Origin: Mesobacillus sp. S13
GTDB lineage: Bacteria > Bacillota > Bacilli > Bacillales > Cytobacillaceae
NCBI RefSeq assembly: GCF_020422885.1
Contig: NZ_CP084622.1
Location: forward strand, 4,669,001-4,733,000
Length of the DNA stretch: 64,000 nucleotides
Direction: 5' to 3'
Part shown: piece after piece, positions 1 to 64,000 of the stretch
How positions within the stretch are numbered: the first letter of the stretch is position 1
How the letters are laid out: each line of letters begins with the position of its first letter
Made by a program: the position numbers and the translations under genes
The notes under the pieces: model-generated
Databases searched by the model: none
What the model was told of the DNA's origin: nothing
What the model saw: only the letters and a program-made list of their open reading frames with translations

Positions 1-654
1 GAAGAGCGCCAGGAGATTATCCAGGAATTCCTTGGACTAGTCGAAAAATGGAATAAAACACAGGCAGAAAAACAGGGAAGCCATGCCCTTTATACAATCG
101 TTGGGCAAAAAGCAGATTTCATGATGATGATTCTGCGCCCTACTATGGAAGAATTGAATGAGATCGAAACAGAATTCAACAAGTCCAGACTTGCTGAATA
201 CACGATTCCTGCTCATTCCTATGTATCCGTTGTCGAGCTGAGCAACTATCTGCCAGCAGGCGAAGATCCATACCAGAACCCGCAAGTCCTTGCACGCCTT
301 TATCCTGAGCTGCCAAAGGCGAAGTATGTTTGCTTCTATCCAATGGACAAGCGCCGCCAGGGCGAAGACAACTGGTACATGCTTCCCATGGAAGACCGCC
401 GCAATATGATGCGCAGCCACGGCATGATCGGCCGCCAGTATGCTGGCAAAGTTAAGCAGATCATCACTGGTTCCGTAGGCTTCGATGATTATGAATGGGG
501 CGTAACATTGTTCGCGGACGATGTCCTTCAATTCAAGAAGCTTGTATACGAAATGCGTTTTGACGAAGTGAGTGCACGCTACGGCGAATTCGGTTCTTTC
601 TTCGTAGGAAACCTGCTTGAAGAAGACAAAGTAGCCACATTCTTGCATGTATAA
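1..654 (+). CDS. hemQ: Coproheme decarboxylase HemQ (5' end missing)
   Basis: HemQ converts coproheme III to protoheme, the last step of the coproporphyrin-dependent heme pathway used by Gram-positive bacteria; it is a cytoplasmic member of the chlorite-dismutase fold family. The frame is open from base 1, so the N-terminal part lies outside the window; 217 residues are visible. The visible part is nearly collinear with what I know of B. subtilis HemQ (YwfI). The catalytic Tyr of the Tyr-Pro-Met-Asp-Lys motif is at bases 337-339 and the proximal heme-ligand His of the Arg-Ser-His-Gly motif is at 418-420. A strong terminator follows. The ATG at 121 is internal and not the true start. Confidence 0.95.
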
Positions 655-671
655 CAGAAGATAAACCCAAT

Positions 672-700
672 CCCCAGGCAACGGCCTGGGGATTTTTTTT
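672..700 (+). terminator. Terminator of hemQ
   Basis: An 8-bp GC-rich stem (CCCCAGGC at 672-679 with GCCTGGGG at 684-691) with a 4-base loop is followed by a run of T at 693-700: a classic Rho-independent terminator. Confidence 0.92.
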
Positions 701-900
701 ATGTTTTGGAGTCTCTTATCGGCCCTGAAACTATGTTCGTTCGAAAATGTTCGAGTCATAAAATCAAGCTTCCTTCATATGTATTGAATAGTGAGGATTC
801 ATTTTACTTGTACTTCATCCTGAAAAGCTCAACTTCACCACTTACATAGATAGAGGTGAATTTGAAGGAAAGGAAAAAATACCTTTAAGGAGGCTACACA

Positions 901-1428
901 ATGACTCAATACAATAATCCATATTATAACTACAGAACCTACCCGCAAATGTACCAGCCGTATAGCGGCACTGATGAGAAACAAACCACTCAAGGCCAGA
1001 TGGGACAGATGGCTCAGATGGGACAAATGGGTCAAGCAGGATTTCCACAAGCAACTACCTTCCCTGCCCAGTCCGGCGGAGCCATGCCAGGTATGCCGGG
1101 CGCTGTGCCAGGAGCAGTAGCAGGTGCTCAAGTACCGGGAATGCTGCCAATTGAAGCATCCTATATTGAAAACATCCTTCGCCTGAATAAAGGCAAACTC
1201 GCTACTGTCTATGCGACATTTGAAAACAACACTGAATGGAACGCAAAAATTTTCCAGGGTATCATTGAAGCTGCGGGAAGGGATCATCTGATTCTCAGTG
1301 ACCCTCAAACAGGAAAACGAGTTTTGCTGCCGATGATTTACCTTGATTACGTCACGTTTGATGAAGAAATTGAATATGATTATCCATTTGGCGGCGGAGC
1401 AGGTTTGACTGCTTATCCACCACGTTAA
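901..1428 (+). CDS. gerQ: Spore coat protein GerQ
   Basis: GerQ is an inner spore-coat protein, cross-linked by transglutaminase, that localises the cortex hydrolase CwlJ and is needed for normal germination. The product is 175 residues. The first ~80 residues are low-complexity and rich in Gln, Gly, Met, Pro and Tyr, including repeated Met-Gly-Gln units that could serve as glutaminyl substrates. The C-terminal ~95 residues form the conserved GerQ domain (motifs YIENILRLNKGK and FENNTEWNAK, then a LLPMIYLDYVTFDEE segment). The start is set by AAGGAGG at 887-893, seven bases before the ATG. Its place next to ywdK/ywdI/ung matches the B. subtilis locus. Its presence shows the organism forms spores. 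I did not identify a sporulation promoter with confidence. Confidence 0.93.
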   Translation: MTQYNNPYYNYRTYPQMYQPYSGTDEKQTTQGQMGQMAQMGQMGQAGFPQATTFPAQSGGAMPGMPGAVPGAVAGAQVPGMLPIEASYIENILRLNKGKLATVYATFENNTEWNAKIFQGIIEAAGRDHLILSDPQTGKRVLLPMIYLDYVTFDEEIEYDYPFGGGAGLTAYPPR

Positions 1429-1448
1429 TTTAATACCCATTTTTTCTT

Positions 1449-1474
1449 AAACGGCTTCGGCCGTTTTTTATTTT
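1449..1474 (+). terminator. Terminator of gerQ
   Basis: AAACGGC and GCCGTTT (1449-1466) flank a TTCG tetraloop and are followed by a T-rich tail. Confidence 0.88.
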
Positions 1475-1491
1475 TCTAAGCCCTCAGTATC

Positions 1492-1520
1492 TTGACAACA
1501 TTACACTTGAAAAATAAACT
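1492..1520 (+). promoter_or_regulatory. SigA-type promoter of the MFS gene
   Basis: TTGACA at 1492-1497 is a perfect -35 box; TAAACT at 1515-1520 is a 4/6 -10 box; the spacer is 17 bp. The promoter overlaps an upstream in-frame extension of the MFS reading frame, which supports the ATG at 1564 as the true start. Confidence 0.65.
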
Positions 1521-1563
1521 TTATATACCTAATTTTTCTAATTATGAATCTGGGGGGGATAGT

Positions 1564-3081
1564 ATGGTTTCAAATGACAGCAATATTAAACTGGTAGTAG
1601 CGGGCTTGCTTCTTGGTATCCTGATGGCCGCGATGGACAATACGATCGTTGCGACTGCAATGGGGACCATTGTTTCAGATCTTGGTGACTTCGATAAGTT
1701 TGTGTGGGTCACCTCAGCTTATATGGTTACAGTGATGGCTGGAATGCCGATCTTCGGGAAACTGTCAGATATGTATGGAAGGAAACGATTTTACATATTT
1801 GGATTGCTTGTATTTTTAATTGGCTCAGCACTTTGCGGCATCGCTGAAACGATGGTGCAGCTCAGCATCTACCGGGCCATTCAGGGTATTGGCGGCGGAG
1901 CGTTGATGCCGATTGCCTTCACGATTGTCTTTGATATTTTCCCGCCTGAGAAACGCGGGAAAATGACCGGCCTGCTTGGTGCTGTTTTCGGAACATCAAG
2001 TGTCCTTGGACCTTTGCTTGGTGCCTACATTACTGACTGGTTCAGCTGGCATTGGGTATTTTATATCAATGTCCCCATTGGCATAGTATCTCTATTCTTT
2101 ATTGTGAAGTATTATCATGAGTCCACTCAGCATTCTAAGCAAAAGATTGACTGGGCAGGTGCCTTTACACTGGTTGTAGCGGTTGTCAGTTTAATGTTTG
2201 CTCTTGAACTTGGAGGAAAAGAATTCGACTGGGGTTCTTTTCAAATTATAGGCTTGTTTGTTAGCTTTGCTCTATTCTTCCTGATCTTTATTTTTGCTGA
2301 AAGAAAAGCAGAAGAACCAATCATTTCTTTTTGGATGTTCAAACGCCGGCTATTTGCTACATCGCAAGTTCTTGCATTCCTTTACGGAGCTACGTTTATC
2401 ATTCTCGCAGTCTATATCCCTATATTTGTCCAGGCCGTTTATGGGGGTTCAGCGAAGTCTGCCGGGTTGGTCTTGACGCCTATGATGCTTGGGTCTGTTG
2501 TAGGAAGCGCTATTGGTGGGGTTTTTCAGACAAAAACCAGCTATCGCAATCTTATGTTCCTGTCTGTTATCGCCTACTTTACAGGAATGCTTCTGCTGAG
2601 CATGATCTCTCCTGAAACATCGAGATTCATTCTGACATTTTTCATGATATTAGTGGGATTTGGAATGGGATTTTCTTTCTCGCTCCTCCCTACCGCTTCC
2701 ATACACAATCTTGACCCGCGACACCGAGGATCAGCAAATTCAACTAACTCATTCCTGCGCTCGCTTGGAATGACGCTAGGCATAACCATATTTGGCACCA
2801 TTCAAAATAATGCTTTCATGGATAAGCTCCAAAACGCTTTCAAGGGAATGGGTGGCGGTCAAGGTAATCAACTGCCAGCAGATCCGCAGCAATTGTTTCA
2901 GTCTGGACAGCGTTCCCAAATTCCAGAATTCGTTCTTGATAAAATTGTCGCGGCCATGTCTGCTTCCATCACCCATATTTTTGCACTAGCATTGATACCG
3001 ATTGCCATTTCGGCAGTTGCAGTCTTCCTGATGGGAAAAGAACGAGTGGAAATCAATAAAACGATTGTCAAAGAATCATAA
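1564..3081 (+). CDS. DHA2-family MFS multidrug efflux transporter
   Basis: Predicted drug:proton antiporter of the 14-helix DHA2 subfamily, acting in the cytoplasmic membrane. The 505-residue length suits that subfamily. Diagnostic pieces are the helix-1 motif MDNTIVATAMGTI, the loop 2-3 motif GKLSDMYGRKRFY (family motif A), and GAVFGTSSVLGPLLGAYI in helix 5 (antiporter motif C type). The C-terminal part has a Gly/Gln-rich loop near residues 435-460 before the last helix. The chosen ATG follows a run of seven G (about 1554-1560) and lies downstream of the promoter at 1492-1520. No adjacent regulator is visible, so the substrate is unknown. Confidence 0.88.
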   Translation: MVSNDSNIKLVVAGLLLGILMAAMDNTIVATAMGTIVSDLGDFDKFVWVTSAYMVTVMAGMPIFGKLSDMYGRKRFYIFGLLVFLIGSALCGIAETMVQLSIYRAIQGIGGGALMPIAFTIVFDIFPPEKRGKMTGLLGAVFGTSSVLGPLLGAYITDWFSWHWVFYINVPIGIVSLFFIVKYYHESTQHSKQKIDWAGAFTLVVAVVSLMFALELGGKEFDWGSFQIIGLFVSFALFFLIFIFAERKAEEPIISFWMFKRRLFATSQVLAFLYGATFIILAVYIPIFVQAVYGGSAKSAGLVLTPMMLGSVVGSAIGGVFQTKTSYRNLMFLSVIAYFTGMLLLSMISPETSRFILTFFMILVGFGMGFSFSLLPTASIHNLDPRHRGSANSTNSFLRSLGMTLGITIFGTIQNNAFMDKLQNAFKGMGGGQGNQLPADPQQLFQSGQRSQIPEFVLDKIVAAMSASITHIFALALIPIAISAVAVFLMGKERVEINKTIVKES

Positions 3082-3093
3082 TAAACATATTTA

Positions 3094-3124
3094 AAGAGCA
3101 TGCCAGCAGCATGCTCTTATTTTT
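3094..3124. terminator. Bidirectional terminator between the MFS gene and ywdK
   Basis: A perfect 10-bp stem (3094-3103 with 3109-3118) with a 5-base loop lies between two convergent genes. T-rich sequence follows on the plus side; AAATATGTTT lies on the other side. Confidence 0.85.
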
Positions 3125-3497
3125 ATAAATATTTCACAGCCGCAATCATTAATAATACCCATGCTGCTAGGAAGGATACTCCTCCAAGCGGAGTGATGGC
3201 TCCTAGGATGCTGATTTTCGTAACGCTCAAAACGTACAGGCTGCCTGAGAATAACACTATTCCAATCAGCATCAGCCAGCCGGACCAGGATAGAAGTGCG
3301 CTAGCCGGAAGCTTGCCTAAAAGAACTCCAATGATCAATAACCCAGTTGCATGGAACATCTGATAGGTTACACCTGTTTTCCATGTTTCTAAATATTTTG
3401 GCTCGACCTTGCCTTCTAGCCCATGTGCTCCAAATGCTCCAAGTCCGACTGCCAGGAAGGCGTTGATGGCTCCAATCAATATAAATAATTTCATCAT
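3123..3497 (-). CDS. ywdK: DUF423 membrane protein YwdK
   Basis: Small integral membrane protein of unknown function (DUF423 family), about 124 residues with four predicted helices. It shows the family's N-terminal GAFGAHGLEGKV motif near residue 22 and a GxAHATGLL-like segment (FHATGLLIIG). The longest frame begins at a GTG that sits within the ribosome binding site (GAGGTGG). The ATG at 3497, or the next one at 3494, is a more credible start. It lies 15 bp downstream of ywdI, in the same order as in B. subtilis, and is probably cotranscribed with ung and ywdI. No function can be given. Confidence 0.85.
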   Translation of the reverse strand: MMKLFILIGAINAFLAVGLGAFGAHGLEGKVEPKYLETWKTGVTYQMFHATGLLIIGVLLGKLPASALLSWSGWLMLIGIVLFSGSLYVLSVTKISILGAITPLGGVSFLAAWVLLMIAAVKYL

Positions 3498-3512
3498 ATC
3501 CACCTCTTAAAA

Positions 3513-3830
3513 TTAGAAATCGAAGAGCGAGTCTCCGTTTGCGTTATCTTCCATTTCCAGCTTCTTTGGCTGCGGAATCATGGATGATTGCTGATTGACC
3601 GGGATCTGCTGCTGAGGAATGATTGGCTGTGGTGGTACATATTGCTGCGCTGCCTGTTTCGCAGGTGCCGCAACACCTCTGCTATTCTCCGGCGGCTCAT
3701 CAAGGACCAGCTCGCAAAGCGTTTTGATCGAATGGATCCTTTCCCTCTGCATTGCCTCGGATTCCGCAGCTTTTGCCCTTCTTAATTCTTCTTCCATTTT
3801 CAATAGTAATTTTTGCATTGTAATGTTCAT
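3513..3830 (-). CDS. ywdI: YwdI family protein (DUF5327)
   Basis: A 105-residue soluble protein of unknown function. Residues 1-45 look like a charged coiled-coil helix (LLLKMEEELRRAKAAESEAM). The middle is rich in Pro, Gln and Ala and likely disordered, and the tail is acidic, ending in SLFDF. The start ATG follows GGAGGTG with good spacing. Assignment rests on size, N-terminal sequence and position between ung and ywdK, as in B. subtilis. Confidence 0.8.
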   Translation of the reverse strand: MNITMQKLLLKMEEELRRAKAAESEAMQRERIHSIKTLCELVLDEPPENSRGVAAPAKQAAQQYVPPQPIIPQQQIPVNQQSSMIPQPKKLEMEDNANGDSLFDF

Positions 3831-3989
3831 CGACTCACCTCCATAGGGCGTTATATATGTATATCCTTTGCCTTATTCAATGTTTGTACCGTTCCATTCT
3901 ACAACAAATCACCTGTTTTTTCGACTTTAGGAAAGTAGTTGATTGCAAACTTTGTTGCTTTGACTTTTACTTTCGAGTAGAAACATGTA

Positions 3990-4005
3990 AGTTCCACGTG
4001 GAACA
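3990..4005. promoter_or_regulatory. Candidate parS site (ParB/Spo0J binding)
   Basis: A perfect 14-bp palindrome GTTCCACGTGGAAC at 3991-4004 lies in the non-coding gap downstream of ung. The 16-mer AGTTCCACGTGGAACA compares closely with the conserved bacterial parS consensus TGTTNCACGTGAAACA, keeping the CACGTG core and the GTT/AAC arms. Differences are the first base (A for T) and G for A at position 11; that change keeps the palindrome intact. ParB binding is inferred. Confidence 0.6.
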
Positions 4006-4064
4006 TGTCGATATACGGGAAAAGCGTTAGCAACAAAACAAAGAACTCCGGTTTCCCAGAGTTC

Positions 4065-4736
4065 TCAACCTTCCAGTTTTTCAATCTGCCAGTCAATCTC
4101 TTGTTCACCCTGCTCTCTCAGCAGTTCGTTCACTTTGGAAAAGGGTTTGCTGCCGAAGAAGCCTCTCCTTGCTGACAGCGGGCTGGGATGGACGGACATG
4201 ATGATTTTATGTTTTTCATCGTCAATTAATTTTAATTTACTTTGAGCTGGTTTGCCCCAGAGGATGAAAATTACTGGCTTCTCGCGCTCGTTCAACAGAG
4301 TGATTACTTGATCGGTAAAATGTTCCCAGCCTTTTCCCCTATGTGAATTCGCGTCCCCTTCTCTTACTGTAAGGACTGTATTTAATAGAAGGACACCCTG
4401 GTCTGCCCATTTTTTCAAATAACCATGGTCTGGAACCTCACAGCCAAGGTCGGCATTCAGTTCTTTAAAAATATTTCGAAGCGAAGGCGGGATTTTAACA
4501 CCTGGTTTTACCGAAAAGCTCAGGCCATGTGCCTGGCCTTGTCCATGGTATGGATCCTGCCCGAGAATCACGACTTTTACATCATCATAATCGGTGAACC
4601 TCAAGGCATTAAAGATATCCTCTTTTTCCGGATAGACTGTCCTTGTTTGATATTCTTCTAGTAAAAATTCTCTTAAATCTAGATAATAGGCCTTTTCGAA
4701 TTCTTCCGCCAACAGCGGCTCCCAGCTTTTATTCAA
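4065..4736 (-). CDS. ung: Uracil-DNA glycosylase
   Basis: Removes uracil from DNA in base-excision repair (family 1 UDG), in the cytoplasm. The 223 residues match the family's usual size. The catalytic water-activating motif [18 protein letters not shown] is at residues 59-76 (Asp61), and the DNA minor-groove/leucine-loop motif [17 protein letters not shown] is near residue 180. The C-terminus is complete. It precedes ywdI and ywdK in the same direction, as in B. subtilis. Confidence 0.97.
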
Positions 4737-4815
4737 AAGTACGATTGTAACCAGCTCCTTTCATTTCTATCAAACTACCCGTTTTCGAAATGATTATGTG
4801 AACTATTCCCAGTAG

Positions 4816-4840
4816 GTTTAGTAAATCCTACAGCGGTTAT
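4816..4840 (+). promoter_or_regulatory. Candidate SigB promoter of the YflT-like gene
   Basis: GTTTAG at 4816-4821 and GGTTAT at 4835-4840, separated by 13 bp, each match 5 of 6 bases of the SigB consensus (GTTTAA and GGGTAT) at permitted spacing. The downstream gene belongs to a family that is SigB-controlled in B. subtilis. This is by pattern only. Confidence 0.55.
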
Positions 4841-4916
4841 ATATATAGTGTAGACGTGGAAAGCTAAAAAAGCTTCCCAAAACTAGTATAGGTAAAAAAA
4901 TTTTAAGGAGGAAGAT

Positions 4917-5246
4917 ATGATGATGAAAGTAGAAGTAGTAGAAAACGGAGTACAAGCCACAGAAAAAATCAACTCTCTTGAAGCTGCCGGCTTCGGCAAA
5001 GAAAACATTTATATATTTGCGCACGATGAAGACCGCAGCGAGCACTTGACTGACGCTACTGAAACGGGCGGCATGGGATTCAAGGAGCAAGGTTTCTTTG
5101 ATTCTATCGGAAATATGTTCAAGTCCCGCGGCGACGAGCTTCGCAATAAGTTCGAATCTCTTGGCCTTTCAAAACAAGAGGCTGAGCAGTATGAAATGGA
5201 ACTGGATAAAGGCCGACTCGTGCTAGTTGCTTCTGATGAAAAATAA
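4917..5246 (+). CDS. General stress protein, YflT family
   Basis: A 109-residue protein of the heat-induced stress protein YflT family (general stress protein 17M type); biochemical role unknown. It opens with an alternating VEVVENGVQATEKINSLEAAGF segment typical of the family and has an acidic, charged C-terminal helix (KQEAEQYEMELDKGRLVLVA). Three consecutive ATG codons (4917, 4920, 4923) follow AAGGAGG at 4905-4911; spacing favours the second, so the exact start is uncertain by one or two residues. A SigB-like promoter and a terminator frame it as a single-gene unit. Confidence 0.85.
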   Translation: MMMKVEVVENGVQATEKINSLEAAGFGKENIYIFAHDEDRSEHLTDATETGGMGFKEQGFFDSIGNMFKSRGDELRNKFESLGLSKQEAEQYEMELDKGRLVLVASDEK

Positions 5247-5297
5247 GCAACCTTGAACGCAATATCATAACCGATCCATAGTGATCGTTTATATAGA

Positions 5298-5326
5298 AAC
5301 CCCCTGCTGATTTGGCAGGGGGTTTG
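5298..5326 (+). terminator. Terminator of the YflT-like gene
   Basis: CCCCCTGC (5300-5307) pairs with GCAGGGGG (5315-5322), extended by AA/TT; the T tail is short. Confidence 0.8.
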
Positions 5327-5341
5327 CGCATGTATAAAGAA

Positions 5342-6361
5342 TCACCCGAAAAACCTTTGATAGAGGCTTCTTGCCTGGGCTAAATCCTTTGTTCCATGTA
5401 TAAGGGCACGGCCGTCCTGGAAAATAACCATTCTGTTGTCAACCATGTCGACGGAGACTAAATATGGATTCCCTTTGACCTGATAGCCTAAATCCCTCAT
5501 TTTTTCAGCTGTTTCCTGCAGATTCAGTTCCTGCTGTTTCGGAGGCCTGATTTGAACCGTATCCCGTCCGCACAGGACCGTCGTCTTTGTCATATTCTCG
5601 ACGTTCAAATAAGGATATTCAGGTTGTTCGCCACAGCTCAGGCATCCAGGGTCCTTCGCCTTGGACATTTTCATGCTGGTGTACTGGTTCCGCCATAAAT
5701 CAAAGCTAACAAATGACGTTCGCACTGCATCCCAGTCTTCAACGAGGATTTTCAGCGCTTCCGCTCCCTGGTGGGCAATGACCATCTGGACAGCCGGCCC
5801 GATAATGCCTCCTGTATCACAAGTCATCCCTTGAAGCGGAACGGTTTTCAGCAGACAGTTCAGACATGGCGTTTTACCTGGAATAATGGAAAAGCTCATG
5901 CCAAAGCTGCCAACGCAGGCACCATAAATCCATGGAATCTGGTATTTTTGCGAGATATCATTAATCGCCATTCTTGTTTCAAAGTTATCGGTGGCATCGA
6001 TAATCAGATTGACTCCATCGACAAGCTCGGCCAATTTTTCAGGAGTGGCATCGGCGATATATGCATTGATTTCGACGTCAGAGTTGATGGCTCTCAGCCT
6101 TTTTTCCGCCGCCGCAGCTTTCGGAAGCTTCTCGGCAACATCTTCTTCTGTATATAACTGCTGCCGCTGCAGATTGCTTGCTTCTACATAATCACGGTCC
6201 ACAATCGTCAGTCTGCCGACACCTGCCCTGACCAAAAGCTCAGCATTGCCTGATCCAAGCGCTCCGGCACCTATCATCAGAACATGCTTGCTGCGGATTT
6301 TCTCCTGCCCGGCCTTGCCAATTGGAGGAAACAAAGTCTGGCGTGAATATCTTTCTGACAT
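5342..6361 (-). CDS. moeB: Molybdopterin-synthase adenylyltransferase MoeB
   Basis: Adenylates the C-terminal glycine of MoaD so that it can be sulfurated, a step in molybdopterin synthesis. The 339-residue protein has the nucleotide-binding motif GAGALGSG at residues 31-38, the SNLQRQQLY segment at 62-70, paired zinc cysteines (166/169 and 240/243) and a candidate catalytic Cys181 in GMTCDTGG. The C-terminal ~85 residues are not a rhodanese domain with an active Cys, so this is the MoeB rather than the MOCS3 form. ThiF is a close paralogue, but the neighbourhood of moaD, moaE and moeA favours MoeB. AGGAGGG precedes the ATG. It is separated from moaD by a dispersed repeat and a hairpin, so it may have its own promoter. 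Confidence 0.9.
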   Translation of the reverse strand: MSERYSRQTLFPPIGKAGQEKIRSKHVLMIGAGALGSGNAELLVRAGVGRLTIVDRDYVEASNLQRQQLYTEEDVAEKLPKAAAAEKRLRAINSDVEINAYIADATPEKLAELVDGVNLIIDATDNFETRMAINDISQKYQIPWIYGACVGSFGMSFSIIPGKTPCLNCLLKTVPLQGMTCDTGGIIGPAVQMVIAHQGAEALKILVEDWDAVRTSFVSFDLWRNQYTSMKMSKAKDPGCLSCGEQPEYPYLNVENMTKTTVLCGRDTVQIRPPKQQELNLQETAEKMRDLGYQVKGNPYLVSVDMVDNRMVIFQDGRALIHGTKDLAQARSLYQRFFG

Positions 6362-6384
6362 AGATGTAACCCTCCTTGTAAGAA

Positions 6385-6624
6385 AAGTGCAAGCGCCTTG
6401 GTTAGACCCGACAAGCGCTGGAGGGCCTGGCAGTGAAGTCGTTCTTTGACTTCATTGACAGGACCGAACTTGAAAAGCGGAGGCGACTGCCCAACTCCGA
6501 CAAGCGCTGGAGGGCCTGGCAGTGAAGTCGTTCTTTGACTTCATTGGCAGGACCGAAGCGTCTCGAGGAGTTAGGAGCCGCAGCTAGACAAGCGTCTCGA
6601 GGGGCTAGGCGCTGGAGCTAGACA
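6385..6624. repeat. Dispersed structured intergenic repeat, copy 1 (internally duplicated)
   Basis: This stretch between moeB and moaD shares long blocks with 20309-20460 (AAGTGxAAGCGCC opening, CGCTGGAGGGCCTG, TGAAGxC...GACTTCATTG, GAAGCGTCTCGAGG, and a GCGCTGxAxCTxGACA end). The central portion is present twice in tandem here (about 6407-6470 and 6498-6561). It contains long inverted repeats, for example 6426-6440 pairing with 6448-6462, so a transcript would fold strongly. No reading frame of note is present. It resembles a non-autonomous dispersed element; mechanism unknown. Confidence 0.8.
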
Positions 6625-6663
6625 CTAATCAGAGTTTATAACTTCACTTATAAAATATGCAAA

Positions 6664-6704
6664 CGCCCTGATTCCGTTGGCCAATAAGTCAACGGAACGG
6701 GGCG
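6664..6704 (-). terminator. Hairpin downstream of moaD
   Basis: TTCCGTTG (6672-6679) pairs with CAACGGAA (6690-6697) and is extended by CGCCC/GGGCG (6664-6668 and 6700-6704). On the minus strand it is followed by a moderately T-rich TTTGCATATTTTAT tail, consistent with termination after moaD. Confidence 0.65.
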
Positions 6705-6724
6705 CTGTAATATGCTTTGATTGA

Positions 6725-6958
6725 TCAGCCGCCAGATACAGGCGGAATGAAGGCGATTGTATCTCCTTCTTTAATGACTTCATCGTTTGATGAAAATTCT
6801 TCATTGATGGCTGTCATTGAAGTATCAAGCTTTTGGATGCCGTACTTTTCAGCTACCAATTCTTTCAGCTCAGCAACTGTCTTGCCGGCTGCTTCTAGTT
6901 CAACTGATTCATGGCCTGCTTCGTCTCGTAAATGGGCAAAGAATAATATTTTATTCAT
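6725..6958 (-). CDS. moaD: Molybdopterin synthase small subunit MoaD
   Basis: A 77-residue ubiquitin-like sulfur carrier; its C-terminal thiocarboxylate donates sulfur to precursor Z within the MoaD-MoaE molybdopterin synthase. It shows the ubiquitin-fold pattern and ends in the required Gly-Gly (FIPPVSGG). It overlaps the end of moaE by 8 bp, which implies translational coupling of the two synthase subunits. MoeB, its activating enzyme, is the next gene. Confidence 0.93.
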   Translation of the reverse strand: MNKILFFAHLRDEAGHESVELEAAGKTVAELKELVAEKYGIQKLDTSMTAINEEFSSNDEVIKEGDTIAFIPPVSGG

Positions 6959-7415
6959 TGAGATCCTTCTCCTCCGGTTTCCCTGTCGGATATGGGACAG
7001 TTTCTAGTTGATTGCCAATCCACTCTTCCCCGTCTTCCCAATGCTCTTTTTTCCAGATTGGGACGATCTCCTTGATACGCTCGATGGCATACCGATTCGC
7101 TTCATAGGCATCGTTTCGGTGTGGCGTTGATACGGCGATCACCACAGCGATATCCGTAATGTCTAGTTTTCCGACGCGGTGCGTAATCGCCACCTCGGCA
7201 CCGTTCCAGCGCTCCTGGATTTCCGTGCCGATTTGCTCCAGCTTCTTCACTGCCATCGGCTCGTACGCTTCATATATAAGGTAAAGGGTTTTTTTGCCCT
7301 TTGTCAATTCACGGACAGTGCCAATGAAAGTAGTGATGGCCCCCGCTTCACGCTGGACCACTTTATCAATGACAGATTGAACGTTGATTGGATCTTTCGC
7401 TATTTCATAATTCAT
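6951..7415 (-). CDS. moaE: Molybdopterin synthase large subunit MoaE
   Basis: Catalytic subunit of molybdopterin synthase, inserting two sulfurs into cyclic pyranopterin monophosphate. About 154 residues, with the GAITTFIGTVRE motif near the N-terminus, the ITHRVGKLDITDIAVVIAVSTPHR core and the lysine-rich VPIWKKEHWEDGEEWI segment that supplies active-site residues. The longest frame begins at a GTG lying in the ribosome binding site; the ATG at 7415, six bases after GAGGTG, is the likely start. The upstream 500 bp is a tandem repeat array, which separates it from the moeA genes. Confidence 0.93.
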   Translation of the reverse strand: MNYEIAKDPINVQSVIDKVVQREAGAITTFIGTVRELTKGKKTLYLIYEAYEPMAVKKLEQIGTEIQERWNGAEVAITHRVGKLDITDIAVVIAVSTPHRNDAYEANRYAIERIKEIVPIWKKEHWEDGEEWIGNQLETVPYPTGKPEEKDLNE

Positions 7416-7459
7416 CAAAATCACCTCAATAAACTGATCCGGGTCAGGATTTTAATTTG

Positions 7460-7921
7460 TATACAGACACTTTCCTCGGGTTCTGCCGCCGTTTTGTCCA
7501 TTAGAGCCCTTCTATCGGACACTTTCTCCGGTTTCTGACTCCTGTTTGTCCATTAGAGCCCCTCTATCGGACACTTTCACCGGTTTCTGACTCCTGTTTG
7601 TCCATTAGAGCCCTTCTATCGGACACTTTCTCCGGTTTCTGACTCCTGTTTGTCCATTAGAGTCCTTCTATCGGACACTTTCACCGGTTTCTGACTCCTG
7701 TTTGTCCATTAGAGCCCTTCTATCGGACACTTTCTCCGATTTCTGCGTCTGTTTTGTCCGTTAGAGCCCTTCTATCGGACACTTTCATCGGTTTCTGACT
7801 CGGTTTTGTCCATTAGAGTCCTTCTATCGGACACTTTCTCCGGTTTCTGACTCCTGTTTGTCCATTAGAGCCCTTCTATCGGACACTTTTCTCGGTTTCC
7901 TCAACCGATTTATCCCTTAGA
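7460..7921. repeat. 52-bp tandem repeat array, family A, array 1
   Basis: About nine imperfect units. The word TATCGG starts at 7513, 7565, 7617, 7669, 7721, 7773, 7825 and 7877: eight occurrences spaced exactly 52 bp. A degenerate unit precedes them at about 7461. Each unit holds TGTCC(A/G)TTAGA and, a few bases on, the inverted partner TCTATCGGACA, giving a potential hairpin per unit. It fills nearly the whole 516-bp gap between moaE and the moeA-fusion gene. No protein-coding signal is convincing. Same family as 19459-19783. Confidence 0.93.
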
Positions 7922-7931
7922 GCACAAATAT

Positions 7932-9851
7932 TTAAAAATAAACTGGCTCTGGATTCTCGACGACTGCGTAGCCGCCAATCTTTGCGACTTCGGCTTTGAA
8001 GGCTTCAGATTGGATCACCGACCTTAACCAGATACCCTTTTCGCTTTCGAAGAATGCTTTTGTCATCAGCAAATCGTAGCTTTCGTCTGCGACCGGGATG
8101 AAGTCGAGACCCATAGCGCGCGATGCCGGGAAGATGCCGAGGCCTGCTGCGTTGTCATTTCCTTTCACTTCAGCGGCGACACTCAGGTGCGAGAACATCT
8201 CGCGGTCATAACCGTTCACTTCGTCTGCTGACAAGCCTGCTTCTTTTAACAATAAATCAAATAATATCCGAGTGCCTGCGCCCTTTTGCCTGTTGGCATA
8301 ATCTATGCCCTTTCCGGCAATGTCACTGACGTTCTCGATACCCAGCGGATTGCCTTTTGGAAGCAGCCAGCCCTGGGTTCTTTTTAAAAATGGATAAAGG
8401 ACTGCGTCTTGCCCGGCAAGGAATTTCCTTACGTAGGTAACATTATATTCCTTTGTTTCCGGGTCTAGCAAATGAATGCCCGCTACATGGGCTTCCCCTT
8501 TTCTGATTGCCATCAAACCGGCCATGCTGCCAACATGGGAAGAAACAATTTTCATGTCGGTACGCTGCTTTTTGAGCTGGGAGGACAGCAGGTCAATCGT
8601 CAGGTCATGACTGCCGCTGAAGACGATCGCGTTCTTGATCTCTTCAACAGATCTGTATAACTCGACCTCGACAATGTCTCCTTGTTCGTATCCTAGCTCC
8701 TCAGGCGGCACGACGAGCAAGCCGTCCGCACGTACTAGCGACATCGTGACGCCCGCTGCGCGTGTCAGCGGATTGGCGACAAATTGTCCATCCACATAGC
8801 CGATATTCATTCGGACAAAGTCCTCCGCCCCCATTGTGGAGACGATCCTGCGGCCAAGCTTTACCTGTAGCTTTGGCCTTTCTGGTTCTGATATCCCTAA
8901 ATATTTGCATACGAGAGGCCTTACAAACCACTCAAGCGCCATGTAGGCAGATACTGGATATCCTGGTACACCAACGACTACCTTATCTTTAATTTTCCCA
9001 AGGATTACTGGCTTACCCGGCCGTGTTGCGACACCATGGGTAAAAACAGTGCCAAGTTCCTCGAGTATATGGACTGTATAATCCTTTGAGCCAGCGGATG
9101 AACCAGCATTGATAACGACGATATCCGACGTCTCCACTGCATTCAGGAGCGCTTCCCTGATTTTTTCCGGCTCATCCTTCACGATTGGATGAAGGTAGGG
9201 ATTGCCTCCCCAATCTTCTACATAATTGCTGAAAACCGTGCCATTGAACTCAATGATCCGGCCTGATGACAGAGATGCGTCTGCGCTGACAAGCTCATTT
9301 CCGGTCGGAATGATGGTTACCAGCGGCTTCTTGACGACGGGTACCTCGGTAACCTGTGCTGCAAGAAGTGCCCCGAGGTCAGCAGGACGCAGTCGATGTC
9401 CCTGGGTGAACAGCATTTCCTCCTGGACGATATCCTCGCCAATCGGGCGGATATGCTGCCATGGTGTGGCAGGCTCGATGATTTCGATCGTCTCATCATC
9501 AATGACCTGGATGTTCTCCACCATGATCACGGCATTATATTGAGGCGGAATCGCGTTCCCAGTATCAACGTAAACGAACTGCTCATCCTTTTTCAAATGA
9601 AGCGGACGCTGTTCATGGGCTTCGTACGTATCTTCAGCATTCACGGCAATGCCGTCCATCGCGGATGCATGGTAAAAAGGCATCGAGACATTGGCGAATA
9701 CAGGGTCTGCAGTAATTCGTCCAAGTGCAGCGGAAGCCGGGATCCATTCTTTTTCTTGAGGCAGGTCGAACGCGTCTAGCACTTCATTCCTCGCTTGTGC
9801 GCGCGGCTTGTCTTCAAGATAAATTTTTCGGTTATAGCGTATTTTATCCAT
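7932..9851 (-). CDS. MoeA fused to a periplasmic-binding-protein-like domain
   Basis: A 639-residue two-domain protein. Residues ~1-400 are a complete MoeA (molybdopterin molybdenumtransferase) with motifs SAMDGIAV, PTGNELV, GSSAGSKDYT and VPGYPVSAYMALEWF. From about residue 410 (VFSGSHDLTIDLL onward) comes a ModA/LysR-type substrate-binding domain with SSHVGSMAGLMAIRKGEAHVAG and NRQKGAGTRILFDLLLKEAG motifs. This fusion is known in databases as a MoeA/PBP-domain protein of unproven role. It may sense or bind molybdate or tungstate while inserting metal, an inference. It sits 13 bp after a stand-alone moeA, so the organism has two MoeA homologues in one operon. GGGGGAG precedes the ATG. Confidence 0.9.
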   Translation of the reverse strand: MDKIRYNRKIYLEDKPRAQARNEVLDAFDLPQEKEWIPASAALGRITADPVFANVSMPFYHASAMDGIAVNAEDTYEAHEQRPLHLKKDEQFVYVDTGNAIPPQYNAVIMVENIQVIDDETIEIIEPATPWQHIRPIGEDIVQEEMLFTQGHRLRPADLGALLAAQVTEVPVVKKPLVTIIPTGNELVSADASLSSGRIIEFNGTVFSNYVEDWGGNPYLHPIVKDEPEKIREALLNAVETSDIVVINAGSSAGSKDYTVHILEELGTVFTHGVATRPGKPVILGKIKDKVVVGVPGYPVSAYMALEWFVRPLVCKYLGISEPERPKLQVKLGRRIVSTMGAEDFVRMNIGYVDGQFVANPLTRAAGVTMSLVRADGLLVVPPEELGYEQGDIVEVELYRSVEEIKNAIVFSGSHDLTIDLLSSQLKKQRTDMKIVSSHVGSMAGLMAIRKGEAHVAGIHLLDPETKEYNVTYVRKFLAGQDAVLYPFLKRTQGWLLPKGNPLGIENVSDIAGKGIDYANRQKGAGTRILFDLLLKEAGLSADEVNGYDREMFSHLSVAAEVKGNDNAAGLGIFPASRAMGLDFIPVADESYDLLMTKAFFESEKGIWLRSVIQSEAFKAEVAKIGGYAVVENPEPVYF

Positions 9852-9864
9852 GATGCGGCTCCCC

Positions 9865-11097
9865 CTATCTCGTCAAAATAACTGGAACGTATTCGCCTTG
9901 AGAAATTCCTTCTTTCCCGGAAACAATCTCGACGATTCCATCGCTTTTTACCAATGTCGTAATCAGGCCCGACTTGCCGATGATCGGCTCGGCCCACCAT
10001 TCGCCATCCTTCTCCTCGAGTCTTACCCTGATGTAATCAGATCTTCCTGGTGAAGAGGCAATATTTTTCACAATCCGTGCAAAAATCCGTTCAGGCTTAT
10101 GCTCGACTTTTTCACCCTTCAGCCTTCTGAAAACCCTTTCGCCAAAAAGCTTAAAAATGATCATCGCGGATGCTGGATGGCCCGGCAGTCCGATGACCGG
10201 CTTTCCGTCAGCGACAGCAAGAATTGTCGGTTTCCCGGGCTTGATGGAAATTCCATGGACAAAGACGCCCGGATCTCCAAGGGACTGGATGACCTCAGTT
10301 GTATAATCCTTTGTTCCAACAGAGCTTCCTCCGGATAAAATCAGGCAATCAGCCTGTTCATACAATTCGCGGGCTTTCTGGGCGAATTCATGATAGTCAT
10401 CGCGTGTAATTCCGCCATATATGAGATCGATATCCCACTCATTGACCAGACCCTTAACGGTCAGGTAATTGATATCGCGGATCTGTCCTGTTTCAAGTGT
10501 TTTTGTTTCAAAAGGAACGATTTCGTCCCCTGAAGAAAGGTACGCAGCCTTCAGCTTTCGGTAGACTTTCACCTCTGAAATACCAAGTGCCGCCAGGGCT
10601 CCAAGCTCCTGCGGCCGCAATCTTGTCCCTTCAGATAAGAGGACTTCGCCTGCCCTGATGTCCTCGCCCTGCCTGATGACATTCTCTCCCGGTGCGATTT
10701 GCTTATACGTATTCAACAGTCCGCCGATTTCCTCGCAGTGCTCGATCATCAGTACGCTGTCACTGCCTGGCGGAAGCATTCCGCCTGTCGGTACGTAGAT
10801 TGCCTCTCCCCTGCCTACCGGCTTTACCGCTTCCTCGCCCATATGGACTTCGCCGGCTACATTCAAGAAGCCTGGCATCGATTCGGATGAACCATATGTG
10901 TCACGGGCGATGACGGCATAGCCATCGACGGTCGAGCGGTCAAAACCAGGTACATTCTCTTCCGCAGTGACATCCTCTGCCAGGATGTAATGAAGCGCCT
11001 CATCAAGCGGACGGGTTTCGGTTTCCGTGATCTTGCCGATCTTCTCCTCAATTAACGCAAAGGTCTCCTCAACACTTTTCACTTTGAAAAATTGCAT
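9865..11097 (-). CDS. moeA: Molybdopterin molybdenumtransferase MoeA
   Basis: Inserts molybdate into adenylylated molybdopterin to make active cofactor. The 410 residues are the normal MoeA length, with FDRSTVDGYAV near residue 55, the MPT-binding YLSSGDEIVPFE region, GGSSVGTKDYT near residue 255 and GLPGHPASAMIIF near 305. It lies between mobA (31 bp upstream) and the MoeA-PBP fusion gene (13 bp downstream) and is surely cotranscribed with them. The ribosome binding site is AAGGGAG. Confidence 0.95.
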   Translation of the reverse strand: MQFFKVKSVEETFALIEEKIGKITETETRPLDEALHYILAEDVTAEENVPGFDRSTVDGYAVIARDTYGSSESMPGFLNVAGEVHMGEEAVKPVGRGEAIYVPTGGMLPPGSDSVLMIEHCEEIGGLLNTYKQIAPGENVIRQGEDIRAGEVLLSEGTRLRPQELGALAALGISEVKVYRKLKAAYLSSGDEIVPFETKTLETGQIRDINYLTVKGLVNEWDIDLIYGGITRDDYHEFAQKARELYEQADCLILSGGSSVGTKDYTTEVIQSLGDPGVFVHGISIKPGKPTILAVADGKPVIGLPGHPASAMIIFKLFGERVFRRLKGEKVEHKPERIFARIVKNIASSPGRSDYIRVRLEEKDGEWWAEPIIGKSGLITTLVKSDGIVEIVSGKEGISQGEYVPVILTR

Positions 11098-11128
11098 GAT
11101 GACTTACTCCCTTTCTAGCACCTGAAAA

Positions 11129-11728
11129 CTATTCTCCGGACTCCGCCCATTTCCTTGCACTTTCATACTCTTCTGGATGATTCATATTGAAAAAGACACG
11201 ATCAAGGCTGCCCTCGAAATAAAGCTGGAGATCTGCTTCATCAAGAAAGCGGACATTGAGATTTTCAAGCATATGCCTGATTCTCAGATTCCCGTCTTCA
11301 ATGCAAGTCTGTGCTTCTCGTGCGACCCGTTTTTGATAGGCTGCAAAAAGCGGATGCTGTCTGCCCTCGCTTACCGGCACGACCGCATCATGGTGTTTAA
11401 GCGCTTTTACCAGGCTTGAGGCAAGCTCAGCCGATACAAATGGCATATCGCAGGCTACAACGAAATTTTCCTCATAATCTGATGCCTCAAGTCCTGCATG
11501 GATTCCCGCAAGCGGCCCGGAACCCGGATATTGGTCTGTAACTGTTTTAATATTTAGAAACTGATAGGTTTCAGGATCATTCGTTACTAGAATTATATCA
11601 TCAAATACGTGCTGTAACTCATCCTTAATTCTTTCAATATTCGTTTTTTCCCGAAATTTCAGGAGAGCTTTGTTACTTCCCATCCTGCTAGATTTGCCGC
11701 CTGATAAAATAATCGCTCCGGCTTTCAT
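11129..11728 (-). CDS. mobA: Molybdenum cofactor guanylyltransferase MobA
   Basis: Transfers GMP to molybdopterin to give the MGD form, which formate dehydrogenases of the DMSO-reductase family require as a bis-MGD. Proper start is the ATG at 11728 (MKAGAIILSGGKSSRMG); the longer frame adds 19 residues overlapping fdhE and has no role. At about 199 residues it matches MobA. The nucleotide-binding motif is LSGGKSSRMGSNKALL at residues 8-23, and GPLAGIHAG and DMPF segments follow. It starts 16 bp after fdhE. Confidence 0.92.
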   Translation of the reverse strand: MKAGAIILSGGKSSRMGSNKALLKFREKTNIERIKDELQHVFDDIILVTNDPETYQFLNIKTVTDQYPGSGPLAGIHAGLEASDYEENFVVACDMPFVSAELASSLVKALKHHDAVVPVSEGRQHPLFAAYQKRVAREAQTCIEDGNLRIRHMLENLNVRFLDEADLQLYFEGSLDRVFFNMNHPEEYESARKWAESGE

Positions 11729-11744
11729 CCCACAGCACCTTCTT

Positions 11745-12554
11745 TTAGTTTGTCTGTTTTGTTTCGCCAGCAGATTTGTACCCATGCTCCTGGGCTACAA
11801 AGTCCAGATGGATGGTGTTCAAGTCGAGCATTGCTGGTGTTGGCTTTACAATATATTGTCTTGTGTCGATTACTTTAGTATATCCTTTGCATTCTTCACA
11901 AATCTGGATCTGTGCGGCTGATTCACCTTCGATTGTCAGGATTTTCACTGTTTCATGATCGTTATTCCCGCAATGTGAACAAGCTACGCGGCGGTCATTC
12001 CAGTGAGCCGAACAACGCGGGCAATGCAGGACCTTCTTTCCTTCGCCTTCAAGCTGTGCGAGGCGGACGGGCTCACCGCACACAGGGCAACCGGCACCGT
12101 GCACACCGTGTTGGATTTCATCCTGGACCTTAGCCGCAGTCAGCTGTAGATACGGACGAAGCACAGTTTCTGCCACAAATTGTGGAATCCAGCCATCCAA
12201 ATTGTTTTCTTCAGCAAAACTAGCAAAGTAAATATAGTTAAAAGCAAATGCTTCATCGATCCATCTTTTAGCTGTCTCTTCATCCAATAGGCTTTTTATA
12301 GATTGCATCGAAGTTTCTATCTCTGGTTGATACTTCGATAAAAGTACTCCTATATCCTCTATCCACTGTAAGAATAGGGAAATATCAAAATCAATAGCCG
12401 CTAATGCAGTGACAGGCACTCCTGCCTCCATTGCTGCTTTATCAAGGTTTGGCCGGACACAGTCAGGATCCAGGGAAGTCTTCCATTGCTCCTGCAATTG
12501 AATGATATCCTTCTGCAATTTCTGGTACTCTTTTGAGACAACGGACTTTTTCAT
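11745..12554 (-). CDS. fdhE: Formate dehydrogenase accessory protein FdhE
   Basis: Cytoplasmic accessory protein needed for assembly or quality control of membrane-bound formate dehydrogenase; family members bind iron through rubredoxin-like cysteines. The 269-residue protein has an all-helical N-terminal half and four CxxC pairs at residues 156/159 (CPVC), 178/181 (CPRC), 192/195 (CSHC) and 219/222 (CEEC), the pattern expected of FdhE. It sits between the FDH gamma gene and mobA. Confidence 0.9.
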   Translation of the reverse strand: MKKSVVSKEYQKLQKDIIQLQEQWKTSLDPDCVRPNLDKAAMEAGVPVTALAAIDFDISLFLQWIEDIGVLLSKYQPEIETSMQSIKSLLDEETAKRWIDEAFAFNYIYFASFAEENNLDGWIPQFVAETVLRPYLQLTAAKVQDEIQHGVHGAGCPVCGEPVRLAQLEGEGKKVLHCPRCSAHWNDRRVACSHCGNNDHETVKILTIEGESAAQIQICEECKGYTKVIDTRQYIVKPTPAMLDLNTIHLDFVAQEHGYKSAGETKQTN

Positions 12555-12594
12555 TGCTGCAGCCCCTCTTTCACTCTATTATTCTAAATTTTGA

Positions 12595-12628
12595 AGGGAA
12601 TGGGCCCCTTTCAGGACAGCCATTCCCT
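12595..12628 (-). terminator. Hairpin between FDH gamma and fdhE
   Basis: AGGGAATGG (12595-12603) pairs with CCATTCCCT (12620-12628). On the minus strand the hairpin is followed by TTCAAAATTTAG, a weak tail, so it may cause only partial termination, lowering fdhE-moeA expression relative to the structural genes. Confidence 0.5.
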
Positions 12629-12639
12629 CTATTAATGTT

Positions 12640-13347
12640 TTACGCGCCTTTTTTCTTGTTCTTGTTTTTATCAAGATCAGGGAAATTCCCCTTCTTGACT
12701 TCTTCTTCATACCATTCTGTATAGTGGTCCTTCGCCCACTCAGCAGGTACCTCACCTGTAATGACGCCAGTGTATCCTGGTCTTGAGTTTTTGTGGATGA
12801 CACTCAGATAGATATGGCCGACTACTACGGCGATTGCCAGACCGAAACCGACGTTATGACCTACATACGCCCATTGGACGACTGCTTTCGGGAAAAGATC
12901 TGGGAACCACATTGGGAAGCCTGAACCGATGATCAGGATCGCTGTCAGGATCTGGATGATTGAATTGATTTTTTCACCAGCGTTAAAGAATGTTTGTTTC
13001 ACATGCTTGAACTTAAAGCCAAATAGCTCTTTGACGAACTCAGTGAAAAACTGCAAATCTCTCTTTTTCCATGTTATGAGCTCTTTTCCCCAGCGAAGGA
13101 ATCCCTTAGGATCCATAATCAGCCAGATGAAAGTAGGCGTGATGAACGCGATCGCGAAAATCCTGTGAAGCAGGCGCGCTCCTTCTGGTCCGCCAAGTAC
13201 TGGATAAAGCCAGTCAAACCACTCTGTATACATTGGCAGGGCCGTGATATAGAGGGCAAAGAATGAAAGTGCATTCACAGCATGTGCGATTACAAAGCCT
13301 TTCGAAAACCGCTTTACCTTAACACCTGAATACTGCGTATTACTCAT
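12640..13347 (-). CDS. Formate dehydrogenase gamma subunit (cytochrome b)
   Basis: Membrane cytochrome b subunit that passes electrons from the beta subunit to quinone. About 235 residues with four predicted membrane helices: FVIAHAVNALSFFALYI, HRIFAIAFITPTFIWLI, INSIIQILTAILIIGSG and VGHNVGFGLAIAVVVGHIYLSVI. Histidines in these helices are candidate heme b ligands, as in FdnI. The chosen start (13347) follows GGAGGTG and overlaps the beta gene by 8 bp; the longer frame begins deep inside the beta gene without a matching site. The tail is lysine-rich and cytoplasmic. Confidence 0.9.
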   Translation of the reverse strand: MSNTQYSGVKVKRFSKGFVIAHAVNALSFFALYITALPMYTEWFDWLYPVLGGPEGARLLHRIFAIAFITPTFIWLIMDPKGFLRWGKELITWKKRDLQFFTEFVKELFGFKFKHVKQTFFNAGEKINSIIQILTAILIIGSGFPMWFPDLFPKAVVQWAYVGHNVGFGLAIAVVVGHIYLSVIHKNSRPGYTGVITGEVPAEWAKDHYTEWYEEEVKKGNFPDLDKNKNKKKGA

Positions 13348-14173
13348 GGCTGCCACCTCCATCTTCTTCATGGCCTTTTCCTTCTTTATTGAATAACTTG
13401 TTGGACACGAACGCACCTACAAGCGCCATGCTTGTCGCTCCAAGCATCATCTTGCCGATTGGCTGTGCATAGTCCTTCCAGACAACAGCTGAAGTTGGAA
13501 CCTTTGGCTTTTCAGGCAGTCCATAGACAGAAGGTTTTTCAGCCAGTACATAAACGGTATGCGTACCGCCGACTCCTTCTGGATTGTAAATCATCGCATT
13601 CGGATACTTATCCTTGATTTCACTCAGACGCTTTTCAGCCTTCTTGAGCATTTCTTCTCTTGTACCGAATTCCATTGCGTCTGTATGGCAGGTAGTGACA
13701 CAAGCTGGCTGCATGCCTTCTTCAAGTCGATCGACGCACATTGTGCATTTCTGTGCCTTCTTGTATTCCTTACCGTTCTTGTCTTTGTAAGTCGCCAGCT
13801 GGACAACATCGAATGGGCAGTTCTGCACGCAGTAGCCGCAGCCGACACATTTATCCGTGTTGACATCCACTGTTCCGAAATCTGTGTAATGCATGGCATC
13901 TTCCGGGCAAACCTTTACGCAAGCTGCTTCTGAGCAGTGGAAACATGAAGAATGGCGGAAAAGATAGTCCAGGTTCCCTTTAGAATCCTCATGCTCGATG
14001 AAGGACAGCACATTCCATGTATTCGCAGTGACATTTGCGTGGGACTGCATACTGCCCAGGAAGTCCTGTGGCTCTGCCGGGAGGTCATTCCAGTTTTTGC
14101 ACGCTACCATACAGGCACGGCAGCCATCACATTTGGTCACATCAACAAATTTCACATATTCCGCCTTCGCCAT
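13340..14173 (-). CDS. Formate dehydrogenase beta subunit (4Fe-4S)
   Basis: Electron-transfer subunit (277 residues) with four ferredoxin-type cysteine clusters: C15/18/21/25 (CDGCRACMVAC), then CFHCSEAACVKVCP, CVGCGYCVQNCP and CTMCVDRLEEGMQPACVTTC. A single hydrophobic helix near residues 240-260 (KMMLGATSMALVGAFVSNKLF) anchors it to the membrane facing outward, as in FdnH. Its ATG overlaps the alpha stop codon by one base (TAATG), so the two are translationally coupled. Confidence 0.95.
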   Translation of the reverse strand: MAKAEYVKFVDVTKCDGCRACMVACKNWNDLPAEPQDFLGSMQSHANVTANTWNVLSFIEHEDSKGNLDYLFRHSSCFHCSEAACVKVCPEDAMHYTDFGTVDVNTDKCVGCGYCVQNCPFDVVQLATYKDKNGKEYKKAQKCTMCVDRLEEGMQPACVTTCHTDAMEFGTREEMLKKAEKRLSEIKDKYPNAMIYNPEGVGGTHTVYVLAEKPSVYGLPEKPKVPTSAVVWKDYAQPIGKMMLGATSMALVGAFVSNKLFNKEGKGHEEDGGGSHE

Positions 14174-17157
14174 TAGTCAGCCCTCCTTATATCACAGAGG
14201 AATGCCTTATATTCAGGAATCGTCGTATTCGCATCCCCGATATGAGGTGTCAAGCGGTTTGCTGTTCCCCCTGTTGCGTATCCTTTGTAGCCAAAGTGCC
14301 AAGGCATGCCGACCTGGTGTACTTTCTTGCCGTCCATCATATGAGGCTTGAAGCGCTTCGTCACCATTGCATATGCCTCAATTTCACCACGAGCGGATGA
14401 AACAATGATCTTATCCTTGTTTTTGATGCCTTTTTCCTTTGCAAGTTCTTCACTCATTTCAACAAACATGTGAGCAACCAGCTCTGACAGCCATTCCTGG
14501 TTCCGAGTCATCGAACCAGATTGCCAGTGTTCAGTCACCCTGTATGTTGTACCGACAATTGGATACTTGTCATTCTTGCCTTTAAGATTGAATTCGCCAT
14601 CGAAAATCGCGATAGCCGGGTTGATTTCACGGCTTGAAAAAGCATTCTTGACTGGGCTTTCAAATGGTTCATAGTGCTCTGGGAATGGACCGTCATTCAA
14701 TGTTGGCGCAAACACTCCTCCTGCACCGCCATTGATCATGATGAACGGACTGGTTCCGCCTGGTTCGGATGGTGACAATACCGGCTTAAAGTCAGGAACG
14801 TCATGGCCGACCCATTTTTTCTGGACTGCATCCCACCAGATCACCGCTTTATCCTTGCTCCATGGCTTTCCGCTTGGGTCAGCAGAAGCACGGTTATACA
14901 GGATACGGCGGTTCGCAGGCCATGCGAATGCCCAGTTCAGGTAATTGCCGCCGCCAGTGTCCTTATTGTCACGGTTCTTGGCACGATTCTTTCCTTCTTC
15001 CGGGTAGAAACCTGAATAAATCCAGTTTCCGCTGCTTGTCGTGCCGTCATCTTTCAGGTCACCGAATGTCTTCAACAGCTGACCAGTTTTAAGATCGTAT
15101 CCGTTGATTTCTTTGCACACTAAGTCGATATCCGGGTGGTGACCGTCACCATAGTTCCAGTCAATGGCATTGATTGTTTTCGCAGCTGGTGAACTTTCAT
15201 TCCTATACATGCCTTTTATTTTCTGCATGAGCACGTGGATGATTTCAAGGTCTGCCACTGACTCGCCTTTTGGATCGATCGCTTTCCAGCGGTACTGCAT
15301 CCAGCGTGATGAGTTGGACACACTTCCTTCTTTTTCGTATGATCCAGCTGCTGGAAGCAGGAATACCTCAGTATTGATCTTCGATGGGTCACTGCCCGCT
15401 TCTTTTTGCCAGAATGCGGATGTTTCTGTTTCCCATAAATCGACTGCAACCATCCATTTTAAGTTTGCAAGAGCTTCCTGTTCCTTGCCTGCGTTCGGCC
15501 CGCCTACCACAGGGTTGGTACCGAATAGGAATGCTCCCTCAAGTTCACCTTTGTACATGGCGTTGAAAAGATTGATATGCGAGTAATTCTTATTTCCTTT
15601 TGGCAGGTACTGATAGCAGAATTCATTTTCCTTCGTCGCGTTCGGACCGTACCATGCCTTTAGCAAGCTTGTAAGAAATTTCGGCTTATTGCTCCAATAG
15701 CCGCCAGACGGTGTTTCTTTTTTGTTGTATCCTTCAAGAGTTGCATGCTCTGGAATTGCTGTCGGAGAACCGATATATCCCGGAAGCAGGTGGTACAATA
15801 GCGCAAAATCCGTTGACCCCTGTACATTGGATTCGCCGCGCATCGCATTGATCCCGCCGCCTGGAAGGCCAATATTTCCTAATAAAAGCTGGATGATACC
15901 GAATGCACGGACGTTTTGTGTTCCAACTGTATGCTGCGTTGTTCCCATCGCGTACATGATGGTTCCAGATTTGCCAGGCTTTCCTGTTGAACAGAACTCT
16001 TTGCATACCATCAGATAATCATCTTTAGGTGTTCCTGTTACTGAAATGACAGTGTCTACATCATAGCGAGAGTAATGTTTTTTCAATAACTGGAATACTG
16101 AACGAGGGTGCTGAAGACTTTTATCCTTGAGTGGATTTCCTTCCTCATCCGTTTCGAATGCCCATTTTGTCTTATCATATTTGCGTGTGGCTTCATCATA
16201 TCCACTGAATAGGCCATCATTAAAATCGAAATCTTCCTTCACGATATAGGAAGCATTTGTATATTCTGCAACATACTCCTTGTGGAATAAATTGTTCTCA
16301 ATCGCATAGTTGATCATTCCGCCCATGAAAGCAATATCCGTTCCTGAACGAAGCGTAGCATAAACGTCAGCCTTTGATGATGTCCTCGTGAAACGAGGGT
16401 CAACAGAGATGATTTTGCCGCCTTTTTCTTTCGCTTTTGTCAACCATCTAAAAGAAATTGGATGATTCTCGGCAGGATTTCCGCCCATGATCAATGCACA
16501 ATCGGTATTTTGCAGATCGCTCCAATGGTTTGTCATTGCTCCACGCCCTACTGTAGGTGCCAGACCGGCAACCGTAGAACTGTGTCATATTCGTGCCTGG
16601 TGTTCGAGATAAACGACGCCAAGCCCTCTCATCATTTTCGCAAGCAGATAGGTCTCTTCATTATCAAGAGCTGCTCCGCCTAAGCTCGCAATGGCTTCGG
16701 TTTTATTGACAAACATGCCTTTTTCTTTTTCAATGAATGTTTTGTCGCGTGTTTCCTTTGTGCGTTTCGCAATTGTGTCATACATCCAGTCCCAGCTTTT
16801 TTCTTCCCATTTGTTGCTGCCAGGAGCACGGTATAGTGGTTTTGTCAATCGTTTTTCAGATGTGTAGACTTGTCTGATCGTCGTACCTTTACTGCAAAGT
16901 GTACCTTCGTTCACTGGGCTATCCGGATCCCCTTCCGTATAAACCACAGTATTGTCCTTTGTGTGTACCAAGATGCCGCATCCTACACCGCAGAATGCAC
17001 AAATGGTTGGTGTTACAGTAGCTTTGGCAATCTTGAATTCTTTTGTTTTAGCGTGGACCTCTTTTTCGTTAAAGCCCAACTCGACAACCGCCAGGGTAGC
17101 CGCAGTGGCTCCTGACAGCTTCAAGAACTGCCGGCGATTCAGGTTGATTTCAACCAT
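14173..17157 (-). CDS. Selenocysteine formate dehydrogenase alpha subunit (UGA at 16585-16587 read as Sec)
   Basis: Catalytic subunit of a Tat-exported, membrane-bound formate dehydrogenase (FdnG type) oxidising formate at a bis-MGD molybdenum centre. An ordinary gene finder splits it in two: an upstream 190-codon piece and a downstream frame, both in the same reading frame and separated by one TGA at codon 191. The context NQARV-U-H of E. coli FdnG aligns with HQARI-TGA-H here, followed by STVAGLAPTVGRGAMTNHW. Read through, it is 994 residues, the family size. Residues 1-35 carry a twin-arginine signal (NRRQFLKLSG); a 4Fe-4S site CAFCGVGCG with a distal GTLCSKG follows. A SECIS hairpin lies just after the UGA. 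The sel genes are not in this window. Confidence 0.95.
16544..16587 (-). promoter_or_regulatory. Bacterial SECIS element and selenocysteine UGA
   Basis: Numbering the RNA from the U of UGA (16587), the upper stem-loop GGUUGCCGGUCUGGCACC spans 15-32 (16573 down to 16556). It has a bulged U at 17-18 and a GGUCU apical loop at 22-26. In the E. coli fdhF SECIS the bulged U17 and loop G23-U24 that contact SelB occupy the same positions, and the stem starts the same 11 bases after UGA. A lower stem CUAC/GUAG is possible. Confidence 0.9.
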
Positions 17158-17212
17158 TTCTCTCTCTCCTTCCCAAAAGTTGCTTAGAACATCCCTAATC
17201 CCACAGGTGTTG

Positions 17213-18007
17213 TCAATTCAGTACTTGCTGGGCTTCCCCCCTTTCAAGTAAATCCTCAGAGGCAGCCGGAGGGTTCAGGTCATCATTGATCCTCTTGGCA
17301 GTTGTATAGACAGTCGCCATTTTCCCCCGCAAGTAGCCCACGACTTCAATATTGAGGAAGCGGGCCAGCTGGATGGCCTGCTTTGTGGCCGCAGTGCGTG
17401 AGCCAATGACGGCAAAACCAAATTTTGCAGCTTTTGAGAGCATCTCATATGAAACCCTTCCGGTCGTCAAAAGGACGAGCCGGTCAGGCTGCAAACGCTT
17501 TCGAATTGCGTGGCCAATAATCTTATCGACGGCATTATGCCTGCCGATATCCTCCCTGACCTCGATGCTTCCATCCTCAAGGATGATACAGGCACCGTGC
17601 ATGCCGCCTGTTTCCAGGTACAGCGGCGAATTTTGCGCGAATTCCGCGCGCTTTTTCAACAAATATGTCAGCGAATAAGTTTCATCGGAATTCACTTTAT
17701 TGAACTTCTTGACATCCGTCATCGAAAAGAAGGTCACTCCCCGGCCGCAGCCTGCAGTATAATGCTTCTTTTTCGAAAACATCTGCTCAGGATCAAAAGA
17801 ATTGCATAATGCTACATCCAATGTGCCGGTCTTTTCATTGAATTGGACGCTGACAACATCCTCTGGCCCATCAATCAAACCTTCTGAAAAAAGGTAGCCA
17901 TATACCCAGTCTTCCAAATCCTGATTTGTCAGCTGGAATACGGCAATTTCATATCCATTCAGCTTCAGGCTGATCGGATATTCTTCAGGACAGCCTTTCT
18001 TGATCAT
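17213..18007 (-). CDS. fdhD: Formate dehydrogenase sulfurtransferase FdhD
   Basis: FdhD passes sulfur from the cysteine desulfurase to the bis-MGD cofactor of formate dehydrogenase, which is required for activity. The product is about 264 residues. It shows the conserved AGCGRGVTFF motif near residue 90, where E. coli FdhD has a CGVCG pair; only one cysteine is present here. Further family motifs are GGMHGACI, REDIGRHNAVDKIIG and TTGRVSYEMLSKAAKFG. The ATG at 18007 follows AGGGGTG; an upstream in-frame GTG lies within that site. It is the first gene of the minus-strand FDH block, 55 bp before the alpha gene. Confidence 0.93.
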   Translation of the reverse strand: MIKKGCPEEYPISLKLNGYEIAVFQLTNQDLEDWVYGYLFSEGLIDGPEDVVSVQFNEKTGTLDVALCNSFDPEQMFSKKKHYTAGCGRGVTFFSMTDVKKFNKVNSDETYSLTYLLKKRAEFAQNSPLYLETGGMHGACIILEDGSIEVREDIGRHNAVDKIIGHAIRKRLQPDRLVLLTTGRVSYEMLSKAAKFGFAVIGSRTAATKQAIQLARFLNIEVVGYLRGKMATVYTTAKRINDDLNPPAASEDLLERGEAQQVLN

Positions 18008-18455
18008 GTTCTTCACCCCTTATCTGGTACTTCATCTGCGGGCTCCACTGCGATTAACGACTTCTTCCCCCACCATTTGTGCGATGGAATGAAAGACTGT
18101 TATGAATCTTGCAAACTGCTATTCGGCTCTCTTGTGAAACTAAGAACCTTATATAAAAAACATTCCACTATGCAAAAAGTAATAATACCCCTATGCCTTT
18201 AATGTACTGGAAATCTGCTGGTTGTAACCGTTTCAATTGTTACAAAAATATAGATGAAAATTGTCTATTTTTTAAACAAACTCTTAATTTGAGATTTTTT
18301 ATTTACGAAAAATGTTTAGTGGGTCAATTTTCACACAGTCAACTGTAAATCAATTTATTTTTTCCCTCAGTAACTTTCATCACGTCAAAGCCCTAATGCC
18401 ACAAAATCGTCAAAAGTTAATTTTAACCATATAATCAGCTTTCAAAATCAATTCT
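18008..18455. other. Divergent intergenic region between fdhD and pdxK
   Basis: About 550 bp lies between the start codons of fdhD (minus) and pdxK (plus), with no plausible gene. Bases about 18150-18470 are very AT-rich, as expected for promoter and upstream activating sequence. I looked for a TGTGA-N6-TCACA Fnr site like that of the nos operon and did not find one. Oxygen or formate control of the FDH block is therefore not shown by sequence. Confidence 0.5.
18148..18175 (-). promoter_or_regulatory. Possible promoter of the FDH block
   Basis: On the minus strand TTGCAT (18175-18170) and TATAAG (18153-18148) are spaced 16 bp, a modest SigA match about 140 bp upstream of fdhD. Other AT-rich hexamers nearby could serve as well. 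Confidence 0.35.
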
Positions 18456-18483
18456 TTGTCTAAATCTACAGAATTGGTATAAT
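18456..18483 (+). promoter_or_regulatory. SigA promoter of pdxK
   Basis: TTGTCT at 18456-18461 and a perfect TATAAT at 18478-18483, with a 16-bp spacer. Transcription would begin near 18490, giving a leader of about 65 bases that contains a short TTGTC/GACAA hairpin around 18511-18523. Confidence 0.7.
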
Positions 18484-18555
18484 CATAAGAAAGTGATGAA
18501 GGTGAAGGCTTGTCCTGACAAGGCATTCGCCATTCTTAAAATGGAGGTAGTTTTG

Positions 18556-19380
18556 ATGAGTTTGAAAAAGGTGTTAACAATCGCAGGTTCCGATACAAGC
18601 GGCGGCGCTGGCATCCAGGCTGACCTTAAGACCTTTCAGGAACTGGGCGTTTATGGAATGACTGCTCTTACAACGGTTGTGACTATGGACCCTAAAAATC
18701 ACTGGCATCATGAAGTTTTCCCACAGCCAGTTGAGCTTGTAGAAAAGCAGCTTGAAACGATCCTTTCCGTTGGAATAGATGCAATGAAGACAGGGATGCT
18801 CGGAACGGTTGAAATCATTGAGCTGGCTGCACGCAAAATCGATGAACATAAGTTGGACAGGGTGGTTATCGATCCTGTTATGGTATGTAAAGGAGAAGAC
18901 GAAGTGCTCATGCCTGAAAACACAGATGCCATGAGAGAATTGCTGCTTCCAAGAGCAACAGTTGTCACTCCGAACCTATTCGAAGCATGGCAGCTGGCAC
19001 AAACTGGGCCAATCCGTACAATCGATGACATGAAGGAAGCTGCAGTGAAGATCCATGATCTAGGCGCGAAGAACGTTATGATCAAAGGCGGAAACAAGCT
19101 GAACCATGAAAAAGCTGTAGACCTGCTTTACGATGGAAAAGACTTCACCCTGTTTGAATCTGAAAAAGTTGAAACAAGCTTCACACATGGCGCAGGCTGC
19201 ACATTCGCCTCTGCCATCACTGCACAGCTGGCAAAAGGCAAAACAGTACCTGAAGCATTGGAAGTCGCGAAAGGATTCATCACTGAAGCAATCAAGCACG
19301 GCTTCAGATTGAATGAATACGTAGGACCAACCGCACACCTCGCTTACAACAAGTACGCAGGCGGCAACCGCGGGGAATAA
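18556..19380 (+). CDS. pdxK: Pyridoxine/pyridoxal/pyridoxamine kinase
   Basis: Phosphorylates B6 vitamers in the salvage of pyridoxal phosphate; the Bacillus enzyme is a ThiD-like ribokinase-family member that can also accept HMP. The product is 274 residues, starting MSLKKVLTIAGSDTSGGAGIQADLKTF, nearly the same as B. subtilis PdxK (formerly ThiD2). The anion-hole/catalytic motif HGAGCTFASAITAQLA is near residue 210. The ATG at 18556 has GGAGGT at 18543-18548; the longer frame starts at the transcription start and is unlikely. Single-gene unit with its own promoter and terminator. Confidence 0.92.
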   Translation: MSLKKVLTIAGSDTSGGAGIQADLKTFQELGVYGMTALTTVVTMDPKNHWHHEVFPQPVELVEKQLETILSVGIDAMKTGMLGTVEIIELAARKIDEHKLDRVVIDPVMVCKGEDEVLMPENTDAMRELLLPRATVVTPNLFEAWQLAQTGPIRTIDDMKEAAVKIHDLGAKNVMIKGGNKLNHEKAVDLLYDGKDFTLFESEKVETSFTHGAGCTFASAITAQLAKGKTVPEALEVAKGFITEAIKHGFRLNEYVGPTAHLAYNKYAGGNRGE

Positions 19381-19390
19381 AAGCAAAACA

Positions 19391-19443
19391 AAAAGAGGCT
19401 GTCTTCGAAGCTCATCATTTTGAGCTTCCGACAGCCTCTTTTA
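19391..19443 (+). terminator. Terminator of pdxK
   Basis: AAAAGAGGCTGTC pairs with GACAGCCTCTTTT across an inner GAAGCTC/GAGCTTC stem: a long hairpin with a T-rich end. Confidence 0.9.
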
Positions 19444-19458
19444 CTGTTAATGAATGAT

Positions 19459-19783
19459 TTGTCTGCTAGAACCTTCTAACGGACACTTTTCCAGAGATTC
19501 TCCGCGGTTTTGTCCGATAGAGCTCTTCTAACGGACACTTTTCCGGATATTCTCCGTGTTTCTGTCCGATAGAGCTCTTCTAACGGACACTTTTCCGGAT
19601 ATTCTCCGTGTTTCTGGCCGATAGAGCACTTCTAACGGACACTTTTCTGGATATTCTCCACGGTTTTGTCCGATAGAGCTCTTCTAACGGACACTTTTCT
19701 GGATATTCTCCGTGTTTCTGTCCGATAGAGCTCTTCTAACGGACACTTCTCTAGAAATTCCTTATGAAATATGTCCGTTAACT
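19459..19783. repeat. 52-bp tandem repeat array, family A, array 2
   Basis: The word AACGGACAC starts at 19478, 19530, 19582, 19634, 19686 and 19738, exactly 52 bp apart. Each unit has TGTCCGATAGA, five bases (GCTCT), then the inverted TCTAACGGACA, so each could form an 11-bp hairpin with one mismatch. The core words match array 1 (7460-7921), and the period is identical, though the flanking filler differs. The array fills the gap between the pdxK terminator and the convergent yndM-like gene. Confidence 0.93.
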
Positions 19784-19784
19784 A

Positions 19785-20141
19785 TTATATCTTCCGATTA
19801 ATACGAAGAACGCGATCAGCCATATAACTATGGAAGAACCATTCCCCTGAGGCGATTAATACTGATGCAAAAAGAGCTGCGAACACAATGCCATCGGTTT
19901 GTTCGAACAACATCAATCCAAGTCCCCAAATCACGAGAAACGAAAGCGCCAAATCGGATAGAGATGCGGTAAGGTTGCTTGTTTTCGGGAGAATGAACAA
20001 GTCACCGGCGAGATATGAAATCGCCCCAAGTACGAGAGTGATGACGAGGATATCCCCTATCCCGGCAAAACTCCCCAATAATAGAAGAAGAACAGCAAAT
20101 GTCATGATGCCTTTTATCAAAAGTGCCTTTGCGTGATTCAT
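19785..20141 (-). CDS. YndM family membrane protein (DUF2512)
   Basis: A 118-residue integral membrane protein with four predicted helices and no known function. The family's characteristic GDLFILPKTSNLTASLSDLALSF stretch lies in the middle; the C-terminus is short and basic. The ATG follows GGAGGGAG. Its stop codon abuts the repeat array, so that array may be part of its 3' untranslated region. Confidence 0.8.
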   Translation of the reverse strand: MNHAKALLIKGIMTFAVLLLLLGSFAGIGDILVITLVLGAISYLAGDLFILPKTSNLTASLSDLALSFLVIWGLGLMLFEQTDGIVFAALFASVLIASGEWFFHSYMADRVLRINRKI

Positions 20142-20308
20142 AGGCTCCCTCCTTTTTTCTCACTATTTCCATTTACTTTCCTGATTAAACACTTCCTGTA
20201 AAATCAGTGTTGATGATAATTATCGAAAATCAAAGGTAAGTTTCGAGCGTACATTTCGCTTTTAGAAGGATTTTTTAGTAATATAGATATTATTGATTTT
20301 TATAAGAT

Positions 20309-20460
20309 AAGTGTAAGCGCCCTAGTCAACCCCAACATGCGCTGGAGGGCCTGACAGTGAAGACATTCATTGACTTCATTGATTGGACTGAAGCGTCTCG
20401 AGGGAGTCAGGAGCCTTAGCTAGACAAGCGACTCGTGGGATAAGGCGCTGAAACTGGACA
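20309..20460. repeat. Dispersed structured intergenic repeat, copy 2
   Basis: About 152 bp sharing block structure with 6385-6624, in single form. It begins AAGTGTAAGCGCC and ends with a GGCGCTGAAACTGGACA-like tail, so GCGCC/GGCGC form short terminal inverted repeats. The inner TGAAGAC...GACTTCA arms form a hairpin. It lies 70 bp upstream of yojF; the rest of the 390-bp gap (20142-20308) shows nothing I can name. Confidence 0.8.
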
Positions 20461-20532
20461 TTTTTCATAGAAGGCCATTCATTCGGCTAATATAAACTGA
20501 AAAACTTCAAAGCCCTGGAAGGAGGAACAAAG

Positions 20533-20880
20533 ATGGATCCGGTGATTTTACCAGAAGTCCAGGAAGCCCTGGACCGTTTTAAAGACAAGGAAGTCTATAT
20601 ACATCTAGAAACGACAAATGGTGCGTACGCATCCCATAATAATGAATCATTCTTCTCCTCTGGCGCGTACATCCGCAATGCGAAGCTAATCTATGAACGC
20701 GCAAAGATTACTGGGGATGGTCCTTTCCGTACAGGATTGAAGATCCCTTTTGGCTGGGTTTATGCGGAAGGAATCACCCACTTCGAAATTGATGATAAAG
20801 GAAGGCTGCTGCTTGCCGGCCATGATTTTAACGGTAAGCTGGCTGTCGCCCTTGAGATAAGCGAAACGCCGTTTGAATAA
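20533..20880 (+). CDS. yojF: YojF family protein (DUF1806)
   Basis: A 115-residue soluble protein of unknown biochemical role, always paired with bshB2 in Bacillus. It contains KDKEVYIHLETTNGAYASH, an internal FRTGLKIPFGWVYAEGITHFE core, and ends shortly before bshB2. AAGGAGG precedes the start. A role supporting bacillithiol metabolism is inferred from gene pairing only. Confidence 0.85.
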   Translation: MDPVILPEVQEALDRFKDKEVYIHLETTNGAYASHNNESFFSSGAYIRNAKLIYERAKITGDGPFRTGLKIPFGWVYAEGITHFEIDDKGRLLLAGHDFNGKLAVALEISETPFE

Positions 20881-20919
20881 GAGGCTTTGAAAGGCCTCAC
20901 TGGAAGGAGAGATTTTACA

Positions 20920-21588
20920 ATGGAAAAAGAGAGGCAAGTACTTGTTATCTTCCCTCATCCCGATGATGAGGCATTCGGTGTTTCCGGCACAATCGCATCC
21001 CATATCAACATGGGAACGCCTGTCACTTATGCCTGTTTAACACTTGGCCAGATGGGACGGAATATGGGGAATCCTCCATTCGCTAACCGGGAAACCCTCC
21101 CGGCAATACGTAAAAAAGAATTGAAGGACGCTGCTCGCGCGATGGGGATCACTGACCTGCGCATGCTTGGATTCCGTGACAAAACAGTTGAGTTCGAAGA
21201 TGAGAACAAGCTGATCAACCTCATGTCTTCATTGATCACAGAGTTGAATCCTTCACTCGTCATCACCTTCTACCCTGGCTACTCCGTCCACCCGGACCAC
21301 GAGGCGACAGGTGCAGCCGTCGTGCGTGCTGTGGAAAAAATTCCTGAAGCAGACAGGCCGAAACTTCATTGCGTTGCATTCTCGCGCAATTGTGTAGAAG
21401 AGCTCGGGGAACCAGATATCGTGCATAATATCAGCGCTGTCGCCGACATCAAACTTGATGCGATCCGTGCACACCGCTCCCAAACTGAACTGATGCTCGA
21501 GGAAATGGCTGACAAACTGAAGGAAAAGGATCCACAAACAATTGCATGGCTCAATAATGAACGCTTCTGGACCTATAAGTTTTCATGA
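20920..21588 (+). CDS. bshB2: Bacillithiol biosynthesis deacetylase BshB2
   Basis: Zinc-dependent deacetylase removing acetate from GlcNAc-malate (and possibly acting on bacillithiol conjugates), in cytoplasmic low-molecular-weight thiol synthesis. 222 residues, matching B. subtilis YojG. The zinc-binding PHPDDEAFG motif is at residues 11-19; the second His is in YSVHPDHEATG. The start at 20920 has an AAGGAGAG site; the longer frame begins 11 codons upstream and is less likely. Operon with yojF. Confidence 0.92.
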   Translation: MEKERQVLVIFPHPDDEAFGVSGTIASHINMGTPVTYACLTLGQMGRNMGNPPFANRETLPAIRKKELKDAARAMGITDLRMLGFRDKTVEFEDENKLINLMSSLITELNPSLVITFYPGYSVHPDHEATGAAVVRAVEKIPEADRPKLHCVAFSRNCVEELGEPDIVHNISAVADIKLDAIRAHRSQTELMLEEMADKLKEKDPQTIAWLNNERFWTYKFS

Positions 21589-21594
21589 TGTACT

Positions 21595-21620
21595 CCACCT
21601 TTTAAAGGTGGTTTTTTATT
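21595..21620. terminator. Terminator after bshB2
   Basis: CCACCTTT/AAAGGTGG inverted repeat (21595-21611) followed by TTTTTTATTT, between two convergent genes. Confidence 0.85.
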
Positions 21621-22041
21621 TGCGCTTGTAGACTCCCTCAATCATCAAGCCTTTTACGAACACCACTTCATTTGCAGATTCACCCTTAATACTCCAAACA
21701 GATTCTTTAAATCCAAAAAACCTGCTTTTATCTGTTTTGCCAATCAATTTATCAATCTCAAAATTTCTTTCTCCATTTAAATAAAACTGATTATGAGTCT
21801 CATACCCAGTTTGGAATTCTTTATTGTTATAAACCAGGGTGCCACCTTCTTTAGTCGTATACACATCTAAATTTGCATCATAAATGAAAAGGATACTGAC
21901 CAATAGCAATGGAGCCAGAATCAAGAAAAATCTTTTCTTCAGTTTAAACAAACAATCACTTCCTGCATCACACTGTTTTTTAAATAGATATTCATAGACA
22001 AATTCAACTAATACCCCATAAAAACCTTTTTTACGTTCCAT
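21616..22041 (-). CDS. Hypothetical single-pass membrane protein
   Basis: I do not recognise this 141-residue protein. It has a short cytoplasmic N-terminus, one membrane helix near residues 36-53 (RFFLILAPLLLVSILFIYD), then an ~85-residue extracytoplasmic domain rich in beta-prone residues (YTTKEGGTLVYNNKEF..., NGERNFEIDKLIG, SRFFGFKESVWSIKG). A weak purine-rich site precedes the ATG. It is convergent with bshB2 and divergent from the nos operon; no functional link is evident. Confidence 0.6.
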   Translation of the reverse strand: MERKKGFYGVLVEFVYEYLFKKQCDAGSDCLFKLKKRFFLILAPLLLVSILFIYDANLDVYTTKEGGTLVYNNKEFQTGYETHNQFYLNGERNFEIDKLIGKTDKSRFFGFKESVWSIKGESANEVVFVKGLMIEGVYKRK

Positions 22042-22155
22042 TTTCTATACCCGTCTCTTTGTTTCTTATGCTCCCTTCTTCTGATCATGAATATTGAGCT
22101 CTTCAAAATTTAGACACATCCTGTTCAAATACCTTTCACAATTCCCCTCTTGTAA

Positions 22156-22171
22156 TGTGAACTGCATCACA
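22156..22171 (+). promoter_or_regulatory. Fnr/CRP-type operator of the nos operon
   Basis: TGTGA-ACTGCA-TCACA is a perfect match to the consensus TGTGA-N6-TCACA bound by Bacillus Fnr. Its centre (22163.5) is about 42 bp before the transcription start predicted from a -10-like TACGAT at 22194-22199, the position used by class II activators. Anaerobic activation of N2O respiration follows by inference. Confidence 0.82.
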
Positions 22172-22236
22172 CTTTTCACCCCTCATCCCCATGTACGATG
22201 TTAATGAAATCATTCAATAAGGGGGTAATGAAGTCC

Positions 22237-22692
22237 ATGCAAAAAGCTTTAATCAGTTTTATCATAAGTGCCCTGATTGGCCTCGGACTCGGTTACGTTG
22301 CATTCGCTGTTGTTGGTGGCAGTAATGAAACAGCCACTAATGAAACCGCTTCCAAGAAGCCGGAGGAATCAAAGCCTGCGGATGACATCAAAGAAGAGAA
22401 GAAGGATGATCAGTCGTCTGCTGAAACAGTTTCTGCAGACGAAAACATTTTACAATCCAAAGGCTGCCTAGGCTGCCACTCCGTATCTTCTTTGAATTTG
22501 ACAGGCGGAGCGACTGGACCTGACTTATCAAAGGCATTTGAAAATGTTGAAGGAAAGCATGGCAAACCGATTGATCAGTTCTTAAAAGAGCCTACATCAG
22601 CGGTCATGTCAGGAGTTATTGGTGGAAATCCACTAACAGAACAAGAGATTTCTGAAGTAGTCAAACTTTTAGAAGAAGCTTCTAAAAAATAA
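22237..22692 (+). CDS. nosC: Membrane-anchored cytochrome c of the nos operon
   Basis: Single-heme c-type cytochrome likely to carry electrons to nitrous oxide reductase on the outer face of the membrane. About 151 residues: an N-terminal uncleaved-looking helix (residues 2-22), an Asn/Glu/Lys-rich linker of ~50 residues, then a heme domain with CLGCH at about residues 79-83 and a distal Met in the SAVMSGVIGG segment. The start at 22237 is chosen because GGGGGT (22221-22226) is ten bases upstream and earlier in-frame ATGs lie at or before the predicted transcript start. The symbol is by analogy with nosC of Gram-positive N2O reducers. Confidence 0.85.
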   Translation: MQKALISFIISALIGLGLGYVAFAVVGGSNETATNETASKKPEESKPADDIKEEKKDDQSSAETVSADENILQSKGCLGCHSVSSLNLTGGATGPDLSKAFENVEGKHGKPIDQFLKEPTSAVMSGVIGGNPLTEQEISEVVKLLEEASKK

Positions 22693-22711
22693 TTAAGGTG
22701 GTGCAAGGTTG

Positions 22712-24583
22712 ATGAAAAAATGGTTACCAATTGCCTCGGGACTTGCAACCGGGCTCCTGGCGGCAACAGTTTTCTTCGCTGATTTTTCTCCTGGGAATCC
22801 AGGCCAGGCGGTCGCGGACAACAGCAAAAACAAGACGAATGCTGAAAAGGTATACGTGCCGTTCGGTGAAAAGGATGAATACTACTTATTTGCATCAGGC
22901 GGACACTCAGGACAGATGTTTATTTATGGCGTGCCATCCATGAGGCATATCAGGACAGTGCCGGTATTCAGCCCGGATTCGGCAACAGGATATGGCTTTG
23001 ATAAACACTCCAAAGAAATGATGGGCGGTTTTACCTGGGGAGATCTTCACCACCCGGCTTTTTCAGAAACAGATGGTGATTATGACGGCAAATACATGTT
23101 TGCGACCGATGTCGGCAACAGCCGCGCAGCCGTCATGAACCTTGAAACATTCACTGTCAAGGACATCATTGATGTACCGAATACAAGCGGCCCTCACTGT
23201 GCAGCGTTTGTTACTGAAAACACTGAATATATGTTCCTGCCAACCCGTTTCGCAGTGCCAATCGGAAGAGAGTATGCACCGCTTGACGACTATAGCGAAA
23301 AGTACCGCGGAGTCATGTCAGCTGTCACTTTCGATGAGAAAAACGAGAAATTGAACATTGCCTACCAGGTCGCCCTTCCGCCTTGGTCCTATGACCTCTC
23401 AGATGCAGGGAAAAAGGTATCCAAGGATTGGGCAGTCATGACCACTTATAACACCGAAGAAGCCACTACCAACCTGGAAATCAATGCTTCACAGGCAGAC
23501 CGGGACTTTATCGTCCTTTTCAACTGGAAAGAGCTTGAGCAAATGGTAAAGGACGGACAATATGATGAAGTGACCGGCCAGAAAATGATATTCCCAGAAA
23601 AACATAAAGGCGGCATGTACCTTGTTCCAGTCGCAAAATCGCCGCATGGTGTAGATGTAACTCCTGACGGCAAGCACTTTATTGCCTCTGGTAAGCTGGC
23701 TCCGGCCATGACTGTATTCTCTTTTGAAAAAGCATTCAAGGCAATAGAAAACAAGGAATTCGCCGGGGAACGGAATGGGATTCCAATCATCAAATACGAG
23801 TCTGTCATGGAAAAAGAAGTGAACCCAGAAAACGCGCTCGGACCGCTTCATACTCAATTTGATGATCAAGGCATGGCTTACACAACGATGTTCATCTCAT
23901 CTGAAATCGTAAAATGGGATCCGAAGACTGGTGAAACATTGGATCGCGTGCCTGTACAGTACTCTCCTGGACATTCTGTCGCAGCTGAGGGGGATACAGT
24001 TGCACCAGATGGAAAATACCTCATTGCATTGAACAAAATTGCGAAAGACAGCTATCTATCCGTGGGTCCTTCCCACCCTGAATCCATGCAGCTGATCGAC
24101 CTGCGCGGCGACAAAATGGAAGTCATCCAGTCTGCACCGGTCAACCCTGAACCGCACTATGCACAGATGATCAAGGCAGATAAAATCAAAACGATTACCG
24201 TTTATCCAAAGGATGAAAAGGACCCTGATGCTGTTTACAGCCAGGAAGAAACCCGCATCGAACGGAAAGGCAATGAAGTCCATGTCTACGGAATTGCGAT
24301 GCGCTCGAAATTCATTTTTGACGCAAAAGCGGAACGACCAGACCAAATCGAAGTCAAAAAAGGAGATAAAGTCTTTATCCACCTGACAAATATCGACTTT
24401 GACCAAGACATTACCCACGGCTTCGCCATCAATGGATACGATTTGAATATTGAAGTTCAGCCTGGACAGACAAATACAGTGGAATTCACGGCAGATAAAG
24501 CAGGGACATTCCCGATTTACTGTACGAACTTCTGCTCCGCGCTGCACCAGGAAATGACCGGATACTTCCTGGTAAAACCTTAA
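22712..24583 (+). CDS. nosZ: Nitrous oxide reductase NosZ (Sec-exported, clade II)
   Basis: Reduces N2O to N2 outside the cell membrane using CuA and CuZ centres. 623 residues. A Sec-type signal (MKKWLPIASGLATGLLAATVFF) with no twin-arginine marks it as the clade II form. CuZ histidines occur in DLHHPAFSETDGDYDGKY, GPHCAAF, SPHGVDV, GPLHTQF, PGHS and EPHY segments. The CuA domain is at the C-terminus: ITHGFAI, then Cys604, Cys608, His612 and Met615 (numbered from this ATG) in CTNFCSALHQEM. Ends YFLVKP. It starts 19 bp after the cytochrome gene. Confidence 0.97.
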   Translation: MKKWLPIASGLATGLLAATVFFADFSPGNPGQAVADNSKNKTNAEKVYVPFGEKDEYYLFASGGHSGQMFIYGVPSMRHIRTVPVFSPDSATGYGFDKHSKEMMGGFTWGDLHHPAFSETDGDYDGKYMFATDVGNSRAAVMNLETFTVKDIIDVPNTSGPHCAAFVTENTEYMFLPTRFAVPIGREYAPLDDYSEKYRGVMSAVTFDEKNEKLNIAYQVALPPWSYDLSDAGKKVSKDWAVMTTYNTEEATTNLEINASQADRDFIVLFNWKELEQMVKDGQYDEVTGQKMIFPEKHKGGMYLVPVAKSPHGVDVTPDGKHFIASGKLAPAMTVFSFEKAFKAIENKEFAGERNGIPIIKYESVMEKEVNPENALGPLHTQFDDQGMAYTTMFISSEIVKWDPKTGETLDRVPVQYSPGHSVAAEGDTVAPDGKYLIALNKIAKDSYLSVGPSHPESMQLIDLRGDKMEVIQSAPVNPEPHYAQMIKADKIKTITVYPKDEKDPDAVYSQEETRIERKGNEVHVYGIAMRSKFIFDAKAERPDQIEVKKGDKVFIHLTNIDFDQDITHGFAINGYDLNIEVQPGQTNTVEFTADKAGTFPIYCTNFCSALHQEMTGYFLVKP

Positions 24584-24598
24584 TTTCATTGCAAAACT

Positions 24599-24652
24599 GG
24601 TGAAGGGTATCAGCCTCTAAAGTTGATACCCTCACACCTTTTCATTTTTTAA
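24599..24652 (+). terminator. Hairpin/attenuator between nosZ and the NosB-like gene
   Basis: AGGGTATCA (24604-24612) pairs with TGATACCCT (24624-24632), extended by GGTG/CACC, followed by TTTTCATTTTTT. It probably ends part of the transcripts, leaving more nosZ than accessory message. Confidence 0.72.
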
Positions 24653-24670
24653 CAGAAAGGCGTGATACTC

Positions 24671-25231
24671 TTGGCTGGAAAAAAACTCTCGATTCTTTCT
24701 TCCGGTTTGATCGCAGCCGCTGCTGCATTGATTGCCGCTTCCTTATTTTTTCCCTGGTGGGGCATGGAATTCTTTGCTCCGCAATATCCAGAAGGTTTGA
24801 ATATCATTGTCTATCCAGACAAACTGGAAGGAGAAATTGATATCGTCAATGGGCTCAACCACTACATTGGCATGAAAGGATTCAGCGAAGAAAACTTTCC
24901 AGAGTTTACCTATCTTAAATACTTGATTGGCGGATTAGCCTTACTAACTATGATCACAGCTATTCTCAGAAGGAAAACAGTTCTTTATTTCCTGATCGGA
25001 CTATTTTCAATTGGAGGTTTATTAGGTATTTGGGATTTGCGCCGCTGGCTTCATGATTTTGGAACAGATTTAAGCCCAACCGCTCCGATAAAAGTAGACC
25101 CATTTGTTCCACCGATCATTGGTGAGAATACGCTCGCGAATTTCATTACAAACAGCTACCTTGGCACTGGTTCCTTTTTAGTATTAGCAGCATTCATCCT
25201 GATTCTCATTCCCCTTTGGAAGGATCGTTGA
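24671..25231 (+). CDS. NosB-like polytopic membrane protein of the nos operon
   Basis: A 186-residue membrane protein with about four helices (residues ~8-26, 80-97, 103-120 and 160-180) and an outward loop of ~50 residues after helix 1 (PWWGMEFFAPQYPEG...). Position directly between nosZ and nosD matches that of nosB in clade II clusters; I assign by position and topology, not by a motif. The TTG at 24671 is ten bases after AAGG and is preferred; a GTG at 24662 is too close to that site. Confidence 0.6.
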   Translation: MAGKKLSILSSGLIAAAAALIAASLFFPWWGMEFFAPQYPEGLNIIVYPDKLEGEIDIVNGLNHYIGMKGFSEENFPEFTYLKYLIGGLALLTMITAILRRKTVLYFLIGLFSIGGLLGIWDLRRWLHDFGTDLSPTAPIKVDPFVPPIIGENTLANFITNSYLGTGSFLVLAAFILILIPLWKDR

Positions 25232-25233
25232 CC

Positions 25234-26568
25234 ATGAATAAATTCCTTTGGCTGCTCTTGCTCCTTTCCGCCATTTCCTTTCCGGATAAGGGGGCGGCAG
25301 CAGAAAACTTGCAGGCCGTCATTGATTCAGCCAAAGACGGAGCAATCATTCAGCTTGAAAGCACTACTTACAATGGAAATATTGTGATTGATAAGCCACT
25401 CTCACTTATTGGAAAGAACGGGACTGTCATTGAAGGAGAAGGCAATGGAAATGTCATTTCTGTTCGTGTTCCTGGTGTCACTATATCAGATCTAAAAGTC
25501 ATAAAAAGCGGAATGGACCGGAACAGCTCAGAAGAATACGCAGCGATCAAAGTTTATACAGATGGGAACCTCATCCGGAATATCAGGATTGAACAATCCT
25601 TCCACGGAGTTTATTTAAGCAAAGCACATGAAAATACCATTGAAAATGTCAGTGTAACCGGCCTTGGCAAAGGAGAAATAGCGGCCCAGGGCAATGGCCT
25701 GCATGTTTATTATTCCAATGGAAATCTATTAAAAAACAATCACATCGAAGGCACAAGAGATGGAATGTTTTTCGATTATGCAAATGACAATAAAGCCCTA
25801 AACAATAAAATTACGAAAACACGTTACGGTCTGCATTATATGTACTCAGACCGCAACGAATTTCAAAACAACATATTCACCTTTAATACAGGAGGGGCAG
25901 CCATCATGCACTCCAACCAGCTCAAGCTGGAAAATAACCAGTTCATTTTTAACTACGGACATCGCTCTTTCGGACTGCTCGTATTAGCAGCGAACGAAAA
26001 TAACATTGAGAACAACACTTTCTACATGAATCAAAGAGGGTTATATATAGATCAATCTACCGATAATCTGATTCGGTCGAACCATCTCTCACAAAACCAA
26101 ATTGGGATCGAGCTATGGGCCAGTTCAAACGAACAGGTCTTCACTGAAAATACGATTGAAGAAAACACCATACCAGCTATCACTTTGGGCGGAACTGGAA
26201 GGAATGAATGGAGCTTTGAAGGAACCGGCAATGATTGGGGCAGGTCCTTCCCTTTGCTTGATCTCGACCAGGATGGCCTGGGTGACAGTCCGGCAGTTTA
26301 CAAATCCTCACTTTATGAACTGATTGAGGATCAAGAACTAGTCTATCTTTTCCTAAAAAGCCCGGCCATTAAAGTCTACGAAAAACTGAACCGGCTGCTG
26401 GATCATGATAAAACGATGTTTGAGGACCAGTATCCCCTGGTTAACGGGCAAAAACCAATACCATATCTGCCTGTCATTATCGTATTTGCCGTCATCGTAA
26501 CGGCCATCTGCGCAAAAAGGAGAAAACGGCTATGCATTTCATTTGGAAAGAATGGAAGGAAAATATAA
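25234..26568 (+). CDS. nosD: NosD, copper-site maturation beta-helix protein
   Basis: Exported right-handed beta-helix protein required to assemble the CuZ cluster of NosZ, acting with the NosFY transporter. 444 residues. Signal peptide at 1-24 (ending GAAAENL); residues ~40-330 are repeated parallel beta-helix coils, seen as recurrent N-x-I-E-N-N and G-I/L-x-L motifs typical of carbohydrate-binding/sugar hydrolase (CASH) domains. A C-terminal helix (PYLPVIIVFAVIVTAI) followed by Lys/Arg provides an anchor. The ATG follows GGAAGG and lies 2 bp beyond the previous stop. Confidence 0.92.
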   Translation: MNKFLWLLLLLSAISFPDKGAAAENLQAVIDSAKDGAIIQLESTTYNGNIVIDKPLSLIGKNGTVIEGEGNGNVISVRVPGVTISDLKVIKSGMDRNSSEEYAAIKVYTDGNLIRNIRIEQSFHGVYLSKAHENTIENVSVTGLGKGEIAAQGNGLHVYYSNGNLLKNNHIEGTRDGMFFDYANDNKALNNKITKTRYGLHYMYSDRNEFQNNIFTFNTGGAAIMHSNQLKLENNQFIFNYGHRSFGLLVLAANENNIENNTFYMNQRGLYIDQSTDNLIRSNHLSQNQIGIELWASSNEQVFTENTIEENTIPAITLGGTGRNEWSFEGTGNDWGRSFPLLDLDQDGLGDSPAVYKSSLYELIEDQELVYLFLKSPAIKVYEKLNRLLDHDKTMFEDQYPLVNGQKPIPYLPVIIVFAVIVTAICAKRRKRLCISFGKNGRKI

Positions 26569-27329
26569 GAGGCAAAGGGCTATGGCTAGCAATCGGTACA
26601 ATCATACTAGTCTCTGTTTTACTGCTTGTAAGATCAACTTCTCTTTCCTATGATCAGGGTTTGTATATCTTGCTTATCAACCTATTTGATACTCTGATCT
26701 ATTTTATCCCGATCCTGTACTTATTCATGGGCGCTTTCTCTATCTTCCAGGAAAAAGAGCAAAAAACACTTGTCATGCTTTTGACCAAACAGGAGAGCTA
26801 TTGGACATTTCTTGCCAAAAAGAGTATTGGGATGCACTTAGTATTCCTTACACCAGTAATCATCTGGTTTTTCTTATTCCTTATTCCTTTAAAAATTTTC
26901 TTTATAGCTGATATCGGAACCTATCTTGTCTTTGTTCTTTCTATCACTGTCCTCATGCTGATTTTCACGCAAATCGGTGCCCTGATAGGGAGTATCAGCA
27001 GGTCAAGAATGCAGATTGCCGGTATTGCCGTCATCATTTGGTTCTATTTCTTTTTCTTACATGACTTTGCCCTGTTATCCATCATCCAGGGTGTGACCCA
27101 TGAGAATGTAAAGCTATTCTCGATTGCCTACTTTTTGAATCCTATACAGGCAGTAAGGATGTATCTTGAAACAGGTGTAGGGATTTACTCATTCGGTCAC
27201 ATGTCGCGTCTCTTGAAGTCCTTCATGTGGCTGCAGCCGGGTGCATTCCTTGGAGCCAGCCTTATATTCTGGATGGCAACCACATTTATCAGTTCCGTTC
27301 TATTGCATCGTAAGGAGGGTTTTGAATGA
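26532..27329 (+). CDS. nosY: NosY, ABC-2 permease
   Basis: Permease of the NosFY transporter believed to export a sulfur species or otherwise drive CuZ assembly on NosZ. 265 residues and six predicted helices, with the ABC-2 signature region FSIFQEKEQKTLVMLLTKQ near residue 75. It overlaps the 3' end of nosD by 37 bp and nosF by 4 bp, so translation is coupled. Confidence 0.9.
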   Translation: MHFIWKEWKENIRGKGLWLAIGTIILVSVLLLVRSTSLSYDQGLYILLINLFDTLIYFIPILYLFMGAFSIFQEKEQKTLVMLLTKQESYWTFLAKKSIGMHLVFLTPVIIWFFLFLIPLKIFFIADIGTYLVFVLSITVLMLIFTQIGALIGSISRSRMQIAGIAVIIWFYFFFLHDFALLSIIQGVTHENVKLFSIAYFLNPIQAVRMYLETGVGIYSFGHMSRLLKSFMWLQPGAFLGASLIFWMATTFISSVLLHRKEGFE

Positions 27330-28000
27330 TCAGCGTTTCTGGTTTGACACAATCGTACGGCAATAACCAAATCTTGAACAATATCAGCCTTTCTATCGAG
27401 GAAAATGAAGTATGTGCCCTCGTTGGCAGAAACGGAGCTGGCAAATCTACATTTATCAATAGTTTACTTGGCCTGATTCCCATCAGGAAAGGCGAAATAC
27501 TGGTAAATGGCAAGCCTCGTAAAAGAAATAAACGCTGGAAAAATGAGATCGCCTACTTGCCGGAAAAATTCATGTTATACCCCTCTTTGACAGGTTATGA
27601 AAATATCGTTTTCTTTGCCCAGGCTGGAAAAGGAAAAGCGGATTCAAAAAAAATAGAGCAAATCTTGTTGTCTGTGGGTCTTTGGGAAGATCGCGACAGA
27701 CCCATTAAGGGCTATTCTAAAGGCATGCTCCAGAGACTTGGACTCGCCATCACTCTTTATCAGGATTCCGACATTTTGATTCTTGATGAACCTACAAGCG
27801 GAATCGACCCAATGGGACGAAAGGAAATTTTAAAGGTACTCAACTCTTTGTCTAGGAAAACCATCCTGCTCTCTTCCCATCATTTAGAGGAAATCAAACA
27901 AATCTGCACACATGTAGCTTTTTTAGATAAAGGAGAAATGACGAAATATACAGTCGATGATTTTTTAAGAATTCAGGAATTAGGAGGCATGGAAAAATGA
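27326..28000 (+). CDS. nosF: NosF, ABC transporter ATPase
   Basis: ATPase partner of NosY. 224 residues with Walker A GRNGAGKST near residue 35, signature YSKGMLQRLGLA near 132, Walker B ILILDEPTSGID near 150 and the switch His in LLSSHHLEE. Start overlaps nosY (ATGA) and its stop overlaps the next gene's ATG. Confidence 0.92.
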   Translation: MISVSGLTQSYGNNQILNNISLSIEENEVCALVGRNGAGKSTFINSLLGLIPIRKGEILVNGKPRKRNKRWKNEIAYLPEKFMLYPSLTGYENIVFFAQAGKGKADSKKIEQILLSVGLWEDRDRPIKGYSKGMLQRLGLAITLYQDSDILILDEPTSGIDPMGRKEILKVLNSLSRKTILLSSHHLEEIKQICTHVAFLDKGEMTKYTVDDFLRIQELGGMEK

Positions 28001-28899
28001 AAAAGCTATTTGTATCTTTGTTCTTAATATTGGTGACCTTTATAGCAGGGTGCAGCCAGGAGCCGGATTGGAAGCTGGAAATCACGAAAGAACCAGTTTT
28101 TGCAAACGGGAAAGAGTCAAACTTTGAAATCAAGGTAACGGAAGACGGAACAGCTGCAAAAGGTCTTCATATTGTCGCTGAGTTGGCGATGGGCAGCATG
28201 GATCATGGAACGATTGATGTTGAACTGGAAGAACTTTCTGATGGTGTCTATTCAGGTAATGCCGAATTTTCAATGAAAGGAGAATGGGAAGCAGCCTTCA
28301 CGCTTGAAAAGGACGGAGCCAAGCAAGAAGAAGTCGTTAATATGAATGTGAAAAAGGCGGAGGGTGTCGCTTCCCTCAATGGTGAATGGATAACAGATGA
28401 AGACCTGGAATTTTACCAGTTCATCAATAAACTTCATATTGAAATCAATCGCGAAACTGACCGGGAAAAATATACCGGAGAAAAACTGGATGAAGCATTG
28501 GCTTATTGGGATAATCAGGAGAAGCTGAACCAGGATAAAAATCAGCTATTGACGCAAATCATCAGGCTGAGGGCGATGGCGATGCTTGGCCTGGAAAAAG
28601 GACATGAGGCAACAGATGAGGAAGTAAACAGCGCCATTGAAAAAGTCCGTGCTCAATACAGCAGCTCAGATGCTGCAAAGACACTGATTACACAGTTTGG
28701 CGAAGAAAAGTTTTGGAGCATCCAGCAGCAGCAATATGCGCGGATTGTCCTGACACAAAAGGTTCAGAACGACTTAATCGAAAAAGTAAAAAAGGAAAAT
28801 CCTAAAGCAGGAGAACAAGAAATCCTTTTCACAGCTGAAAAGGAATATGAAGAGCTATTGGTCAGCCAGGTGAACTCCTTAAAGATCGAGATTTTGTAA
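27997..28899 (+). CDS. Lipoprotein with YtkA/FixH-like and SurA-N-like domains, nos operon
   Basis: 300-residue exported lipoprotein (lipobox FIAGC, Cys19). Residues ~25-115 resemble a YtkA/FixH-type beta-sandwich with a MGSMDHG motif that could bind copper through Met and His. From ~120 to the end it is helical and resembles the N-terminal chaperone part of SurA/PpiC prolyl isomerases (NGEWITDEDLEFYQF..., QNDLIEKVKKENP). No PPIase domain follows. It overlaps nosF by 4 bp and precedes the operon terminator. The operon has no NosL, so a role as copper donor or folding factor for NosZ is an inference. Domain assignments are by eye. Confidence 0.7.
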   Translation: MKKLFVSLFLILVTFIAGCSQEPDWKLEITKEPVFANGKESNFEIKVTEDGTAAKGLHIVAELAMGSMDHGTIDVELEELSDGVYSGNAEFSMKGEWEAAFTLEKDGAKQEEVVNMNVKKAEGVASLNGEWITDEDLEFYQFINKLHIEINRETDREKYTGEKLDEALAYWDNQEKLNQDKNQLLTQIIRLRAMAMLGLEKGHEATDEEVNSAIEKVRAQYSSSDAAKTLITQFGEEKFWSIQQQQYARIVLTQKVQNDLIEKVKKENPKAGEQEILFTAEKEYEELLVSQVNSLKIEIL

Positions 28900-28925
28900 G
28901 CCCTCAAATTCGAGGGCTTTTTTGT
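28898..28925 (+). terminator. Terminator of the nos operon
   Basis: AAGCCCTC (28898-28905) and GAGGGCTT (28912-28919) with a 6-base loop, followed by a T run. It overlaps the stop codon of the lipoprotein gene. Confidence 0.92.
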
Positions 28926-28943
28926 CGTTATTCGTTAAATTTT

Positions 28944-28961
28944 GTGAGTGATTACTCACTA
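28944..28961 (+). promoter_or_regulatory. TetR-type operator O1
   Basis: GTGAGT-GATT-ACTCAC (28944-28959), nearly identical to O2 49 bp downstream. It lies just upstream of the -35 box of the exporter promoter. Confidence 0.75.
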
Positions 28962-28988
28962 TACAAAACAAGATATTGCTGTTATGAT
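28960..28988 (+). promoter_or_regulatory. Promoter of the ABC exporter-tetR operon
   Basis: TATACA (28960-28965, 4/6) and TATGAT (28983-28988, 5/6) are 17 bp apart. The two operators bracket it. Confidence 0.6.
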
Positions 28989-28991
28989 TTT

Positions 28992-29009
28992 AGTGAGTGA
29001 TTACTCACT
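28992..29009 (+). promoter_or_regulatory. TetR-type operator O2
   Basis: AGTGAGT-GATT-ACTCACT, the longer of two operator copies, covers the expected transcription start, so a bound repressor would block initiation. The likely ligand is the TetR protein encoded at 30793-31452. Confidence 0.78.
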
Positions 29010-29033
29010 TTTAAAAAGGATGGTGAAAAGCAA

Positions 29034-29756
29034 ATGATTGTATCAATCAAAAATGTCAATAAACGCTATGGCAAGCATACGGTTTTAGAAAATATCAATC
29101 TAGAGATTGAGCGCGGCGAAATTTTTGGACTGCTTGGCCCTTCCGGCGCGGGAAAAACAACGCTGGTCCGCCAGCTCGTCGGCCTGGAAACGCCAAGTGA
29201 AGGAGAGAATTTTCTTTTCGGCGAAAAAATGCCTTCACTGAAATTGATTGAAAGAATTGGCTACATGGCTCAGTCGGATGCGCTTTATACGGAATTATCC
29301 GCGAAAGAAAACCTTGAATTCTTTGCTTCTTTGTTCGGCCTGAAGGGCGCGCACCGGAAAAAACGCATTTTAGAAGTGTTACAGCTTGTCGACTTATCTG
29401 ATCATTTGAACAAACTGGTAACCAATTATTCTGGCGGCATGAAACGTCGTTTATCGCTCGCATCCGCATTGCTGCATGAACCAGAGCTATTGATTCTTGA
29501 TGAACCGACTGTGGGTATCGACCCTGTACTTCGCCAGAGTATTTGGTCAGGCTTCTATGATTTGAAGGCAGAGGGAAAGACGCTGATCGTCACGACGCAT
29601 GTCATGGACGAAGCGGAAAAATGCGACAGATTGGGATTGATACGAGATGGGCGTTTGATCGCTGTCGGCACTCCTGCCCAATTGAAGGAACAGACTGGTT
29701 CTGCCAGCGTCGAGGAAGCATTTTTAGCATACGGAGGTGTCCAGCATGAGAACTAG
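29034..29756 (+). CDS. ABC transporter ATPase (drug/lipid exporter type)
   Basis: 240 residues: Walker A GPSGAGKTT near residue 37, signature NYSGGMKRRLSLASALL near 137, Walker B LLILDEPTVGIDP near 156, and the His-loop TTHVMDEAE. The GVDP/GIDP type is typical of DRA-family ATPases that pair with ABC-2 permeases. Starts 24 bp after operator O2 and overlaps the permease gene by 11 bp. Confidence 0.9.
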   Translation: MIVSIKNVNKRYGKHTVLENINLEIERGEIFGLLGPSGAGKTTLVRQLVGLETPSEGENFLFGEKMPSLKLIERIGYMAQSDALYTELSAKENLEFFASLFGLKGAHRKKRILEVLQLVDLSDHLNKLVTNYSGGMKRRLSLASALLHEPELLILDEPTVGIDPVLRQSIWSGFYDLKAEGKTLIVTTHVMDEAEKCDRLGLIRDGRLIAVGTPAQLKEQTGSASVEEAFLAYGGVQHEN

Positions 29757-30771
29757 AGCTTTAGTGATCAGGATCATCAGACAATTCCTGAGAGATAGAA
29801 GAACCCTTGCAATGATGCTTGTCGCCCCACTCCTGATCCTGACGATGCTCCATCTTGTTTTTAACGGAGAAAACTATAGTCCCAAGGTCGGTTTTGTGGA
29901 TGCTCCTGCTGTTGTTATGGAGAAGCTCGATCTAGAGGATGCCACAGTTAAAGAATATGACTCTGCAAAAATGGCAAAAGAGGATGCTTTGGTCAGAGAA
30001 ATCGATGGGTATATCACCTTTAATGGTCCTATGATCGATAAAATCGTTCTAGAAGGAAGCGACCCATCAGTTAATGGTGCGGTTATGAAGTGGTTCCAGC
30101 AGGCAACGAAGCCATTGACGCCATCACAGGGAGATCTGGCTGTCGAATATCTCCACGGCTCAGAAGATATGGGACAGTTTGATTATTTCGGACCGGTCCT
30201 ATTAGGTTTCTTCGCATTCTTCTTTGTCTTCATTATATCCGGAATCTCTTTTTTACGGGAAAGAACTAGCGGTACCCTCGAAAAATTACTTTCAAGCCCG
30301 TTAAGGAAATGGGAAATCGTCGTTGGCTATGTACTCGGATTCGGGCTTTTCACGATGCTGCAGGCAACGCTGATTGCCTGGTATGCCATCTATGTTCTCG
30401 GAATGCTGATGGAAGGATCCTTTATCTATGTGTTAATGATCACTTTAATGCTGTCAATGACGGCGCTGACGCTTGGTACACTGCTGTCCGCGTTTGCGAA
30501 TAACGAATTCCAGATGATCCAGTTCATTCCGATCATCATCGTACCTCAGTTCTTCTTTTCCGGACTGATCAATCTTGATACGATTTCCGATTGGCTGAGC
30601 TGGCTTGGTCCGATTACACCGCTCTATTATGCTGCCGAGGCATTGCGTGATATTATGGTAAGAGGATACGGATGGGATGCCATCTACGGGAATATGTTGA
30701 TGCTTGCCGGATTTTCAGCGCTGTTCATCTTCCTTAATATCCTGGCATTGCGGAAACACCGCGCAGTTTAA
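29746..30771 (+). CDS. ABC-2 type exporter permease
   Basis: 341 residues with the topology of ABC-2/YhgE-type exporters: helix 1 (about 20-37), a large outside domain of ~130 residues, then five helices in the C-terminal half (first at FGPVLLGFFAFFFVFIISGISFL). It has the signature FLRERTSGTLEKLLSSPLRKWEIVVGY after that helix. The ATG at 29746 follows GGAGGTG. Substrate unknown; with an adjacent TetR regulator an antibiotic, solvent or lipid is possible. Confidence 0.9.
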   Translation: MRTRALVIRIIRQFLRDRRTLAMMLVAPLLILTMLHLVFNGENYSPKVGFVDAPAVVMEKLDLEDATVKEYDSAKMAKEDALVREIDGYITFNGPMIDKIVLEGSDPSVNGAVMKWFQQATKPLTPSQGDLAVEYLHGSEDMGQFDYFGPVLLGFFAFFFVFIISGISFLRERTSGTLEKLLSSPLRKWEIVVGYVLGFGLFTMLQATLIAWYAIYVLGMLMEGSFIYVLMITLMLSMTALTLGTLLSAFANNEFQMIQFIPIIIVPQFFFSGLINLDTISDWLSWLGPITPLYYAAEALRDIMVRGYGWDAIYGNMLMLAGFSALFIFLNILALRKHRAV

Positions 30772-30792
30772 CCGCGGCGAAAGGAGCAGCAC

Positions 30793-31452
30793 ATGAGTGA
30801 CCATGACTTGAAAATTGATGAACTGATCGACGGAGAAGACCTGACCGAGAAGCAAAGGAAGATTATCATATCTGCGATTGAATCCTTTGCCGACAAAGGG
30901 TTTTCCGCCACTTCAACCAGCGAAATCGCCAAAAAAGCCGGCGTCGCAGAAGGTACGATCTTCAGACACTATAAAACAAAAAAGGATTTGCTGCTGGCAA
31001 TTGTCGCCCCTGTGATGGCAAAGTTTGTGGCACCTTTTTTCATAAAAGATTTACAGAAAGTACTGGATCAAGAGTATGAACATGTTGAAGATTTCCTGAG
31101 GGCGATGCTTTTAAATCGCCGGGATTTTCTTATTAAAAACCTTGCTACCGTTAAAATCCTGCTGCAGGAAATCCCATTCCACCCCGAATTAAAGGAATTA
31201 TTCAAGGAGCATATCGCCCTAAAAGTATATGCCCAGTTTGAAAAGCTGGTGGAACACTATCAGGCAAAAGGACAGATCATAGAGATTCCAGCGTACAGTG
31301 TATTCAGGCTGGCTTTCTCCTCCATCTTTGGCTATTTAATTGCGAGGTATATGATCCTGCCAGAAGCCGAGTGGGATGACGAAGCAGAAACAGAGCGGAC
31401 CATACAATTCATCATGCATGGATTGGCGGGCCCAAACAGCAGTAAAAATTAA
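30793..31452 (+). CDS. TetR family transcriptional regulator
   Basis: 219 residues. An N-terminal helix-turn-helix (residues ~20-65) contains KIIISAIESFADKGFSATSTSEIAKKAGVAEGTIFRHYKTK, split here only as the family signature; the rest is a helical ligand-binding domain. It ends the exporter operon, 21 bp after the permease gene, so it probably represses its own operon through the two GTGAGT/ACTCAC operators at 28944 and 28992. Confidence 0.88.
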   Translation: MSDHDLKIDELIDGEDLTEKQRKIIISAIESFADKGFSATSTSEIAKKAGVAEGTIFRHYKTKKDLLLAIVAPVMAKFVAPFFIKDLQKVLDQEYEHVEDFLRAMLLNRRDFLIKNLATVKILLQEIPFHPELKELFKEHIALKVYAQFEKLVEHYQAKGQIIEIPAYSVFRLAFSSIFGYLIARYMILPEAEWDDEAETERTIQFIMHGLAGPNSSKN

Positions 31453-31478
31453 ACCGAGCGATGGGTGCTCGGTTTTTG
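31451..31478 (+). terminator. Terminator of the exporter operon
   Basis: AACCGAGC and GCTCGGTT around a 7-base loop, followed by TTTGTTTT. Confidence 0.88.
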
Positions 31479-31514
31479 TTTTGGGAATTGGAAAAAATCA
31501 TGAAGAATTTCCAG

Positions 31515-31672
31515 TTCGCCAATATATTTGGATTTTCGCCAATAAACCTGTGAAAATCGCCAATAAAATCAAATTTTCGCCAATAAACCTGTGAAAATCG
31601 CCAATAAAATCAAATTTCCGCCAATAAATTGGTGAACTTCGCCAATAAAATCGGATTTTCGCCAATAACGTT
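31515..31672. repeat. 20/21-bp tandem repeat array, family C, array 1
   Basis: CGCCAATA starts at 31517, 31537, 31558, 31578, 31599, 31619, 31640 and 31660: steps alternate 20 and 21 bp, so the repeat is a 41-bp dimer. The units read CGCCAATAAACCTGTGAAAAT and CGCCAATAAAATCAAATTTT with variants. It lies between convergent genes after a terminator. The reverse complement of the same word forms the array at 60060-60152. Confidence 0.92.
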
Positions 31673-31720
31673 ATATTGTACGAGAAAAGGAGCATCATTT
31701 CAGGTACTCCTTCTCGATCT

Positions 31721-32818
31721 TTATTGTAAATTTTCTAGTTTTACCCGATAAAGCTTGTCATCACCTTCAGCCGGGGTGCCGCGTCCGTCGGTGTTGTTGC
31801 TGATAAAATACAAATCGTCACCTTCAACGATGACCTCGCGGATGCGGCCTACTCCTGTGACTACTTCTCTTGTCGTTTTTGCCGCAGGATCAAACTCTCG
31901 GAGCGCGTTGCCTCTCAATGTAGCGACATACAACTTTCCGCGATGTGCTGCCATCCCTGATGGTGCCCATGTATCGGTTCCGGAGTGGAAAATCGGCGTC
32001 TCCATTCCCTGCTTCTTTTCATCACCTGTGATCTCTGGCCAGCCATAGTTGTTTCCTGCCTCAATCAGATTGATTTCATCATGTGCGGATGGACCATGTT
32101 CACTGGCGTAGAATGTGCCATCCTGCGACCAGGCCAGTCCCTGAGGATTGCGGTGTCCATAGCTGTATACGTAGGAACCTTCAAATGGGTTATCATCTGG
32201 AACCGATCCATCCAGATTCAGCCGGAGGATCTTTCCACCTAGCGAACCTAAATCCTGAGCGATTTCAGGTGTGGTCGCCGCATCGCCTGCTGTAGCGTAA
32301 AGCATTCCATCGGGACCAATTTTCAGCCTGCCGCCGTGATGGAAGCGTCCGCTCGGGATGTTATCGAGGAGCAGCTTGCCTTCTACCCACTTATCATTTT
32401 TCAATGTCAGTTCGACGATCCGATTGAACTGACCGGTGCCATTCTCATATGTGTAATAGGCAAATGCCTTGTTAGACCGCTCGAAGTCAGGAGCGAGCAC
32501 AAAGCCAAGAAATCCAGCTTCGGCTGCCTGGGACAATTCCTTTTTAAAAGAAACCTTCTGTCGCTCTGTGCTGCCGCCTTCCACTTTTACAATCGACCCT
32601 GGGCGTTCGCTCAAGTAAAACGTCTCACCAATTTTATTGATGGACCATGGGACTTCCAAATTTTTAGCGATAACCTCAAGCTGGTCTGCCTGGGCAACCG
32701 CTTCTTTTCCTTCCGGTTTCTGATCAGCATCACCTGCAGGCTTCGTTTCACTGCCGCCGCCTGAACAGCCCGTGATTACCATCAACATTGCCAGCAACAC
32801 ATACAAGAAGCTTTTCAT
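31721..32818 (-). CDS. PQQ-type glucose/sorbosone dehydrogenase-like lipoprotein
   Basis: Exported six-bladed beta-propeller of the glucose/sorbosone dehydrogenase family (YliI/Asd relatives), 365 residues. Lipobox MVITGC gives a lipid-anchored Cys18 or so, followed by a Gly/Ser/Lys linker. Family motifs include VPWSINKIG, FLGFVLAPDFE, FHHGGRLKIGPDGMLYATAGD, YSYGHRNPQGLAW, ASEHGPSAHDEINLI and NNYGWPE; these carry the residues for PQQ and calcium. Whether PQQ is bound in this organism is unknown. The ATG at 32818 follows AAAGGA; a longer frame adds seven residues without support. Confidence 0.88.
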   Translation of the reverse strand: MKSFLYVLLAMLMVITGCSGGGSETKPAGDADQKPEGKEAVAQADQLEVIAKNLEVPWSINKIGETFYLSERPGSIVKVEGGSTERQKVSFKKELSQAAEAGFLGFVLAPDFERSNKAFAYYTYENGTGQFNRIVELTLKNDKWVEGKLLLDNIPSGRFHHGGRLKIGPDGMLYATAGDAATTPEIAQDLGSLGGKILRLNLDGSVPDDNPFEGSYVYSYGHRNPQGLAWSQDGTFYASEHGPSAHDEINLIEAGNNYGWPEITGDEKKQGMETPIFHSGTDTWAPSGMAAHRGKLYVATLRGNALREFDPAAKTTREVVTGVGRIREVIVEGDDLYFISNNTDGRGTPAEGDDKLYRVKLENLQ

Positions 32819-32894
32819 GACACCAGTCCTTTCTTTCAATTCAATTTCAGGACGCTTTTTCAGTCAGTCTTCCACCTACGCTGCTTTCTTTCAC

Positions 32895-33755
32895 TCAGTC
32901 TTCCAACGCCTTCATGATTGCCTTTCCTACGCCACTTTCTTCATTTGTCACTGTCACTTCACCGCATAGAGCTATGATTTCGGGTGCTGCATTGCCCATC
33001 GCGACCGGTCTGCCAACTCTTTCAAGCATCGACACATCATTGAAGTTATCTCCAAGCGCCATCGTTTCTTCCATTGTAATTCCTTTTGATGATACGAATT
33101 TTTCCAGGGCAATCCCTTTTTGAGCGTCAAGGCTGGTAATCTCGATATTCTCACTGCCAGATGAACTGATCGCAAGCCCGGTGATTTCCTTCAGGCCATT
33201 CCTGGCAACACCTAGTTTGTCATCATCCAACGAAAAAGCGAGTAGCTTGTATATTTCATATTGGTCGTCCTTAAATAACTGATCATACTGTTCAATCTTC
33301 GTGATCAGTCCTTTATGCAGCCTCTCTTCCGCAGCTTCTGCGATTTTTTCTATCGGCACTTCAGGATTTGCGGTTGAAAAAATATCAACGATGATGGAGA
33401 TCGCCTTATCCTCATCCTCGGTAAAAGTTCCTTTGTTTGTGTAAACCTCGAAATAAACGCCGCTCTCTACAAGCCTTAGTGCTGCCTGCCGGGCTAATGC
33501 CTTGTCCAATGGATTCGAGGCAACGATTTCCCCGTCCCCGGAACGAACCTCGGCTCCATTTACACAAATCATCGGCAGCTTAAGGCCGGATTCCTCCAGA
33601 ACGAATCTCGCTTCCTGGAAAGACCGCCCTGTGGCAACCACGACTTCGACTCCTTTTTCCTTCGCTTTTAAAATCGCTTCGCGGTTCTCGGCAGTAATCT
33701 GCTGGGTAGCAGTCAATAATGTCCCATCCATATCTGTCGCTATGCACTTAATCAC
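32895..33755 (-). CDS. Cof-type HAD phosphatase
   Basis: Sugar-phosphate or flavin-phosphate phosphatase of the Cof/YcsE group (HAD superfamily, type IIB cap). 286 residues from the GTG at 33755 (VIKCIATDMDGTLL), preferred because family members begin at this point and AAGGTGA sits before it. An in-frame ATG six codons upstream is an alternative. Motif I is DMDGTLL (nucleophile Asp near residue 8), motif II ATGRSF, motif III/IV KGIALEKF and ALGDNFNDVSML. Substrate cannot be inferred. Confidence 0.88.
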   Translation of the reverse strand: MIKCIATDMDGTLLTATQQITAENREAILKAKEKGVEVVVATGRSFQEARFVLEESGLKLPMICVNGAEVRSGDGEIVASNPLDKALARQAALRLVESGVYFEVYTNKGTFTEDEDKAISIIVDIFSTANPEVPIEKIAEAAEERLHKGLITKIEQYDQLFKDDQYEIYKLLAFSLDDDKLGVARNGLKEITGLAISSSGSENIEITSLDAQKGIALEKFVSSKGITMEETMALGDNFNDVSMLERVGRPVAMGNAAPEIIALCGEVTVTNEESGVGKAIMKALED

Positions 33756-33959
33756 ATCTTCACCTTCAGTCATTATTTTTCAGTATTAACAATCATGATA
33801 GACCTTCAAACTCTCGACAGCAACTAATACGTGTATATACTAATTTCCTCCTCATTCACCTTCCAGTTTCTTCTAGATACTAATAATCTATAAATTTAAA
33901 TATCTTAAAAACTTTCATATTGTCATTGCAAAACTCATATGCTATTATGAATCCGGAGC

Positions 33960-33973
33960 TGCAATCGTTTGCA
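33960..33973. promoter_or_regulatory. cre/LacI-family operator upstream of the maltose operon
   Basis: TGCAATCGTTTGCA fits the CcpA cre consensus TGNAANCGNTTNCA at every fixed position and is nearly palindromic. It could bind CcpA, the MalR-like protein encoded at 37395, or both. Confidence 0.65.
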
Positions 33974-34047
33974 TATAAAGGTGCATGTAATTCAGAAATG
34001 AACAGAACCCATTTATATCAAGGTTTTATACATTTCCACCTCCTATA

Positions 34048-34061
34048 TGTAAGCGTTTTAA
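34048..34061. promoter_or_regulatory. cre-like site, maltose operon
   Basis: TGTAAGCGTTTTAA matches the consensus except near its 3' end. One of three related sites in the 400-bp leader of the maltose operon. Confidence 0.4.
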
Positions 34062-34107
34062 AGGTGTTGTATAAAGGCAATCCCAGCTAGAGTTTAATGC
34101 AAAAATA

Positions 34108-34121
34108 TGCAAACGCTTTCT
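34108..34121. promoter_or_regulatory. cre/LacI-family operator close to the binding-protein gene
   Basis: TGCAAACGCTTTCT matches the cre/LacI consensus except for the last base, 54 bp upstream of the start codon. Promoter boxes in this leader were not clear to me. Confidence 0.55.
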
Positions 34122-34174
34122 GAACGCATGAGGTTGCATGCAAAAAAATATAACTATTTGGGGGTATCTCAACA

Positions 34175-35482
34175 ATGAAAGCAAAAAAGCTATTTCCAGC
34201 CGTTCTTTCTCTTGGACTTCTGATTGGCGGAGGTCTTGCAGGATGTTCATCAGGCGATGACAAGACATCTGGCGAAGGTGGAAAAGATGGAGACAAAGTA
34301 ACCGTCGACATTTTCCAATTCAAGGTTGAGTTCAAAGATCAATTCGAAGACATCGCAAAAGCTTATGAAGAAGCTAATAAAGATGTGGATATCAACATCA
34401 CAACTGTAGGCGGCGGCGAAGATTACGGTGCTGCACTTAAATCCAAGTTCGCTTCAGGCAATGAACCTACCATCTACAATGTAGGCGGACCGCAGGACGT
34501 TGCAGACTGGGAAGATAAACTAGCAGACCTTTCTGATACAGCTGCTGCAAAAGCGGCCCTTAGCGGAACTCTTGAAGGCGTAACAAAAGATGACAAAGTA
34601 CTTGGACTTCCTTACAACCAGGAAGGATATGGCTTCATTTATAACAAGGACATTTTTGAAAAAGCGGGTATTGATCCAAAGAGCATCACTAGCTACAGCG
34701 CATTAGAAGAAGCGGTTAAGACTCTTGACAGCAAGAAGAAAGATCTTGGCCTGACTTCTGTATTTGCTCTTCCTGCAAAAGAAACTTGGGTAACAGGACT
34801 TCACCTTTCAAACGTGTTCCTTGCACCTGAATTTGACCAGAACGTAATCAACGCATTCGAATCAAAGGAAGTTACTTTTGAACACGGTGATGCATTCAAG
34901 AAGATTCTTGACCTGCAAAACAAATACTCTGATCAGCCTACTGTAAGCCTTGACTATGCTAAGCAGGTTGAAGAGTTGTTCTCTACTGGCAAAGCGGCAA
35001 TCATCCAGCAAGGTAACTGGGTATCAGGTTCAATCGCTGGTATCGACGAAGAGCTTGCTAACAACGGCGTAGGAATTCTTCCAATTCCGGTTGAAGGCTA
35101 CAAAGAAGATTCAATCCCGGTTGGCGTGCCTATGTACTGGGCTGTAAACAGCAACAAGGACGAAAAAGAAGTAGCAGCAGCAAAGGAATTCTTAGACTGG
35201 CTATACACTTCTGAAGAAGGTAAAACAGCAGTAATCGAAGACTTCAAATTCATCCCTGCTTATGAAGGATATGACGCTGGCAAAATCTCTGATCCACTTG
35301 CAAAAGAAATCTATGAATACTCTTCAGCTGGCAAAACTTTGGCTTGGACTTTCATGGGTTACCCAACTGGTTGGGGACAAGAAAAGCTTGGCATCAACAT
35401 CCAGAAATATGTGAGCGGCGAAATGACTTGGGACGAATTAGTAGAAGAGTCTTCCAAAGCATGGGCAGAAGCTCGTAAGTAA
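34175..35482 (+). CDS. Maltose/maltodextrin ABC transporter binding lipoprotein
   Basis: Captures maltose or maltodextrin outside the cell for MalFG. 435 residues with a lipoprotein signal (LAGCSS, Cys24), a Gly/Asp/Lys linker and the cluster-I sugar-binding protein fold; segments such as LPYNQEGYGFIYNKDIFEKAGI and TGKAAIIQQGNWV are typical of the family. It has the run GGGGG 10 bases before the ATG. Hairpins after it and the position of malF suggest it is made in excess over the permeases. Maltose specificity comes from context (alpha-glucosidase, maltose phosphorylase). Confidence 0.9.
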   Translation: MKAKKLFPAVLSLGLLIGGGLAGCSSGDDKTSGEGGKDGDKVTVDIFQFKVEFKDQFEDIAKAYEEANKDVDINITTVGGGEDYGAALKSKFASGNEPTIYNVGGPQDVADWEDKLADLSDTAAAKAALSGTLEGVTKDDKVLGLPYNQEGYGFIYNKDIFEKAGIDPKSITSYSALEEAVKTLDSKKKDLGLTSVFALPAKETWVTGLHLSNVFLAPEFDQNVINAFESKEVTFEHGDAFKKILDLQNKYSDQPTVSLDYAKQVEELFSTGKAAIIQQGNWVSGSIAGIDEELANNGVGILPIPVEGYKEDSIPVGVPMYWAVNSNKDEKEVAAAKEFLDWLYTSEEGKTAVIEDFKFIPAYEGYDAGKISDPLAKEIYEYSSAGKTLAWTFMGYPTGWGQEKLGINIQKYVSGEMTWDELVEESSKAWAEARK

Positions 35483-35498
35483 TAAGCTTTGACTAGAG

Positions 35499-35544
35499 AA
35501 GGAAACAGAACGGCTGCGGCTGTTTTGTTTCCTATCTTTTTTCT
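35499..35544 (+). terminator. Terminator/attenuator after the binding-protein gene
   Basis: GGAAACAGAAC pairs with GTTTTGTTTCC (one G-U wobble) around a GC-rich loop, followed by TATCTTTTTTC. Confidence 0.8.
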
Positions 35545-35568
35545 GTGAAACAACCGCTGCTTTATGTG

Positions 35569-35608
35569 GAATTATGAAAAAGCCCTGCTGGCGGTTTTTT
35601 CATAATTC
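35569..35608 (+). terminator. Second long hairpin upstream of malF
   Basis: A 13-bp perfect stem (35569-35581 with 35596-35608) with an inner GCC/GGC pair. It could stabilise the upstream message end or attenuate permease expression. Confidence 0.65.
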
Positions 35609-35688
35609 TTCTGCAGCGACTGAGGGGCATGTATAAAGGCTCCTTTAACACTAGAATTTCTGACTCATTAAAATAGGAGGATTTACAG

Positions 35689-36549
35689 ATGCGCAACCGA
35701 AATCTCTGGTACTGGCTTTTCCTGGCTCCAGCTCTACTTGCACTTGCTCTCGTGGTCATTTTGCCACTGGCATTTGGCGTGTACTACTCATTTACTGACT
35801 GGAACGGGATCAGGACACCTTCATTTGTAGGCCTTGAACATTATAAAGCGCTTTTTGCTGAGAAAGAATTCAGAGATGCATTATGGTTCACAACGAAGTT
35901 CACTGTTGTTTCTGTGTTCCTGATCAATTTCTTTGGCCTTTCGCTTGCATTGCTTGTCACGCAAAAATTCAAGACGAATAATATCCTAAGAACGATTTTC
36001 TTTATGCCAAACCTGATTGGCGGCTTGATTTTAGGCTTCATCTGGCAGTTCATTTTCACGAAGGTATTCGCGAGCGTCGGTGAACTGATTGGCGTTGAAG
36101 CTTTAGAGGGATGGCTGTCCACTGAGACGACAGGCTTCTGGGCGATGGCGATCTTGATGAGTTGGCAGATGGCTGGTTACATCATGGTCATCTATATTTC
36201 ATTCCTTGAAGGTGTGCCGCAGGAATTGCTTGAAGCAGCCGAAATTGACGGAGCGAACAGCTTCCAGCGATTTTATCACGTCACCTTCCCGCTGGTCATG
36301 CCTGCGTTCACAGTCAGCTTGTTCCTGACCCTATCCAACTCATTCAAGCTTTATGACCAGAACCTGAGCTTAACCGGCGGCGGACCATACAATTCCACAC
36401 AGATGGTTGCAATGGAAATATTCAAAACAGCATTTGTGGAAAATGCGATGGCATTCGCACAGGCTAAAGCGGTCATTTTCTTCTTGATTGTAGCGGCTAT
36501 TTCTCTAACACAGGTTTATATCAATAAAAAACGGGAGGTCGAGATGTAA
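35689..36549 (+). CDS. Maltose ABC transporter permease MalF-like
   Basis: 286 residues with six predicted membrane helices; the EAA loop is EAAEIDGANSFQRFYHVTFPLVMP near residue 180, which docks the ATPase. No ATPase gene is in the operon, as is usual for Bacillus sugar importers that share a common ATPase (MsmX type). It is 206 bp after the binding-protein gene with AGGAGG just before the ATG, and overlaps malG by one base. Confidence 0.92.
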   Translation: MRNRNLWYWLFLAPALLALALVVILPLAFGVYYSFTDWNGIRTPSFVGLEHYKALFAEKEFRDALWFTTKFTVVSVFLINFFGLSLALLVTQKFKTNNILRTIFFMPNLIGGLILGFIWQFIFTKVFASVGELIGVEALEGWLSTETTGFWAMAILMSWQMAGYIMVIYISFLEGVPQELLEAAEIDGANSFQRFYHVTFPLVMPAFTVSLFLTLSNSFKLYDQNLSLTGGGPYNSTQMVAMEIFKTAFVENAMAFAQAKAVIFFLIVAAISLTQVYINKKREVEM

Positions 36550-37370
36550 TGAAAAAGAAGAAGCAGAGCAGAATCATTCTTGAGATTCTCGGCATCATCC
36601 TTGCCCTGATCTGGCTTTCCCCGTTTTACTTGATGATCGTCAACTCGTTCAAGACGAAACGTGAAATGTTTGAGGATACATTAAAACTCCCGGATGTTTT
36701 TTCATTTGAGAATTACACGGTAGCTTTTGAGCGTTTAGATTTTATTAAAACCTTTTTCAACTCTGTATTGATCACGGTGCTGGCTGTGGCCGTCATCATC
36801 ATTTTTTCATCAATGGCTGCATATGCCCTTTCCAGACGCGGAGGCAAAATAAGCGGGATCATTTTTATGCTGTTTGTAGCGGCAATGCTCATTCCTTTCC
36901 AGTCTGTTATGATTCCACTTGTGTCCATTTTTGGTAAACTTGAAATGCTTAACCGGGGCGGACTGATTTTCATGTACCTTGGTTTTGGAGCAAGCTTGTC
37001 GATTTTCCTTTACCACGGAACATTGAGCGGTATTCCAAAGTCGCTTGATGAAGCGGCAACAATCGATGGCGCAAACCGGTTCCAGATTTTCTGGCATATT
37101 ATCTTCCCAATGCTAAAACCGGTTTCTGTTACAGTGGCCATCCTGAACATCATCTGGATCTGGAACGATTACTTGCTTCCTTCCCTTGTCATCAATAAGC
37201 CGGGAATGGAAACAATTCCGCTTAAGATGTTCTTCTTCTTTGGGGAATATACTAAACAATGGCATCTCGCATTGGCAGGACTGACGATCGCAATCATTCC
37301 AGTCATCATAATTTACTTCTTCCTTCAAAAGCAAATTATCAAGGGAGTTTCAGAAGGCTCGGTAAAATAA
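36549..37370 (+). CDS. Maltose ABC transporter permease MalG-like
   Basis: 273 residues, six helices, with the EAA loop DEAATIDGANRFQIFWHIIFPMLKP near residue 170. The ATG overlaps the malF stop (TAATG). Together with the preceding permease it forms the transport channel; the ATPase is expected elsewhere in the genome. Confidence 0.92.
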   Translation: MKKKKQSRIILEILGIILALIWLSPFYLMIVNSFKTKREMFEDTLKLPDVFSFENYTVAFERLDFIKTFFNSVLITVLAVAVIIIFSSMAAYALSRRGGKISGIIFMLFVAAMLIPFQSVMIPLVSIFGKLEMLNRGGLIFMYLGFGASLSIFLYHGTLSGIPKSLDEAATIDGANRFQIFWHIIFPMLKPVSVTVAILNIIWIWNDYLLPSLVINKPGMETIPLKMFFFFGEYTKQWHLALAGLTIAIIPVIIIYFFLQKQIIKGVSEGSVK

Positions 37371-37394
37371 TCGATACTATAGGAGAGACGACCA

Positions 37395-38420
37395 ATGGCA
37401 GTCACAATCAAAGATGTAGCGAAGGCAGCCGGTGTGTCACCATCTACCGTTTCCAGGGTGATTGCCGATCACCCTCATATCAATGAAGTAACTAAGAAGC
37501 GTGTCCGGAAGGTGATGGAGAAACTGGGCTATCACCCGAACTTCCAGGCACGAAGCCTGGTTGTAAGGAGTACGGAGACAATCGGTATCGTTATGCCGAA
37601 TTCGGCTACCCAGGCGCTGCAGAACCCGTTTTTTCCCGAAGTCATCAGGGGAATCAGCATGAAAGCCCATGAACATCAATTCGGAGTTTATTTAACAACA
37701 GGCATTACCGACGAGGAAATCTTCCAGCAGGTCGTTTCAATGGTACAGGGTGGCAGGGTTGATGGAATCATCCTCCTGTATTCGAAAACAGATGACAAAA
37801 TCATGAACTACTTGCTGGAGCGTAAGTTTCCGTTTACCGTGATAGGCCGCCCAAGTAAGAATGCTGAGCGGATTACCTTTGTCGATAATGACAATATTTA
37901 TATCACCAAACAGGTAACTGATTATCTGATCAAGCTCGGTCATCAAAGAATAGCTTTTATCGGTGTAAACCTCGAGCACGTTTTTACAATTGACCGCCTA
38001 GAGGGGTATAAACAAGCCCTCCATGAAGCGAACATCCAATATGACGAAAAGTATGTAATCCATGAGCAGTGCTTAAAATCTGGAGGAAAACAAGGTATCC
38101 TGAAGTTCCTATCCTCTCATGAGCCTCCTACTGCGCTCGTAGTGGCAGATGATTTTACCGCCATTGAGCTGATGAGTTATTCGGAGGAATTGAATATCAA
38201 GGTGCCAGAAGAAATCTCGATTGTCAGCTTCAATGATGTACCACTTACGGAACATATGAAGCCGCAGCTGACTTCTGTTAACATCGACATCTTCCAGTTA
38301 GGTTTTGAAGCAGCTAACTGTTTAATAGAAATCATCAAAAATCCGGACGCCTTGCCAAAAAGGGTCACCATCCCGGCGAGGATGATTGAACGGAAATCAT
38401 GCAGTCCCATTCATAAGTAA
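37395..38420 (+). CDS. malR: LacI family regulator of maltose genes
   Basis: 341 residues. The N-terminal helix-turn-helix and hinge (TIKDVAKAAGVSPSTVSRVI, then GYHPNFQARSLVV) are followed by a periplasmic-binding-type effector domain starting around residue 60 (TIGIVMPNS). It lies in the maltose operon, 24 bp after malG. LacI-type sites occur at 33960, 34048, 34108 and 53959, so it plausibly controls both the uptake operon and maltose phosphorylase. The symbol is by context; the B. subtilis protein called MalR is of another family. Confidence 0.85.
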   Translation: MAVTIKDVAKAAGVSPSTVSRVIADHPHINEVTKKRVRKVMEKLGYHPNFQARSLVVRSTETIGIVMPNSATQALQNPFFPEVIRGISMKAHEHQFGVYLTTGITDEEIFQQVVSMVQGGRVDGIILLYSKTDDKIMNYLLERKFPFTVIGRPSKNAERITFVDNDNIYITKQVTDYLIKLGHQRIAFIGVNLEHVFTIDRLEGYKQALHEANIQYDEKYVIHEQCLKSGGKQGILKFLSSHEPPTALVVADDFTAIELMSYSEELNIKVPEEISIVSFNDVPLTEHMKPQLTSVNIDIFQLGFEAANCLIEIIKNPDALPKRVTIPARMIERKSCSPIHK

Positions 38421-38489
38421 GTGCTGCGCAAAATGTCTAAAATAAGATAACGAAATACATCAGGATCATACAAAGAAATGAGGGTTCAT

Positions 38490-40142
38490 ATGAAACACAA
38501 ATGGTGGAAAGAGGCTGTTGCCTATCAGGTATATCCAAGAAGCTTCATGGATTCCAATGGCGATGGCATCGGCGATTTACAAGGAATGATTTCAAAACTA
38601 GATTACTTAAAGGATTTAGGGATCGATGTGATCTGGATTTGCCCGATGTACAAATCCCCTAATGACGATAATGGCTATGATATCAGTGATTACCAGGATA
38701 TCATGGATGAATTTGGGACGATGGCAGATTTTGACCAGTTGCTTGCTGAAACGCATAAACGCGGCATGAAGCTGATCATCGACCTTGTTATCAACCATAC
38801 GAGTGATGAGCACCAATGGTTCATCGAATCCCGTGAATCCAAGGATAGCCCGAAACGCGACTGGTATATCTGGCGCGACGGCAAGGACGGCGCTGAGCCG
38901 AACAACTGGGAGAGTATTTTCGGAGGTTCTGCCTGGGAGTATGATGAAAAGACGGATCAGTACTTCCTGCATATTTTCTCCCGTAAACAGCCGGACTTGA
39001 ACTGGGAAAACAAAGACGTCCGTACTGCTTTATACGATATGATCAACTGGTGGCTTGATAAGGGAATTGATGGTTTCCGCGTCGACGCGATCAGCCACAT
39101 TAAAAAAGAAGAGGGCTTAAAAGATATGCCTAACCCTGAAGGTGTGCAGTATGTTTCTTCTTTTGATAAGCATATGAATGTCGATGGGATCCAGACATTC
39201 CTCGAGGAATTAAAGAACGAGACATTCTCCAAATATGATATCATGACTGTCGGTGAGGCCAATGGCGTCAGCATCGAGGAAGCTGACCTTTGGGTTGGCG
39301 AGGAACAAGGCAAGTTCAACATGGTTTTCCAATTTGAGCACCTTGACCTTTGGGACTCTGAAAAGAAAGCACTCGACCTGGCAAAACTGAAGAACACTTT
39401 TACCCGCTGGCAAAAAGGACTTGAAGGACACGGCTGGAATGCTTTATTCATTGAAAACCATGATAAAGCCCGTATCGTTTCGACATGGGGTGATGACAAG
39501 GAATACTGGCGCGAAAGTGCAACCGCTCTCGCATCCATGTACTTCCTTATGCAGGGTACTCCCTTCATCTATCAGGGACAGGAAATCGGGATGACCAATG
39601 TCCAGTTCCCTTCGATCGAGGATTACGATGATGTTGCCATTAAGAACCTATATAAAATCCGCCGTGAAAATGGTGTGCCACATGAAGAGATCATGGATTT
39701 CATCTGGGCGACAAGCCGTGATAATTCCCGTACGCCGATGCAATGGTCAGCTGCTGACAACGCCGGTTTCTCAACAGGCAAGCCTTGGATTGGAACAAAC
39801 CCAAACTACAAAGAGGTCAATGTTGAAGATCAGCTTCAAGACCCTGGCTCCATCCTTCACTTTTACAAAAAGATGATCGAGATGAAAAAGGCCAATGAAA
39901 TTTTCACTTATGGCACATATGATCTGGTTCTTGAAGATCATTCACAAATTTATGCTTACACAAGAACAATGGGCGATAAGCAAGCACTGGTCATCTCTAA
40001 CCTTACGAGCGAGCCGGCAGCATTTGAATTCAACGGATTCTCGCTCGAATCAAGCCAATTGTTGCTGAACAACTATAAGGTGGAAGATCAGGCAGCGCCA
40101 TTCACACTGAAACCATTTGAAACGAGAGTATATACGAAGTAA
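38490..40142 (+). CDS. Alpha-glucosidase, GH13 (maltose-hydrolysing type)
   Basis: Cytoplasmic exo-glucosidase releasing glucose from maltose or maltodextrin. 550 residues with the GH13 (beta/alpha)8 barrel: DLVINHTSDEH near residue 98, nucleophile Asp199 in GFRVDAISH, acid/base Glu256 in VGEANG, and Asp325 in ENHD. Residue 200, directly after the nucleophile, is Ala. In GH13_31 enzymes Val there goes with alpha-1,6 specificity and Ala/Gly/Thr with alpha-1,4, so this is more likely an alpha-1,4-glucosidase than an oligo-1,6-glucosidase. Start 38490 follows GAGGG; the track-like earlier ATG is four codons upstream. Confidence 0.9.
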   Translation: MKHKWWKEAVAYQVYPRSFMDSNGDGIGDLQGMISKLDYLKDLGIDVIWICPMYKSPNDDNGYDISDYQDIMDEFGTMADFDQLLAETHKRGMKLIIDLVINHTSDEHQWFIESRESKDSPKRDWYIWRDGKDGAEPNNWESIFGGSAWEYDEKTDQYFLHIFSRKQPDLNWENKDVRTALYDMINWWLDKGIDGFRVDAISHIKKEEGLKDMPNPEGVQYVSSFDKHMNVDGIQTFLEELKNETFSKYDIMTVGEANGVSIEEADLWVGEEQGKFNMVFQFEHLDLWDSEKKALDLAKLKNTFTRWQKGLEGHGWNALFIENHDKARIVSTWGDDKEYWRESATALASMYFLMQGTPFIYQGQEIGMTNVQFPSIEDYDDVAIKNLYKIRRENGVPHEEIMDFIWATSRDNSRTPMQWSAADNAGFSTGKPWIGTNPNYKEVNVEDQLQDPGSILHFYKKMIEMKKANEIFTYGTYDLVLEDHSQIYAYTRTMGDKQALVISNLTSEPAAFEFNGFSLESSQLLLNNYKVEDQAAPFTLKPFETRVYTK

Positions 40143-40146
40143 ATGT

Positions 40147-40180
40147 TAAGGGAGTGCCTGGTGATGGCACTCCCTTTTTC
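40147..40180 (+). terminator. Terminator of the maltose operon
   Basis: AAGGGAGTGCC pairs with GGCACTCCCTT around a 7-base loop, followed by TTTC. A second hairpin, CCCGTGA/TCACGGG, follows near 40204-40224. Confidence 0.92.
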
Positions 40181-40235
40181 TATCGCATATGCAATATCAC
40201 AAAGCCCGTGATACTTTTCACGGGGATAAATTAGC

Positions 40236-40425
40236 CTTTAGACTAATTGCACTGTCATTCTGATTAATTGCACGGTTTTTCTCCTTAACTGCACGCTTAC
40301 TCCGCTTAATTGCACGGTCCTCGCCCTTAATTGCACGCTTACTCCGCTTAATTGCACGGTCCTTGCCCTTAATTGCACGCTTACTCCGCTTAATTGCACG
40401 GTGACCTACCATAATTGCACTTTCA
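40236..40425. repeat. 21-bp tandem repeat array, family D
   Basis: TTAATTGCAC or a close variant starts at 40243, 40264, 40285, 40306, 40327, 40348, 40369, 40390 and 40411: nine units exactly 21 bp apart. Two kinds of filler (CGGTCC(T)xGCCC and CGCTTACTCCGC) alternate, giving a 42-bp higher-order repeat. Because 21 is divisible by 3, one frame on the minus strand stays open for 64 codons with an Arg-Ala-Ile-Lys-rich repeat, which I do not regard as a gene. Confidence 0.93.
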
Positions 40426-40486
40426 CCCTAATTATGGAAAAACAACTTCCTTTGTCAGCCATCAACAAGATCAGCATAATGGAAGC

Positions 40487-40975
40487 CTAGTTGATAACAA
40501 AGGTTTGGTAAACAACCTCTTCCCCATCCTGGATTTCCGTCTGTTCTACAAAGTCAGTTCTCTCTTGTTGGTAGACTTTTTTCCAAAAATGTACGGCTTT
40601 CTGGTTTTTTCCTAACTGGGATACGTAATAGCTTCCCTTATTATGAGTAAAAATTTCGGATACAGCAGCTTTGCCGACTCCTTTTCCTCGATATGGATTG
40701 AGGATGAAGAAATCATTGATGACTACATCTACTTTTGTCGTAAAAGGTGCTTCGAGGATCAAGACAAAGCCTGCCAGCTTTTCATCAGCAATAATAAAGT
40801 AAGGAGTGACCCCTTCTTTTTCCCCTATTAACGAAAATGAATCAAATTCAAAACTGCCAGACTCACTAATCTGCAATCCATCTGTATAAGCGGATAGATC
40901 ATGCAGGTAAAGTGAATATAAGTTACGCAGCACTTCCTTTTTATCTAGATTGATTTTTTCCAAAATTACTTTCAT
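40487..40975 (-). CDS. GNAT family N-acetyltransferase
   Basis: 162 residues with the GNAT fold. The acetyl-CoA-binding motif A is FILNPYRGKGVGKAAVSEIF near residue 95 (R/Q-x-x-G-x-G/A form), preceded by the beta-4 segment VINDFFI, with VHFWKKVY of motif B near 130. Acceptor unknown. GGGAG precedes the ATG. Confidence 0.82.
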   Translation of the reverse strand: MKVILEKINLDKKEVLRNLYSLYLHDLSAYTDGLQISESGSFEFDSFSLIGEKEGVTPYFIIADEKLAGFVLILEAPFTTKVDVVINDFFILNPYRGKGVGKAAVSEIFTHNKGSYYVSQLGKNQKAVHFWKKVYQQERTDFVEQTEIQDGEEVVYQTFVIN

Positions 40976-41213
40976 ACTGATTCTCCCTGATTAAATGAGG
41001 TAATAGTCCTATTATGAATTCAAGCAAAATAGGAGGAATCCTGCCAGAAAAAATTGAATTTTACATAAAGGGGGCGGATGGGAGTTTAGCTTGCTTGCTT
41101 TAGGATAATATAATTCAGGAAGGAATTGGACCGAGAAAAGGGTTGGCAAAACAGGGGTTATGCATTAAAATAATTTTTGGCTTATAAATATGTATTCTAA
41201 GGGTGAAATCATT

Positions 41214-42575
41214 TTGGAAAAACCATTGCGTAAAACACGATCTACCGGGGACTTTTTAGCATTCATCATTCCCTCGTTAATAGGAATATTTTTCTTTATG
41301 TTACCAATCTCCTACAATGGAGAAATCACGATACCAATCGCTGTCCTTTCCGGATGGCTGCAGGACTTGCTTGGCGGCACGCTTCCTGCAATAATGACGG
41401 TGATCATCGTTTTGACTTTAATCGGGACCTTATTGATAAAAACGGTCAGACCTGAAATCCTGAATCGCAATCATTTCTTGAAATCATTGTTTGATGTACC
41501 GACAATCTGGCTTATTGCCAGGATTTTAGGAGCTCTTTTTGCAGTTATGACCTTATTTCAATTAGGACCAGAAGCAATCTGGTCAGCTAATACAGGCGGA
41601 CTGCTGCTCAATGACCTTTTGCCAATCCTATTCTCTGTTTTTCTGTTTGCGGGATTATTCCTGCCATTATTGCTGAACTTCGGCCTGCTTGAATTATTCG
41701 GAACCTTGATGGCCAAGATCATGCGCCCTATTTTCACATTGCCTGGCCGTTCTTCCATCGATACTCTCACATCATGGCTCGGCGATGGCACAATTGGAGT
41801 TCTACTGACAAGCAAGCAATATGAAGAAGGTTATTACACGAAAAGAGAAGCGGCTGTTATCGGGACGACATTCTCTGTTGTCTCCATCACTTTCAGCCTT
41901 GTCGTCATTTCCCAGGTTGACCTGGCTCACATGTTCGTTCCTTACTATCTGACTGTGACACTGGCTGGTGTGGTTGCAGCCGTCATCCTTCCGCGAATCC
42001 CGCCTCTTTCCAGGAAGCAGGATACGTACTATGTGGAGCAGAACAACGACTATGATGAGGAAAATATACCAGATGGCTATACTCCTTTCTCCTGGGGCAT
42101 GGCACAGGCTGTCGAAAAAGCAAGCAGCAATAAGAGCTTCAAAGACTTCTTCCTTGCCGGAATCCGCAATATCCTTGATATGTGGATGGGTGTTGCACCA
42201 ATCGTCATGGCGCTTGGTACACTGGCGCTGATTATCGCAGAATACACACCCGTATTCCAATGGCTTGGTATGCCGTTCATTCCACTGCTCGAGCTGATGC
42301 AGGTACCTGAGGCGAAGGCGGCATCTGAAACACTGATTGTCGGCTTTGCGGATATGTTCCTTCCTTCTGTTATTGGTGCAGACATCGCAAGCCCGATGAC
42401 AAGGTTCATCGTTGCGTCTGTATCCGTGACACAGCTGATCTATATGTCTGAGGTTGGCGGACTGCTGCTAGGATCCAAGATTCCTGTCAGCTTCGGGGAA
42501 TTATTCATCATTTTCCTTCAGCGTACGCTAGTTACATTGCCAATCATCGTATTGGTTGCACATATTCTTTTTTAA
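41214..42575 (+). CDS. YjiH family membrane protein (nucleoside-recognition/gate domain)
   Basis: About 453 residues with eleven or so membrane helices. It resembles YjiH/SpmA-like proteins that carry a gate (nucleoside-recognition) domain: GDGTIGVLLTSKQYEEGYYTKREAAVIGTTFS and MWMGVAPIVMALGTLALIIAEYTPVFQWLGMPFIP are characteristic stretches. It may transport a small solute; substrate not known. The TTG at 41214 lies about eight bases after AGGGTG and is preferred to the ATG at 41190, which lacks a ribosome binding site. The 240 bp upstream contain nothing else I can name. Confidence 0.82.
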   Translation: MEKPLRKTRSTGDFLAFIIPSLIGIFFFMLPISYNGEITIPIAVLSGWLQDLLGGTLPAIMTVIIVLTLIGTLLIKTVRPEILNRNHFLKSLFDVPTIWLIARILGALFAVMTLFQLGPEAIWSANTGGLLLNDLLPILFSVFLFAGLFLPLLLNFGLLELFGTLMAKIMRPIFTLPGRSSIDTLTSWLGDGTIGVLLTSKQYEEGYYTKREAAVIGTTFSVVSITFSLVVISQVDLAHMFVPYYLTVTLAGVVAAVILPRIPPLSRKQDTYYVEQNNDYDEENIPDGYTPFSWGMAQAVEKASSNKSFKDFFLAGIRNILDMWMGVAPIVMALGTLALIIAEYTPVFQWLGMPFIPLLELMQVPEAKAASETLIVGFADMFLPSVIGADIASPMTRFIVASVSVTQLIYMSEVGGLLLGSKIPVSFGELFIIFLQRTLVTLPIIVLVAHILF

Positions 42576-42585
42576 GATAATCGTA

Positions 42586-42620
42586 AAATGGAGCCCCTGT
42601 CGTAAGGGGCTCCATTTGTT
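42586..42620. terminator. Bidirectional terminator
   Basis: AAATGGAGCCCC (42586-42597) pairs with GGGGCTCCATTT (42606-42617): a perfect 12-bp stem between convergent genes. Confidence 0.9.
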
Positions 42621-42624
42621 TTGT

Positions 42625-43155
42625 CTAACATTGGAATGAACGGATCTGTCTCAGGTCCATGCCGTAGTACACCCATCCGCGGCGGCGGCTCCATCTCCAG
42701 CCGGCAACGGAATTTCTGCCAAGGAAGACTGGATAGAACCAGAAGCTTCTGCCATCGATCAGCCAGATATACGTAAATCGGAACATACATCTCCTGATTC
42801 CGCCTGGGTCGACTGCAAACGCTGTTGCTTGTTCTTGTGGCACAAAGGCAGGAGGAGGCGATGTTGGCGGTCCTCCAGCTTGGCCTCCTCCTGGTGCACC
42901 TCCGGGACTTCCTGGGAATCCACCCGGTCCTCCTGGGAATCCACCCGGTCCTCCTGGGAATCCACCCGGTCCTCCTGGGAATCCACCGCCTGGAATGCCA
43001 CCACCCTGGCCAGGAAATCCCCCTGGTCCCCCAGGGAAGCCTCCAAACGTCCTCAAATCTTCCTGCTGGTAAAAGTCATTTTCATAAAAGCCATGATCAT
43101 CATCAAATTGCTGATTTTGTGCATATGGGTTGAAGTTATTAAAGTACAAACTCAT
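42625..43155 (-). CDS. Gly/Pro/Phe-repeat protein with conserved C-terminal domain
   Basis: I do not recognise a named family. 176 residues in three parts: residues 1-37, acidic and aromatic (MSLYFNNFNPYAQNQQFDDD...); 38-100, a low-complexity region built of the heptad GFPGGPG, encoded by perfect 21-nt tandem repeats around 42898-42985; and a compact basic, Trp/Tyr-rich C-terminal domain (CMFRFTYIWLIDGRSFWFYPVFLGR...WVYYGMDLRQI) with cysteines at ~119 and the last residue. No signal peptide or membrane helix is clear. GPX-like repeats recall spore-surface proteins, but the repeats are not strict collagen triplets. No spore link is shown. Confidence 0.75.
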   Translation of the reverse strand: MSLYFNNFNPYAQNQQFDDDHGFYENDFYQQEDLRTFGGFPGGPGGFPGQGGGIPGGGFPGGPGGFPGGPGGFPGGPGGFPGSPGGAPGGGQAGGPPTSPPPAFVPQEQATAFAVDPGGIRRCMFRFTYIWLIDGRSFWFYPVFLGRNSVAGWRWSRRRGWVYYGMDLRQIRSFQC

Positions 43156-43208
43156 ATCCCCTCTCTAGATGTTTTCCCTGTAATGTATGCAAAACGCCCA
43201 ATTCGGTG

Positions 43209-44306
43209 CTAGTTGGCACTTAGACTTCCGATTTCTTTTTGAAGCTGGCTCGTTATTTCGTCTACCTTCGCAAAATCCATGGCTTCGATGTAGATAGCCT
43301 CCAATTGGTCTCGCAGTTCTTTTGCATGTGCAAGTGAAGCAATTGCTTCGTTCATCTTCGCCTTATACCTTCCGCCAACATCCTTGATCTCTGCTTCGTA
43401 TTTTTCATCCGTACCAGGAGTGATCAACTCTGTATACATATCAATGATTTCATCCGTCTCTCTCTCTGGAAAATATTCATGTGGCGCGGTGCTGTCGAAA
43501 ATCGCGAAGTCGAGCTCGCGGACGATGACCATGTCCAGGCTGTGCGGGTCAAAACCGCAATGATAGACTTCAACGTCATAGCCGCGCGACTTTGCTTCAG
43601 CTGCCAATTTTTTCAGCATGGTCGACTTTCCAGAACCTGGCCGGCCTTTGATGAAGTACCTCTTGCCGACTGTTTCAGTCAGATTGGGAACGAAATCGAC
43701 TGCGCCAACCGGTGTGGCGGCACCAAGGAATCGGTCATACACCCGTCCGCTTCCTTCTGAAGAAGATGTGTCTCCAAAGAACTGCTGTATTAATCTGTTT
43801 GTCAGCTCGTTCGCCTTATTGAAGTCCATATTCTCAATGTAGATTTTTTCCCACTCATCATGAATTCTCAACGCTTCAGCAAAAAGACTGTAAGCAGAAT
43901 TAAATGCCTCACTGATTTTTTCACTAAGCTGCAGGATGGTTTCCTTATGCTCCTGAAGCTTGCCTGAATTCCAAGCTTCGCCCAGATTGACGTACTCTTC
44001 TACCGCTCCAGGTGCTTTCGGTTCGATGACATGAGGTGCCGTTCCGTCAACGATCCCGGCATTCAATTCAGGAATCAGCACACCATCAATTGATTTATTA
44101 TCTGATGAACAATGCAGGAATTGTACATCATAGCCTTTTTCACGCCATTCATTGCCGATCTTTTTCATGAGCGATGATTTCCCTGTTCCTGGTCCGCCCT
44201 TCAATATGAATAACCGGGATAAGCCCTGCAAACTGGACTCATATAAACTGTAAAAGCCTCGGGCTGTGTTGCCGCCTGCAAAGAAGTTCAGGATTTTTCC
44301 TGACAT
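43209..44306 (-). CDS. Tandem P-loop ATPase (PRK06851-like)
   Basis: 365-residue protein made of two similar halves, each with a P-loop: GGPGTGKSS at residues 37-45 and GRPGSGKST near residue 220. Each half repeats the pattern HVIEPKAPG / HEYFPERE after an acidic motif (NAGIVDGTAPH and FAIFDSTAPH). The halves look like an internal duplication. The function is unknown; family members are annotated as nucleotide-kinase-like ATPases of Firmicutes. The ATG at 44306 gives a start at MSGKILNFFAGG; the longer frame adds 35 unsupported residues. Confidence 0.8.
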   Translation of the reverse strand: MSGKILNFFAGGNTARGFYSLYESSLQGLSRLFILKGGPGTGKSSLMKKIGNEWREKGYDVQFLHCSSDNKSIDGVLIPELNAGIVDGTAPHVIEPKAPGAVEEYVNLGEAWNSGKLQEHKETILQLSEKISEAFNSAYSLFAEALRIHDEWEKIYIENMDFNKANELTNRLIQQFFGDTSSSEGSGRVYDRFLGAATPVGAVDFVPNLTETVGKRYFIKGRPGSGKSTMLKKLAAEAKSRGYDVEVYHCGFDPHSLDMVIVRELDFAIFDSTAPHEYFPERETDEIIDMYTELITPGTDEKYEAEIKDVGGRYKAKMNEAIASLAHAKELRDQLEAIYIEAMDFAKVDEITSQLQKEIGSLSAN

Positions 44307-44492
44307 AGATTCGCACTCCCTCCATCCGTTCGTATAAACGGAAAGTTTTCGCTTCCTCCTTACTATATGCAGGCAATTTGTTCTGGGTGATTGCCTATAA
44401 GAGGGTTTCAAACCGTCTTTTTTGGGGTCTATTTCCCGGGCAAGTAATATTTTGAACTAAAATCTTTCATTACGGGATTTTTTAAATAGAAA

Positions 44493-44519
44493 AAACCACA
44501 GCACTAAAAGCTGTGGTTT
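44493..44519 (-). terminator. Terminator of ybaK
   Basis: AAACCACAGC and GCTGTGGTTT around a 7-base loop, followed on the minus strand by TTTCTATTTAAAAAA. Confidence 0.85.
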
Positions 44520-44521
44520 GG

Positions 44522-44998
44522 CTATTTCGTCAACTGACCATATTTCCCTGTTGAAGTATTTAAAAGCTGGTCCGGTGTCAATTCTACTTGGAAGCCGATC
44601 TTCCCTGCACTGACGATGATGGTATCGAGCACCTGGGCGCTCTCATCCAAAAAAGTCGGATAGTTCTTTTTCATGCCGATAGGTGAACAGCCGCCGCGGA
44701 TATACCCGGTGAATTTCTGGATATCCTTGACCGGAAGCATTTCCACTTTCTTTTCGCCTGCTTCCTTCGCTGCCTTTTTCAGATCGAGCTCGGCTTCGAC
44801 CGGAATCACAAAGACATATAAATTCTTGCTTGCCCCTACTGCCACCAGTGTCTTGTAGACCTGTGAAGCATCCCGGCCAATTTTCCCTGCAACGGCAACG
44901 CCATCAATCTTGCCATCCTTTGAGGCATAAGTAAGGATTTCATACGGCACCTTCTGCGTGTCGAGAATCCGCATTGCATTTGTTTTAACCTTAGCCAT
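44522..44998 (-). CDS. ybaK: Cys-tRNA(Pro)/Cys-tRNA(Cys) deacylase YbaK
   Basis: Trans-editing enzyme that hydrolyses Cys mischarged on tRNA(Pro). The 158-residue protein fits the YbaK/EbsC family: Ala-rich GRDASQVYKTLVA near residue 42, the substrate-loop ILEKINL-like acid patch EAELDLKKAAKEAGEKKVEML, and GYIRGGCSPIGMKK near residue 97. AAGGAGG precedes the ATG. A single-gene unit with its own terminator. Confidence 0.92.
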   Translation of the reverse strand: MAKVKTNAMRILDTQKVPYEILTYASKDGKIDGVAVAGKIGRDASQVYKTLVAVGASKNLYVFVIPVEAELDLKKAAKEAGEKKVEMLPVKDIQKFTGYIRGGCSPIGMKKNYPTFLDESAQVLDTIIVSAGKIGFQVELTPDQLLNTSTGKYGQLTK

Positions 44999-45058
44999 CC
45001 TGGTTCCTCCTTAGTTGAAGGTATTTAGGATAATTTTACCTTAGGGAAGGTGGTCGAT

Positions 45059-46420
45059 TCAATTACGTTCTCTGCAGGCTAAGCCCTGAAATTTCGAGTT
45101 CTCCAGATTCCGACTCACATTAACAGCCTTCCTGCCAATTGAAATATAAGTTAAACCTGCTGACTCTGCTTCAGACAAGTCATAGCAATTCCTTCCGTCA
45201 AAAATAACCGGATCACGCATGAGCAGCGGAAAACGCTCTAAATCATATTGGGTAATTTGAGGCCACTCCGTCATGATGAAGACGATGTCTGCTCCTTTGA
45301 TGGCAGTATCGATGTTTTCAGCGTAGTAGAGCCGGCTTCCAAAAAGATTGCCGGTATTGCGGGTAGCAGCCGGATCATAGACGGAAATGTCTGCCCGTTC
45401 TTCAAGCAGCCTGGAAATCAACTCAATGGCCGGCGCCTCGCGGATGTCATCCGTATGCGGCTTGAACGCCAGCCCCAGCACAGCCACCCTTTTCCCCTGA
45501 AGATTCCCGAACATCTTACAGGCTTTCTCAAACAACTGATGCTTCTGTCTGCTGTTCACCTCGATGACGGAGCGCAGGATCTTAAAGTCATAATCATATT
45601 CTTCCGTCAGTTTTTCCAGTGCCTTCGTATCCTTTGGAAAGCAGGAGCCGCCATAGCCAATTCCCGCTTTTAAAAACTGGCCTCCGATTCGGGCGTCCAT
45701 GCCCATTCCCTTTGCGACATCTTCAATGTTGGCATCTGTGTGCTCACACAAATTGGCCACCTCATTGATGAAGCTGATTTTCGTCGCCAGGAAGGCATTT
45801 GACGCATACTTGATGAGCTCCGCGCTGCGGATATCTGTCTGAAGGATCGGCCGTCCAAATGGTTTATATAAATCAGCCACCGCACGGCCCACCCTATGAT
45901 CATCTGAGCCGACAATGATCCGGTCCGCATGGAAGGTATCAAGAATTCCCGAACCCTCGCGCAGAAACTCAGGATTCGAAACGACCTTCACCTGGATATC
46001 GTCAGGAAGTATTCCCCGCAGCTTCTGATACATCCTCTGATTTGTCCCTACTGGCACAGTGCTTTTAATGATAATGACTGCATCTCTAACCAGGTTCATG
46101 CCAATCTGCTCAACGGCACCCTCTAGATACTCCAAGTTCGCCGACCCATCCTCATTTTCAGGCGTGCCGACTGCGATAAAGATAAAATCCGCATTCTTAC
46201 AGGCCGATTTTGAATCGTATGTAAAATGAAGCCGACCCTCCTCTAGATTCCTTTGAAGCATATTCTCAAGACCTGGTTCATAAATTGGGCATCTCCCCTG
46301 CGAAAGGGCAGTGATCTTACGTTCATCTATATCAAAACACGTGACATTATAGCCTACTTCAGCAAAACAAACACCGGTGACGAGGCCAACATAGCCTGTT
46401 CCGACAACTGTGATTTCCAT
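45059..46420 (-). CDS. ugd: UDP-glucose 6-dehydrogenase
   Basis: Oxidises UDP-glucose to UDP-glucuronate with two NAD+, for teichuronic acid or capsule precursors. 453 residues: NAD-binding VGTGYVGLVTGVCFAEVGY at residues 6-24, central domain with KSTVPVGT near 119, catalytic Cys260 in GYGGSCFPKDTKAL, and C-terminal UDP-binding domain (GLAFKPHTDDIREAPA). No other polysaccharide gene lies nearby, so its pathway partner is not visible here. GGAGGG precedes the ATG. Confidence 0.95.
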   Translation of the reverse strand: MEITVVGTGYVGLVTGVCFAEVGYNVTCFDIDERKITALSQGRCPIYEPGLENMLQRNLEEGRLHFTYDSKSACKNADFIFIAVGTPENEDGSANLEYLEGAVEQIGMNLVRDAVIIIKSTVPVGTNQRMYQKLRGILPDDIQVKVVSNPEFLREGSGILDTFHADRIIVGSDDHRVGRAVADLYKPFGRPILQTDIRSAELIKYASNAFLATKISFINEVANLCEHTDANIEDVAKGMGMDARIGGQFLKAGIGYGGSCFPKDTKALEKLTEEYDYDFKILRSVIEVNSRQKHQLFEKACKMFGNLQGKRVAVLGLAFKPHTDDIREAPAIELISRLLEERADISVYDPAATRNTGNLFGSRLYYAENIDTAIKGADIVFIMTEWPQITQYDLERFPLLMRDPVIFDGRNCYDLSEAESAGLTYISIGRKAVNVSRNLENSKFQGLACRERN

Positions 46421-46600
46421 ATTGGCCCTCCATTTCTGATGCTCTTATTTTATCATGTTGTGACTGCTTCCTTCTTCCATTCGCTCTATTTGGCAAAAAC
46501 TTGTCTATCCAGATTATTAGTGGGTAAAAGGAAAAATAGCATGATTTCCACTCAACTAGGAAAAATTAGTTATTATGAAGATTTTTAAGGAGGATTGTTG

Positions 46601-48136
46601 ATGAACGATTATACTTCAAAGCTGCCACGCTTTCCAGAGCCATACTGGCGAAAAACCGCGGAACTGCCGACATTCAATAAGCTGCAGGAGGATTTGAAGG
46701 TCGATGTCGCTGTGATTGGCGGCGGGATTACTGGATTGACCTCTGCCTATTTGCTGGCCAAGGCTGGTGCGAAAGTAGCGGTAATCGAAGCCGGCAGCAT
46801 TTTGAATGGTACAACCGGGCATACAACCGCAAAAGTGACCGCTCAACATGGCGTCATTTATGATGAGCTGATTAACCATCATAGTGAGGAAAAGGCACGC
46901 CTTTACTATCAGGCCAATTATGACGCAATGCAATTTGTCAAAAACCTCGTAAAAGAAGAGCAGATCGACTGTGATTTATCGGAAGAGGATGCTTATATTT
47001 ATACGAATTCCGAAAAAGAGATGGAAAAGCTTCTGAAGGAATTCAAGGCTTATGAAAAACTTGGTGTGAATGGCAGCGAGTATGTTTCCGAGATTCCCCT
47101 GCCTGTGGAAGCAAAAGCGGGAATTGTGATGCGTAACCAGGCACAGTTCCACCCGCTGAAATTTTTAAAGCATCTTGTTGAACGTTTTACAGAAATGGGT
47201 GGCCAAATTTTCGAAAATACGACTGCAGTGGATATGGAGGAAGGATCCGAGCCTGTCGTTACAACCCGCGATGGTCACAAGGTGCACTGCAATCAAATGA
47301 TTGTCAGCACGCATTATCCTTTTTATGATTTAAAAGGGTTCTATTTTTCAAGAATGACTCCGGAGAGATCGTATGTGCTTGCGGTAAAAACCGAGAAGGA
47401 ATTCCCTGGCGGAATGTTCATCAATGCTGAGCAGCCAACCCGCTCGCTTCGTTATGCTGACTGGAATGGTGAAAAAATCGTCCTATTTGGCGGTGACAGC
47501 CATAAAGTTGGGCATAAAACGAATACGCATCAATACTATGAAGCTCTCGAGGCATTTGCCCACCAGACATTCGGTGTAAAGGAAATCCCGTTTAGATGGT
47601 CTGCCCAGGATCCTGTTCCTTTTGATAAAATTCCATTTGTCGGCCAATACTCAACGGCTACAGACAATATTTATGTCGCGACTGGATATAGAAAATGGGG
47701 AATGTCAAACGGAATCAATGCCGCCATCATGTTGAGCGACCAGATCTTGAAGAAGGATAATCCTTATAAAGAAGTATTTGATCCCCAGAGATTCAAAGCG
47801 GATCCTGAACTGCGTAAGATCATATCAACGAGTACGCACATTGCTAAAACTCTGGTTAAAGGAAAGCTGGAACACCCATCTACCCGAGCGACATCACTTG
47901 ATACCGATGAGGGCGCAGCAGTGACTATCAATGGCAAACGCGCTGGCGCGTACCGCGATGAAAACGGTCAGTTGCACGTGGTCGATACAACCTGTACCCA
48001 TATGGGATGCGAGCTCGAGTGGAACAACGGCGAACGCACATGGGACTGCCCATGTCACGGATCCCGTTTCTCCTACAAAGGTGATGTCCTTGAAGGTCCT
48101 GCTGAATTGCCATTGAAAAAAGTTGATCTTGAGTAA
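46601..48136 (+). CDS. FAD-dependent oxidoreductase with C-terminal Rieske domain (YhfW-like)
   Basis: 511 residues: an N-terminal DadA-like FAD domain (VDVAVIGGGITGLTSAYLLAKAGAKVAVIEAG) and a C-terminal Rieske [2Fe-2S] domain with CTHMGCELEWN and CPCHGSRFSYKG. The likely role is an amine or amino-acid type oxidation with electrons leaving through the iron-sulfur cluster; the substrate is unknown. The domain architecture matches B. subtilis YhfW. AAGGAGG precedes the ATG. A SigB-like pair (GTCTAT at 46503, GGGTAA at 46522, spacer 13) lies upstream, a weak match. Confidence 0.9.
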   Translation: MNDYTSKLPRFPEPYWRKTAELPTFNKLQEDLKVDVAVIGGGITGLTSAYLLAKAGAKVAVIEAGSILNGTTGHTTAKVTAQHGVIYDELINHHSEEKARLYYQANYDAMQFVKNLVKEEQIDCDLSEEDAYIYTNSEKEMEKLLKEFKAYEKLGVNGSEYVSEIPLPVEAKAGIVMRNQAQFHPLKFLKHLVERFTEMGGQIFENTTAVDMEEGSEPVVTTRDGHKVHCNQMIVSTHYPFYDLKGFYFSRMTPERSYVLAVKTEKEFPGGMFINAEQPTRSLRYADWNGEKIVLFGGDSHKVGHKTNTHQYYEALEAFAHQTFGVKEIPFRWSAQDPVPFDKIPFVGQYSTATDNIYVATGYRKWGMSNGINAAIMLSDQILKKDNPYKEVFDPQRFKADPELRKIISTSTHIAKTLVKGKLEHPSTRATSLDTDEGAAVTINGKRAGAYRDENGQLHVVDTTCTHMGCELEWNNGERTWDCPCHGSRFSYKGDVLEGPAELPLKKVDLE

Positions 48137-48139
48137 AGC

Positions 48140-48172
48140 AAAGCCGCCATTCATGTCTGAGTGGCGGCTTTC
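48140..48172 (+). terminator. Terminator of the Rieske oxidoreductase gene
   Basis: AAAGCCGCCA and TGGCGGCTTT surround a 12-base loop; the T tail is short. Confidence 0.82.
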
Positions 48173-48249
48173 AATATGTCTAAAGGGGATAGATTGTAGT
48201 GCTTTTTCGCAAATACATTATTGAATTAGGAAAGACCTTACTGTTATCC

Positions 48250-49146
48250 TCATTTATCAGCTAATAGCGTCTTATGAATCCATATGCTGGCCTGCATTCC
48301 ATCTCCCATTGCGATTGTTGTCTGTTCTGAATGAGCGACTAAATCTCCTGCAGCCCAGACATTCTCGACATTTGTCATTTTTGTCCGCGGATCGACCAGT
48401 ACATGTTTGTTTTTATGAAGATCAACGCCCAGCTGCTGTGCGAGCTGCGATTTCACTTCATTTCCGCCGAAAGCCATGAAGCCTCTTTCTGAAGTCAATT
48501 CCTCACCGTTCTCGAGCGTAACTCCCCTGAAATCTGGCCCATCTGCCAGCACTTTTTCAATCGGCCCTTCAACATACTTAATGCCTTTTTCCTTCAATTT
48601 GTCCCGTATTTCCTTATCAACTTCTTTATTCTCATGATTCACATATGTGAGTTTATCTGTAAAATAACTCAAGGTCAGTGCCATGTTCGCACCAGGATTA
48701 CCCGAACCCATCACGATTGTGGACTTGTCTTTCACTTCATGGCCATCGCAATCCGGACAAATATACACACTGATTCCAAGCGTTGGCATCAGCTCTGGAA
48801 ATGGGGGAATCCGATCCATGACCCCTGTAGCCAGCAGCAAAGTCTTCGCCTTATATGAGTCACCGCTCTCTGCCTTTACTTCGAAGCCATCCTCATTCTT
48901 TTGGGCACTCTCAGCCTTTCCAATCACGAACTCAACACCATATTGTGCAGCCTGCTTCCGGCCGATTTCTCTTAAGTAAGGTCCGCTTACCCCATCTGGA
49001 TAGCCGAGGATGTTATGATAGCTCTGACAAATCGCTGACCGTCCATCACCCGCATCAAGTACCATCACATCGTGATCGTAGCGCCCAAGTTGAATTGCCG
49101 CCTGCAGCCCGGCAATTCCGCCTCCAACTATTAGGCAATCGTACAT
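48250..49146 (-). CDS. Thioredoxin-reductase-like NAD(P)/FAD oxidoreductase
   Basis: 298 residues. FAD-binding GGGIAGLQAA at residues 8-17, redox-active pair Cys130-Pro-Asp-Cys133 in the TrxR position, NAD(P)-binding GSGNPGAN near 168, and the C-terminal FAD motif VWAAGDLV near 263. TrxB has CATC or CAVC at this site and often a longer sequence, so this is a TrxR-like flavoprotein rather than the housekeeping enzyme. Its partner protein is not known. GGCGGTGG is upstream of the ATG. Confidence 0.87.
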   Translation of the reverse strand: MYDCLIVGGGIAGLQAAIQLGRYDHDVMVLDAGDGRSAICQSYHNILGYPDGVSGPYLREIGRKQAAQYGVEFVIGKAESAQKNEDGFEVKAESGDSYKAKTLLLATGVMDRIPPFPELMPTLGISVYICPDCDGHEVKDKSTIVMGSGNPGANMALTLSYFTDKLTYVNHENKEVDKEIRDKLKEKGIKYVEGPIEKVLADGPDFRGVTLENGEELTSERGFMAFGGNEVKSQLAQQLGVDLHKNKHVLVDPRTKMTNVENVWAAGDLVAHSEQTTIAMGDGMQASIWIHKTLLADK

Positions 49147-49341
49147 ACCGATTCCACCGCCTTTTTAAAATTGTCATACTAGCATGTTTCCCTTTTTAAA
49201 GGTGGTGTAATCCAGTTTGTACCGCTTAGAAATTACCATAAATTTTTTCAATATTTCTATAAACACTAGTTTTGTCGAACACCATTAAATTACTACTTAA
49301 GCACTATGATATCAGTTATAATAAAACTGAGGTGGATAATA

Positions 49342-50403
49342 ATGACAAATACTGTCACAAGAAAACCAAGATTACTTCTTTATGCAGTTTTAGCCTCTTT
49401 GATTCTAGCAACCAATTTCATTCTTTACCGTACGACGATGTTCGGCCCAGTTCCAGAGGGCGCTGTCATCGGTTCACTGCTGGACCTGTTGATCATTTTG
49501 CCTCTCTTAACCTACTTCATGGTCATTCGCAAACGGTATTCACTTAAATATATGGGCGTCGTCATCCTGGCTGGCTTTGCTGCCGCCTACTTTATCGTAC
49601 CGCAGCAGCACCTTTCCGATTACCCTTTCCTTCCTTATCTTTTAATGGTTTCAGAAGGCGCATTCCTATTGTTTGAACTTTATATTGCCTACACCGTCAT
49701 CACACGGCTTCCAAAACTGCTGAAGGAATACAAAAAGCTAGCGAGGCAGAATTCATTCTTTCTTTTCAACATTCGAAGAGCTGTCGAAGCGAACCTTCCG
49801 AACAATAATGCAATCAAAATTTTTCTTACTGAATTCTCGTTGTTCCACTATGCACTCTTTTCATGGAAAAAGAAGCCTGAAATCGAATACGGCATGGCTT
49901 TTACCTATCATAAAAAAACTAGCGTGAATGCTGTCTACATCATGATCATCCATGCCATCGCAATCGAATCTGTTGGGCTGCACTACTTCCTGCACAGCTG
50001 GAATCCGATCGTTTCCTACATCCTGCTATTTTTGAATATATACGGCATTCTGTTCATGCTGGCTGAGCTTCAGGCCACACGCCTAACCCCATTCCTGCTG
50101 ACTGAAGAGCATTTGTTACTGCAGACAGGGTTTTCAAAATCAATGTATCTCCCATTAAGCAACATCAAAGAAATCAGACATTATAATGGACCGGAAAAAT
50201 TCAGCAGCAAAGAACAAGCTGAGGTTTTTGATGCCAGGGTACCTGATTTGATCCAGGAGAAGCCAATGTTTGAAATCGTACTTCATGAGCCGCAAGATGT
50301 GCACCTCCTCTACGGTTTAAAGCGAAAAGTAAATCGGGTTGTCCTGAATGTCGATGATTCCGATGTTTTTTACCATGAATTGCAGCGGTCACTCCATGAG
50401 TGA
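49342..50403 (+). CDS. Hypothetical polytopic membrane protein with PH-like C-terminus
   Basis: I do not recognise a named family. 353 residues: four helices in the first ~130 residues (starting RLLLYAVLASLILATNFIL), a soluble section, two more helices near residues 205-250 (VNAVYIMIIHAIAIESVGLHYFL), and a C-terminal ~100-residue beta-rich domain (LLTEEHLLLQTGFSKSMYLPLSNIKEI) resembling bacterial PH domains. GAGGTGG precedes the ATG at 49342; an extra 12 codons upstream have no site. Confidence 0.75.
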   Translation: MTNTVTRKPRLLLYAVLASLILATNFILYRTTMFGPVPEGAVIGSLLDLLIILPLLTYFMVIRKRYSLKYMGVVILAGFAAAYFIVPQQHLSDYPFLPYLLMVSEGAFLLFELYIAYTVITRLPKLLKEYKKLARQNSFFLFNIRRAVEANLPNNNAIKIFLTEFSLFHYALFSWKKKPEIEYGMAFTYHKKTSVNAVYIMIIHAIAIESVGLHYFLHSWNPIVSYILLFLNIYGILFMLAELQATRLTPFLLTEEHLLLQTGFSKSMYLPLSNIKEIRHYNGPEKFSSKEQAEVFDARVPDLIQEKPMFEIVLHEPQDVHLLYGLKRKVNRVVLNVDDSDVFYHELQRSLHE

Positions 50404-50458
50404 TCGCTTTTTTATAGCTGCATTTCCCAATCAATACTAATAATTTGCGGAGGAATGC

Positions 50459-50577
50459 GATAATCTCTCAATAAAGGACAATATTCTCTCGGTTAAAATC
50501 AATATTCTCTCGATGAAACATGTTATTCTCCCACTGTAAACCCGTAATCTCTCATTCAAGTGAAATATTCTCTCATT
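50459..50577. repeat. 21-bp tandem repeat array, family E
   Basis: TA(A/T)TCTCTC starts at 50461, 50482, 50503, 50524, 50545 and 50566: six units exactly 21 bp apart, with AT-rich filler of free sequence. It sits between the end of the membrane-protein gene and the terminator of pgmB. One minus-strand frame is open through it, coding a repetitive Ile-Glu-Arg peptide, not a credible gene. Confidence 0.88.
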
Positions 50578-50593
50578 TATCCAAAAAAAGTAA

Positions 50594-50621
50594 AACCCAG
50601 CCGCACAAAAGCGACTGGGTT
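50594..50621 (-). terminator. Terminator of pgmB
   Basis: AACCCAG/CTGGGTT with an inner CGC/GCG stem; minus-strand tail TTTTACTTTTTTT. Confidence 0.85.
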
Positions 50622-50630
50622 CCATATTTC

Positions 50631-51299
50631 TTAGCGATTATATACTTCTACAATTTTCTCAAACGAAAGCTCAGCCGTGCTGCCATAGACGAGATCAGCA
50701 TTCTCGAAGCTTTCCTTTGGACCAACCGCAACAGCGAACATTCCCGCTGAATTGATTGCCTGGACGCCTGCCGCTGCATCCTCGACTCCGATGCATGCTT
50801 CTGGCTCAACACCAAGCATTTCCGCGGCGCGCAGGAATACTTCCGGATGCGGCTTGCCGTTCTCGACTGTTTTTGCGTCAACGATGATATCGAACTCGGA
50901 TTTCATTCCAAGCGACTCCATCACCGTGAACGCGTTCTTGCTCGCGGACGCAAGGCCAAGTTTAAGACCTTTCGCCTTAATATCAGCAATCAATTCCTTG
51001 ATGGCCGGCAGCAAGTCAGCAGGAGTGATATCCTGAATCAATGTCAGGTAGTGCTCATTTTTCTTCTCCGCCAATGCTTCTTTTTCTTCAGCTGTAAAAT
51101 CACCGGTACGGCCGCCAAGCTCAAGGATTTTCTCGAGGGAATCCATCCGGGAAACGCCCTTCAGTTCCTCGTTATCTTCGCGAGTAAATGTAATGCCCAA
51201 ATCCTCAGCCAGCGCCTTCCATGCAAGAAAGTGATATTCCGCCGTATCTGTAATGACCCCATCAAGGTCGAAAATAAATGCTTTAAGTGGTCTAGTCAT
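50631..51299 (-). CDS. pgmB: Beta-phosphoglucomutase
   Basis: Converts beta-glucose-1-phosphate, the product of maltose phosphorylase, to glucose-6-phosphate. 222 residues of the HAD superfamily: nucleophile Asp11 and general acid Asp13 in FDLDGVITDTAEYHF, GVSRMDSLEKIL near 49, ASASKNA near 115, and GVEDAAAGVQAINSAGM near 168. The ATG at 51299 follows AAAGGAG. The gene comes after maltose phosphorylase on the same strand, 343 bp away and separated by a repeat array. Confidence 0.95.
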   Translation of the reverse strand: MTRPLKAFIFDLDGVITDTAEYHFLAWKALAEDLGITFTREDNEELKGVSRMDSLEKILELGGRTGDFTAEEKEALAEKKNEHYLTLIQDITPADLLPAIKELIADIKAKGLKLGLASASKNAFTVMESLGMKSEFDIIVDAKTVENGKPHPEVFLRAAEMLGVEPEACIGVEDAAAGVQAINSAGMFAVAVGPKESFENADLVYGSTAELSFEKIVEVYNR

Positions 51300-51349
51300 G
51301 ATCAAACTCCTTTCATGAATCAGTCATTCAACTCTCAGTTCTATTTAAT

Positions 51350-51560
51350 TTTAATAAGACATTTGAGAACCATGTACCCTGCAAAATGTCTATGATAATC
51401 TGTTTCTTAAACATTTCAATCACAGGTACTCCTCAAAATGTCCATTAACACCTGTTTCTTAGACATTTCAGTCACGGGCTCTCCTCAAAATGTCCATTAA
51501 AACCTGGTTCTTAGACATTTCAGTCACGGGTACTACCCAAAATGTCCATTAACACTTAGT
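51350..51560. repeat. 52-bp tandem repeat array, family B
   Basis: AAAATGTC starts at 51383, 51435, 51487 and 51539, exactly 52 bp apart; AGACATTT (or AAACATTT) starts at 51357 and 51409 and then at matching later positions. Each unit carries AAATGTCCATTAA and the inverted TTAGACATTT, the same inverted-pair design as family A though a different sequence. It lies between pgmB and the maltose phosphorylase gene. Confidence 0.9.
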
Positions 51561-51605
51561 CTTTCAAATAACCAAGCGTTGTGGCATCAATTTGCATAAG
51601 AGAGA

Positions 51606-51633
51606 GAGACCTTCAGGCTTCCCCAAAGGTCTC
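51606..51633 (-). terminator. Hairpin after maltose phosphorylase
   Basis: GAGACCTT pairs with AAGGTCTC; the minus-strand tail is TCTCTCTTATG, weak, so readthrough toward pgmB is possible. Confidence 0.55.
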
Positions 51634-51642
51634 CTTCATACG

Positions 51643-53934
51643 TTATTTCAATTTTACAGAAAGCTCGCTTTCAGCAGGGATCGTTACGTCTTCGCCATAA
51701 AGCTTCATAGCAAGTTCTGGTCCTTGCTGCGTGAGGACGACGTTTTCCTGGTTCACTTCTACTTTGATATAGTGGTCGCGGTAGATGATGTTGAAGCTGT
51801 ACTGGTTCCATGCTTTCGGGATGAATGGCGCAAATGACAATGTGCCTTCGGCTGTGCGCATGCCCGCGAAGCCTTGTACGATCCCCAGCCATGCACCTGT
51901 CATGCTTGTGATGTGCAGGCCGTCTTCTGTATCGTTGTTGTAATTATCAAGGTCAAGGCGCGCCGTGCGGTTGTACATTTCATATGCCTTCTCCTCCATG
52001 CCAAGCTCTGCAGCAAGAACTGCGTGGATACTTGGAGACAATGATGACTCATGGACGGTCATTGGCTCATAGAATTCAAAGTTGCGGCGCTTCTCTTCCT
52101 CTGTGAACTCATGGTTGAAGAAGTATAGACCCTGAAGAACATCTGCCTGCTTGATGAAGCAGCTGCGCAGGATTTTATCCCATGACCATTTCTGGTTGAT
52201 CGGGCGGTCTTCAGCTGAAAGCTCATCCACCGTCATCAAGTCTTTATCAAGGAATGTATCATGCTGGACGAAGACACCTTTTTCTTCATCATACGGGAAG
52301 TACATTTTCTCGATGATATCCTGCCATTTTGAAAGCTCGGCATCAGAGAACTCCAGTCCAGAAAGACGGTTCTCATGGCCATTCTGCTTAAGGAACTCGA
52401 TGACTTCAAGCGTGTAGCGCAATGTCCAGACAGCGATACGGTTTGTGTACCAGTTGTTGTTGACATTGTTTTCGTATTCATTCGGTCCTGTTACCCCATG
52501 CATCATGTAAACGTTCTTGGACTTGTTGTAGTGTACGCGATCTGCCCAGAAACGGGAGATGCCTGCGAGCACATCGATTCCATATTCATGGAGGTAATCT
52601 TTATCTCCAGTATAATTAACATAGTTATAGATTGCGTAGGCAATCGCACCATTTCGGTGGATTTCCTCAAACGTGATTTCCCATTCATTGTGGCACTCGA
52701 CGCCTGTAAAAGTAACCATTGGGTAAAGCGCACCCTTTAGTCCTTGCTGCTTTGCGTTATGGTAGGCGCCATCCAGCTGGTTATGGCGATAGATCAGCAG
52801 GTTGCGGGCAACCTCGGATTCTGCAGTAGAAAGATATAGCGGGATTGCATAAGCTTCTGTATCCCAATATGTTGCACCGCCGTACTTTTCACCTGTAAAA
52901 CCTTTAGGTCCGATGTTCAAGCGTGAGTCTTCACCATAATAGGTGGAGAAAAGCTGGAACAGATTGAAACGGATGCCCTGCTGTGCTTCATCATCGCCGG
53001 CAATCTCGACATCAGCGATTTCCCAGCGGCTCAACCAGCCATTTCTATGCTCTTCCAATAATTGTTCAAAGCCTTTTTCAACGGAACGTGCCAGCACTTC
53101 GCGTCCTTTAGAAACCAGTTCGTCGGCTTCATAGTCACGATCTGTTGTCACAGCAACAAACTTGTAAAGAGTGACAGTTTGTCCCTGCTCAGCCTTCACT
53201 TCAATGACATTTTCCACATATTCTTCTTTTTCATTGACTTCGACTTTAGCGACACTGCCTTTGACAACACTTTGCATAGTTGTCGCCACCTGGAAAGTCG
53301 GGGTCCCGAATGGATTGTCCTTCGTCTTCATGACAAGATTGCCATTGTATTCTGAAGCATCTCTGCTCACTTCATACCAGAAGTCCTCGTCATAGTTAGA
53401 GTCTTCGTTACGCACATCTCCGTCTAGATAAGGAACAAAGGTAAGTTTTCCATTATAATTCTTGGCAGTCACTGAATACTTGATCGCAGCCAGTTCTTTG
53501 TCAGCAACAGAAAGGAATCTTACAGCTTCCACTTCTGTTTCCTTGCCGTTCTGAACGACTGTAAAACGGCGTGTCAAGACACCGTGCTGCATATCAAGCT
53601 CACGGTAGTAATCGCTTACTTCTGCGCTGTGAAGATCCAGTTCCACTCCATCAACAATTACCTTAATGCCGATAAAATTTGTTGAGTTAATGACCTTGCC
53701 AAAATAGTGTGGATAGCCATTTTTCCACCAGCCTACACGCGTTTTGTCCGGAAACCAGACGCCTGCAATATATGAACCACGATGAAAGTCTCCCGTATAT
53801 GTTTCTTCAAAGTTCCCGCGCATGCCCATATGGCCATTTCCCAGGCTCATGATGCTTTCCGCAAGCCGGAAATCTTCTTTATGCAAGTCCGTTTCAACGA
53901 TCTTCCAGCTATCAATTCCAAATAATCTTTTCAT
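51643..53934 (-). CDS. Maltose phosphorylase (GH65)
   Basis: Phosphorolyses maltose to beta-glucose-1-phosphate and glucose in the cytoplasm. 763 residues with the GH65 layout: N-terminal beta-sandwich (residues 1-~270), a helical linker, an (alpha/alpha)6 barrel and a small C-terminal beta sheet. The catalytic acid Glu lies in [16 protein letters not shown] in the barrel. Phosphate-binding Ser pairs are expected in [18 protein letters not shown], seen near residue 640. Kojibiose and trehalose phosphorylases are close relatives, but the neighbouring maltose genes favour maltose. The ATG at 53934 follows AAAGGAG. Confidence 0.9.
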
Positions 53935-53958
53935 AGCTTTTAGCTCCTTTAAAGGTTG

Positions 53959-53972
53959 TACAAACGTTTGCA
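53959..53972. promoter_or_regulatory. cre/LacI-family operator of maltose phosphorylase
   Basis: TACAAACGTTTGCA differs from the consensus TGNAANCGNTTNCA only at position 2 and resembles the site at 33960. It lies 25 bp before the start codon, a place where a bound repressor would block transcription. Confidence 0.65.
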
Positions 53973-54162
53973 CTATTATATCATGAATTTCCGCAAAAAT
54001 GACAAAAGCAATGGTGATATTTTTGTGTCATGCTGAACTTATTATTATTTTACTATTATATTTCGGTCATTTATTTTTTCACCTATTTTGTTGGTACATA
54101 TGTTATAAATTTTCAGAAAACTAATATAATCTAAAAGAACTAATCAAGAGAGGAGGAAAGAT

Positions 54163-54534
54163 ATGAGCATACGATTTTTCAAAGTGGCTGCAGTCTATTT
54201 TGTCATTGCTATTATTTTGGGAATTATTATGGGTATCGTGCATGATTTCACTTTGACGTCGGTCCACGCACACTTGAACCTGCTTGGCTGGGTATCAATG
54301 GCCCTGTTCGGGACGATTTATTATCTTTTTCCGAAAGCCGGGAACAGCAAGCTTGCCAGCACTCATTTCTGGCTGCATAACATCGGGGTCCCTGTCATGC
54401 AGGGCGGGATCACTTTATCCATGCTGGTTGGGGGTGTCATTTTCACCGTCTTTGCCATCATTGGATCACTGGTCATCGTTTTTGGAGGCATTCTCTTTCT
54501 TTTGAATGTATTCAAAAATGTAACAGCATCATAA
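54163..54534 (+). CDS. Small membrane protein resembling part of heme-copper oxidase subunit I
   Basis: 123 residues with four predicted helices. The segment VHAHLNLLGWVSMALFGTIYYLFP (residues 34-57) resembles helix II and its surroundings in cbb3/NorB-type subunit I, and five His residues (27, 35, 37, 68, 72) lie at helix ends. A real oxidase subunit I has about 12 helices and six ligand histidines, so this is at most a fragment-like or descendant domain. Known as a short cytochrome-c-oxidase-like family in Bacillaceae. Heme binding is unproven. A perfect -10 box TATAAT is at 54125-54130, and GGAGG precedes the ATG. Confidence 0.75.
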   Translation: MSIRFFKVAAVYFVIAIILGIIMGIVHDFTLTSVHAHLNLLGWVSMALFGTIYYLFPKAGNSKLASTHFWLHNIGVPVMQGGITLSMLVGGVIFTVFAIIGSLVIVFGGILFLLNVFKNVTAS

Positions 54535-54541
54535 TGAAGAC

Positions 54542-54577
54542 AAAAAAAGTTCGCCCTTTGAGAGGCGAACTTTTTTC
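54542..54577. terminator. Bidirectional terminator
   Basis: AAAAAAGTTCGCC pairs with GGCGAACTTTTTT across a short loop, with A/T runs on both sides, between convergent genes. Confidence 0.93.
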
Positions 54578-54578
54578 A

Positions 54579-55784
54579 TTACGCAAGCTCCTTCTGCTTC
54601 GTTTCCGTGCCCCAGAAGAATACAGCCGCTGCACCAACCAAAATGGCGATGCAGAAAATCGTGAATATCGTCGTGATGGATAGATTCTGTGCTGCTAGAT
54701 ATGGAACCATCAGCGGTCCGATGATCCCACCGATACGGCCAAAGGATGCAGCCATCCCCGCTCCTGAGCCACGGATCGTTGTTGGATATTGTTCTGGTGT
54801 ATAAGCATACAGCGCGCCCCATGCACCCAGGTTGAAGAATGACAGCAGGATTCCTGCCGTAATCAGCAGTGCAAGCGTGTCTGCCGTGCCGAAGAAAAAG
54901 GCACTTAATGCTGTTCCGATCAAATAGACAACCAGCACGAATTTCCTGCCGGCTCTTTCTATCAACCACGCGGCTGTAAAATATCCCGGTAGTTGGGCAA
55001 GGGTCATGATCAATACATACTGGAAGCTTTTGATCAATGTGAAGCCCTTCATGACCATCACGCTCGGCAGCCAGAGGAACATTCCATAATAAGAGAAAAC
55101 CACACTGAACCATAAGATCCATAGCATAGCCGTTCTCTTGAAGTGTTCTCTTGACCAGACCTCCGCGATGCTCTCTTTCATCGTCAGCCTATCCTTTTTG
55201 GCGACTGCCAGGTACCTTGGTGAGTCAGGAAGATTGATACGAAGGTACAGGGCATACAGTGCTGGCAGCGCACTTAGGATCAGGGCCATTTGCCAGCCGA
55301 ATTTCGGAATGACGAAATAGGAGATCAATGCAGCAACTAGCCAGCCTGCAGCCCAAAAGCTTTCGAGCAGGACAACGACACGCCCCCGTTTTTCAGCAGG
55401 CACACTCTCCGAAACAAGTGTAGATGCGACTGGCAGCTCTCCGCCAAGCCCCATGCCTATAAAAAATCTTAGCAATAAAAAGAAGGACAAAGTCGTTGCC
55501 ATCGCGGAAATCCCGCTACCGACAGAGAACAGCAATAATGTAATAATAAAAACGTTTTTTCGGCCAATCCGGTCAGCCAGCAAACCAAAAACAAAGGCTC
55601 CGACAGCCATTCCAATTGAATTCACGCTGCCAATCCAGCCCATTTCCTTGCCCGTCAAATTCCAGTCTACCTGCAATGCAGCGATGATAAAGGACAGGAT
55701 CCCCACGTCCATCGCATCGAACATCCAACCCAGACCTGCAATCCCGAGCAGCTTCTTTTCTGAGATTTCCTCCGTTTTTTTCAT
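54579..55784 (-). CDS. niaP: MFS transporter, NiaP-like (niacin uptake)
   Basis: Membrane transporter, 401 residues and 12 predicted helices. It closely follows the B. subtilis NiaP (YceI) sequence as I remember it, including GLGWMFDAMDVGILSFIIAALQ, GSVNSIGMAVGAFVFGLLADRIGRKNVFI, GMGLGGELPVASTLVSE and PDSPRYL. NiaP carries nicotinate/nicotinamide; an aromatic-acid substrate is an alternative. GGAGGG precedes the ATG. Confidence 0.85.
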   Translation of the reverse strand: MKKTEEISEKKLLGIAGLGWMFDAMDVGILSFIIAALQVDWNLTGKEMGWIGSVNSIGMAVGAFVFGLLADRIGRKNVFIITLLLFSVGSGISAMATTLSFFLLLRFFIGMGLGGELPVASTLVSESVPAEKRGRVVVLLESFWAAGWLVAALISYFVIPKFGWQMALILSALPALYALYLRINLPDSPRYLAVAKKDRLTMKESIAEVWSREHFKRTAMLWILWFSVVFSYYGMFLWLPSVMVMKGFTLIKSFQYVLIMTLAQLPGYFTAAWLIERAGRKFVLVVYLIGTALSAFFFGTADTLALLITAGILLSFFNLGAWGALYAYTPEQYPTTIRGSGAGMAASFGRIGGIIGPLMVPYLAAQNLSITTIFTIFCIAILVGAAAVFFWGTETKQKELA

Positions 55785-55981
55785 AAAGCCCTCCTACACC
55801 ATAAAAGCGATACAAATAGTTTCCCTAAAATTGTTAGTTTTAACATCATTTATTACGTGCGTTTCTATATTACCACTTGTCTTTACACTAGTCATATTAA
55901 AAGTTTACACAATCCACCACAATAAATAATTTCAAGGAATAAGTGAACATTATAACTAAACCTTGAAAGGTGGGGTGTGCC

Positions 55982-56815
55982 ATGAGGAAAAACAAACCTA
56001 TTAAAAAGAACTCCATTCCCTTCCTGCTGCTGGCAGTCGCTCATGTTTTGCTTTTTATCATTTTCGCTAAACGAAGCCGCCAGAAAAATATATGGATCCT
56101 CTTGCTTTCTAATATAGGGATGGCTTATTTATTCGAGTATCCTGTCCTTAATTTGTTCAAAGGGTATACGTATAAACCATTAATCCTCAAAAAACGGATT
56201 CATGACCAAATTCTTGGGGCAATTTTTTCCCAGGCACTATATGTCCCCATAACCGCTACTCTCTTATCTGTGTATAGAAAGAATCGGTATTGGAAGCTGG
56301 GCACCACGCTGATCTATTACGGAATTGAACACTTATTCATTCATTTGAAAATTTATAAAGCATACTGGTGGAAGCCTAGTTACACTTTATTTTTCATGAA
56401 TATTTATTTTTACATCAGCGACTGGTTTTACAAAGAACTGAACGCAAAAAAAGAATGGGCTCTTGTCATTGCCCAATACCTGGCTACTGAAGTGATCGGG
56501 GTTACCTTGCTTTTTATATCTGCGGTCAACAGGAAAGTCCGGTTCGGACGTGGAATCCACCACTCCTGGCGCGAGCATTTCATCATTGCACCGCTCTATA
56601 GCATGATCCGGTCCATTTTCCTGGTAAAAAGTTCTTCAAGACCTGGTCTGATGCCAAGATTCACCATGTTCCTTGGTTCGTTTTTCACTGATATGCTGCT
56701 TGAACGGATCGGCCTGGTGAAGTTTCGGTTGAATAAGGTCTGGAGTATTGCTTTCCATGCCGTCATGATCATTATTTCAAGGTTTCTGTATTTAAAAATA
56801 CGCCTAAAAAAGTAG
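55982..56815 (+). CDS. Hypothetical polytopic membrane protein
   Basis: No family recognised. 277 residues starting with a Lys-rich stretch, about six or seven predicted helices (first: IPFLLLAVAHVLLFIIFA) and a C-terminus rich in Lys/Arg (FRLNKVWSIAFHAVMII...RLKK). The middle includes a Trp/Tyr-rich segment (KAYWWKPSYTLFFMNIYFYISDWFYKEL). GGTGGGGTG precedes the ATG at 55982. Confidence 0.7.
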   Translation: MRKNKPIKKNSIPFLLLAVAHVLLFIIFAKRSRQKNIWILLLSNIGMAYLFEYPVLNLFKGYTYKPLILKKRIHDQILGAIFSQALYVPITATLLSVYRKNRYWKLGTTLIYYGIEHLFIHLKIYKAYWWKPSYTLFFMNIYFYISDWFYKELNAKKEWALVIAQYLATEVIGVTLLFISAVNRKVRFGRGIHHSWREHFIIAPLYSMIRSIFLVKSSSRPGLMPRFTMFLGSFFTDMLLERIGLVKFRLNKVWSIAFHAVMIIISRFLYLKIRLKK

Positions 56816-56846
56816 AAACCCCCTCTGCAATGCTAAGGGGGGTTTG
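56816..56846. terminator. Bidirectional terminator
   Basis: AAACCCCC (from 56816) and GGGGGTTT (56838-56845) flank a 13-base loop between convergent genes. Confidence 0.82.
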
Positions 56847-56847
56847 G

Positions 56848-59082
56848 TTAATTAAGTTTTTCGAGGACCACTGTCACCTTAAACAGGTCTCCGTCGACTT
56901 CGATGTCAAGCGATCCTTCATGCAGATCGACGATCGATTTGGCAATCGCGAGGCCCAGCCCAGATCCTTCTGTATGACGTGACTGGTCACCGCGTTTGAA
57001 GCGCTCAAATAGTTCGTTCAGGTCTTCACCCAATTCGTATTTCGTGATGTTTTTAAAAGTTAGCACAACCCTGTCCTGCTCTTCTTTTACCGAAACATAT
57101 ACCCTTGTATTCTCCAAGGCATACTTCAGGATATTACCGATCAAATTATCGAACACTCTCCAGAGCTTTTGTCCGTCTACAAAGGCATAAACCGGATGCT
57201 CGGGCTGCGAGATCCGCAGCTGAAGCGTCGACTGGCTCAGTGCCTCATTATGCTCAGCCAAAGCCTGTTGCAGCAGCTGGTTGAGATCAACCTTCTCCTT
57301 GTGAAGTTCGATATTGCCGCTCGCCATTTTCGTCGCCTCGAACAGATCATCAATCAATACCTTTAGCCGCTTGGATTTCCGATCAAGAATTTCAAGGTAG
57401 GAGTCTCGGTCCTCGGGAGCTAGATCAGGTGTTTTCAAAAGCTCTGTGTACGTAATGATTGATGTCAGCGGCGTTCTGAGGTCATGGCTTACATTCGTGA
57501 TCAATTCCGTCTTCAGGCGCTCGCTTTTTGCTTGTTCCTTATGGGAAACATTCACCGTATTCCTCAAGTCATTGATATTTGCTGCATGTTTCGCGATTGC
57601 GGATTTCCCTTTCACCGGTATGTCGGCACCTAAATTGCCTGCAGTAAGTTCTTCTGTATGCTTCAATACTTTATTCAAGTAGCCTGCTTTTCTCATGATT
57701 ATGAGGAAAATCGGGAGACTTATGACCCCAATTGCGAAGGCAATAACAATAATATCTCCTCCACCAGCTGCAAGGACGCCAACAAACAGCATGCCCATTG
57801 CAAATGCAATGCCGAGGATGACGAGAAGCTGGAACCCGATGCTTTTGACGATAAATGCATCAAGAATGGTGTAGTAGCTTTTAACTATGAGGCTGTCAAT
57901 CAAGTCTTCCTTTAGCATTGGCCAATCCTTGCGGTACTCTGAAAGGAATCTCAGCTGGACCCAGCCGAAAGCAAGCAATGAAGCTGCAGCAACCAGGCTG
58001 ATGATCAGCTCGGTAAGGGTCGCGAAGAGATTTGAATGATAATAAACAAACTGTTCACTGATCAGTGTCATGGACAGCAATAGGAAAAATACTGTTAATA
58101 ACAGCAGGACCGCCCTTACATCCAGCGGGATCCTTCCATAGAATGGCTTCAGATGGTCAAACGAACCGAACACGGTTGCCGGTTTTCGTTTTGCCAGGAA
58201 GTAGCTCGCGATTAGTGCGGCAAAGCTTGTCAAAAGATAACCGAAAAAGAGCTTTTGCCCTTTCTGGTAGTCTTTATAATTCATGATGGCAATATTTCTT
58301 TCTGATGCACTCTTGGATAAACCGATTTGACCGGTCAGATTCAGGTCTTTTTGTTTTTCCAGGACGGGTTCTGCGCCTTCATTATAAGGCAGGAAATTCT
58401 CATTAAAACCAGTGAATGCATAATTTTTTTGCAAGTCTGCGAATTCCATTACATAATACATGTCTTTTTTATTCAGGTAGTCAGAAGCTTTTTCACCCTT
58501 TGATAGGTTAAGGTTTGTATAGACTTCACCTGTTGAATTGTCCTTCAGGTAATATTTATATGCTTGCTCAAGATTATTGAATTCATGGCGGTATGCTTCT
58601 AGGTCCCGATAAAATTCATCAATCTTCTGCTCTTTCTCTTTTACAATTTTAGCTCCTACATATTCATCACTATTGAAGTTTTCGGTGATGTCCGCAATCT
58701 TTTCGTCCCTTTCCTTCGTCAGAACGTCTTCAGCCGCCTTGTTTCCTGAATCGATTGCCGCCTGTATTTGATCATTATATTGCATTCCAATATTGGATAT
58801 CTGATCACCTAGATTGCCGTATCGTGTACGATGCTCTTCAATTTCCTCATCTGAAACGGTGATCTGCTTTTTCATTTCTTCCTTAGGCATATCATACAGT
58901 TCATACACATTCAGCATTTGTATAAACTGATCCATTTGCGAGTTGTATTCATCTGATTCAAAATAGTCACCATGCATATACCGGCTGCCATTCGTCAGGA
59001 TCGAAAACACCCCGCTAAGCCCGAAGGCAATCAATAGCACCCATACGACAAATAAATACTTACTTTTCGATTTTGTATCCAA
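56848..59082 (-). CDS. Multi-pass sensor histidine kinase
   Basis: 744 residues. After helix 1 (YLFVVWVLLIAFGLSGVFSIL) comes an outside domain of ~260 residues rich in Glu, Lys and Asp with coiled-coil-like stretches, then about six helices (residues 275-460), a HAMP-like linker, and the kinase core: phospho-acceptor His533 in NVSHDLRTPLTS, N box near 645 (NLIGNILKYA), G2 box GSGLGLAIAKSIV near 717. Start is a TTG overlapping the response-regulator gene by 23 bp. Signal unknown; the large outside domain suggests an envelope stimulus. Confidence 0.87.
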   Translation of the reverse strand: MDTKSKSKYLFVVWVLLIAFGLSGVFSILTNGSRYMHGDYFESDEYNSQMDQFIQMLNVYELYDMPKEEMKKQITVSDEEIEEHRTRYGNLGDQISNIGMQYNDQIQAAIDSGNKAAEDVLTKERDEKIADITENFNSDEYVGAKIVKEKEQKIDEFYRDLEAYRHEFNNLEQAYKYYLKDNSTGEVYTNLNLSKGEKASDYLNKKDMYYVMEFADLQKNYAFTGFNENFLPYNEGAEPVLEKQKDLNLTGQIGLSKSASERNIAIMNYKDYQKGQKLFFGYLLTSFAALIASYFLAKRKPATVFGSFDHLKPFYGRIPLDVRAVLLLLTVFFLLLSMTLISEQFVYYHSNLFATLTELIISLVAAASLLAFGWVQLRFLSEYRKDWPMLKEDLIDSLIVKSYYTILDAFIVKSIGFQLLVILGIAFAMGMLFVGVLAAGGGDIIVIAFAIGVISLPIFLIIMRKAGYLNKVLKHTEELTAGNLGADIPVKGKSAIAKHAANINDLRNTVNVSHKEQAKSERLKTELITNVSHDLRTPLTSIITYTELLKTPDLAPEDRDSYLEILDRKSKRLKVLIDDLFEATKMASGNIELHKEKVDLNQLLQQALAEHNEALSQSTLQLRISQPEHPVYAFVDGQKLWRVFDNLIGNILKYALENTRVYVSVKEEQDRVVLTFKNITKYELGEDLNELFERFKRGDQSRHTEGSGLGLAIAKSIVDLHEGSLDIEVDGDLFKVTVVLEKLN

Positions 59083-59752
59083 TCCCCCACACCACCTTCA
59101 AAAATCTTGGATTCTTTGGATCGATCTCTATTTTTTCACGGATTTTCCGGATGTGGACTGCTACCGTATTTTCTGCGTTGTAGCTTGGCTCCTTCCATAC
59201 CCGCTCATATATATCATTGATGGAGAATACTCTGCCAGCGTTCGTCATAAGCAGCTCGATAATCTTGTACTCGATTGGCGTCAGTTTCACCGGATCGCCA
59301 TGGGCTGTGACCTCCTTAGAAGACTGGTCCAAAGTCAGTCCGTTCAGGTCGATCGCTTTCGCTTTTCCTTCATATGTACCGAGCGTGACATATCGTCTCA
59401 GCTGGGATTTTACCCTTGCGATCAATTCGAGCGGATTGAACGGCTTCGTCACATAATCATCGGCGCCAACCTGGAGCCCGAGAATTTTATCCGTATCCTC
59501 TGCTTTTGCACTTAAAATGATGATTGGAATGTTTTTATCCTCTCGAATCCGGAAGGTCGTCGTAATACCGTCCTGGCGCGGCATCATCACATCGAGCAAA
59601 ATTAAATGAACAGGCTGCTCATTCAATTTCTCGATTGCCTCGATCCCGTCCGCTGCCTTAATCACCTTGATTCCTTCATTCTTCAAATAAATTTCAATCG
59701 CATCACGTATCTCTTTCTCGTCATCAACGACTAGCACATTGTATTGTTCCAC
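59060..59752 (-). CDS. OmpR/PhoB-family response regulator
   Basis: About 230 residues: receiver domain with acidic pocket VVDDE and phospho-acceptor Asp54 in ILLDVMMP, Lys in SAKAEDTDKILG-VGADDYVTKPF, then a winged-helix DNA-binding domain (LTPIEYKIIELLMTNAGRVFSINDIYERVW). The GTG at 59752 follows AAGGGGG with good spacing; the upstream in-frame ATG at 59782 has none. It partners with the overlapping histidine kinase gene. Confidence 0.9.
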   Translation of the reverse strand: MEQYNVLVVDDEKEIRDAIEIYLKNEGIKVIKAADGIEAIEKLNEQPVHLILLDVMMPRQDGITTTFRIREDKNIPIIILSAKAEDTDKILGLQVGADDYVTKPFNPLELIARVKSQLRRYVTLGTYEGKAKAIDLNGLTLDQSSKEVTAHGDPVKLTPIEYKIIELLMTNAGRVFSINDIYERVWKEPSYNAENTVAVHIRKIREKIEIDPKNPRFLKVVWGIGYKIEK

Positions 59753-59782
59753 GCTTTTAAGACCCCCTTCCCATACAGGCAA

Positions 59783-60059
59783 GCTTTGATATTGATTATT
59801 CTAGACAGTGAACCTTAATATTCACTGAGCATAAATCTTAAGATTTTCTTAATATTGGTAAAGAGTGGTGTGTGAATCTATTATATATTTTTATGAAGGT
59901 TGAAGGGGAAGGTAATTTGGGGATGATTATTTTAAAAATTGGAGATTCGCTGCACTGAAACAGGCTCAATCTCCTGAAAGATTGAACCGATTATAGAAAA
60001 GAAACCCATTTTCATAGCGAAGACAATAAGTTTCAAGCCCTACTCATATGGTGAACATT
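59783..60059. other. Intergenic region upstream of the two-component system
   Basis: About 275 bp without a gene. An inverted repeat AGTGAA/TTCACT lies at 59808-59827 and CTTAATATT occurs as a direct repeat at 59814 and 59848, 34 bp apart, as might suit a PhoB-type regulator; this is tentative. The rest, to 60059, is AT-rich and shows nothing I can name. Confidence 0.4.
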
Positions 60060-60152
60060 TTTTATTGGCGATTTTCTAATTTTATTGGCGAAAAAAATGA
60101 TTTATTGGCGATTTCACCCTGCTTATTGGCGAAAATCAGATTTTATTGGCGA
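60060..60152. repeat. 20/21-bp tandem repeat array, family C, array 2
   Basis: ATTGGCG starts at 60064, 60084, 60104, 60125 and 60145 (steps 20, 20, 21, 20). TTTATTGGCG is the reverse complement of CGCCAATAAA in the array at 31515-31672, so the same family is inserted in opposite orientation. It follows the 3' end of the HAD gene. Confidence 0.92.
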
Positions 60153-60214
60153 ACTGGAAATTCCGTGCGTTTTTTTCCAGTTAAGGACCGGTTCCTTCGA
60201 TGAGTATTTGCCGG

Positions 60215-60679
60215 CTACTTCCGCAGTGTGGCAATCATCCTTTTAGGATTCAACAGCAAATCCAATCCGTCATTGATATCTTTGATTATCACATCACTTT
60301 TCAACAATGTTGCCGGTGCGCATCCTTCTCTTCCGGCAACAGCAATGGCTAGATCTGCTTCTTCGAACATAGCTTCATCATTAGCCCCGTTGCCCATACA
60401 GATTACTCCATCCAGGCCATGGACAAATTCACCCTTTTCCCCGGTATGATTATCTGAATGAAGAATCTGCACCGATACTGGCAGTCCAGTGCACTGTCTG
60501 GCTACGGTGCCATTTGTATCCGCAGTAATGACATGAATCTCCATTTCCTTGCTTAACAGCATGATTCTTTCAGCGACACCAGGAATCAACTCACCGTTAA
60601 AAGCAATCGTCCCGTTAAAATCCAGAACAAGATGGTGAATAGTAAATGGACCTCTTCCAGGGATGTTCAAAGATAACAT
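60215..60679 (-). CDS. HAD-like protein, soluble P-type ATPase domain family
   Basis: 154 residues resembling the isolated phosphorylation domain of P-type ATPases (COG4087 type). The nucleophile motif is DFNGT near residue 20, followed by ITADTNGT and the acidic MGNGANDEAMFEEADLAIAV motif near 98-115. It has no membrane segment, so it cannot be a pump by itself; activity is probably phosphatase-like. GGGGGCG precedes the ATG. Confidence 0.8.
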   Translation of the reverse strand: MLSLNIPGRGPFTIHHLVLDFNGTIAFNGELIPGVAERIMLLSKEMEIHVITADTNGTVARQCTGLPVSVQILHSDNHTGEKGEFVHGLDGVICMGNGANDEAMFEEADLAIAVAGREGCAPATLLKSDVIIKDINDGLDLLLNPKRMIATLRK

Positions 60680-60740
60680 GAATACGCCCCCTTATTTTTG
60701 ATAGAATAACGTTATTATACACCTGCTTGGAGGATGTAAA

Positions 60741-61280
60741 ATGAAAAAGAACAATGTGGTCCTGTATATTGCGATGAGTCTCGACGGCTATATCGCGAGG
60801 CCGGATGGTGCCGTAGATTGGCTGGATGACGTGGAAGGCGAAGGAGATAATGGATACGGTGAATTCTACAGCCAGGTTGGGACCGTCATAATGGGCCGTA
60901 AAACATATGAAGAGGTTTTACGACTGACGGATGAATTCCCTTATGCCGGAAAAAACTGTTATGTTTTATCGCGCCAGACTAAGGAAAGCAGCCCCCATGT
61001 CACGTTTACAGAGGAGGACCTGGAATCCCTTGTTTCTCGTTTGAAGAAGGAATCCGAAGGCTATGTGTGGCTTGTTGGCGGCGGTCAGCTCGTGAAGCAG
61101 TTCCTTGAAAAACAGCTAATTGACGAAATCCAACTTTATATCATTCCGAAATTGATTGGTGAAGGAATCCCGCTGTTCCCGGATGGCACACCGCCAGCAG
61201 ATTTCGAATTAACAAGTACCGGACGCTATGGGCAGATTGCATCCCTGACATACAAAATCAAAACAAATGGCGCTGGCTGA
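60741..61280 (+). CDS. Dihydrofolate-reductase-like / RibD C-terminal domain protein (YyaP-like)
   Basis: 179 residues of the DHFR-like fold used for the RibD reductase domain: MSLDGYIARPDGAVDWLDD near residue 12, VIMGRKTYEEVL near 50, LSRQTKES and VWLVGGGQLVKQFLEKQLIDEIQLYIIPKLIGEGIPLF. Stand-alone members are reductases of unknown substrate. Not a true folate reductase by these motifs. GGAGG precedes the ATG. Confidence 0.85.
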   Translation: MKKNNVVLYIAMSLDGYIARPDGAVDWLDDVEGEGDNGYGEFYSQVGTVIMGRKTYEEVLRLTDEFPYAGKNCYVLSRQTKESSPHVTFTEEDLESLVSRLKKESEGYVWLVGGGQLVKQFLEKQLIDEIQLYIIPKLIGEGIPLFPDGTPPADFELTSTGRYGQIASLTYKIKTNGAG

Positions 61281-61292
61281 TCACCAGCGCCA
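61268..61292. terminator. Hairpin at the end of the DHFR-like gene
   Basis: TGGCGCTGG (61268-61276) and CCAGCGCCA (61284-61292) form a 9-bp stem across the stop codon, between convergent genes; the T tail is weak. Confidence 0.6.
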
Positions 61293-61295
61293 CTA

Positions 61296-62276
61296 TTATA
61301 GGCCAATTCTAACAGGTTCCAGTTCCTCCCCCGACTCCAATTCCAATCGTACTTCTATAAAATCAGAACTCGGCACAAACGGAATGGTGATTCGCCTTTT
61401 CTCCGTCACTGTCCCATTTTCGATTTTCTTTTCCAGCTTTGCATCCGAGGTTCCACCGATTAGTTGTTTTCCATTTCCATCAGAAAGATCAAACCTCACT
61501 TTTTGGCTGCCTTCCGGGTAGCTTAATGTATATTCGATCGCCATCGATGATGTCCCTTTAATCAGCTTTTCGAATGCGATTTTATGCTGACCAAGTTCAG
61601 TTGCCTGATCAAGCGCAATTGTTTCAAATGGCAGCTGGCTGATCGGCACGTCAAAATTCCATTTACCCTGTTCGTCCTTCCAGTTGTCACTGATTTCTCC
61701 GATACCAATAATGTTGAATGGCAAAGTGGTTTCCGCCGGTAATTCCGCTCTCGGAGAGCTTAACTGGATATGCCCTTTGTAGCCATCTCCATCCGGCACC
61801 AATTTCACCAATTCCATCGTTTCTTCGATATTATGATCTCGGTCGAAAATTTCATAGAATGCATAAATCTCGTCCTCGTTGCCCTTCACTTCACCTTTTA
61901 CATCAAATGTGACACCTATAATTGCTCCGTCATAATAAGCTTCTGTAACTGTCACATCAATTCCAGCAAATGCTGCCTTTTCGTTCAACTCTGTGATGAG
62001 CTGCTGTGAGGACAGGTTTTCGGCTACTTTGTCATTTTCATAGAGTTTCGCCAGAATTGGAATTTCCGCCATCACACTGGCCATGGATGGGAACATGAAT
62101 CCTGATGATATGAACAGGGCTGCAGCTGCTGCTGAAACTGCCGCAGTTTTAAAAAGTGGTCTTCGTTTAGGCTTCATCCTGCTCCCTTTCCTTACACCAG
62201 CCTGGATTGCTTTTACTACATCATCTTCGGGTACATCAATTCGATCTACACATTCATGAAACATTTTCTTTTCCAT
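61296..62276 (-). CDS. Membrane anti-sigma factor (DUF4179)
   Basis: 326 residues. A short cytoplasmic N-terminus (~40 residues) binds the sigma factor; one helix at about 42-62 (LFKTAAVSAAAAALFISSGFMF) crosses the membrane, followed by an external domain of the DUF4179/DUF5643 kind (residues ~90-320, beta-rich). It overlaps the sigma factor gene by 23 bp, typical of ECF sigma/anti-sigma pairs. Stimulus unknown. Confidence 0.85.
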   Translation of the reverse strand: MEKKMFHECVDRIDVPEDDVVKAIQAGVRKGSRMKPKRRPLFKTAAVSAAAAALFISSGFMFPSMASVMAEIPILAKLYENDKVAENLSSQQLITELNEKAAFAGIDVTVTEAYYDGAIIGVTFDVKGEVKGNEDEIYAFYEIFDRDHNIEETMELVKLVPDGDGYKGHIQLSSPRAELPAETTLPFNIIGIGEISDNWKDEQGKWNFDVPISQLPFETIALDQATELGQHKIAFEKLIKGTSSMAIEYTLSYPEGSQKVRFDLSDGNGKQLIGGTSDAKLEKKIENGTVTEKRRITIPFVPSSDFIEVRLELESGEELEPVRIGL

Positions 62277-62787
62277 CCTGCTCGCCTCCCAATCTAGCCT
62301 TCAATTCCTTCCGCGCTCGTTGCAGATAGGTTTTTACGGTATTTTCAGGTTTGTCCATCATTCTGGCAATCTCACCTATTGCCAGGTCATGATAGTAAAA
62401 TAGGATAATCGCCGTCCGGTGCTGATCTTTTAATTGAGTGACCGCCTCCATTAAATCAAGGTTCTCTGCCACATTATGTTCACTGCTTGAAGGCAAGTCG
62501 AGCAGTTTCTCAACTGGTGTTTCTTTTTTCCTTTTTTTCAAGACATCGTATGCACAATGGATCAGAATCCTTGTCAGCCAGGTTAAAAAGTATTGTTCAT
62601 TTTTCAGCTGCCCGATCGCCAGAAATGCTTTGCATGATGTTTCCTGGACAATATCAAGCGCGTCCTCCCTGTTTCCGGTATATAAAAAAGCGGTCCGATA
62701 TAATCGTTCACTATGTATAATCAGCAGCTCTTCAAATGCTTTTCCATTCCCCTTCACTGCCTTTTTCACAAGCTTTGCTTCTTTCAT
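62254..62787 (-). CDS. ECF-type RNA polymerase sigma factor
   Basis: 177 residues: region 2 (YRTAFLYTGNREDALDIVQETSCKAFLAI, near residues 34-62) and region 4 helix-turn-helix (AIGEIARMMDKPENTVKTYLQRARKEL, near 137-163). The ATG at 62787 follows AAAGGAGGTC. A TGAAAC box on the minus strand (62838-62833) could be an autoregulated -35 of the SigW/SigV type, though no CGT-like -10 follows at proper distance. The partner is the overlapping anti-sigma gene. Confidence 0.88.
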   Translation of the reverse strand: MKEAKLVKKAVKGNGKAFEELLIIHSERLYRTAFLYTGNREDALDIVQETSCKAFLAIGQLKNEQYFLTWLTRILIHCAYDVLKKRKKETPVEKLLDLPSSSEHNVAENLDLMEAVTQLKDQHRTAIILFYYHDLAIGEIARMMDKPENTVKTYLQRARKELKARLGGEQDGKENVS

Positions 62788-62931
62788 TTCCTGACCTCCT
62801 TTCACTCTTTAGAGCACATGCAGGCAAAAAAAGTTTCAACTTTTCCGAGATATTTTTCTAGTACTAAAGTAATATAGTAATAAATGGAATTTATCTATGT
62901 ATAAACATAGTATATCGAACGAGGTGATGAT

Positions 62932-63981
62932 TTGGGCTTTTTCTCTCGTAAGCCTGATTTTCAAATTCCTGCATGCGGAATTGATCGGGTTGAAACAATC
63001 ACAATCGGCGGAATCCAACAGACAATCCTCATCCAGACCTACTCTACAAGGAACCCAGTGCTGCTGTTTTTGCATGGCGGTCCATCCATGCCCCTGCCTG
63101 GTGTCTCTTCTAGAGGGAAAAACTACACTGTCGCCACCAACACAAAAGAACTGGTCAAGCACTTTACCGTTGTGTTTTGGGATCAGCGCGGCACAGGCAA
63201 GTCCTACCACAAAGATATTCCACATACAACCATGACCTTTGAACAGCTTGTATCCGATGCAGCTGAGCTGACGGACTTTTTAAGAGAAACGTTCAATCAG
63301 GATAAGATCTTTCTGGCTGCTCACTCATTCGGTACCTTGATTGGCATGTACCTTCTGAAAAAGCACTCTGAAAAATTTCATTCCTATGTCGGCCTTTCAC
63401 AAATCATCAGCTGGACTGAAAATGACCGGGCAGCTCTCTCCTGGGTTAAAGAAGAAGCGAAGAGGCGCGGCGATTATAAAGCGTTGAATGAACTGGAGGC
63501 CGTTGGTGAACCGCCGTTTATCGAAGGATATAAACAATGGGGGATTTTGCGAAAATGGCAGATGAAGTACAGCACGATGGTTTATAACGACGACCAAATC
63601 AAGCATCCCGGCTTAATGAAGGTATCTTTAGGAATGCTCAATTCAAGTACATATGGAATAGCGGATGTTTTCCATTCTTTTTACAGTGGCTTCAAGCTTA
63701 TCTATTCTGACGAATTCATCCGGAATATACCTAACATCGATGTTCAAAGAGACATGCCATCCGTCAATGTACCTGTCACCTTCATTCATGGCAGGAAGGA
63801 TATCCATGTCCATGCTCATTTTGCAGAGGATTATCTCAACAATTTGAGAACGCCTCATGAAAAAAATTTCATTTGGATGGAGAAATCAGCACATCTTTTT
63901 CACCCGGATGATACGGCATTAATCGAACAGCATCTGATCAATGAATTAAGTCATATTAAAGCAGAGGTTATCAATCTATGA
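62932..63981 (+). CDS. Alpha/beta hydrolase (proline-iminopeptidase-like)
   Basis: 349 residues with the alpha/beta hydrolase fold. The oxyanion-hole motif is FLHGGPSMP at 47-55, VVFWDQRGTGKSY at 80-92 is typical of proline iminopeptidase relatives, and the nucleophile is Ser132 in AAHSFGTLIG. The catalytic His is likely His332 or so in SAHLFHPDD. Substrate unknown. The start is a TTG at 62932 that follows GAGGTGA. The stop overlaps an ATG of the next gene (ATGA). Confidence 0.87.
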   Translation: MGFFSRKPDFQIPACGIDRVETITIGGIQQTILIQTYSTRNPVLLFLHGGPSMPLPGVSSRGKNYTVATNTKELVKHFTVVFWDQRGTGKSYHKDIPHTTMTFEQLVSDAAELTDFLRETFNQDKIFLAAHSFGTLIGMYLLKKHSEKFHSYVGLSQIISWTENDRAALSWVKEEAKRRGDYKALNELEAVGEPPFIEGYKQWGILRKWQMKYSTMVYNDDQIKHPGLMKVSLGMLNSSTYGIADVFHSFYSGFKLIYSDEFIRNIPNIDVQRDMPSVNVPVTFIHGRKDIHVHAHFAEDYLNNLRTPHEKNFIWMEKSAHLFHPDDTALIEQHLINELSHIKAEVINL

Positions 63982-64000
63982 AAACTATCTATAAAACCCT
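63978..64000 (+). CDS. Start of another gene, cut by the window end
   Basis: An ATG overlapping the stop of the preceding gene (ATGA) opens a frame through the end of the window (MKTIYKT), with AGAGG about ten bases upstream. Seven codons are too few to assign a function; a coupled gene is likely. Confidence 0.4.

What the first reader, a model, noticed from the sequence alone, without database searches (positions are those of the whole stretch)
14173..17157. Formate dehydrogenase alpha with an in-frame UGA selenocysteine
The alpha gene is broken only by one TGA exactly where E. coli FdnG and FdhF carry Sec (HQARI-TGA-H versus NQARV-U-H). Both sides are in the same frame and together give the full 994 residues. 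A frameshift or decayed gene would not place a stop just there. Selenoproteins are uncommon in Bacillaceae, so this implies SelA, SelB, SelD and tRNA-Sec elsewhere in this genome.
Basis: partly seen in the sequence, partly recalled or inferred. Interest (0 to 1): 0.8.

Follow-up and report, generated by a model that had tools for sequence, protein, structure and literature searches.

The report
Selenocysteine formate dehydrogenase in a Bacillus-like bacterium
The gene for the main subunit of a formate-burning enzyme has a stop codon in the middle that this bacterium most likely reads as the rare amino acid selenocysteine; this is a well-known arrangement, and relatives of this bacterium share it.

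Summary
On the minus strand, 17157-14173 is one 994-residue frame broken only by TGA at 16585-16587 (codon 191). The product is a formate dehydrogenase-N alpha subunit (1311 bits, cut-off 814). A hairpin like the bacterial selenocysteine signal begins right after the UGA. It covers the most codon-conserved six-codon window of the gene in 55 coding sequences.

What fails is "uncommon in Bacillaceae". SelA is over its cut-off in 172 of 193 genomes of this family and 181 of 397 of the order. All 121 family genomes that match this enzyme have a matching piece with an in-frame TGA. The genome also holds a second UGA formate dehydrogenase and a UGA selD.

Verdict: a real but ordinary selenoprotein, a new member of a known kind. 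One lead: 35 relatives keep selA although no FDH homologue listed for them has a TGA.

The parts
14173..17157 (-). fdnG-type formate dehydrogenase alpha subunit, 994 aa with Sec at residue 191; stop TAA at 14173-14175, overlapping the next ATG by one base
   Evidence: Translation with TGA=U; TIGR01553 1311 bits over cut-off 814; Molybdop_Fe4S4, Molybdopterin and Molydop_binding domains over cut-off
16585..16587 (-). in-frame TGA, read as the selenocysteine codon (residue 191)
   Evidence: aligned with the non-standard residue of PDB 1h0h; TGA in 76 of 78 readable named loci, of 80
16542..16584 (-). putative bacterial SECIS hairpin directly after the UGA; upper stem-loop at 16556-16573 with loop GGUCU
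   Evidence: MFE fold (the energy alone is not unusual, z -0.87); codons 195-200 are the most codon-conserved six-codon window of the gene in 55 coding sequences; covarying upper stem
17086..17145 (-). twin-arginine export signal of FdnG (residues 5-24)
   Evidence: PF10518 25.8 bits, cut-off 22.7
17213..18016 (-). fdhD, accessory sulfurtransferase, directly upstream
   Evidence: TIGR00129 166 bits, cut-off 140.9; NF001943 177 bits, below its cut-off of 269; PF02634
13340..14173 (-). fdnH-like iron-sulfur beta subunit
   Evidence: TIGR01582 236 bits, below its equivalog cut-off of 334.7; Fer4 domains over cut-off
12640..13416 (-). fdnI-like cytochrome b gamma subunit
   Evidence: TIGR01583 89 bits, below its cut-off of 115.85; PF01292 62.5 bits, cut-off 30.1
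11745..12554 (-). fdhE-like accessory protein
   Evidence: TIGR01562 50 bits, below its cut-off of 187.65; PF24860 32.1 bits, cut-off 27
11129..11785 (-). mobA-like molybdenum cofactor nucleotidyltransferase
   Evidence: PF12804 145 bits
9865..11097 (-). moeA-like molybdenum insertion protein
   Evidence: PF03453, PF00994, PF03454 over cut-offs
7932..9851 (-). second moeA-like protein fused to a PBP-like domain
   Evidence: PF03453, PF00994, PF03454 and PF12727 over cut-offs

Best explanation
This is the alpha subunit gene of a respiratory formate dehydrogenase. UGA codon 191 is decoded as selenocysteine, the molybdenum ligand. Shown by sequence: one frame on both sides of the UGA, a Sec-type active-site context, a conserved and covarying hairpin directly after the UGA, and the four components of the Sec machinery in the same genome. 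Inferred from what is established in E. coli (recalled, and described in a background passage of PMC1794560): SelA converts seryl-tRNA-Sec with selenophosphate from SelD; SelB binds the hairpin and delivers Sec-tRNA to the UGA. Also inferred: the enzyme is exported by the Tat system, docks on the membrane through the iron-sulfur and cytochrome b subunits encoded just downstream, and passes electrons from formate to the quinone pool; FdhD and FdhE help mature it, and the adjacent mobA and moeA genes supply molybdenum cofactor.
For: Frame and codon. Family: TIGR01553 1311 bits over 814; alignment with 1h0h. Machinery: selB, tRNA-Sec, selA, selD. Conservation in 55 coding sequences (54 relatives and this gene): of 163 amino-acid-invariant columns with 4- or 6-fold codon choice, 6 keep one codon in all rows; 4 of these are codons 195, 197, 198 and 199 in the hairpin, and the other 2 (991-992) are the AGGAGG before fdnH. 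Window 195-200 ranks first in the gene by mean frequency of the commonest codon (0.99; mean over 276 amino-acid-invariant degenerate columns 0.63); the next window that does not overlap it is 186-191, which ends on the TGA. Pairing: on 36 distinct sequences four apical pairs are kept in 36, 34, 36 and 34 rows, and columns 15-27 change on both sides in 19 rows (rows are related, so these are not 19 events). Loss: three distinct Cys copies (L064, L065 = L139, L160) keep the protein motif but lack the GCC-GGTCT-GGC letters. Co-occurrence in 193 genomes: this FDH with selA over cut-off 119, FDH without 2 (assemblies 81% and 80% complete), selA without this FDH 53, neither 19 (tables counted by eye).
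Against: No protein, selenium or expression data are at hand. The folding energy of the 61-nt stretch is ordinary (z -0.87; 33 of 200 shuffles fold at least as well). In several orthologues the lower stem is not in the predicted minimum. Several Sec copies have other tip letters, among them E. coli fdnG, L069-L071 and L167-L169, and two of 36 rows break an apical pair at columns 16-26 and two at 18-24. The beta, gamma and FdhE proteins score below their NCBIfam cut-offs.
Confidence: 0.97

Rival explanations
1. Pseudogene or sequencing error: the TGA is a nonsense mutation or a base error for a Cys codon.
For: A single base would do it, and Cys versions of this enzyme exist (L064, L065, L139, L160).
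Against: TGA stands at the same codon in 76 of 78 readable named loci, and each of the 121 family genomes with a match has at least one matching piece with an in-frame TGA (counted by eye; codon place checked in 35 loci). Synonymous codons after the TGA are nearly frozen. The sel genes are present.
Confidence: 0.01
2. Split gene: translation stops at the UGA and restarts at the internal ATG (16536), giving two polypeptides.
For: The downstream ORF opens with ATG 17 codons after the UGA.
Against: The break lies on the active-site residue inside the catalytic domain. Codons between TGA and ATG are conserved as protein except three columns, and 195-200 also as DNA.
Confidence: 0.01
3. UGA is read through by another route, for example as Trp or Cys by near-cognate tRNA, without SelB.
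For: Some basal readthrough of UGA occurs in Bacilli in general (recalled, no call).
Against: The genome has its own tRNA-Sec (UCA), SelA, SelB and SelD. SelD has TGA at its catalytic position in 6 of 6 checked genomes with SelA and Cys in 7 of 7 checked without SelA over the cut-off (genomes picked from the stops listed, so not a blind sample).
Confidence: 0.01

Closest known systems
Formate dehydrogenase-N alpha subunit (FdnG, TIGR01553; E. coli, PDB 1kqf)
   Same: Whole-length match, TGA at the same active-site motif as E. coli fdnG (QARV-TGA-H), Tat signal, Fe4S4 and molybdopterin domains, followed by beta and gamma subunit genes as in E. coli.
   Different: Bacillus-like host; beta and gamma proteins below their equivalog cut-offs; mobA, moeA and fdhD/fdhE-like genes around it. 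The best sequence match in the PDB is 1h0h (1062 bits; a Desulfovibrio enzyme, recalled), ahead of 1kqf (969 bits).
Bacterial SECIS element of E. coli fdhF
   Same: Hairpin directly after the UGA with GGTCT at the tip: E. coli fdhF GGTTGCAGGTCTGCACC, this gene GGTTGCCGGTCTGGCACC.
   Different: By my reading the stem below the loop is one pair longer here; E. coli fdnG has different tip letters; the lower stem varies among relatives. SelB binding untested.
Selenoproteins of Bacillales as surveyed in 2006 (PMC1794560, table 2, seen as a passage: 3 families, 3 selenoproteins)
   Same: Same order; formate dehydrogenase alpha and SelD were named the most widespread bacterial selenoproteins (PMC5029168, passage).
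   Different: In this family selA is over its cut-off in 172 of 193 genomes, so the trait is common here; the 2006 set held few such genomes (inference).

Membership tests
Formate dehydrogenase-N alpha (FdnG) | Full-length match over the curated equivalog cut-off | tested here: met
   TIGR01553 1311.4 bits against 814.2, profile 2-1008 of 1009
Formate dehydrogenase-N alpha (FdnG) | Sec or Cys as the Mo ligand followed by His | tested here: met
   TGA-His; aligned on the non-standard residue of 1h0h
Formate dehydrogenase-N alpha (FdnG) | Iron-sulfur beta and cytochrome b gamma subunits encoded beside it | tested here: met
   Fer4 protein 13340-14173 and PF01292 protein 12640-13416 over Pfam cut-offs; TIGR01582 and TIGR01583 are the best NCBIfam models but below cut-off
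Formate dehydrogenase-N alpha (FdnG) | Formate-dependent reduction of quinone | not testable with these tools
   needs protein
Sec-decoding trait | selA, selB, selC and selD in one genome | tested here: met
Bacterial SECIS element | Hairpin directly downstream of the UGA with G in the apical loop | tested here: met
Bacterial SECIS element | Conservation beyond the protein sequence and compensatory pairs | tested here: met
   codon conservation; double changes in 19 rows at columns 15-27, 2 each at 17-25 and 18-24; 0 of 500 shuffles reach the covariation score, with the tool's warning that relatedness inflates this
Bacterial SECIS element | Unusually stable fold | tested here: not met
   z -0.87, 33 of 200 shuffles at least as stable; I do not count stability as part of the definition, so membership is not excluded
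Bacterial SECIS element | Binds SelB and directs Sec insertion | not testable with these tools
   needs experiment

The most novel reading that the evidence does not exclude
In this family the Sec machinery is not tied to formate dehydrogenase. 35 of the 172 selA-bearing genomes have neither close Sec FDH at the thresholds used, and no FDH homologue listed for them has an in-frame TGA (the list is cut). Yet selD has an in-frame TGA in 33 of the 35; the rows of the other 2 were not listed, and the codon place was read in 4 of the 33. Either SelD, which makes the selenium donor, is almost the only selenoprotein keeping the trait alive there, or these Bacillaceae hold a selenoprotein that has not been catalogued. 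Other known selenoprotein families (HesB-like, peroxiredoxin, GrdA and so on) were not searched, so a known family could fill the gap.
Probability: 0.15. Interest if true: 0.5.

Novelty: new member of a known kind. Interest (0 to 1): 0.2.

Why it matters
Annotation that treats TGA only as a stop would split this gene in two, as the ORF list does; how public records annotate it was not checked. The wider result is that the selA gene is common in this family (172 of 193), so formate respiration there probably depends on selenium supply (inference). The Cys duplicates of the enzyme in two genomes that also hold the Sec copy (L064, L065) form one clade nested among Sec copies, a natural Sec-to-Cys comparison.

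Tried and rejected
Fold energy as evidence for the hairpin: not significant, so I used codon conservation and pair changes instead. Two stem registers were counted, the second chosen after looking at the alignment: with a bulged U (83.3% of cells paired) and without (87.0%). The apical four pairs fit the unbulged register best; below them the register seems to differ between lineages and I do not claim one. E. coli fdhF was left out of the pair count because its stem is one base shorter: 36 of 37 distinct sequences used, the 37 coming from 83 sites.

Rows dropped: for I named 55 of the 80 named loci, by my own choice the closer Sec copies (mostly Bacillaceae, but L151 is Carboxydocella); L147 fell out because its match range had 27 stops, leaving 54 plus the window gene. 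L146 was not named because its match length is no multiple of three. For the tree, 85 of 88 candidate proteins passed; 3 were too short or had no open frame. In one search, 2 of 15 motif rows were in other frames than selD and were dropped.

Rfam at gathering thresholds gave no match in the window; I recall no Rfam family for bacterial SECIS. The promoter and terminator scan of 7500-19000 found no more than shuffles would give (18 against a mean of 14.9, sd 3.6; 11 against 11.7, sd 4.0). A pattern made from the two hairpins of this genome found just these two places in it, with none in the reversed control; selD has other letters after its TGA.

Papers: PMC1794560, PMC5029168, PMC9312934, PMC5322559, PMC7331816 and PMC8659212 were seen as passages found by terms; no paper was read whole. 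'Mesobacillus' with 'selenocysteine' returned 0 papers; 'selenocysteine', 'Bacillaceae' and 'formate dehydrogenase' together returned 1, on Moorella (listing only). 'selenatarsenatis' with 'formate dehydrogenase' returned 3, of which 2 were looked into. Of the listings I opened only the papers named above.

Full report
Observation. The minus strand from 17157 to 14173 is one frame with a single TGA at 16585-16587. By table 11 it breaks into ORFs of 190 and 787 residues; with TGA as Sec it gives 994. The context is EHQARI-U-HSSTVAGL. The product matches formate dehydrogenase-N alpha over its full length (TIGR01553, 1311 bits, cut-off 814), with a Tat signal, a Fe4S4 domain and both molybdopterin domains over their cut-offs. 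In the best PDB match, 1h0h, residue 191 lies on a non-standard residue (Sec by recall).

Surroundings. The gene sits in a compact minus-strand group: fdhD, fdnG, fdnH, fdnI, fdhE, mobA, moeA, and a moeA fused to a PBP-like domain. The fdnG stop overlaps the fdnH start by one base. The beta, gamma and FdhE proteins score under their NCBIfam cut-offs but over Pfam cut-offs.

Machinery. The window lies in a 4.806 Mb single-contig genome. It has selB (364 bits, cut-off 242), selA (562 bits, cut-off 268), selD (395 bits, cut-off 125) and a tRNA-Sec (67 bits, gathering score 47; anticodon TCA). The selA and selD matches lie about 0.5 kb apart on opposite strands; selB and the tRNA gene are elsewhere. 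SelD has TGA at its catalytic position, KAG-TGA-GCK. A second formate dehydrogenase of the FdhF type, 701 residues, has TGA in GCNRT-TGA-H (TIGR01591 788 bits, cut-off 666).

Recoding signal. Directly after the UGA the RNA can form a hairpin whose tip reads GCC-GGUCU-GGC; E. coli fdhF has GCA-GGUCU-GC, while E. coli fdnG differs at the tip. Its energy is ordinary (z -0.87). The case is comparative. In 55 coding sequences (54 relatives and this gene, 62-91% identical to the window protein), codons 195-200 form the most codon-conserved window of the gene. Of 163 amino-acid-invariant columns with four or six synonymous codons, 6 never change codon; 4 are in this stretch and 2 are the AGGAGG before fdnH. 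On 36 distinct sequences four apical pairs hold in 36, 34, 36 and 34 rows, with double changes at three of the four; the rows are related, so rows are not events. The second FDH of this genome differs in the letters below the tip yet keeps pairing. A pattern made from the two hairpins hits just these two genes in the genome, and nothing when reversed.

Cys copies as a natural control. Genomes G184 and G006 hold an extra copy with TGT or TGC in place of TGA. These keep HQARI-C-HSST but have lost the hairpin letters, as has the Cys copy of Syntrophomonas, L160. On a FastTree tree of 85 proteins (81 Sec, 4 Cys) the Bacillaceae Cys copies, L064 and the identical pair L065 and L139, form one clade among Sec copies; the fewest changes between Sec and Cys on the tree are 2. 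Sec-to-Cys change in FDH is known (PMC1794560, passages).

Distribution. Of 193 genomes of the family, 121 match this FDH at E 1e-100 or better, and each shows at least one matching piece with an in-frame TGA (counted by eye; codon place checked in 35 loci including the window's own). One of them, G089, also has a frame break. SelA is over its cut-off in 172 of 193. The two FDH-bearing genomes without it, G179 and G183, are 81% and 80% complete. The FdhF-type FDH is found in 130 of 193 at E 1e-150, with at least one TGA in every listed row, some rows also with TAG or TAA (codon place not checked in the relatives). At order level selA is found in 181 of 397 genomes drawn evenly from a larger group. 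The named loci place the genome in or near Mesobacillus: M. subterraneus DSM 13966 and M. selenatarsenatis SF-1 are 90% identical in this protein. The genus is inference from these loci.

SelD control. All 7 listed selD rows without a TGA (the list is cut) are in genomes without SelA over the cut-off. Of 13 selD genes read, TGA stands at the catalytic codon in 6 of 6 genomes with SelA, this one included, and Cys in 7 of 7 without. UGA goes with the machinery.

Known or new. Formate dehydrogenase alpha is the most numerous family in the table of bacterial selenoproteins of PMC5029168 (822 organisms, passage), and Bacillales selenoproteins were counted in 2006 (PMC1794560, table 2, passage). This is a new member of a known kind.

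Lead. 53 family genomes have selA over the cut-off without this FDH; 35 of them also lack the FdhF type at E 1e-150. In those 35, no listed FDH homologue has a TGA (the listing is cut), while selD has a TGA in 33 (the rows of G050 and G124 are not listed). What keeps Sec there is open; other selenoprotein families were not searched.

Noticed in passing
L066:3726-5831 (minus), genome place G000:C1:2836728-2838827: Second UGA formate dehydrogenase of the FdhF type, next to a gene that looks like a PAS-domain histidine kinase (by eye, no domain search), with its own hairpin directly after the TGA.
   Followed up: yes
L023, selD (downstream ORF 9951-10925, plus strand), genome place G000:C1:2577893-2578819: selD is itself a UGA gene at its catalytic position and lies divergent to selA. 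In relatives TGA in selD goes with the presence of selA (13 of 13 checked, this genome included).
   Followed up: yes
35 family genomes (e.g. G001, G035, G188): They keep selA, and 33 of them a selD with an in-frame TGA, but no FDH homologue with TGA was listed. Their other selenoproteins, if any, were not searched.
   Followed up: partly
L064 (G184) and L065 (G006, same contig as L139): Cys duplicates of the Sec enzyme in genomes that also hold the Sec copy; the hairpin letters are gone.
   Followed up: partly
L180: A contig labelled Chryseobacterium sp. ISL-80 carries an FDH nearly identical to that of Cytobacillus oceanisediminis (L110) on the tree; probably a mislabelled or mixed assembly.
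   Followed up: no
G089:C1:4542231-4545213 (L072): The FDH of this single-contig genome of the same genus is in two frames with overlapping matched residues; error or decay not decided.
   Followed up: no
window 7932-9851, minus strand: MoeA-like protein fused to a PBP-like domain beside a plain MoeA gene.
   Followed up: no
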